A stretch of 28,260 bases of DNA from a virus. The number at the start of each line of letters is the position of its first letter. The first letter of the stretch is position 1. The notes under the pieces were generated by a model. It was not told the DNA's origin. It saw nothing but the letters and a program-made list of their open reading frames with translations, and did no database searches. Positions 1 to 28,260 of this stretch are shown here, in pieces. Made by a program: the position numbers and the translations under genes. The stretch spans positions 1-28,260 of IMG/VR virus record IMGVR_UViG_3300046804_003852. One strand, written 5' to 3'.

Positions 1-3000
1 TTCCTACTTGAAGCGTGGAACCACTTACATTAAATGAGCCTGTAAGATAAATTCCAGCACCACTTTGTGCAAACAAACTGCTGCTCAATCCATTACTTCC
101 ACTAAACAATGCCAATGCAAAGCTTGTCCCTGTTATTATAGGACTTGTACCAGATGTACCTGCGGAACCTGCTGTGCCAGACGTTCCAGAGCTTCCAGCA
201 CTGCCGCTGCTTCCAGATGTACCCGCACTGCCACTAGTACCAGCACTGCCAGATGTTCCGCTTGTTCCCGAACTGCCACTTGAACCGCTTGTGCCACTTG
301 AACCACTTGTTCCAGAAGTACCAGCACTGCCAGAACTACCGCTGCTACCATCTGTTCCGCTTGTGCCAGCACTTCCGCTTGAGCCACTCGTACCCGCACT
401 GCCAGAACTACCGCTGCTGCCATCTGTTCCACTTGTTCCAGCACTTCCGCTTGATCCGCTTGTACCAGCACTGCCAGATGTTCCGCTTGTTCCCGAACTG
501 CCGCTTGAACCGCTTGTGCCGCTTGAACCACTTGTTCCAGATGTACCCGAACTACCAGAACTACCGCTGCTGCCATCTGTTCCGCTTGTGCCAGCACTTC
601 CGCTTGAGCCACTTGTACCCGCACTGCCAGAACTACCGCTTGTCCCTGCGCTACCACTTGATCCATCCGTTCCAGATGTTCCCGCACTACCAGAACTTCC
701 GCCTGTACCACTGCTGCCGCTTGTTCCTGCACTTCCATCCGTACCACTGGTTCCAGAACTTCCACTGGTTCCAGCCGTTCCAGAGGATCCACTGGTACCC
801 GCACTACCACCGGAACCACTTGTCCCCGAACTGCCACTTGTGCCACTAGTTCCATCCGTGCCAGATGTTCCACTGGTACCACTGCTGCCACTTGTTCCAG
901 CAGAACCACTGCTTCCATCTGTACCAGATGTTCCAGACGAACCACTTGTTCCACTGCTTCCGCTTGTGCCACTGCTACCACTGCTGCCACCAGATCCACT
1001 GGATCCACTCGTTCCACTCGAACCGCTTGTACCAGCGCTGCCACTGCTGCCGCTTGTTCCACTGCTTCCACTGCTTCCTCCCGTTCCACTGCTGCCACTG
1101 GTTCCAGACGTTCCACTCGTTCCACTACTTCCACTGCTTCCGCCAGTGCCGCTGCTTCCACTTGTACCGCTGCTTCCGCTGCTGCCACTGGTTCCGTCTG
1201 TACCAGAGGTACCAGAAGATCCACTTGAACCTGATGTTCCACTACTACCACCGCTACCACTGGTTCCTGTCGTACCACTACTACCGCTTGAGCCACCAGT
1301 TCCACTCGAACCTCCTGTTCCCGCACTGCCACTGCTTCCACTTGAACCTGATGTTCCGCTACTTCCACTGGTTCCGCTATAACTTAGAGCATATGATGCG
1401 GTCAATGCTTGTAGTGCATATGATGCTGTTCCCAACAATGAGGCTGTCACCCCACCATTTACAGACATGCTTCCTGTAACAATAACAGAGCCAGTTACCA
1501 ACAGTGATCCACTGACTTCAAGCGTGTCTGCATTGCTTGACATCAACACACCGCCAGAATCACCGTTGAAATTGAATGAACCGGAAACATTCAATGAACC
1601 AGTTACATTGACAGCCTGAACAAGATTGCTGACATATGATGATGTCAAAGCATATGAAGCTGTGCCATATATTGGTCCACTTACATACAATGAACTTGTT
1701 ATTTTTACACTGCCTGTAAATACATGTGTGTTACTTAATGAAGTTCCAAACTGTGTGCTTCCAGTGACAAATTCCGTGGAAGATGTTATATTTTGGACAT
1801 AAAGATTCGTAACAAGAATATTTGAGGCGGTGACATTCTGCGTCACATTCAATGAACCTGTAATCAATACATTTCCATTTACATCCAATGTAGCATTTGC
1901 ATTTGATTTGTTTACACCAACTCCTGTTCCACCATCAAATATTGAACTTGTTGTTAGTGTTGTCGCATTGCTGAATTTCGCGACATAATTTGAAGTTCCG
2001 CCTGATATTGTTCCAGCGCCGGATGAACCACTGCTGCCACTTGAACCAGCAGTTCCAGAAGAACCCGAAGAACCAGACGAGCCAGAACTTCCGCTTGTTC
2101 CTGTTGTTCCACTGCTGCCAGCCGTGCCACTGCTGCCACTGGACCCACTCGTTCCGCTTGTTCCAGAAGATCCTGCTGTTCCAGATGTTCCGCTTGAACC
2201 AGAACTTCCATCAGTACCACTTGTACCACTGCTACCAGCGGTACCAGAAGATCCACTCGATCCGCTGCTTCCACTTGTACCTGCGGTTCCACTTGATCCG
2301 CTTGTGCCAGAAGTTCCACTGCTTCCACTGCTGCCATCTGTTCCACTTGTTCCGCTTGATCCACCACTTCCGCTGCTACCACTTGATCCATCCGTTCCAC
2401 TTGTTCCAGAACTTCCGCTGCTGCCAGCAGTACCAGAAGATCCACTGCTTCCAGAAGTACCTGAACTTCCACTCGTGCCACCTGTTCCAGAAGATCCACT
2501 GCTGCCGCTTGATCCACTGCTTCCACTGCTTCCACTTGTTGCGCTTGTGCCACTTGATCCACTGCTTCCACTTGTGCCAGAGGATCCAGAAGATCCACTG
2601 CTTCCACTGCTTCCGCTGCTTCCATCAGTTCCGCTTGTGCCGCTTGAACCAGAAGTTCCACTGCTTCCACCTGTTCCAGACGTACCACTGCTACCGCTTG
2701 TTCCTCCAGTTCCACTGCTTCCACCAGTTCCAGATGTTCCGCTTGAACCAGACGTTCCAGCCGTTCCACTGCTTCCGCTGCTTCCACTTGTACCAGCGCT
2801 TCCACTACTTCCACTTGAACCATCCGTTCCACTTGTTCCCGCGCTTCCACTCGAACCAGAACTTCCACTTGAACCAGATGTACCGTCTGTTCCAGATGTT
2901 CCACTGCTGCCAGAAGATCCAGAAGTCCCGCTGCTTCCACTTGTTCCACCCGTGCCACTTGTACCACTTGTTCCAGAGCTTCCGCTACTGCCACTTGAAC

Positions 3001-6000
3001 CAGAAGATCCGCTGCTGCCATCTGTTCCAGCAGTTCCACTGGTTCCAGCACTGCCAGAACTTCCACTGGTTCCATCCGTTCCAGATGTTCCACTCGAACC
3101 ACTGGTTCCTGCTGAACCAGAGGATCCACTAGAACCGGATGTTCCCGAAGAACCACTTGTGCCAGAACTTCCAGACGTTCCAGACGAACCAGACGAACCG
3201 CCGCTTCCGCTTGATCCGCTTGTGCCACTGCTTCCCGAAGTGCCAGAGCTTCCATCGGTTCCACTGGTTCCACTACTTCCGCTGGTACCAGAACTTCCAC
3301 TGGTTCCACTTGTACCATCAGTTCCACTTGTACCAGAGCTTCCGCTGGATCCGCTTGTTCCAGAGCTTCCACTACTACCGCTTGAACCACTTGTACCACT
3401 GCTGCCAGATGTTCCACTTGAACCACTTGTACCACTTGTACCATCCGTGCCGCTTGTTCCAGCAGTGCCAGAACTACCTGATGTACCAGAATAGCTCAAT
3501 GCATAACTTGCAGTCATTGCCCAACTTGCCGTTCCGTGCAATGATGCCGTCAAATTTCCGCTCAAATATGCATCGCCATTGCTGTATACATTGAAAAGTG
3601 AATTGCTTCCGCTGCCAATTCTGAACAATGGATTGTTTGCATCGGATGTATCTGATATTACAACTATGTTTCCATTGTTTATTCCAGTAATAGCCACATC
3701 TCCCGATGCGGAAACATCCAATGAAAGATTAGTATTGCTTCCTGTAAACAATATTGAAGAAGCTGTCAATACTGTATTATTGGATCCAAATGCATTTAAC
3801 GCATATGACGCGGTCAATGCACTCAATGCATAACTCGCTGTTCCCAACAACGAACCAGTCATTCCTCCAAGTGCAGTCAATGATCCGCTGACAACAAAAC
3901 TTCCAGTTATAAGTTCATTGCTACTGGTTATATTTTGTACATACAATGTAGATACGGTAATGATGGACGCGGTAACTTGGCCGAACGTGACATTACTTGC
4001 ACTATTGAAAGCGAGACCACCATTGTTCTCAAGTTGAGCAGAACTGGTGACCATGTTTTCTGGAGTATAACCAGAAGATCCGCTGCTGCCAGAACTTCCG
4101 CTTGAACCAGATGTGCCACTCGTACCAGAAGATCCAGCCGATCCAGATGATCCACTTGTACCACTGCTGCCGCTTGTTCCACTGCTTCCAGATGTTCCGC
4201 TTGAACCCGAAGTTCCACTTGAACCAGACGAGCCATCTGTTCCACTTGTACCACTGCTGCCGCTTGTGCCAGAAGTTCCTGAGCTTCCACTTGTACCACT
4301 GCTGCCACTTGTTCCGCTGCTTCCACTGCTACCACTGGTTCCGTCTGTTCCACTAGTTCCGCTGCTTCCGCTTGTACCAGCAGATCCAGCACTTCCACTC
4401 GTACCAGCCGATCCTCCACTGCCACTTGAACCACTCGATCCACTAGATCCATCGGTACCACTTGTTCCACTGCTACCGCTTGTTCCAGCACTTCCACTTG
4501 ATCCACTGCTTCCATCTGTACCAGATGTTCCGCTGCTTCCACTTGTGCCTGCCGATCCAGACGAACCAGATGTACCAGAAGATCCGCTGGTGCCGCTTGT
4601 ACCACTGCTGCCAGAAGTTCCACTGGTACCACTGCTACCACTCGTTCCTGCTGTCCCACTTGAACCAGACGAACCTCCTGTACCTGAACTTCCTGACGTT
4701 CCGCTGCTTCCACTGGTTCCATCCGTTCCGCTTGTACCAGAACTTCCGCTGCTGCCAGAAGTTCCTGTTGTTCCAGAAGAACCAGACGTTCCAGAAGTAC
4801 CAGACGAACCAGCGCTTCCACTTGAACCATCGGTTCCACTTGTACCACTGCTACCAGATGTTCCAGAAGAACCAGATGAGCCGCTGCTACCACTTGAACC
4901 ACTTGTTCCTCCAGTGCCGCTGCTACCAGCTGAACCAGATGATCCACTTGAACCAGAGGTTCCACTTGTTCCGCTGCTGCCACTTGTTCCGCTTGTTCCA
5001 CTGCTGCCACTGGTGCCAGAGCTTCCACTTGAGCCAGAACTTCCACTCGATCCAGATGTGCCAGAAGAACCGCTTGTACCGCTTGAACCGCTTGTTCCAC
5101 TGCTTCCAGAAGATCCCGATGTTCCAGACGATCCACTGGTTGCGCTTGTTCCACTGCTTCCGCTGGTACCACTGCTGCCGCTGCTTCCACTTGAACCAGA
5201 CGTTCCGCTTGTACCGCTTGTGCCACTGCTGCCGCTAGTTCCAGACGTACCCGAAGTACCATCCGTTCCGCTGGTTCCGCTTGAACCAGAAGAACCACTC
5301 GTTCCACTCGTTCCACTCGAACCGCTTGTGCCAGAAGAACCAGCTGTTCCACTGCTTCCACTGCTTCCACTCGTTCCACTTGAACCGCTTGTACCAGAAG
5401 TGCCACTCGACCCTGATGTACCCGCTGTTCCACTGCTACCGCTGCTGCCATCTGTGCCAGAAGTTCCACTGCTACCAGAAGTGCCAGAAGTTCCACTCGT
5501 TCCATCCGTGCCAGACGTTCCGCTTGTTCCACTGCTTCCGCTTGTGCCACTTGTGCCGCTTGTACCAGATGTGCTGGTATTAAAGGCATAACTGGCTGTC
5601 ACAGCATATGATGATGTTCCTTGGATTGAATATCCTTCCTGCACAACAATATTACCATCAACCAATACACTTCCTGTGAAAGTATGAGTATCGGTCAAAC
5701 TTGTTCCAAATTCGGTACTGCCTGAAACAAAATTAACACTGCTTGTGATTGTGACAACATGAAGATCTGTTACTTGAATTGCCGAAGCGGTAATGCTATT
5801 GACGTTGATGTCAATTCCATCTTTTATGCTGTCCGCCGTCATCGCATAACTTGCTGTTCCAGCAAATTGCGAAGTGCTTGTTATTTTATCGACATTGGCA
5901 TATTCGACATAAGATGCCGTCAAAGAATATGAACCAGATTCGGAATAAGACGATGATACTCCGTATGATGAACTAAGAGCATAAGAAGCGGATTCCGCAT

Positions 6001-6334
6001 ATGAACCAGAAATAGAATATGAACCAGATTCAGAATATGATGCTGTTACGGCATTTAAAGCCCAAGATGCCGTGTCTGGTGCACCGATGACATAAGACGC
6101 TGAAACTGCATAATCGGAATATGATGATGAAAGTGCATTAATAGACCAACTTGATGTATCTGGCAATCCAAGCACATATGAAGCTGTCAAAGCTTGACTT
6201 GCTGTCAAATATGCAATTTGGTCACTTTTTATTGAACCAGTTACAACAACATTTCCATTTATAAGTACGCTGCCAGAAAAACTGGATGTACCAGTTACAA
6301 TCAAGCCATTTCTGACAATTAGTTCGTTACTCAT
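1..6334 (-). CDS. Giant collagen-like fibre protein (3' end beyond left edge)
   Basis: One reading frame stays open from the ATG at 6334 to the left edge, at least 2,111 codons; I translated the non-repeat parts by hand and found no stop. It starts MSNELIVRNG. Order of parts: N-terminal module (residues 1-256) with SYxxSx and TASYA repeats; collagen-like tract A (257-755); module B (756-949); tract B (950-1441); module C (1442-1653); tract C (1654-2062); start of a further module. Tracts are Gly-Thr-Ser, Gly-Ser-Ser and Gly-Thr-Asp triplets, practically without proline. Modules carry text typical of phage tail-fibre proteins, for example GVGVNKSNANATLDVNGNV and GYTPEN. It follows gp15 in the virion operon, so a tail fibre, whisker or head-decorating fibre is likely; which one cannot be told. 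The frame was easy to miss because the tracts are also open in other frames on both strands. Confidence 0.85.
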   Translation of the reverse strand, partial: MSNELIVRNGLIVTGTSSFSGSVLINGNVVVTGSIKSDQIAYLTASQALTASYVLGLPDTSSWSINALSSSYSDYAVSASYVIGAPDTASWALNAVTASYSESGSYSISGSYAESASYALSSSYGVSSSYSESGSYSLTASYVEYANVDKITSTSQFAGTASYAMTADSIKDGIDINVNSITASAIQVTDLHVVTITSSVNFVSGSTEFGTSLTDTHTFTGSVLVDGNIVVQEGYSIQGTSSYAVTASYAFNTSTSGTSGTSGTSGSSGTSGTSGTDGTSGTSGTSGSSGTSGTDGSSGSSGTAGTSGSSGTSGTSGSSGTSGSSGSSGTAGSSGTSGSSGTSGTSGSSGSSGTSGTDGTSGTSGTSGSSGTSGTSGTSGSSGSSGSSGTSGSSGTSATSGSSGTSGSSGSSGTSGSSGTSGSSGTSGSSGSSGSSGSSGTSGSSGTSGTSGSSGTSGTSGSSGSSGSAGSSGTGGTSGSSGSSGSSGSSGTSGSSGTSGTDGSSGSAGSSGTSGTSGSSGTTGTSGSSGSSGTSGTDGTSGSSGTSGSSGTGGSSGSSGTAGTSGSSGTSGTSGSSGTSGTSGSSGTSGSSGSAGTSGSSGTSGTDGSSGSSGSAGTSGSSGTSGTDGSSGSSGSSGSGGSAGTSGSAGSAGTSGSSGTSGTDGTSGSSGSSGTSGSSGTSGSSGTSGTSGSSGTSGTDGSSGSSGTSGSSGTSGSSGTSGSSGTSGSSGSAGSSGTSGTSGSSGSSGSSGSSGYTPENMVTSSAQLENNGGLAFNSASNVTFGQVTASIITVSTLYVQNITSSNELITGSFVVSGSLTALGGMTGSLLGTASYALSALTASYALNAFGSNNTVLTASSILFTGSNTNLSLDVSASGDVAITGINNGNIVVISDTSDANNPLFRIGSGSNSLFNVYSNGDAYLSGNLTASLHGTASWAMTASYALSYSGTSGSSGTAGTSGTDGTSGTSGSSGTSGSSGTSGSSGSSGSSGTSGSSGSSGTSGTDGTSGTSGSSGTSGSSGTSGTDGSSGTSGSSGTSGSSGSGGSSGSSGTSGSSGTSGSSGTSGSSGSSGSAGTSGSSGTSGTDGTSGSSGSAGTSGTAGTDGSSGSSGSSGSSGSSGTSGTSGTGGTSGSSGTSGSSGSSGTSGTDGTSGSSGSSGSSGSAGTSGTDGSSGSSGSAGTSGSSGSSGTAGTSGSSGTSGTGGSSGTGGTSGSSGTSGTGGSSGTSGSSGTSGTDGSSGSSGSSGSSGSSGTSGSSGSSGTSATSGSSGSSGSSGSSGSSGTGGTSGSSGTSGSSGSSGTAGSSGSSGTSGTDGSSGSSGSGGSSGTSGTDGSSGSSGTSGTSGSSGTAGTSGSSGSSGSSGTAGSSGTSGTDGSSGSSGTSGTAGSSGTSGTSGSSGSSGTAGSSGTTGTSGSSGSSGSSGSSGTAGSSGSSGSSGAGTISGGTSNYVAKFSNATTLTTSSIFDGGTGVGVNKSNANATLDVNGNVLITGSLNVTQNVTASNILVTNLYVQNITSSTEFVTGSTQFGTSLSNTHVFTGSVKITSSLYVSGPIYGTASYALTSSYVSNLVQAVNVTGSLNVSGSFNFNGDSGGVLMSSNADTLEVSGSLLVTGSVIVTGSMSVNGGVTASLLGTASYALQALTASYALSYSGTSGSSGTSGSSGSSGSAGTGGSSGTGGSSGSSGTTGTSGSGGSSGTSGSSGSSGTSGTDGTSGSSGSSGTSGSSGTGGSSGSSGTSGTSGTSGSSGTGGSSGSSGTSGSSGSAGTSGSSGTSGSSGSGGSSGSSGTSGSSGTSGSSGTSGTDGSSGSAGTSGSSGTSGTSGTDGTSGTSGSSGTSGSGGSAGTSGSSGTAGTSGSSGTSGTDGSAGTSGSSGTGGSSGSAGTSGTDGSSGSAGTSGSSGSAGTSGSSGSAGTSGTDGSSGSSGSSGTSGTSGSSGTSGSSGSSGTSGTSGSAGTSGSSGSAGTSGTDGSSGSSGSAGTSGSSGSAGTSGTDGSSGSSGSAGTSGTSGSSGTSGSSGSSGTSGTSGSAGTSGSAGTSGSSGSAGSSGTSGTAGSAGTSGTSPIITGTSFALALFSGSNGLSSSLFAQSGAGIYLTGSFNVSGSTLQVG
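149..1375 (-). repeat. Collagen-like tract C of the giant fibre (about 136 Gly-x-x triplets)
   Basis: Residues 1654-2062 are Gly-x-x triplets with no interruption that I noticed. The tract ends in GTSGTSPIITGTS and passes into a new non-collagen segment that continues past the left edge, so a further module, and perhaps another tract, may follow outside the window. Confidence 0.88.
2012..3487 (-). repeat. Collagen-like tract B of the giant fibre (about 164 Gly-x-x triplets)
   Basis: Residues 950-1441 follow the same Gly-Thr/Ser-Ser/Asp/Ala pattern as tract A. A single glycine-to-alanine change is seen at the codon 2540-2542, in the same ATS context as the interruption in tract A. The tract is flanked by TASYA text on its N-terminal side and by GAGTISGG on its C-terminal side. 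Confidence 0.9.
4070..5566 (-). repeat. Collagen-like tract A of the giant fibre (about 166 Gly-x-x triplets)
   Basis: Residues 257-755 of the giant protein are nearly unbroken Gly-x-x triplets such as GTSGSSGTDG, with Ser, Thr, Ala and Asp in the x positions. One glycine is replaced by alanine (codon at 5141-5143). The DNA repeat is imperfect because glycine, serine and threonine codons are varied. Confidence 0.9.
5906..6040 (-). repeat. Hexapeptide SYxxSx repeat in the fibre N-terminal module
   Basis: Seven consecutive six-residue units and a partial eighth are read on the minus strand: SYSESG, SYSISG, SYAESA, SYALSS, SYGVSS, SYSESG, SYSLTA, SYV. The Ser-Tyr pair is invariant. The same motif appears singly as TASYA at the ends of modules B and C and as TASYV in gp15. 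A strict hexad suggests a regular beta structure, perhaps trimeric; the fold is inference. Confidence 0.8.
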
Positions 6335-6354
6335 AAAAATTTATGCGAATATAT

Positions 6355-6363
6355 TATAAATAT
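6355..6363 (-). promoter_or_regulatory. ATATTTATA element upstream of the giant fibre gene
   Basis: The minus strand reads ATATTTATA 20 bases before the ATG at 6334, followed directly by AT so that TATAAT is formed. It is one of six copies placed in the same direction just upstream of genes. It could be a promoter -10 region or another late-gene signal; the role is not established. Confidence 0.45.
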
Positions 6364-6392
6364 ATACTGCCTCTTGAAATCTCTTTTTATAT

Positions 6393-6408
6393 ACGGGAAG
6401 AATCCCGT
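6393..6408. terminator. Small hairpin with T-run between gp15 and the fibre gene
   Basis: ACGGGA and TCCCGT pair around an AGAA loop. On the plus strand the stem is followed by TTTT, so it would terminate plus-strand transcription. On the minus strand, in the direction of the genes, no T-run follows, so it may instead be a leader hairpin of the fibre mRNA. Confidence 0.4.
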
Positions 6409-6433
6409 TTTTATATGAGATGTACATGATATC

Positions 6434-6463
6434 CGCATGTTTGAAAAATCAAACAATCATGCG
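6434..6463. other. Interrupted hairpin overlapping the gp15 stop codon
   Basis: GTTTGA and TCAAAC pair around AAAA, and the outer CGCAT and ATGCG pair beyond a four-base bulge. The structure covers the last codons of gp15 and its TGA stop. It may stabilise the 3' end of the gp15 message or form part of a weak terminator. The role is a guess. Confidence 0.35.
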
Positions 6464-7846
6464 TATCATTTTTATTGTCCATGTACCGCTAAATGCAGTA
6501 GCGAGCAAGTTTATGTTTCCGCCGGTGTTATCTACCGAAAGATTCACTGGTACAGTGCCGATTTCACTGACCTCTGTGTTGTAATATTTAACCATAGTAT
6601 TGTTCCAATTTGCCACCATCTCACTGGCTTTGAAATTATTGACCCCATCATTGATAGAAATGAGCCATTTTGCCGTGTTTCCATATTCAATCGGTATGGT
6701 ATCAATATATACAGAACCAGAATCTGGTGTAACGTCTACTACTATGTTTGTTCCTATTGAACCAGTTGCTCCCGCTTCTCCGCTGATCGTAATACCATTG
6801 AAATTTCCGTTCATTTGTGAGAAGTTGACATAACTTGCCGTGGTTGCAAAATTTGCCACGTTGGCTGTTCCAGCAGTATTGGCGAAATTGGCTATCTGTG
6901 TCAATCCTGGGAATCCTCCAAAAGCTCCAACAGATGCGGCTGGCGACTTCATTTGCACAGGTGTTGCTTTTCCTATTTCCGATATAGAAGTTGTATTGTC
7001 TGTCAAAACCTCTGTTGTAAACAATATTTTTCTTGGACTGAATGCCTTCTGTACTGTTGACTTGTAGTTTTCAAATTTATCCGGAAGCAGATACGCATTG
7101 ACCATCAGCGTGAATGTGCTTTTGACCATTCTGTCGTTTCCAGCGTCTGTGGATGTTTCAAAACTATAATCGCTGACATTTGTTCTGAACTTGAATCTTT
7201 TCTTGTCTCCCCAATAATCTTCTGTGGCAAAGCTTATTGCTTCTATAATCGCATTGTTTTGCTCGATCAATTCCGTCCACACAATGAATTCGTAATTTAT
7301 GATCACATGATCTGGCATTGCGACGGAATAAGCTTCCTTGACTGGAGCAAATCCGTTCATCACTGAAAACTTGTCGTATTGGTTCTTTTGTGAGAATTTC
7401 TTTATCGTTGGATATTGCAAATAGCGATTAAGTGTTATGAGACTGTCATTTCTCTGCATTGCGCTTCTTCTGAATGCAATGGCTGGAGTTTGTATTTTTC
7501 CATTCTTGTCTCTCATTGCACCGTCTTTTCGTATGGTTTTCCATCTTTCTGGCGATGCATAATTGATTGGAACTTTGATCTGACGACCAGCATCAACTAT
7601 GGTTGGACTTATGACATTGTCCATATGAGTCATGATGGTGGAATCAACATCAATCAAGGTTATTGAAATGTTCTTCTGAGTATCAGTATCTCTGCGCAGA
7701 TCAAATGCTCGATTTGGATTATGGTTTGGACCAAATGAAGATTCCTTGATCGGCTTCTTTGAATCAGACATCTCCATTCCAGTGTTTACTGGATTGAATG
7801 GTGGCACATTTATTGCCGGTTTAGATGATGGTCCACGCCATGCCAT
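6449..7846 (-). CDS. 15: Tail sheath completion protein (T4 gp15-like) with extra C-terminal domain
   Basis: 465 residues. In T4, gp15 caps the tail tube and sheath and joins the tail to the head. Residues about 70-260 follow the T4 gp15 plan: a stretch with IKVPINYASPERW matching the T4 VPITYAS region, a basic segment with PAIAFRR, and then an alternating segment ending LMVNAYLLPD. T4 gp15 is 272 residues; this protein has about 165 more. The extension (300-465) carries TASYV (336-340), EAGATGS, and a beta-rich end with IDTIPIEYG and GGNINLLAT that resembles a domain I recall from other phage virion proteins. AGGA lies about ten bases before the ATG. It sits between gp14 and the giant fibre gene, matching the T4 order 13-14-15. 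Confidence 0.75.
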   Translation of the reverse strand: MAWRGPSSKPAINVPPFNPVNTGMEMSDSKKPIKESSFGPNHNPNRAFDLRRDTDTQKNISITLIDVDSTIMTHMDNVISPTIVDAGRQIKVPINYASPERWKTIRKDGAMRDKNGKIQTPAIAFRRSAMQRNDSLITLNRYLQYPTIKKFSQKNQYDKFSVMNGFAPVKEAYSVAMPDHVIINYEFIVWTELIEQNNAIIEAISFATEDYWGDKKRFKFRTNVSDYSFETSTDAGNDRMVKSTFTLMVNAYLLPDKFENYKSTVQKAFSPRKILFTTEVLTDNTTSISEIGKATPVQMKSPAASVGAFGGFPGLTQIANFANTAGTANVANFATTASYVNFSQMNGNFNGITISGEAGATGSIGTNIVVDVTPDSGSVYIDTIPIEYGNTAKWLISINDGVNNFKASEMVANWNNTMVKYYNTEVSEIGTVPVNLSVDNTGGNINLLATAFSGTWTIKMIRMIV

Positions 7847-7848
7847 GA

Positions 7849-8322
7849 TTAGTCATTCCTTTCAAGTATGTTCAACGAGGTATATTTTGTGTAATGTGTA
7901 TTGCAGATTATGCTATGGCTTTTGTCGGACTGACCTCCAAGCAATTGTTCTTGTACAACATTATCCACTTCATAATAACGATCATTGAAGAAGATGATGT
8001 CACCGATTTCAGGATAAAATTCAAGCTGTTGCAGCATCTTCTCGCGCATTTTGAACACATAATTTTGTGAACGATTTGGACCAAAGTCATCATATTCCGC
8101 TTCCATTTCACTGCGTTCAATGAGTGCCGAAATTTGAATGGCTGGAAAATACCATTTACCAGATTCCGACGATGTTTCCCCATATATGTTTGTTTTTGTC
8201 TCGTTTGGGCAAATTTTGTATATTTGAACAATATTCTCAATAATGTCTCCCATAAGCTCGGCATTGAACTGAGCGATCAGAGCTAGGTCTTTCTTTGAAA
8301 AATATCTGCCTTTTAGTCCCAT
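7849..8322 (-). CDS. 14: Neck / head-closure protein (probably T4 gp14-like)
   Basis: 157 residues, shorter than T4 gp14 (256). Assignment rests mainly on position, just before gp15, and on a C-terminal half with the look of a small beta-barrel connector: EIGDIIFFNDRYYEVDNV, then a GGQ turn and CNTHYTKYTSLNI. An N-terminal helical part carries FNAELMGDIIENIVQIYKI. In T4, gp13 and gp14 form the neck that seals the filled head and accepts the tail. It ends two bases before the gp15 start. No obvious Shine-Dalgarno sequence is seen. It could be another head-tail connector protein. Confidence 0.5.
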   Translation of the reverse strand: MGLKGRYFSKKDLALIAQFNAELMGDIIENIVQIYKICPNETKTNIYGETSSESGKWYFPAIQISALIERSEMEAEYDDFGPNRSQNYVFKMREKMLQQLEFYPEIGDIIFFNDRYYEVDNVVQEQLLGGQSDKSHSIICNTHYTKYTSLNILERND

Positions 8323-8326
8323 ATAG

Positions 8327-8962
8327 TTAAGTATTATCTATAAGCTTTTTATCGTCAGAAAGTTGTTCAACTTTTTGATCTGAATACAATTTTAGAAGAT
8401 CATCTCCGTATTCGCCTCCAAGCAAAGTAGTGCCCTCTGGAACTAATCCCACCGACATTAGCATTTGCAGAGTTTGTGGATTGCTCATGGCATTTAGCAG
8501 TTTGGCTGGACTTGGACGGCCATTGGCAATGATTTCTGCTTGTAGTTCTCTGCCAATAGTGACAGTAAACTCATAATTTGCATTGGCCTCAAACATCTGG
8601 TCGTCTGTATATCCAAGTATGCGAGTAGGTTCACAGATTTCATACAGTTCCGCTATGAGTTTTTCCAGAATTTTAATTTCTTCGCGATTAAGTTCAAATG
8701 CATGTTTTTGATCTTCCAAATGTGATTCAATTTCTATGATTTCAGCTTCCAAGTTTAATAATACATGTGGTAATGCTGGAACTGTTTTCAGATGTTTATA
8801 CTCTTCTAGTTTTGCTTTGTATTTTAGTTCCGCAGCTTTTTCAAGTGCAGCAGCACGCTTTCTTCCCACCAAAAATCCTTTTAGTGTCTTGAGTTTTTCC
8901 CAAGGAGTAGAACCAATGACTTGGTATCTGTAGTTGAATTCTGAATTTAAGTTTGATGCCAT
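8327..8962 (-). CDS. Unassigned protein with central coiled coil
   Basis: 211 residues. The start reads FNYRYQVIGSTPWEKLKTLK, followed by GRKRAAALEKAAELKYKAKL and a Glu/Lys-rich helix (about residues 30-105) that should form a coiled coil. The C-terminal part has PSPAKLLNAMSNPQTLQML and ends acidic. I believe similar proteins occur in other T4-like phages but cannot name a function. It lies four bases upstream of the gp14-like gene and about 20 bases after the six-repeat propeller gene, so it is part of the neck/tail operon. A chaperone, connector or virion structural role are all possible. Confidence 0.6.
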   Translation of the reverse strand: MASNLNSEFNYRYQVIGSTPWEKLKTLKGFLVGRKRAAALEKAAELKYKAKLEEYKHLKTVPALPHVLLNLEAEIIEIESHLEDQKHAFELNREEIKILEKLIAELYEICEPTRILGYTDDQMFEANANYEFTVTIGRELQAEIIANGRPSPAKLLNAMSNPQTLQMLMSVGLVPEGTTLLGGEYGDDLLKLYSDQKVEQLSDDKKLIDNT

Positions 8963-8983
8963 AATATTTTATATAACGATTGT

Positions 8984-10030
8984 TTATGTTAGTGAATATC
9001 CTGCTGCTGCTAATCCATATCTAGCTGTTGGATTGGAATTTACTGTATTAGATGCGACCACACCCGTATTACTAACAAGGTTGGTAAGAGCATATCTAGT
9101 ACCATTAACTTCGCCAAATCCAAATATTGCTTTATCACCACCGTATCCAGAAGCAGCCAACCAACTTCTCTCTTGTACACCTAAGTTTGCTGCATCCGAC
9201 GCGATTACTCCTGTATTGGATACTAGATTAGTAGTACGCTGATACTGATTACTGCTTATTCCAAATCCAAGTATAGCTTTGTCTCCGCCGTAAGTTGCTC
9301 CAGTACATTGTCTCCGTGAACTTCCTGCCGCTGCGCTTGTATCTGATGCAACAACACCAGTATCGCTTATGAGATTAATAGTTGATAATTCGGTAGTATC
9401 ATTGGTTGTTCCATATGCAAACATAGCTTTACCAGCCCCACCGTATCTGGTTGCTGCTAGGTTCCATCTAGCCGTTCCAACGCCAGTCGTATCGCTGGCC
9501 ACAACACCGGTGTTGCTTACTAGATTTGTCATGGATACTCTATATGGTGAAGTGCTGCTATCATATCCATATCCAAATATAGCTTTGTCTAGACCATAAC
9601 CAGTTGCCGCCAAACGAGATCTGATAGTTCCAACACCTAATGTATTACTTGCAACAACCCCAGTGTTGCTTACAAGGTTGGTCACGCCTGCTCCAAAAAG
9701 ACCAGAACCGGGAGTACCGACCCCATATGAAAAAATAGCTTTGTCTGTACCATAAGTTGCTGCTGCTAGATTATGTCTAGCAGTTCCGACGCCTGTTGTA
9801 TCATTGGCCAGCACGCCTGTGTTGCTTACTAGATTGGTCATTGAAACATAATCAGCAGTAATACCATATCCAAAAATGGCTTTTTGTGTATTGGATACAG
9901 CAATTGGATCACTGTATACTTTGCGAATTTTAAATGTAGACAAAACGGAAGAACCATTATTTATATTGGTGTATTTCATTGTAGCACCGCTTGCCCCGCT
10001 ATTATTATTGTTTAAATATTTTATAGGCAT
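8984..10030 (-). CDS. Six-repeat Kelch-like propeller, likely virion adhesin
   Basis: 348 residues. After a 48-residue leader the protein is six tandem repeats of about 47-52 residues. Each begins DKAIFGYG or similar and continues with TNLVSNTGVVASDT and a GVGTAR...LAATGYG end. The last repeat finishes at the C-terminus. The pattern is typical of beta-propeller blades of the Kelch/RCC1 kind; six such units could close one propeller. The leader starts MPIKYLNNNN and has a second MKYTNINN, matching the start of the neighbouring Asp-box protein. No enzyme motif is seen. A role in binding the host surface, attached to baseplate or fibre, is inferred. Confidence 0.7.
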   Translation of the reverse strand: MPIKYLNNNNSGASGATMKYTNINNGSSVLSTFKIRKVYSDPIAVSNTQKAIFGYGITADYVSMTNLVSNTGVLANDTTGVGTARHNLAAATYGTDKAIFSYGVGTPGSGLFGAGVTNLVSNTGVVASNTLGVGTIRSRLAATGYGLDKAIFGYGYDSSTSPYRVSMTNLVSNTGVVASDTTGVGTARWNLAATRYGGAGKAMFAYGTTNDTTELSTINLISDTGVVASDTSAAAGSSRRQCTGATYGGDKAILGFGISSNQYQRTTNLVSNTGVIASDAANLGVQERSWLAASGYGGDKAIFGFGEVNGTRYALTNLVSNTGVVASNTVNSNPTARYGLAAAGYSLT

Positions 10031-10034
10031 ATGC

Positions 10035-11684
10035 TTATAATCCGTATGTTGCCTTTGTGGAATTATAATTCTGAGATATCTCGCTTGCTGTTAATTCTTT
10101 GTTGTAGCACAATGCCTGACCTATTCTTCCATTCAGTAAGTTTCCACCGCCAAATGCTGCTATATTTGTAGAACCATTTCCACCATGTGCTGATTTATTT
10201 GCAGTATATGTGCTGTCCAATGCACCGTTGATATACAAAGCCATTCCGTTTGTAGTGCTAAATGTCAGCGCAATGTTATACCAAGTATTCAAACTCAATG
10301 TGCCAGTTGATGGATATGCTGCATAATTTCCCCAATTGGCGTGACCAGAATAAATTCTATTACTACCTGCCATATACAAGAAATGGCCACCAGTGTCACT
10401 ACTGATCATGTTATTGTCACCATATGCATTCAGATACACCCATACATTTTTTGTATATGCTGTGGTTGGAAGAAGATTGGTCGTAGCCCCAGTTCCATAT
10501 TGCGTTGTTCCATTGAATGTGAAATAAGAAGGCGTGCCAGATGTGTATGTTGGGCTATTGACTAGAGTTATATTTGCGGAATTTCCAGATATATCATACC
10601 AAGTATTTCCACTGCCATTGTATGACGATGCGTTGTTTGGATTCAAATTCATCGTCAAACCAGAAGATACAATGCCACTCGGATTAGGAATGATCAATTT
10701 TACGTTGGATGTTCTGGTGTTGTTGCTTCTATTTTTGTATTTTATAGTGGGGTTACTCGTCAAAGTATAATTCATCGATGCATAGACTATGTTATTTGTA
10801 GTAGTATCTTCCGCGTCTACAAATACTCCGTTTCCATAAGTTATATGATTTCCATTTTCGTTACTGGCGGGTGGACCACCGGATGATATATTTGTCCAAG
10901 TAGCACCATCGGTAGAATATGCGGGTACATTCCCAGCTATCACAAAATATCCATCTCCGTATGTAACACCCGTGCCGTTTCTACCAGATATGGTTGCCCA
11001 CGTGGCTCCATTGTCCGTGGACCTCGCCGCTGCAATTGGACCAACAACAACCCATACACCGTTTCCATATGCCGAGCTGTACCAATAAGTATCTGATGGT
11101 AAAGACGCAGAATTCCAATTTAATCCATTTGTTGAAGTGATACACGCTGATCCAAGATAGGGAATAGCTAAAAATCTTCCACCTCCAAAAGCAAGATTTC
11201 TGAAAGAGATACCTACTGGCACATTTGTAGGTCTACCACGACCTGTCCAATTTATTCCATCGGTAGATGTAAGAATTATGTTATCTGAACTGCTTTCACA
11301 AGTTGTTACCCAAATATTATTTCCATAAGCAATTCCCCATCGAGCATTATTTGCTGCTTGATATGTATCGGTCCAAGTTAAACCATTATTGGAAGATGTA
11401 TATAAAACTTTATTGTTACTGGTCATTGGCGACACAGCCACCCATAATCCATTTCCATATGCTGCATTTCTTATCCCGCCAGCACTGGACACCCGCTTGT
11501 CCCAAGAACCAGTTCCACTTGTAGATTTGGCAATAAAATCGTCGCCAACAAGAACAAAAATACCATTTCCATAGGCTATACCATAATTTTTCAATGAAAA
11601 TCCGGTACTGTTTGTTGTCCAAGACCCTGGTCCATTTGCAACATTTGAACCAACATTGCTTCTGTTTGTAAATTTTACAGGCAT
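10035..11684 (-). CDS. Asp-box beta-propeller plus LamG-like domain, likely adhesin
   Basis: 549 residues. Residues 30-305 hold six Asp-box type motifs (STSGTGSW, SSNNGLTW, STDGINW, STNGLNW, STDNGATW, STDGATW) spaced about 40 residues apart. Most follow an AYGNGxF/W strand, as in sialidase-fold propellers. No arginine triad or other sialidase catalytic set was recognised, so binding rather than cleavage is favoured. Residues 335-549 look like a concanavalin A/laminin-G-like jelly roll: YDISGN, NTWYNIALTF, ALYINGALDS and a final GRIGQALCYNKELTASEI. The start MPVKFTNRSN recurs inside as TIKYKNRSNN at 313-322, at the junction of the two domains. It lies between gp13 and the second propeller gene. 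Host-receptor recognition is inferred. Confidence 0.75.
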   Translation of the reverse strand: MPVKFTNRSNVGSNVANGPGSWTTNSTGFSLKNYGIAYGNGIFVLVGDDFIAKSTSGTGSWDKRVSSAGGIRNAAYGNGLWVAVSPMTSNNKVLYTSSNNGLTWTDTYQAANNARWGIAYGNNIWVTTCESSSDNIILTSTDGINWTGRGRPTNVPVGISFRNLAFGGGRFLAIPYLGSACITSTNGLNWNSASLPSDTYWYSSAYGNGVWVVVGPIAAARSTDNGATWATISGRNGTGVTYGDGYFVIAGNVPAYSTDGATWTNISSGGPPASNENGNHITYGNGVFVDAEDTTTNNIVYASMNYTLTSNPTIKYKNRSNNTRTSNVKLIIPNPSGIVSSGLTMNLNPNNASSYNGSGNTWYDISGNSANITLVNSPTYTSGTPSYFTFNGTTQYGTGATTNLLPTTAYTKNVWVYLNAYGDNNMISSDTGGHFLYMAGSNRIYSGHANWGNYAAYPSTGTLSLNTWYNIALTFSTTNGMALYINGALDSTYTANKSAHGGNGSTNIAAFGGGNLLNGRIGQALCYNKELTASEISQNYNSTKATYGL

Positions 11685-11694
11685 GTCGCAAAAA

Positions 11695-12912
11695 TCATCC
11701 TATATAGATACCCATTGGGATTCTTTGCAATACAGTCTGCATCTGCTGTGCCTCTGCTTCGCGCAATTCCATTTGGGCTTTTCTTCCAGTTGCTTCCAGA
11801 TTTTCTCTTAGTTGTGTTATTAGAGTTTCTTTTTCAGCAGATGCCTCCTGTCTCAGTTCGGCACCATCAAGTGTGACTTCGGCGCCAGGAATTGGTATGG
11901 TTGAATATTTCTGACGAATGCTTCCAAGCAATTCCTTGCAAAGCGCCAAGAAATATTTTCTTATCCACTGTTTTCCAACACTGTTGATACCAGAGTATGG
12001 AATTACATTGTATGGAACATTGCTGTAATCGCCAATGAATGAAGAGGAGACATATGATCCGCTCAGATTATAGAACGAACCAGAATTATATATTCCTTGA
12101 CTATCTCTGTCTTTTGCAAGAAGATATTCAAAATACATCTTGAAGCTGTAGGTAGGAATTGGAAATATCTTTATTTTGTTGTTTACCAATTCAAAACTAA
12201 AACCAGATTTACGAACAAGATCATTGAATTCAATTGCCTGCATACGAAGCAAGTCTTCAAAGATTGGCGTCATCAAAAATTGTGTCGCAGGAGAATAACC
12301 AGCAAATCCCATCTCATTCAAAACATTGCTGTAACTCATACCAGTCATGCTGAATGGATCATAGATACGAGCGGAAGCAGGACTCATCTCGTGAAATATT
12401 CTGCGAATTTCAATTCTGTCAAAACTTTCACTGACATCTCCCCACAATGCCTGCAAATCATATGTTTGCTTGCTGCCTGTCACATGTATCCATCCTTTTT
12501 TCCAATCAACATTTCCACCGACACCAAATTCTGTTCCATATCCTTGTGCCAATTTTATCAATTGTGGAAGACCGCTGGCGGCAACATTTGTTTGAGTGAG
12601 ATTTACATTTGTACTTGTTCCCTGTAATACTCCAATATTGTTTCGAATATTGAATTGATTTACTTGCGCACTGTATTCAAAACATGCTTCTTCAAAACAG
12701 GCGTAAAAATTTGAATCAATCATTTCTATGTCAACAATCGGATAACCAAGTCTTGTTGCCGCCCATTTTGCTGCATTTGGCGCATCGACAATGAATTGAG
12801 GATCGGTTTCGAAATATCCAAAAGGAGTGCTGCTTGAAGTGATGGCAGAACCGCTTCCTGGCCATCTTACTCTATCCTGATCTACAGTGTAATTTATGGA
12901 TGTATCTGGCAT
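11695..12912 (-). CDS. 13: Neck protein, T4 gp13-like
   Basis: 405 residues (T4 gp13 is 309). In T4, gp13 joins gp14 to complete the packaged head and form the tail attachment site. Visible features: an N-terminal part with YPIVDIEMIDSNFYACFEEA, a middle with RIEIRRIFHEM, and a C-terminal helical part with KYFLALCKELLGSIRQKYS, PGAEVTLDG and a long Glu/Arg helix (about 355-395). This C-terminal sequence is what I associate with gp13-family proteins of T4-like phages. An ATATTTATA element lies four bases before the ATG, and the gene is divergent from the plus-strand gene at 13002. Another neck or connector protein is the main alternative. Confidence 0.6.
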   Translation of the reverse strand: MPDTSINYTVDQDRVRWPGSGSAITSSSTPFGYFETDPQFIVDAPNAAKWAATRLGYPIVDIEMIDSNFYACFEEACFEYSAQVNQFNIRNNIGVLQGTSTNVNLTQTNVAASGLPQLIKLAQGYGTEFGVGGNVDWKKGWIHVTGSKQTYDLQALWGDVSESFDRIEIRRIFHEMSPASARIYDPFSMTGMSYSNVLNEMGFAGYSPATQFLMTPIFEDLLRMQAIEFNDLVRKSGFSFELVNNKIKIFPIPTYSFKMYFEYLLAKDRDSQGIYNSGSFYNLSGSYVSSSFIGDYSNVPYNVIPYSGINSVGKQWIRKYFLALCKELLGSIRQKYSTIPIPGAEVTLDGAELRQEASAEKETLITQLRENLEATGRKAQMELREAEAQQMQTVLQRIPMGIYIG

Positions 12913-12916
12913 ATTA

Positions 12917-12925
12917 TATAAATAT
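12917..12925 (-). promoter_or_regulatory. ATATTTATA element upstream of gp13
   Basis: On the minus strand ATATTTATA is followed by TAAT and the gp13 ATG. The copy for the divergent plus-strand gene lies 61 bases to the right in the opposite direction, so each gene of this divergent pair has its own properly oriented element. Confidence 0.45.
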
Positions 12926-12986
12926 GATATCGAACTCTCTTTGCATCGCTATATTTATTATACTACCACGAATGAACAGATGAGTA

Positions 12987-12995
12987 ATATTTATA
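12987..12995 (+). promoter_or_regulatory. ATATTTATA element upstream of the plus-strand gene
   Basis: The plus strand reads ATATTTATA six bases before the ATG at 13002, giving an overlapping TATAAT. This is the only copy on the plus strand and it precedes the only plus-strand gene, which supports the element being tied to gene starts. Confidence 0.45.
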
Positions 12996-13001
12996 ATATA
13001 T

Positions 13002-13751
13002 ATGGGTAATATCAAACTAAAAGACTTGGTTTTTAACAGCAATCTGAATGAATCCGATACCAATGCATTGGATGCTATGGCAAATGCCTTAAAAGGCAGA
13101 GAAGACCTTGTTAAACTGGCATTACAAACCGCCAAGAAGTCGGAACATCCAATAGCCGAAAACATCATGAAAAATCCAAAAGTATTAAAAAAAATAGCAT
13201 CAATACTTTTGATGGCGGGATTGAATGCTCCAAGCGATCTTAATGCAAGCGACGTACAAACAAAGATAAAACAGATTTTCAGCAATCCACAATACACGCA
13301 AAAATCGGAAGAACAGCCGCCAGTCAGATTTATTATGCCACCTTCAGATCATGCATACAACAAAGGTGCCGGAGAAGAAGTCCCTCCACCGTATGATCAA
13401 AGCGATAAAAAGAAATCGAATGATTCATCGCAAATAATATTCAACGACGAGTTTGTCAATAAAATGGCCGATGCAATCTACAAAGCAGAGGGTGGAACGA
13501 AAGCAAAGTCTCCATACGGAGTTTTATCTATCAATTTAAAAGGAAAAACGCCAGAAGCAAAAAAGGCAGAAGCAAGACAGATAACAATTAATTCAATACG
13601 CAATAATTGGAAACGATGGCTGGCCACAGACAAAACCAAGGATTTCGTTGATTTTATGGCAGATAGATGGTGCCCAATATCTGCGGACCCAGTTGGAAAC
13701 AGAAACTGGAAAAGCAACGTGAAGAAATTTATGGGAATAAAAAGTCGCTGA
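13002..13751 (+). CDS. Possible lysozyme-like virion or lysis protein (only plus-strand gene)
   Basis: 249 residues. The N-terminal half is helical and opens MGNIKLKDLVFNSNLNESD, resembling the propeptide-like starts of the head genes. A Pro/Ser/Lys-rich linker spans about 98-145. The C-terminal domain (148-249) has DAIYKAEGG with Glu163, SPYGVLSI, a basic helix, and FMADRWCPISADPVGNRNW. This resembles a group of phage proteins I recall being annotated as muramidase- or transglycosylase-like, with the Glu as candidate catalytic acid. I am not certain of that. The gene is divergent from gp13 and ends four bases from the end of the endonuclease gene on the other strand. Peptidoglycan cleavage at entry or lysis is the best guess. 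Confidence 0.5.
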   Translation: MGNIKLKDLVFNSNLNESDTNALDAMANALKGREDLVKLALQTAKKSEHPIAENIMKNPKVLKKIASILLMAGLNAPSDLNASDVQTKIKQIFSNPQYTQKSEEQPPVRFIMPPSDHAYNKGAGEEVPPPYDQSDKKKSNDSSQIIFNDEFVNKMADAIYKAEGGTKAKSPYGVLSINLKGKTPEAKKAEARQITINSIRNNWKRWLATDKTKDFVDFMADRWCPISADPVGNRNWKSNVKKFMGIKSR

Positions 13752-13766
13752 TTTTTTAATTCAGCG
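13746..13766. terminator. Hairpin between the two convergent genes
   Basis: CGCTGA and TCAGCG pair around a T-rich nine-base loop, covering the stop codons of the plus-strand gene and the endonuclease gene. The loop supplies the T-run rather than a tail, so it would be a weak bidirectional terminator at best. Confidence 0.3.
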
Positions 13767-14544
13767 GCCAATCCTTAAGGTCTGCCTTTGATCCTTCAAG
13801 CAACTTCTGCTTGTCCTTTGGCAACTTCGGATTGAAGTCAATACCCGTCTTTTGTTCGATTTCTTCAATGCTTACAATATACTTTGGAAGATCGGCAACT
13901 GGCAATGGAGCATTTGGGAAAAGGAAAGATATTGACTTGTTTGCCTTGGCATCAATAACCACTTTCCAAAGATAATCAGGAATGCCAACTTTGTTATCTC
14001 CGATTGTTTTATAATCCTTGTTATAGATTGTGCCGCTGATAACATACAGATCCTTGCCCCCATCAACAACCCAATTTCTTACACATGTTTCCAATTGTTT
14101 CCAAATTCCGCGATTGTGATTTGGAACTTGTGGAACCATATTGGTGAGGAAGAAACTTTCGCTCATTGTTTCTTCGTTTAGAGTAGAATCACCAGCGGGT
14201 ACAAGATGCCCACGGTCAAATGGATGACCAGCATAGTCACTTAACAACGATTGGTTCTTCTTTTCAACTTCTGGATCTGGACGAAAATCGTCCTTGCGCT
14301 TTGCTGGACCAGTAACCTTGTCTTTGGTTGGATGCTCAACAACATATTCAGCGGTCTTTGTATCAAATCTATAATGTATGGCATAAATTTTTTTCACCAA
14401 ATATTGATTATTTTTTGTTATCGAACTGACTGGTGCGCCATTTACTACAATGTTTGATGCCTTATCATCGATTGGATTGGCGACCAAAACGGTGACCAAT
14501 GTTAGCATGCTCAAAATATATGTATATAATTTCTTCATAGGCAT
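13756..14544 (-). CDS. Secreted DNA/RNA non-specific endonuclease (DRGH family)
   Basis: 262 residues from MPMKKLY, or 260 from the second ATG at 14538. The family (Serratia nuclease/NUC1, beta-beta-alpha-metal fold) cuts DNA and RNA without sequence preference. Counting from the second ATG: a signal peptide MKKLYTYILSMLTLVTVLVA; DRGH at 108-111 with general-base His111 inside DRGHLVPAGD; and NHNRGIWKQLE with the likely metal-binding Asn142 and Glu150. The catalytic set appears complete. An N-terminal extension of the same frame, back to 15072 inside gp23, has unnatural composition and was discarded. The gene lies between the gp23 terminator and the convergent plus-strand gene and does not belong to the T4 head pathway. 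The signal peptide implies action in the periplasm or outside the cell. Confidence 0.85.
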   Translation of the reverse strand: MPMKKLYTYILSMLTLVTVLVANPIDDKASNIVVNGAPVSSITKNNQYLVKKIYAIHYRFDTKTAEYVVEHPTKDKVTGPAKRKDDFRPDPEVEKKNQSLLSDYAGHPFDRGHLVPAGDSTLNEETMSESFFLTNMVPQVPNHNRGIWKQLETCVRNWVVDGGKDLYVISGTIYNKDYKTIGDNKVGIPDYLWKVVIDAKANKSISFLFPNAPLPVADLPKYIVSIEEIEQKTGIDFNPKLPKDKQKLLEGSKADLKDWPLN

Positions 14545-14571
14545 AAAGTAATATATATCACATAGACAATA

Positions 14572-14601
14572 AAAAAGACCCGCCTTGCAGCGGGTCTTTT
14601 T
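14572..14601 (-). terminator. Intrinsic terminator after gp23
   Basis: AAAAAGACCCGC and GCGGGTCTTTTT form a perfect 12-bp stem around a six-base loop. On the minus strand the GC-rich core is followed by a run of T, giving a strong factor-independent terminator 26 bases after the gp23 stop codon. The A-run on the other side makes it workable in both directions. It separates capsid transcription from the endonuclease gene. Confidence 0.9.
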
Positions 14602-14627
14602 GTTTAGGAGTTTAACTCTGTTAAGAA

Positions 14628-16244
14628 TTAGACTTCGTTCAGGGCACCGATCACGATCTTGCCGTAGAATTCTGGACGCAGAATCTTCTTGGCATAACGT
14701 GTCATCACGCCACGGCGTGGTGTGAAGTTCACTGGATCGTACACGAGTGGTGTTTGGATCAGTGGGATGTATGGAGCATACACAGCGCCGGTTTCGAGGA
14801 AGTTTGTTCCACGGAAACCAACCAACATGACGTTGTCGGTCATGTATGGGTTCTTGTATACTGTCCAACGGTTGCTCAGTGCGCCAACCTTGGCAACGCC
14901 CATAGCAAACTTTGCTTGGTCGCCGTCGGTGTTGGTGGTGAATCCTGGGATGGACTCGATGATGGTAGCAACGTCTGGGCTGCAAACGAGGAAGTTTGCA
15001 CCGCCACGCAGTGTCAACTGGTGGATCTTGTTGCTGACCTTTTGGATCTTGTTGCCCAGAGTTTGGAACCATGTGCTCTTGACATATGCAGTGCGGTTAG
15101 CAGCTGTTGCCACGAACTTGTTCTGGGTGGTGTCGTATTCGTCACCGATACGTGCTGACCAGTATTCGGTTGTAGCCGAAGGAGCAGCAGTGACCAACAT
15201 GTCGAGGATTTCGAGGTCGATTTCCATCGAGACGTATTCTGACAGAAGAGCTGTCAGTTCGGCTTCAGCGTCGATGCTGTGATAAGCATTCAAGTCCTGA
15301 GCCAATTCTGGTGTCCAGACGGCCTTCAGCTTGCGTGTCTTAGCAACGATTGCTTCGCTCTTCAGTTCCAGATTTACTTCTGGAATTCCAACGTCGTTGG
15401 CGATACCAGTTTGATTTGGTAGACCAGCGCCTTGATCTTCGAAGTCGCCACGTGTTTGTGCTGTTGGTTGTAGGTGATACTGAACCTTGACGCTTGGGGT
15501 AGCACCGAGGCTAGAACCAGATACAATGAAGGACACGACGTTTGTCGATGTGTCAACAGTTGTGAATGCTGGGTAGAAATCAACAATGCCTGAACCAGAG
15601 ATGGTGAAGGCGCGGATACCTGTTGTATCATATCCAGTGTCGGTTAGGTCAACGCCGATCTTGAAGATCTGGGTGCGGTCAACGGAAGAAGAAAGTTCTG
15701 GAACGAACTTTGCATCTAGCCATGAACCTGTTGTGGATGTACCTGTGAAGTTGGAAGAACCAGAGACATCGTTGATGGTGTATCCGAAGCGGCCTTGGCC
15801 ATAAAGACCATTGATAGCGCTGTCGGTTGAACCCAACTTTGTGCCTGTACCGCCGAACAACGACTGACCGTTGAAGGCTGGCTTACCAGCTTGGTTTGTA
15901 CCATACTTGAAGTCTAGATAGAACACCAGACCTGATGGTAGGTTCATTGGCTGAACGCTGACGAATTCCTTTGCGGCGATTTCAGCGAAAACACGGCGAA
16001 CCAATGGAAGAGCAACGCCTGCCCATTGTTCACTGTTTGCTGAAGTACCGGTACGGGTAGCTTCATCGATCAGCTGCTTTGCTTGATTTTCCAAAAGGAT
16101 GGACATGTGAGACTTTTCCATGTCGTTTTTGATTCCTTCGAGAAGACCAGTCTTTTCCCATTTGGAAACAAGTCCACGAGTTTCGCTCATGAGCTTGACC
16201 ATTGGATTGGTTGTCTCAGTTAGTAGTGATTTGATATCTGACAT
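14628..16244 (-). CDS. 23: Major capsid protein (T4 gp23-like)
   Basis: 538 residues, close to T4 gp23 (521). Forms the hexamers of the head shell. The N-terminal 61 residues look like the removable propeptide and end KQLIDE before ATRTG. T4 gp23 is cut by gp21 after Glu65 at a similar Leu/Ile-x-Glu site. After it come LPLVRRVFAEIAAKEFVSVQPMNLPSG, written here as LPLVRRVFAEI and VSVQPMNLPSG, matching T4 MVRRAIPNLIAFDICGVQPMNSPTG in place and pattern. The C-terminal part has VYAPYIPLIQTP, FTPRRGVMTRYAKK and RPEFYGKIVIGAL, usual for this family. AGGA lies eight bases before the ATG. It follows gp22 by 29 bases and is ended by a strong terminator. The coding DNA is visibly more GC-rich than its neighbours, as expected for a very highly expressed gene. 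Confidence 0.95.
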   Translation of the reverse strand: MSDIKSLLTETTNPMVKLMSETRGLVSKWEKTGLLEGIKNDMEKSHMSILLENQAKQLIDEATRTGTSANSEQWAGVALPLVRRVFAEIAAKEFVSVQPMNLPSGLVFYLDFKYGTNQAGKPAFNGQSLFGGTGTKLGSTDSAINGLYGQGRFGYTINDVSGSSNFTGTSTTGSWLDAKFVPELSSSVDRTQIFKIGVDLTDTGYDTTGIRAFTISGSGIVDFYPAFTTVDTSTNVVSFIVSGSSLGATPSVKVQYHLQPTAQTRGDFEDQGAGLPNQTGIANDVGIPEVNLELKSEAIVAKTRKLKAVWTPELAQDLNAYHSIDAEAELTALLSEYVSMEIDLEILDMLVTAAPSATTEYWSARIGDEYDTTQNKFVATAANRTAYVKSTWFQTLGNKIQKVSNKIHQLTLRGGANFLVCSPDVATIIESIPGFTTNTDGDQAKFAMGVAKVGALSNRWTVYKNPYMTDNVMLVGFRGTNFLETGAVYAPYIPLIQTPLVYDPVNFTPRRGVMTRYAKKILRPEFYGKIVIGALNEV

Positions 16245-16273
16245 AATGTTTTCCTATTTTTTGTTGTTGAGGT

Positions 16274-17641
16274 TTACTTACGAATACCGGCCAATTTCTT
16301 AAAGCGGTTTGCCATGTCGGCTCCTTCGTTAAGAACTGCGGTTGTTGTCGGCTTGGTTGATGCGACTGGCTTGCTGGCTAATCCTTCAGTGATATTCTTG
16401 ACAGTTGTGGAAACTTGCTTTTTGGCTGTTTCTGCTGTCTTCTTTGCACTGCTATTTAGGGATTCTGCGAGCGTAGCGTAAACGAGTTTTGCTTCACGAA
16501 CCGACTTTGTGAGGTCAAATGACTCGATTATCTTCAACTTCTGTTCATTTGTGAAATTGCCCTGCTTGAACAGTTTGTTCGTGTAGAGCAGCTTCGAGTT
16601 GAGCAGGTTGATTTCATTGATCTGGTTCCGCAGATATGTTACAGCGCTGCGGTATTCTTCTAGTTCCTTCTTCAACGAAATGTTTTCTTGGATGACGGCT
16701 TCATTGGCTTCTTCTTTTTCGCCTTTTCCGTGGTCTTTTTGCCACTTCTTTAGGTCTTCGATGCCTTCGTCTGTTTTTCCTTCTTCTTCGGAAAGAAGCT
16801 CGTCGAGGTTGATTTCTTCCAATTCTTCAGCGGCTGGAGCAGCTGTTTCTGTTGGAGCGGCTTCTGTTGGAGCGGAAGTTTCTTCCATACCAACTTCATT
16901 CAGACCGTTTTCAAGTTCCTTTAGGATTTCATCCAAAGTAGATTCTTCGATTTCATCGCCTTCCTTGAGAGCGCCGCCTGGGGTGCTCATCGCGGTGGCT
17001 TGTTCTACTTCCTGACCCTTGTTATCGGTCTTTGGAGCCTTGTTGTGCATGTCCTTTACAGGACCGCCCTTTTGCTGTGTGCCAGCGCCATCGTAATTGT
17101 CAGAAGCCTTGCGGTCTGATGATACAGCTTTGCCACCTTCACCTGGAGTGGACAGCTTTGTGGCGTCCTTGACTTCCTGACCCTTGTTGTCGGTCTTGTG
17201 GCCTTTTGTTTTTGCACTGTAGTTTCCTGATGCTTTCTTTGCTTCCAAAGCCAAAGATTTTTCCACTGGATCAGGATTTCCAGATCCCAATGTTTGATAT
17301 TCTTCGATTTCTTCTTCGGCAACAGGAACTTCTTCTGCTGCTGGAGCAGGAGCGGCTTCTGGAGCAGGAGCGGCTTCTGGAGCAGGAGCGGCTTCTGGAG
17401 CAGGAGCGGTAGCTGCCATTGCGGCGGCATCCTGTGCGGCATCGGCGTGAGGAGCATCGGCAGCTGGCATTTCAGCAGCTTCTTCGGTGCCTTCTTCGGC
17501 CAATTCTTGAGCAAGCTTTTCAGAAAGCATGCTTTGTAGCTTTGAACCAAATTGCTCTTCAAGAGCAGCCTTGGCGTTTGATAGTGCAGTTGCGCGAACG
17601 GCTTTAGCGTCGGCAATTGCTTGTTTCAGTAGATCTGACAT
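16274..17641 (-). CDS. 22: Prohead core scaffold protein (T4 gp22-like), enlarged
   Basis: 455 residues against 269 in T4. gp22 forms the internal core on which the capsid assembles and is later degraded by gp21. The start MSDLLKQAIADAKAVRATAL and the C-terminal third match the family: an acidic coiled coil about 315-360, a stretch with FTNEQKLKIIESFDL comparable to the T4 ESQKEKVSALVEGMDY region, and an end MANRFKKLAGI comparable to T4 VASRF. The extra length is a low-complexity insert (60-275) with four APAPEA units, a duplicated 26-residue module (146-171 and 201-226, core KTDNKGQEV) and acidic Ala/Thr stretches. AAGGA lies before the ATG. It immediately precedes gp23, as in T4. Confidence 0.9.
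   Translation of the reverse strand: MSDLLKQAIADAKAVRATALSNAKAALEEQFGSKLQSMLSEKLAQELAEEGTEEAAEMPAADAPHADAAQDAAAMAATAPAPEAAPAPEAAPAPEAAPAPAAEEVPVAEEEIEEYQTLGSGNPDPVEKSLALEAKKASGNYSAKTKGHKTDNKGQEVKDATKLSTPGEGGKAVSSDRKASDNYDGAGTQQKGGPVKDMHNKAPKTDNKGQEVEQATAMSTPGGALKEGDEIEESTLDEILKELENGLNEVGMEETSAPTEAAPTETAAPAAEELEEINLDELLSEEEGKTDEGIEDLKKWQKDHGKGEKEEANEAVIQENISLKKELEEYRSAVTYLRNQINEINLLNSKLLYTNKLFKQGNFTNEQKLKIIESFDLTKSVREAKLVYATLAESLNSSAKKTAETAKKQVSTTVKNITEGLASKPVASTKPTTTAVLNEGADMANRFKKLAGIRK
16964..17206 (-). repeat. Duplicated KTDNKGQEV module inside gp22
   Basis: Residues 146-171 and 201-226 of the scaffold protein share the pattern KxxKTDNKGQEVxxATxxSTPG. The copies lie at 17129-17206 and 16964-17041 with a 29-residue spacer that includes ASDNYDGAGTQQKGG. 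The nine-residue core is identical. This points to an internal duplication. Confidence 0.8.
17341..17412 (-). repeat. 18-bp tandem repeat in gp22 (APAPEA units)
   Basis: The plus strand carries CTGGAGCAGGAGCGGCTT three times in a row from 17341, with a fourth copy diverging in its last bases. Each unit encodes six residues of an Ala-Pro-Glu linker. The near-identical DNA suggests recent expansion and possible copy-number variation between isolates. Confidence 0.85.
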
Positions 17642-17664
17642 AATAGTTTTATCCTTTTGTTGAT

Positions 17665-17722
17665 GAAACTATTAAGAGTTTCAAGAAATTGTTTTATCCG
17701 ACTTCGCACCAAAGAATGGTGC
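17665..17722 (-). other. Two small hairpins in the gp22 leader
   Basis: The 139-base gap upstream of gp22 holds two inverted repeats: GAAACT/AGTTTC (17665-17682) and GCACCA/TGGTGC around AAGAA (17706-17722). Upstream of them lies an AT-rich stretch, ATATATTTATTTATTATAA on the minus strand, that resembles the ATATTTATA elements. The gap may be a leader controlling the strongly expressed 22-23 pair. No T-run follows either stem, so they are not typical terminators. Confidence 0.4.
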
Positions 17723-17780
17723 ATTTTATAATAAATAAATATATATGTATTTACGAAAAATACAAAATATTTTATATATT

Positions 17781-18239
17781 TCAGTGATTTACAATTTTGC
17801 TGATTGCAGCTTGGCCTTCTTGAAGATCTTTCACTTCGTAATAGCGTTCAAGCATATGTCCAATGTCTTCGTAGGTAGCCTGCATTCTTTGTTCAAGAAT
17901 ATGTGCTTCCTTGGCAAGTTTTGAAAACTCTGCCATTGATTTTTCCATGACCGCGCAATTCTTTCTTACAGTCTGCTCGTCGAACCATGCCTTTTCATCC
18001 AAAGCGGCTTTTTCAGTTTCATGCAGAGCAAGTTCCTTTGCTTCCTTCACAATCTCATTAAGCTTGTGAGATATTTCCATCAGACTTGTTTCACGATGCA
18101 GATGTCTGCCATATTCATTATAGCAGCCTATGTTTTCCAATGCTGCCTTCTTTACTTCGGATGTCCATTCCTTTTTTGGCTCTGCGGCTTGAGCCACTGC
18201 AATGTTTTCGATAAGAGGTCTTAGTTTTAATGTATTCAT
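17781..18239 (-). CDS. Unassigned helical protein with propeptide-like start
   Basis: 152 residues when started at MNTLKLRPLIENI. A longer frame begins at 18281, but its first 14 residues overlap the upstream gene by 32 bases. The internal ATG at 18239, ten bases after the upstream stop, is preferred. The start LKLRPLIENIAVAQAAEP resembles the capsid-targeting-like helices of the neighbouring genes. The rest is Glu/Lys-rich and predicted helical, including MEISHKLNEIVKEAKELAL and a second helix with EFSKLAKEAHILEQRM; it ends SKIVNH. It lies upstream of gp22 and downstream of another head-block gene. A minor prohead core or internal protein is plausible; the function is unknown. Confidence 0.65.
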   Translation of the reverse strand: MNTLKLRPLIENIAVAQAAEPKKEWTSEVKKAALENIGCYNEYGRHLHRETSLMEISHKLNEIVKEAKELALHETEKAALDEKAWFDEQTVRKNCAVMEKSMAEFSKLAKEAHILEQRMQATYEDIGHMLERYYEVKDLQEGQAAISKIVNH

Positions 18240-18249
18240 AAGTTTTTTA

Positions 18250-18933
18250 TTAAGCTGATGGTTTTTCTGCTTCCGCGCCACCGCCTGCTTGTTTTGTGGC
18301 CATTGTTTTCATCGATGCAATTAGATTGGCCATTCCAGGCAAAGTTTTTGCTTGGGCATTGTCTATTTCAAATGACTCGACATCATTAACAGTTTTTATG
18401 TTTAATTTCTGAACCATTTCAGATGCAAGTGCATCAATGGTATTTGTCTTGAATGCCTGATTCAGCAGTTTTCCAAGAAGGAATTGTACTCCAGAACCAG
18501 ATTTCAGTTTTATATAAGATTGTTTTTCAAGCTCTTCTTCGGCTTGATCCTTTTCAGCCTTTGCCTTTTCTAATTCGGCTTTTGCCTTGGTGGCATCAGC
18601 CTGTGCTTTTTCGGCATTTTCTTCTCCACCATCAGATGGGGTTTCAGTGTCAGCAGCTTTCTTTTCATCACCACCTGCGGCAGCTTTGTCATCCGTTGGA
18701 GCTTTTTCTGGTTTGTTTTCATCTGGGGTAGAGGCATTTTTTTCTGGACCGCCGCTCAACAAATCATCAACTGGATCTTTTTCTCCGCCTTTTTCGTTGG
18801 CTTCCATCTTAACCATGTTCTTTGACTCATACAACTTCTTCCAATTGACATCAACAACACGACCTTCGTTTGCTTTGCTTGCAATTTCGGATATAAGCTG
18901 CTTGAGAAGAGGATTGGTAATTTTGTTGTTCAT
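18250..18933 (-). CDS. Acidic low-complexity head-block protein
   Basis: 227 residues. It starts with a helix, NPLLKQLISEIAS, followed by a basic/aromatic segment (VDVNWKKLYESK). Residues about 48-150 are Lys/Glu/Ala/Asp-rich low complexity ending in a charged coiled coil (KAKAELEKAKAEKDQAEEEL). A compact C-terminal part has GVQFLLGKLLNQAF and TLPGMANLIASMKTM. No enzyme motif was recognised. Location in the 21-22 interval, acidic scaffold-like composition and the LISE site suggest a prohead core component comparable in role, not in sequence, to T4 gp67/gp68. An ATATTTATA element lies four bases before the start. Confidence 0.65.
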   Translation of the reverse strand: MNNKITNPLLKQLISEIASKANEGRVVDVNWKKLYESKNMVKMEANEKGGEKDPVDDLLSGGPEKNASTPDENKPEKAPTDDKAAAGGDEKKAADTETPSDGGEENAEKAQADATKAKAELEKAKAEKDQAEEELEKQSYIKLKSGSGVQFLLGKLLNQAFKTNTIDALASEMVQKLNIKTVNDVESFEIDNAQAKTLPGMANLIASMKTMATKQAGGGAEAEKPSA

Positions 18934-18937
18934 ATCT

Positions 18938-18946
18938 TATAAATAT
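18938..18946 (-). promoter_or_regulatory. ATATTTATA element upstream of the acidic head-block gene
   Basis: On the minus strand ATATTTATA is followed by AGAT and the ATG at 18933. The spacing of four bases equals that at gp13. Being so close to the start codon, it would need a leaderless transcript if it were a -10 box, so a translational or other role is also possible. Confidence 0.4.
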
Positions 18947-18966
18947 ATACGTCTTATTATAAAATG

Positions 18967-19149
18967 TTATTTCATGATACTCTTTACCAATTCGCTTAAC
19001 TTCATTGATTCTTCAACTTCTTCGTGTTTTGCATCAGGAACATTTGCGTGTAAAGCGGCGAGATATTTGCTGACTGGTCCTTTTGTACATCCAACCTTTT
19101 TGCCAGTATCTGCTTTATATACACATTTTCCTTTTGCTTTATATGGCAT
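18967..19149 (-). CDS. Small basic protein with C-terminal MKLSELVKSIMK
   Basis: 60 residues. The N-terminal 40 residues are basic and hold Cys9 and Cys21 in KGKCVYKADTGKKVGCTKG, then VSKYLAALHANV. I recall small phage proteins of this type in other genomes, without known function. The last 12 residues, MKLSELVKSIMK, copy the propeptide-like helix seen at the N-termini of neighbouring proteins. The gene begins five bases after the gp21 stop. A small prohead or DNA-binding internal protein is possible. Confidence 0.65.
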   Translation of the reverse strand: MPYKAKGKCVYKADTGKKVGCTKGPVSKYLAALHANVPDAKHEEVEESMKLSELVKSIMK

Positions 19150-19154
19150 AAATG

Positions 19155-19787
19155 TTAGCGAACTTCGGACAAGATATCACGAATGATGTTTTCAATCTTA
19201 AGATATTTGTTGATGTCTTTTGGATCAACTGAAGCGATGACCTTGCCATGATTGACACCTTCACTGAGTGTTGATGGAGCCATATAAGCACCACGAGTTG
19301 ATGGTGAAGATACAAGATCAAAGCAAAGCAGTTCAAAGTCATCTTGAACTTCTACTGTATTTTCATTCATTTGGCGAACACTTCCAAGACCACGGCTGCT
19401 GATTCCAATTCGAATATTATTCTTGATAAGATCACGAGCAATATTTCCAGATGGAGTGGTCAGAAGTTCAATTGTACCAACAACGGTATCACCTTCCCAA
19501 TGACATTCCGTAACATTATGGCATACATTTTTTAGATTAATGACAGAACTATCTGGATGATCAAGTTCTCCAAGTGCACGACGTTCCTTGATTACTTGTT
19601 GGTATTTTTCAACTTCACGTGCAAGAACTTCTCTTGGATATACACGACCATTGTGATTCTTTTCTCCCGCTTTCTGCAATGGTCCCTTTAGAACCAATGG
19701 AGCATTTGGATTTGCAGCACGTGCTTCGCTCAAAATCTGTGGAGTGATGTCAAATGGAATAAAATCGACTAGTAGTTGCTTGCTCAT
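19155..19787 (-). CDS. 21: Prohead core maturation protease (T4 gp21-like)
   Basis: 210 residues, matching T4 gp21 (212). This serine protease digests the scaffold and trims capsid proteins after Leu/Ile-x-Glu type sites before DNA packaging. Visible motifs: GPLQKAGEKNHNGRVYP near residue 35-51; catalytic His77 in GELDHPD; the Ser motif GISSRGLGS with nucleophile Ser130 or Ser131. The end KYLKIENIIRDILSEVR is helical and contains sites that could allow self-cleavage. AGGGA lies before the ATG. In T4 the order is 21-22-23; here three small genes separate 21 from 22. Confidence 0.93.
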   Translation of the reverse strand: MSKQLLVDFIPFDITPQILSEARAANPNAPLVLKGPLQKAGEKNHNGRVYPREVLAREVEKYQQVIKERRALGELDHPDSSVINLKNVCHNVTECHWEGDTVVGTIELLTTPSGNIARDLIKNNIRIGISSRGLGSVRQMNENTVEVQDDFELLCFDLVSSPSTRGAYMAPSTLSEGVNHGKVIASVDPKDINKYLKIENIIRDILSEVR

Positions 19788-19792
19788 ATATG

Positions 19793-20311
19793 TTATCCCT
19801 GTGGTAGTATGTTTCTTTTGGTATTTCCCGTGGACTGTGGTTCAAGTCCACCTGTTGTACCAGTTGATGAAACAGGCTTTGCGCTGTCATCAACCTGAAT
19901 GACTGAATCATCAAGATAATATTCGCTCTCTGATGCTTGACCTTCCTTGCCAGTGAAAACAATATAATATTTATCCTTCATATAGCGAACATCAATTCCA
20001 AGAACAAGAATTCCATATTCCTTTTCAATTTGGCCGACTGACCCTTTTGAAGCCTTCACGCTGACATTTTTCTTCAGAAAACTTTTATTCAAATCGTCAA
20101 CAAGCTTCTTTACTGATGCATCTTCTTGTTTTTCCAAATCAAGCTTGAAATTCTTGAACAAGTTCGATATATCAATCATCTTTGCATTCGGAGTTGCTGG
20201 AGGAGGTGTCGTTGTAGGAGAACGGCCCGGAGACATGGATCCAGCAGAAGATGGATTATTTCCCCAAGTATCTTCACTTATCAATTGTTTTGCTAAATCG
20301 GATAGTTTCAT
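19793..20311 (-). CDS. Unassigned protein with capsid-targeting-like N-terminus
   Basis: 172 residues. It opens MKLSDLAKQLISEDTW, the clearest propeptide-like start in the window, then a Pro/Ser/Thr linker (about 17-42). The central domain (44-140) contains MIDISNLFKNFKLDLEKQ, ASVKKLVDDLNKSFLKKNVS and a beta-rich part EYGILVLGIDVRYMKDKYY. The tail is Ser/Thr/Gly-rich. No family recognised. If gp21 cut after LISE, about 159 residues would remain inside the head. GGGA lies upstream of the ATG, and the gene ends five bases before gp21. Confidence 0.7.
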   Translation of the reverse strand: MKLSDLAKQLISEDTWGNNPSSAGSMSPGRSPTTTPPPATPNAKMIDISNLFKNFKLDLEKQEDASVKKLVDDLNKSFLKKNVSVKASKGSVGQIEKEYGILVLGIDVRYMKDKYYIVFTGKEGQASESEYYLDDSVIQVDDSAKPVSSTGTTGGLEPQSTGNTKRNILPQG

Positions 20312-20315
20312 AGAT

Positions 20316-20966
20316 TTATTTTCCCATCTTGTTGATTCTTTTTGCGATTTCTTTCAAACGGGCATGTATTTCCATCATGTCTCCTTTTGTGCGCTTCCAA
20401 AGATTATCACTGTTATACCCACATTCGGTTTTCAATCTCTCGCAAATTCCAACCAGATATTCTACTTCACGCAGCATTTTCTTTGCTTCCATCAAGCCAT
20501 ATGATACTTTGGCGTGATTTTTCATCATGTCGCTTTCTTTGAAATTGCGATAACGACTGCGAGCTTCGTTCACCATTTCACGGTAACGCTGTACCTCCGT
20601 TCCGCACTTATCGCAGTGCAATACACCGTGCATATCATCTTGAGGACCAGTTTCTTTATATGTACCTTTTTTGCACTTTTCACATTTTTTACCTGTCATA
20701 TCCACTGACTCGTTTTCCATGACTGCACCACGGCGAATCATTGGCAATCTTTCATTTTCATCGACCCCTTCACCGACTGTTGTGTCGTCTGTGTCTTCTT
20801 TACCAACAACTTTACCGCCCGGCATGCTGCGTTCGGCTGATTTCTTTTTGCTTCTATGACCACGAAAAGCGGCTGGAGTTTGATAACCCTGCACAGCACC
20901 AGTTGCTGTCATTTCTTCTATGACTTCTTCTACAAGTTCGTGGATTATTTGCTTGGCGTCTTTCAT
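20316..20966 (-). CDS. Zinc-ribbon head-block protein
   Basis: 216 residues. It starts with an acidic helix, MKDAKQIIHELVEEVIEEM, then ATGAVQGYQTPAAFRGHRSK, a phrase I recall from proteins of other phages. Four cysteines form a zinc-ribbon pattern: CEKC (95-98) and CDKC (118-121). The C-terminal third is helical and basic (MKNHAKVSYGLMEAKKMLRE, KEIAKRINKMGK). It overlaps neither neighbour and lies between the 99- and 172-residue genes. DNA or protein binding in the prohead is plausible; no function is known to me. Confidence 0.65.
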   Translation of the reverse strand: MKDAKQIIHELVEEVIEEMTATGAVQGYQTPAAFRGHRSKKKSAERSMPGGKVVGKEDTDDTTVGEGVDENERLPMIRRGAVMENESVDMTGKKCEKCKKGTYKETGPQDDMHGVLHCDKCGTEVQRYREMVNEARSRYRNFKESDMMKNHAKVSYGLMEAKKMLREVEYLVGICERLKTECGYNSDNLWKRTKGDMMEIHARLKEIAKRINKMGK

Positions 20967-20971
20967 TGATC

Positions 20972-21271
20972 TTATTTTGCTTCGCCCGGAGCGTGTCCAA
21001 ATTGATCTTTATAATACCAATAAGCTGTGCCCCAGTGGTCTTCGTCATAGTTGAGACGCCAATTTGCTTGTTTTTTTGCTCTTGTTGGATCGTTTGGATA
21101 AATCAATTTTCCATAATCATGAGCGTTTTGAACAACTTGTTTTTCGAATTCTTCTTTTGACATATCATCGCGCATACCATTGATAAACATGGTCTTGTTG
21201 AAGATGGTTTCTTCTTCGTTTATTTGTTCAATGGTTTCTCTGATAAGTTGTTTTAGTTCGCTGCGTTTCAT
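20972..21271 (-). CDS. Small protein with LKQLIRE start
   Basis: 99 residues. The start MKRSELKQLIRETIEQINEE is an amphipathic helix of the shared type. The rest includes MRDDMSKEEFEKQVVQNA and an aromatic end, DEDHWGTAYWYYKDQFG. Its ATG overlaps the TGA stop of the upstream gene as ATGA, which implies translational coupling. No family recognised. Confidence 0.65.
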   Translation of the reverse strand: MKRSELKQLIRETIEQINEEETIFNKTMFINGMRDDMSKEEFEKQVVQNAHDYGKLIYPNDPTRAKKQANWRLNYDEDHWGTAYWYYKDQFGHAPGEAK

Positions 21272-22140
21272 ATGTTTTTTAGTTCTTTGATTAATTCATA
21301 ACTCAACATAAGTGCCATAATTTGGTTTTCCTTGACCAATGTGCCTTTGGTGATCTTGTCCAATTGGTTGAGTGTTTCATCAATCTTGATCTTTACAACG
21401 TCGTTATTAACTTTGTTCTTTAGTTCACCGATTTCTTTACGAACAACCGGAACTTCCTCGTTGATATATTGACGCAGTGAATTTGTATTGCTTACATTGT
21501 TGATATATTCACGAATAAGAATCTTCTGCTTTTCGTCCAATCCCTTGTATTTTTCGTTGAATGAATCAACAAGAAGCTTATAAGCAAGCAAACGAACATC
21601 TTCATTCTGCTGCTGATATATCTTGACAAGATCTTTCTTTTCTTCTTCTGTTACAATTCTTGTCGGCGTCTTTGTGGCAACAATACTTTCAACGATGCAA
21701 CTTCTGGCTTTGAATATTTCACGAGGATCACAAGCAACAGTATTTACACTTTCTTCAAAAACCTTGTATATACTTGCCATCAATTTATAGTTTGAAATGT
21801 TGCCTTTCAAAAAGTCTTCGATTGGATAACTTTCTCCAATCTCCTTGATCAAATTATATTTTTGTACATTTAACTTTTTTTCATCAAGCTTTTTTCTTGT
21901 ACGAACAATTGTATCAAGCAGTCTGTCGGCAGATGTTGCGTCTTTTGCTTTTTCTTCCATTATTATACGATACAATCTGTTTTCTTGACCAAGCTCCGTG
22001 GACTCGGAGAAGTATGTACGCAAAATGTTATTTGCTTTTGAGTCCTCTCGTCCATTAAGAATATCTGCGGTAACTTGGCGCACCAACAGTTCAAATAGTA
22101 TACCCGCATTCTTATATTTAGAGTGTTTCAGCTTCTTCAT
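21268..22140 (-). CDS. Unassigned helical protein downstream of portal
   Basis: 290 residues. Starts MKKLKHSKYKNAGILFELLV, then a mostly helical protein with RTRKKLDEKKLNVQKYNLIK, a middle part DPREIFKARSCIVESIV and a C-terminal coiled coil (VPVVRKEIGELKNKVNN). I believe similar proteins sit next to the portal gene in other environmental T4-like phages, but no function is known to me. It lies directly after the portal and is coupled by ATGA to the next gene. An ATATTTATA element stands 14 bases before the start. A portal-associated or core-initiation role is a guess from position. Confidence 0.65.
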   Translation of the reverse strand: MKKLKHSKYKNAGILFELLVRQVTADILNGREDSKANNILRTYFSESTELGQENRLYRIIMEEKAKDATSADRLLDTIVRTRKKLDEKKLNVQKYNLIKEIGESYPIEDFLKGNISNYKLMASIYKVFEESVNTVACDPREIFKARSCIVESIVATKTPTRIVTEEEKKDLVKIYQQQNEDVRLLAYKLLVDSFNEKYKGLDEKQKILIREYINNVSNTNSLRQYINEEVPVVRKEIGELKNKVNNDVVKIKIDETLNQLDKITKGTLVKENQIMALMLSYELIKELKNI

Positions 22141-22154
22141 ACAATTTTGTTATT

Positions 22155-22163
22155 TATAAATAT
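22155..22163 (-). promoter_or_regulatory. ATATTTATA element upstream of the 290-residue gene
   Basis: On the minus strand the site reads ATATTTATAAATA, 14 bases before the ATG at 22140. The right half also gives TATAAATA in the direction of the genes, which equals the T4 late-promoter -10 consensus. Of the minus-strand copies this is the only one with that exact match in the gene direction. Confidence 0.5.
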
Positions 22164-22189
22164 GATCTTGGATGATAAAAACTCGTATT

Positions 22190-24112
22190 TTAGAGCGGTT
22201 TATCGTCTTGTATGAGATTTGACTCATCCAATATAGATTTTTCCTCGGTTATTACCTTTTTTTGCTTATTATTATATCTCGTCTTTAATGAAGCGGTAAT
22301 GTTTTTTAGATCTTCATCAAGACCGATTGGAGAACCTTTGTATATATGACGAGTCCTACGTTCAGTTTTAGATTTTTCCTTGTTTTCCTTGTTTCCAAGA
22401 GGATCCTCGCCAAAGTTTTTCGTATGCGGTGATGTATATTCTTCTTTTTTTCCTTCCTGTGAAGGTCTGATACCACGAGCTCTTTCTTCTCTTGTTTCTT
22501 CTTCGAGTGTATCCAAGTCTATATTCTTATCTTCTTCGAGAGGAGGTAATCCACCACCAGCCTCTTCTCCACCACCAGCTTCTGCTCCACCACCAGCTTC
22601 TGCTCCGCCAGCTTCTCCACCTCCACCTCCACCACTTTCTCCACCGCCTCCTCCCGTAAGAGCGGGATCACTGCCCTCATCAGTGATCTGTTGCATTCTC
22701 CATTCTTCTTTTTTATCACCAATAACATCCTTTTGCAATTCTTCTATGTTATCAGTGGACATATTGAACACATTATTGTACAGCCATTTTTTGCTGAACA
22801 TATTGCTTTCAATCATATCTGAAGCTAGGCTGATCTTACTCTGCCAGATTTCCAACTTTTCTTGTTCAAAGATGGTGGAAGGATTGCTCAATTCAAGTTC
22901 AAAATCAACAAGCGATGCGTCCTGATATCCTTGTACATACAAGTGAACAATGGCGATCTTGGTAAGTTCCGAAATAAGAATGCGCTGAATACGACCAATG
23001 GTACGAGCAAAACGAACATCTTCTGCTGCCAATGTGGCCTTGCCAGAAATACCTTCTTCATAACCCAAGAATGCCTTTGGAATCTTGAGTGCAGCCATCA
23101 TCTTGTTGCGCACATATTCAAGATCTTCAATGCCAGTGAATTCCATGCCCGGCAATGTATCAATCTTTGTTCCACTGTCACTGCCACGAACTGGAAGATA
23201 AAAATCCTCAACCATGTTGTTCAGATTGAAACGTAGGTTATAATCACCTGTCTTTTCGTCGATATATGGAACCTTCTTCACCTGACTGATGATTTTTGCC
23301 ATTGCAGCATCAATGTCTGCGGGAGGAATGTTTCCAACATCAATGGAGAATATTCTTTTTTCTGGCGCACGCATGATGCGATGAATTAACATGGCATCTT
23401 CCATCAAACTCAATTGTTTCCAAACACGGCGTGCTGGTTCAATCATCGATTTTCCATATGGTAGGAAATTGCTATCGCTCAATAGTCTGAAGTGTGCAAT
23501 TTCAAAATTCTCATATTCCATTCCGCCGCCCATTCCATCGTGCTGATACTTGACATAATTCAAGTTTTTTGGATCACTGCCTTCAATACGAGTGATTTCG
23601 TATGGGCTGATGGGATGAACAAGATATACACCATATTCTGGAGAGATTTCCATGCGCAAAAAGAAATCTCCATATTTGCACATGTTTCGTGTCCAACTCC
23701 ACATGTTGAACTCTACGTTCAAAATGTCATAAAACAAATTGTGCAATATGCGCTTGATGTTTTCATTCTTGGAATTGATTGTAAGAACATTACCAAATTC
23801 ACTTGGTACAAGACACTCATCGCTATAGATATCAAGGGCAGAAGCAATGATAGGATCCATATCCATAACGTCGTAATCTCTGAACAACTCAAGACGGCTG
23901 GCCTGATAAGCCATGCTTAAATCGCGGTTGTGTAGATTGTATGTTGAACTTCTTAAACGATTGAAACGATCACGCAAGCTGTTTCTGTCCGTCGCGTATT
24001 GTATTTCATCGGTATCAACAATCTTGATTTTCTTGCCGCCCACATTACGGACAATAACGTCCGTGGAGAACATCTTTTTTAGTCTGCTGAATAAATCTCT
24101 TTGATCTGCCAT
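22190..24112 (-). CDS. 20: Portal protein (T4 gp20-like)
   Basis: 640 residues against 524 in T4. Forms the dodecameric ring at the head vertex through which DNA enters. Recognisable parts: SSTYNLHNRDLSMAYQASRL, IIASALDIYSDECLVPSE, NMCKYGDFFLRMEISPEYGV, MIEPARRVWKQLSLMEDAML, and IPKAFLGYEEGISGKATL with ARTIGRIQRILISEL, all usual for T4-type portals. After about residue 475 there is a Gly/Glu/Ala linker and a charged tail of about 110 residues ending DDKPL, which T4 lacks. The gene lies directly after terminase, where T4 has the sheath and tube genes. An ATATTTATA element lies 29 bases before the ATG; no Shine-Dalgarno sequence is visible. Confidence 0.93.
   Translation of the reverse strand: MADQRDLFSRLKKMFSTDVIVRNVGGKKIKIVDTDEIQYATDRNSLRDRFNRLRSSTYNLHNRDLSMAYQASRLELFRDYDVMDMDPIIASALDIYSDECLVPSEFGNVLTINSKNENIKRILHNLFYDILNVEFNMWSWTRNMCKYGDFFLRMEISPEYGVYLVHPISPYEITRIEGSDPKNLNYVKYQHDGMGGGMEYENFEIAHFRLLSDSNFLPYGKSMIEPARRVWKQLSLMEDAMLIHRIMRAPEKRIFSIDVGNIPPADIDAAMAKIISQVKKVPYIDEKTGDYNLRFNLNNMVEDFYLPVRGSDSGTKIDTLPGMEFTGIEDLEYVRNKMMAALKIPKAFLGYEEGISGKATLAAEDVRFARTIGRIQRILISELTKIAIVHLYVQGYQDASLVDFELELSNPSTIFEQEKLEIWQSKISLASDMIESNMFSKKWLYNNVFNMSTDNIEELQKDVIGDKKEEWRMQQITDEGSDPALTGGGGGESGGGGGGEAGGAEAGGGAEAGGGEEAGGGLPPLEEDKNIDLDTLEEETREERARGIRPSQEGKKEEYTSPHTKNFGEDPLGNKENKEKSKTERRTRHIYKGSPIGLDEDLKNITASLKTRYNNKQKKVITEEKSILDESNLIQDDKPL
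22540..22667 (-). repeat. Gly/Ala/Glu-rich linker in the portal gene
   Basis: A short-unit repeat, GGGGG...GGAEAGGGAEAGGGEEAGG in protein terms, separates the portal core from a charged tail. At DNA level it is made of repeated CCACCAGCTTCTGCT-like units on the plus strand, so slippage could change its length. Confidence 0.75.
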
Positions 24113-24141
24113 AAGTATTGTATATATATGAGCGTCTACTA

Positions 24142-24150
24142 TATAAATAT
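24142..24150 (-). promoter_or_regulatory. ATATTTATA element upstream of portal
   Basis: Minus-strand ATATTTATA lies 29 bases before the portal ATG, in the 64-base gap after terminase. The gap holds no other recognisable signal and is almost wholly A and T. Confidence 0.4.
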
Positions 24151-24176
24151 ATAGAGTCTATATTTTTATAATTTTA

Positions 24177-25832
24177 TTATCGCAGCAACCAAGTTAAGTC
24201 CTCTGACTTATTTCCGTGTATTCCGGGTCCGCCAACATGCATTTGCCAAGGATTATTATGTACACCAAACGGATTTATGCTCTTGTTCCCATTCAACGAT
24301 TTCATGTTGTTTGCCATTTGTTCTGGAGATGCAACACCTATTCTATCTATTATTGCCCTCGTAACACTATCCGCTTCTTTTCTCAATCTAAGCGCAACAT
24401 CTCTTATCCATAATCCTATACCCAATGCCATTACAAGATCGTCGTTATATCCTTCCATTGCTTCTGCCTTGGCGGATACCGCTCCTGTCTTCCATATAAA
24501 AACCTGCAATTCATCTAAGGCTCTGTTGCTGTGTATTATGACTTCCTTGTTTCTGAAATAGCTTTCAAGCTTTGATATGACAAGAGGGCGAGTTTTGTTC
24601 GAGGTTGTGAATCCCGGTGTCATCTTCTTTTCTTGAGAATTCAATTTATTTGTCATTTGATTCTCAACATCAACATATTGAAGATCGGATGAACTATAAA
24701 ATAAATTTGAATAATTGTTGTCCAACACTTCCTGAATAACCGCCCAACCAACATTTGCATTTTCTATAACAAGCAAGGCTGTATTGTATTCTGTAGCCAT
24801 TGTCATCAGTGCTCTTGCATATTCCTTTGTTGGTAATTTTCCTTTATATTCAGCCACTTGCTCCATGCTTTCTATGTCTATTATTTGAGCGGCGCTGAAA
24901 TCGGCAGCATCTCCGCGAGCAACGTCGGCTGCAACCATGTATGATCGGCCCGGCTGCGGATACTTGAATATCCAATATCCCTTGTCTATTCCTCGTTTTT
25001 CAATCGGCTCACACCCATGCGTTTTTTGATACCATTCCAATGTCGGAATATCAATCACAGTATTTCCGGATGTACTAAATTCACAATCGCATTCCTGAGC
25101 GGCACCTCTTTCACCAGAAAGCTTTGTCTGCTCATCTCTCCATTTCTGATCGCGCTCTGGATGTAAGTGCCAAGGAAGACTGATGCGGTTCATTCCATTC
25201 AGACCAGCCTCTGATTCTTTCCACATCTTGTGGAACCAATTACCAACGCCGTTTGGTGTGGATAGAATAATAGCTTTACCACCAGTGGACAATGTATATT
25301 GAGCAGACAGCCAGATTTCTTCAATGTTATCTATGAATGCCGCTTCGTCAACTACGAGCAATGACAATGCCGATGAACGACCAGATGTACCAGCACTTGA
25401 TGCCGCTTTGATCTCTGATCCGTTCTTAAGCTTCAATGACAGTCTATTGTCTTCTACCGCAGGAACCTTGAGCCAGCTTGGTAAATTATCATTGGCAAAT
25501 CTAACTTTGGTTACAATAGCCTTTGATGTTTCCTGTGTGATACTCAAGCACAATATCTGCTTGTCTGTGTGAAATGTCATCAACCATATGGCATACCCAG
25601 ACACAAGGGTTGTAATGCCCATCTGACGGCTCTTTAGAATGATATTTTGGTTATGATGAACAAAATCTTCCAATGCTTTATCTTGGAATGGATATGTCAA
25701 AAATGGAAGTGTGCCTCGAGTAGGATGTTGAATCTTCACATACTTCTTCATGAAGTAAATTGGATCCTTTGCACACTTGGTGTATTCTTCCTTGATTACA
25801 TCCTTGAGATTTTTGGTTTTATTATCAGACAT
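24177..25832 (-). CDS. 17: Large terminase, ATPase/nuclease (T4 gp17-like)
   Basis: 551 residues (T4 gp17 610). Pumps DNA into the prohead and cuts the concatemer. ATPase domain: SRQMGITT at 68-75 as Walker A, where the usual lysine (T4 SRQLGKTT) is isoleucine; Walker B SLLVVDEAAFID with Asp162 and Glu163; coupling motif STPNG at 191-195. Nuclease domain, RNase H-like: Asp303 in MVAADVARGDAADFS, Glu357 in LLVIENAN and Asp464/465 in GYNDDLVMAL. All catalytic acids are present. The stop of the upstream gene overlaps the start by eight bases, and GGTGA precedes the ATG. No small terminase gene (16) was recognised upstream. Confidence 0.95.
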   Translation of the reverse strand: MSDNKTKNLKDVIKEEYTKCAKDPIYFMKKYVKIQHPTRGTLPFLTYPFQDKALEDFVHHNQNIILKSRQMGITTLVSGYAIWLMTFHTDKQILCLSITQETSKAIVTKVRFANDNLPSWLKVPAVEDNRLSLKLKNGSEIKAASSAGTSGRSSALSLLVVDEAAFIDNIEEIWLSAQYTLSTGGKAIILSTPNGVGNWFHKMWKESEAGLNGMNRISLPWHLHPERDQKWRDEQTKLSGERGAAQECDCEFSTSGNTVIDIPTLEWYQKTHGCEPIEKRGIDKGYWIFKYPQPGRSYMVAADVARGDAADFSAAQIIDIESMEQVAEYKGKLPTKEYARALMTMATEYNTALLVIENANVGWAVIQEVLDNNYSNLFYSSSDLQYVDVENQMTNKLNSQEKKMTPGFTTSNKTRPLVISKLESYFRNKEVIIHSNRALDELQVFIWKTGAVSAKAEAMEGYNDDLVMALGIGLWIRDVALRLRKEADSVTRAIIDRIGVASPEQMANNMKSLNGNKSINPFGVHNNPWQMHVGGPGIHGNKSEDLTWLLR

Positions 25833-26211
25833 ATTTCACCAGTTCATATCTTGTATACAATGGATGTGAATGATTTGCCATCACAACATCTGGTATTTCG
25901 CATTCCACATATTTTCTAAACTGGCTTGCTGATGGATCAATTATCACGCCCTCGACCTCAACCCAATCATGGTCGATGGTATATTCATCGTTTTCTGTGT
26001 CCAATGGACTGATGAACAAATATGCCGCTGGTTGGTCCAAGTGAAAGTTTCCATTGGCATGCTTTGCAAATATTCCATTATTTTTCAACTCTTCTGCCAG
26101 ATCTTTGGCAACAAATTGGCAATGCCCCTTTTCTGGGTATTTTGATTTTATCCGCATCGCCAATCCATGTATGACATTATTTTGCGGTAAGAGTTTTATC
26201 AATTTCTTCAT
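25825..26211 (-). CDS. Small protein with transglutaminase/papain-like Cys-His-Asp pattern
   Basis: 128 residues from the ATG at 26211. A second ATG at 26157 (MRIKSKYPEKGHCQF) would give 110 residues and avoid most of the overlap with the upstream gene; I cannot decide. Key residues in the long form: Cys31 in EKGHCQFVAKDLAEEL, His81 in IDHDWVEVEG and Asp92 in VIIDPSASQF. The order Cys, HxWVE, then DP is what transglutaminase-like and related papain-fold proteins show. Protease, amidase or a non-catalytic relative are possible. It overlaps terminase by eight bases and the zinc-finger gene by 35 (long form). Confidence 0.6.
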   Translation of the reverse strand: MKKLIKLLPQNNVIHGLAMRIKSKYPEKGHCQFVAKDLAEELKNNGIFAKHANGNFHLDQPAAYLFISPLDTENDEYTIDHDWVEVEGVIIDPSASQFRKYVECEIPDVVMANHSHPLYTRYELVKYV

Positions 26212-26800
26212 TTACTTTCTTCAATTCCTTTTCAGCAGACTTGATTTTCTTAAGGCAGGTTTTCCAATCATTTTCTATGTTCTCCGCCAATTCAGCACGA
26301 GCATTATTATCCCATTCTTCCACAAGCCCGTTTGAATTTACATATGTGAATTTTTTGGAATCTTCACTGGAAAGATATTCTCTCGCTTCTTTCAATTTTT
26401 TCTTCACATCATTCAAATATGACAACTCGTTCTCGATGAGCTTCTTTGTTTCATACAATTTGAACTTTCCTTTGATACGAAGCATCGTTTCTTCCTCAAT
26501 AAGACAGTCGAAGCACTTCTTTGTTTTGTAGTACATTTTTTTGTCATGACGATCTCCCCAACGGATTTCTCGGTTGCAACAAGTACATCTTTGTTCCATT
26601 TCCTCTCTAATGATATCCGATACTCTGGTGACTGCAACGGGACCATAATCCTTCTGTTCCCATTCTTTTCCACTTGAATCCGTCCATCGCTCGCCTACTT
26701 TGCGAATGATATATTTGTTAACATCACCTGTATATCCTACTTTGATATAAGGGCGTTCGCCGTTAAGATAGTCTCTAACAATGTCTATGTTTTTCTTCAT
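26177..26800 (-). CDS. Zinc-finger and coiled-coil protein upstream of terminase
   Basis: 207 residues. An N-terminal part with RPYIKVGYTGDVNKYIIRKV and WTDSSGKEWEQKDYGP is followed by a cysteine cluster, RCTCCNREIRWG (Cys72, 74, 75) and KKCFDC (Cys96, 99), which could bind one zinc as CxxC...CxxC. From about 115 to the end it is Lys/Glu-rich helix and coiled coil (KKLKEAREYLSSEDSKKF, KKIKSAEKELKKVNEEID). No known family. T4 gp16, the small terminase, precedes gp17 and is also coiled-coil, so a packaging role can be imagined, but sequence support is lacking. Confidence 0.6.
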   Translation of the reverse strand: MKKNIDIVRDYLNGERPYIKVGYTGDVNKYIIRKVGERWTDSSGKEWEQKDYGPVAVTRVSDIIREEMEQRCTCCNREIRWGDRHDKKMYYKTKKCFDCLIEEETMLRIKGKFKLYETKKLIENELSYLNDVKKKLKEAREYLSSEDSKKFTYVNSNGLVEEWDNNARAELAENIENDWKTCLKKIKSAEKELKKVNEEIDKTLTAK

Positions 26801-26822
26801 ATTATATAACCTTTATCATATA

Positions 26823-26855
26823 TATGCGGTTCTAACCATAATGATGCACCGCATA
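26823..26855. terminator. Hairpin after the nucleotidyltransferase-like gene
   Basis: TATGCGGT and ACCGCATA form an 8-bp stem around 17 bases, with a second small GGTT/AACC pairing inside. It begins six bases after the stop at 26861. No clear T-run follows on the minus strand, so it may be a weak terminator or an mRNA-stabilising element. Confidence 0.4.
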
Positions 26856-26860
26856 ATTTA

Positions 26861-28260
26861 TTATATGGATATTCCAAGCGTTGCCTTTGCAGCTTTTTGA
26901 ATTGGCGCGTATTCTGCGGGATCCAAACCAGATTGAGCAAAGCCTTCTTTGGCGCGTTCAAGTGCTTTGATTTGAACTTCCTTTGGCAAACTCTTCATCA
27001 ACTTTAGCAATCCGACATAACTTCTGAAGTTTGTAAGATCATCGGCAGAAGGCTTGCGTTTGAAAATAAGTTCAAATACTTTTGATACACTGTTGATGCG
27101 ATCTTCCGGCTTACTCTCACTTGTGGGAATATCGGTATAAACATCGACTTTTTTTCCTTGATAATCCATGTTCTTGGCAACAAGACGATATGCCTTGCGA
27201 ACACCTTGAAACCCAGATCCACTTGTATTAAGAGTGTATTCTGATGGTAATGCGTGGGTGGCATTCACAGACACAACACTTTTACCCTTTGCATCAATAA
27301 GTCCTTTCAATTGACCGGATTCTATTTTGGCAGCGGTTGTATTGGTCACATATACCGCATTCGGCAGTGCTGTCGCCGCACGGGTTAGTCCACGAAGAAG
27401 AATAGCCCCAGCCAATCCTTTTATACTTGATTGCAGATCCGCATATGGAGAATCTTTGATGAATTTGATCCATTCCGATGGCTTTTCATATCCTTGAGGA
27501 TCCAATATCATCTCGTCGCCCTCGAAATCAATCTGAACAACTTGTTTTGCTGGCACATAATACCAAAGCGTCACGGTCTGCCCAGCAAGTGCACGCTGAC
27601 TCTTTGTGCGTCCAACATAATAGAAATTCTTGCTTACTTTGTTTTTTGGAGTTGGTGTCCAATCAACTTGTTTGTCGTCAATGCTGTCCAAATATGCTTC
27701 CATAGCATCCAGCTTTTCTTTTGGTACAATAACATCAATGTCTCCGAATGAAGACTTGTATTTGGAAAGCTCTTTGTATTTCTCATCTCCACTCATCAAG
27801 TATTGAGAGCTACCGTTGAAAACAAATCCATTCTCGATATACGGATTATCTTTTTTCCAAAACCCAACCTTGCCGTTCAATGCATGAATAAGTTCCTTAA
27901 CATCAGCTGAAACTGCGTTCTTTATGTCTTTTCCAGTTGGATCAACAATCTTCAATTTGGTTGTTGCCTGCGCTGGTTGACCATTGACCATTTTTGGAGT
28001 TTTGTCGTCCACGGCGGCGACTGATTGACCAGATTCAACCAACATTGCATAATGCTCTTTTATTATCTGTTTCGCCAATTCTATTCCCAAGTTGGCATGG
28101 GCTTTGATTTTTTCTACTGTTTTCATAGCAGTTGGAGTTTGAGCTTTTTCAAGTTTTTTTGCTGTTTTTGCACGTTCCATCATTTCAACAAAAGTGTCCA
28201 ATACATAATTTACAAACTGTGCTCGGTTTGTAAATTTGGTACCATCCTTGGATGTTATGA
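26861..28260 (-). CDS. Nucleotidyltransferase-like protein (5' end beyond right edge)
   Basis: At least 466 residues in the window. The frame stays open to the right edge: residues upstream of 28201 read GTKFTNRAQFVNYVLDTFVE, so a TTG at 28201 is unlikely to be the start. The sequence holds a nucleotidyltransferase-superfamily pattern: FNGSSQYL, then FGDIDVIVP with the paired Asp (near 27742), and a later acidic strand, VVQIDFEGDE. The remainder includes QGVRKAYRLVAKN and a helical C-terminus, KALERAKEGFAQSGLDPAEY. Whether it transfers nucleotides to RNA, protein or a small molecule cannot be told. It heads the block upstream of terminase and is followed by a hairpin. Confidence 0.7.
   Translation of the reverse strand, partial: ITSKDGTKFTNRAQFVNYVLDTFVEMMERAKTAKKLEKAQTPTAMKTVEKIKAHANLGIELAKQIIKEHYAMLVESGQSVAAVDDKTPKMVNGQPAQATTKLKIVDPTGKDIKNAVSADVKELIHALNGKVGFWKKDNPYIENGFVFNGSSQYLMSGDEKYKELSKYKSSFGDIDVIVPKEKLDAMEAYLDSIDDKQVDWTPTPKNKVSKNFYYVGRTKSQRALAGQTVTLWYYVPAKQVVQIDFEGDEMILDPQGYEKPSEWIKFIKDSPYADLQSSIKGLAGAILLRGLTRAATALPNAVYVTNTTAAKIESGQLKGLIDAKGKSVVSVNATHALPSEYTLNTSGSGFQGVRKAYRLVAKNMDYQGKKVDVYTDIPTSESKPEDRINSVSKVFELIFKRKPSADDLTNFRSYVGLLKLMKSLPKEVQIKALERAKEGFAQSGLDPAEYAPIQKAAKATLGISI

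Follow-up and report, generated by a model that had tools for sequence, protein, structure and literature searches.

Proline is regarded as central to collagen stability. Among the closest described systems, EPclA, a phage-encoded protein, adopts a genuine triple helix whose stability was ascribed partly to its high proline content (PMC3368898), and bacterial collagens overall favor Pro at the X position and Thr at the Y position of the Gly-X-Y triplet (PMC8968730). The collagen region of the spore protein F-BclA, with 701 residues and 45% Ser/Thr, has a calculated length of 196 nm and a measured length of 204 nm (PMC11952670). In this study, we analyzed a viral window (the whole stretch of 28,260 nucleotides of IMG/VR record IMGVR_UViG_3300046804_003852) that carries a giant gene with proline-free Gly-X-Y tracts. 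The explanation that we favor, and consider reasonably probable, is a giant virion fiber of a T4-like phage, in which a trimer registered by its modules would carry triple-helical tracts as thin stalks.

The giant gene and its Gly-X-Y tracts

The giant fiber gene (2..6334, minus strand) runs from an ATG at 6334 to position 2 with no stop across the 2,111 codons present, its 3' end being cut by the contig edge. An earlier note on this DNA, made from the sequence alone, had described a single stop-free frame of 6.3 kb, which was borne out and lies on the minus strand. Within it, tract 1 (4064..5566, minus strand; aa 257-757) contains 167 triplets with one Gly to Ala replacement at aa 398, in an ATS triplet at 5135..5143; tract 2 (2012..3487, minus strand; aa 950-1441) contains 164 triplets with one such replacement at aa 1265 (ATS, 2534..2542); and tract 3 (143..1375, minus strand; aa 1654-2064) contains 137 unbroken triplets. 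Together they comprise 468 triplets and 1,404 residues, the two replacements being the sole breaks within these limits; the earlier counts of 166, 164 and 136 triplets and about 1,400 residues were correct within one triplet.

Composition analysis revealed that the three tracts have no Pro at all, where practically none had been claimed, and no Lys, Arg or Glu. The X position is occupied by Ser (241) or Thr (223) in 464 of 467 triplets, and the Y position by Ser (371 of 467, 79%), Ala (44), Asp (28), Gly (19) and Thr (5). In these counts, tract 2 is taken two triplets further than the above limits; Gly is then found at the first position of 467 of 470 triplets, for which the probability by composition alone (34.5% Gly) is about 10^-216. 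The Pfam Collagen family PF01391 matched the tracts with 540.6 bits (cut-off 27.2), a composition-driven match, and the richness in imino acids at X and Y that is typical, although not defining, of collagens is absent, with no Pro. Both TCN and AGY types of Ser codon are used at X and Y, and the order of triplets has no strong longer period, with one marginal lag of 17 triplets in tract 3. As a separate observation, Asp in the tracts (aa 257-2064) occurs at Y only, and all 28 Asp residues are preceded by Thr at X and never by Ser (Fisher p = 4e-10).

The full-length gene was found in L007 (50,066 bases) and L008 (184,824 bases), IMG/VR contigs of two separate metagenomes, where the complete protein of 3,410 and 3,407 aa, respectively, ends at a stop codon. 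The stop beyond the window edge, for which the earlier note had proposed to search by extending the contig, was thereby located in relatives, and because they stop only at this length, the window gene continues past the contig edge rather than ending there. The complete proteins contain five tracts of 163, 161, 115, 80 or 79, and 84 triplets (602-603 in total), and the three tracts present in a third contig, L006, have 164, 161 and 113 triplets, so that the window, L006 and L007 possess 167, 164 and 163 triplets in tract 1 and 164, 161 and 161 in tract 2. A second collagen-like fiber gene begins shortly after the stop of the first in L007 and L008 (also at L026:1040-2065). It has a differing N-terminus (MPDRILHKRNTTIGAVPSTSSLIVGELAIN... 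/ LHKRNTTIGAVPSTSSLIVGELAIN), followed by a module like those of the first gene and an S/T tract, of which at least 67 triplets are present up to the contig end. A tblastn search of 50,697 phage records with the N-terminus and module M1 revealed no close relative.

When tracts 1-3 of L006 and L007, which are 83-87% identical in nucleotides, were aligned triplet by triplet, Gly codons had 156 synonymous differences and 1 non-synonymous difference, whereas X codons had 167 silent and 25 changed and Y codons 148 silent and 31 changed. The tracts of L007 and L008 were identical save for one inserted 9-base unit. Between the window and L006 or L007, at most 4 Gly residues per tract were changed against 51-84 silent differences, in alignments of about 73-75% identity with 21-42 gap units per tract. 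Thus, the Gly periodicity is under strong selection at the protein level. The 156:1 ratio rules out neutral slippage and shows that selection acts on the minus-strand frame rather than on the antisense ones; together with the use of both Ser codon types and the lack of a strong longer period, it also dismisses an artefact of DNA slippage. The long open frames on the opposite strand (window 1-6334, plus strand), with repeats of a Pro-Leu-Val type, mirror the Gly codons and have no support as genes. The idea that compensating gains and losses hold tract length constant was set aside because tracts of such low complexity cannot be aligned with enough certainty.

Modules and genomic setting

The tracts alternate with short modules. 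The N-terminal module M0 (5567..6334, minus strand; aa 1-256) shares 73-74% identity with L006 and L007, keeps its MSNELIVRNG start in the relatives, and contains ASYA-type repeats and a C-terminal part that shares homology with the modules between the tracts. Module M1 (3488..4063, minus strand; aa 758-949) is 79-80% identical to M1 of L006 and L007 and 58% identical to M4 of L007, and M2 (1376..2011, minus strand; aa 1442-1653) has homologues in the M4 and M5 modules of the full-length relative, these three sharing 49-59% mutual identity. By sequence comparison, M1, M2, M4, M5 and part of M0 are homologous to one another. The start of M3 (2..142, minus strand; aa 2065-2111) is cut by the contig end and has 79% identity over 47 aa; in L007, M3 is a longer and different domain of 518 aa.

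A profile search of viral contigs for relatives of the modules gave 79 stretches at 76 loci, 31 of which (query family included) had Gly-X-Y tracts on the same strand. Pfam analysis of M0, M1, M2, M3 and M5 detected no fiber domain and none of the PfN or PfC domains that flank EPclA-type tracts, yielding only sub-threshold Bactofilin matches; no trimerization domain was recognized in the modules by Pfam, and profile searches of NCBIfam and PDB with the modules gave no relative. AlphaFold2 monomer models were extended with almost no strands for M2 (mean pLDDT 69) and had almost no secondary structure for M0 (mean pLDDT 43), and Foldseek with the low-confidence M2 model found no match. An extended module chain without hydrogen bonds of its own would fit an intertwined trimer, a state that monomer models do not contain.

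The window is a T4-like structural block on one strand, comprising terminase, portal, protease, gp23-type capsid protein and head-tail adaptor genes. The capsid protein is nearest to those of Microcystis phage Mel-JY01 (57%) and Flavobacterium immuto phages (54%). Directly upstream of the fiber gene lies a tail completion/sheath stabilizer-like gene (6449..7846, minus strand; phrog_227, a weak match with E 9e-4), an orthologue of immuto gp213 with 40% identity, and in immuto phages several tail-fiber and structural genes lie between the gp213 orthologue and the tail sheath gene. Since the giant gene sits in a T4-like structural block, at the place corresponding to the tail-fiber genes of immuto phages, its product is likely a virion fiber. 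The fiber-like architecture proposed from the sequence alone also stood, in that homologous modules alternate with Gly-X-Y tracts and phage tail-fiber PHROGs match the protein, some matches spanning a tract into a module. No tape measure gene was found on the relative's contig.

Several other features of these contigs were observed. First, a DNA/RNA non-specific endonuclease gene (PF01223; window 13756-14600, minus strand) with a signal-peptide-like start lies between the capsid and adaptor genes, and L009 has a GIY-YIG endonuclease gene on the opposite strand, downstream of its capsid gene. Second, two repeat proteins are encoded at window 8984-11684 (minus strand), one with YGGDKAIFGYG-type repeats and the other with STDGITWT-type repeats and a Laminin_G_3 domain; in L007 and L008, both repeat types are united in one 658-aa gene, which suggests domain shuffling. 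Third, an 18-base tandem repeat (17337-17409; 4.1 copies, 98% matches) encodes APAPEA repeats in an acidic gene upstream of the capsid gene. Finally, a relative's phage contig contains a DUF1800/DUF1501 pair and a full Hsp70 (DnaK) gene (L019:3453-6321, L021:11447-13321), with smooth GC variation and no obvious chimera.

Fold of the tracts

In the arrangement that we favor, each chain would consist of short homologous modules alternating with very long Gly-(Ser/Thr)-Ser tracts, the modules resembling fiber-shaft units that each end in a ASYALTASYALSYS-type segment. Three chains would most likely join via the modules, which would fix the register, and the tracts would wind into triple helices forming thin stalks of about 140, 140 and 120 nm in the window. 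At 0.286 nm per residue, the tracts amount to 143 + 141 + 118 = 402 nm in the window and to 517 nm in the complete relative, modules uncounted in both cases. The previous estimate of about 400 nm is reproduced by 468 triplets x 3 x 0.286 nm, provided that a triple helix forms, and the conversion is supported by the agreement between the calculated and measured lengths of F-BclA. The whole fiber may be about 0.4 micrometer long here and about 0.5 micrometer in the complete relatives. We infer that it attaches to the virion, with the tail, baseplate and neck as candidate sites, and extends outward to capture host surfaces or glycans; module M3 and the C-terminus may be the parts that bind.

A triple helix is the best, albeit unproven, explanation of the tracts. 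Host-guest data of Persikov et al. reportedly place Thr at X and Ser at Y among the weak triple-helix residues. With no Pro and with Thr at X, an unmodified triple helix should accordingly be weak, and the tracts would therefore be stabilized in another way or would not form a canonical collagen helix. Sequence searches of PDB with the protein returned collagens only, by composition, and since matches to collagens in PDB, Pfam and NCBIfam are driven by Gly periodicity, they say nothing on the fold. Asp contacts, one of the stabilizers previously proposed, appear unlikely as the main one: the tracts have no Lys or Arg, Asp is not conserved, and tracts 3-5 of L007 and L008 contain 3, 0 and 0 Asp residues. 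Salt bridges inside the tracts are excluded by the absence of cationic residues.

The alternative that survives best keeps the same fiber with non-canonical tracts, either parallel untwisted PPII-type strands or a looser trimer held by the modules, and we judge it unlikely though worth keeping in mind. Untwisted trimeric PPII packing occurs in the C1q stem, and PPII bundles occur in the snow flea antifreeze protein and the S16 tail-fiber adhesin (PMC11869133); in addition, the composition with Thr at X and Ser at Y is unlike that of known collagens. However, the known bundles fold back on short strands joined by turns, whereas the window tracts of 137-167 triplets have at most one Gly to Ala replacement each and no turn-like break, running for up to 137 triplets with no turn-forming interruption. 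A parallel trimer is therefore the only plausible PPII form.

It is improbable that the tracts are flexible Gly/Ser/Thr linkers whose periodicity arose by repeat expansion. Although their composition resembles that of engineered Gly-Ser linkers and the indels occur in whole 9-base units (L007 vs L008), linkers need no Gly at every third residue, and Gly was nearly never lost despite the silent change (156:1), with X and Y residues also conserved.

We would give similarly little credence to an O-glycosylated mucin-like stalk, in which sugars added to Thr and Ser at X by phage- or host-encoded glycosyltransferases, rather than a helix, would stiffen the stalk or mask the particle. A hydroxyl group is present on nearly all X residues, BclA-type collagens are O-glycosylated (PMC11952670, PMC8968730), and a relative's contig (G001) encodes several glycosyltransferases, including a PF11397 GlcNAc transferase, as well as UDP-galactopyranose mutase. 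On the other hand, glycosyltransferases of either family were found in 17 of 19 phages with S/T tracts and 19 of 22 comparison phages (p = 1), and being as common in phages without such tracts, they are no evidence for glycosylation of the fiber. PF00534 alone differed (17/19 vs 13/22, p = 0.04) in a small sample uncontrolled for genome size or lineage, glycosyltransferases of pelagimyophages have been tied to host surface sugars (PMC7029224), no glycosyltransferase gene adjoins the fiber gene within the window, and a mucin needs no period of three.

Finally, an assembly artefact or chimera that lengthened or joined the tracts is hardly credible: the window, L006, L007, L008, L009 and L261 all end within fiber genes, mostly inside a tract, which is expected as assemblies tend to break in repeats, yet the same complete gene occurs in contigs of two separate metagenomes (L007 and L008), with its five tracts identical but for one triplet, and L006 has the same order and near-identical tract lengths.

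Distribution of S/T tracts and comparison with known systems

To place the giant fiber among viral collagen-like tracts, we used two samples, neither of them a census. Scanning viral contigs for 12 consecutive G-[ST]-[ST]-like triplets gave at least 120 stretches, and the S/T loci listed include proteins with several hundred triplets and tracts of up to 789 (L101) and 785 (L055) triplets. The separate sample covered any viral Gly-X-Y tract of at least 20 triplets and contained 184 tracts among the matches listed; Pro accounted for at least 10% of X and Y residues in 97 of these and for less than 2% in 47, and 17 of the 184 were S/T-rich without proline. A longest tract of at least 137 triplets was present in 4% of 117 loci among the matches listed, where the median longest tract was also greater for the S/T class (68; 11 loci) than for the proline class (35; 72 loci; Mann-Whitney p = 0.014). 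The earlier note had considered a proline-free collagen of this length to be unusual. Given the 4% of listed loci and the 47 of 184 listed tracts, the length is indeed unusual but the absence of proline is not in viral contigs, and longer S/T tracts, of 785 and 789 triplets, exist.

Thr was strongly biased in position. In 210 distinct viral S/T tracts among the matches listed, many of them from related contigs, Thr occurred 10,007 times at X and 978 times at Y, and the median fraction of Thr at X per tract was 0.94 in S/T tracts (205 tracts) compared with 0.03 in proline-type tracts (102 tracts), again among the matches listed. This bias is no artefact of the search because the pattern treats X and Y alike. 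The position of Thr thus makes S/T tracts (Thr at X, Ser at Y) recognizable as a class distinct from proline-type viral tracts (Thr at Y). A wide genome scan gave mostly short simple repeats in bacteria, which are of another kind, and a search of the open-access literature for GTSGSSG-type phage tracts found nothing relevant. A short S/T Gly-X-Y gene is also present in an isolate, Microcystis phage Mel-JY01 (L011:4147-4900; PP395634.1, about 9.1-9.9 kb), where it is split by a frameshift in the record and antisense hypothetical genes are annotated over it instead.

Returning to the triple-helical fiber, similar proline-free S/T fiber proteins occur in many uncultured phages, and we tentatively suggest, at somewhat less than even confidence, that they form a widespread class of phage fibers in which a collagen triple helix obeys its own sequence code (Thr or Ser at X and Ser at Y, without proline) over 100 to nearly 800 triplets, giving fibers of 0.4-0.7 micrometer stabilized otherwise than by imino acids or salt bridges. 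O-glycans on Thr at X, water networks and the register imposed by the modules would be candidate stabilizers. Natural, conserved and long proline-free tracts with a reversed Thr position allow the requirements of a triple helix to be tested directly; if they fold, they would provide a simple material written in two letters (GTS/GSS) that E. coli could express with no need for hydroxylation. Fibers several times the typical tail length, if true, would revise ideas on host finding in dilute water. Genes of this type are easy to overlook: contigs tend to break within them, they are masked by low-complexity filters, antisense genes are annotated over such a tract in one isolate record, and NCBIfam would call them LPXTG adhesins.

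Comparison with known systems places the protein as follows. The Scl/Lcl adhesins (NCBIfam NF038329, NF046116 and NF038330) are LPXTG-anchored and have an N-terminal domain of their own, neither of which was found here; NF038329 scored 580.8 (cut-off 325) through the tracts only, the modules alone matching nothing, and as the gene sits in a phage block, this identity was rejected. The S16 gp38 adhesin (6F45) and the snow flea antifreeze protein (2PNE) likewise have Gly-rich strands with three residues per turn, but theirs are short and folded back, whereas more than 100 unbroken triplets run in one direction here. F-BclA and BclA share a long Ser/Thr-rich collagen region, which forms a measured stalk of about 200 nm (PMC11952670), but they are cellular spore proteins with a single tract and a C1q-like C-terminal head. 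Relative to bacterial collagens as a whole, which prefer Pro in the X position and Thr in the Y position (PMC8968730), the tracts described here have Thr at X, Ser at Y and no Pro. S/T proteins of other uncultured phages (L101, L055, L073, L079, L082 and others) follow the same rule with no or almost no proline, although most of them are without the ASYA module type and their tracts reach 789 triplets. PHROGs 5073, 6320, 8745 and 1806 (collagen like minor tail) match the tracts, by composition, and partly the modules. EPclA and EPclB, collagen-like side-tail proteins encoded by E. coli O157:H7 prophages (PMC3368898), likewise join phage Gly-X-Y tracts to other modules, and EPclA was shown to be a dumbbell-shaped trimeric triple helix. 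However, EPclA is rich in proline, its Col domains are shorter, and it has PfN, PfC and PCoil domains that were not recognized here, whereas the present predicted fiber has far longer tracts without proline. Judged against the open-access literature, the giant protein is a new form of the already known phage collagen-like fibers.
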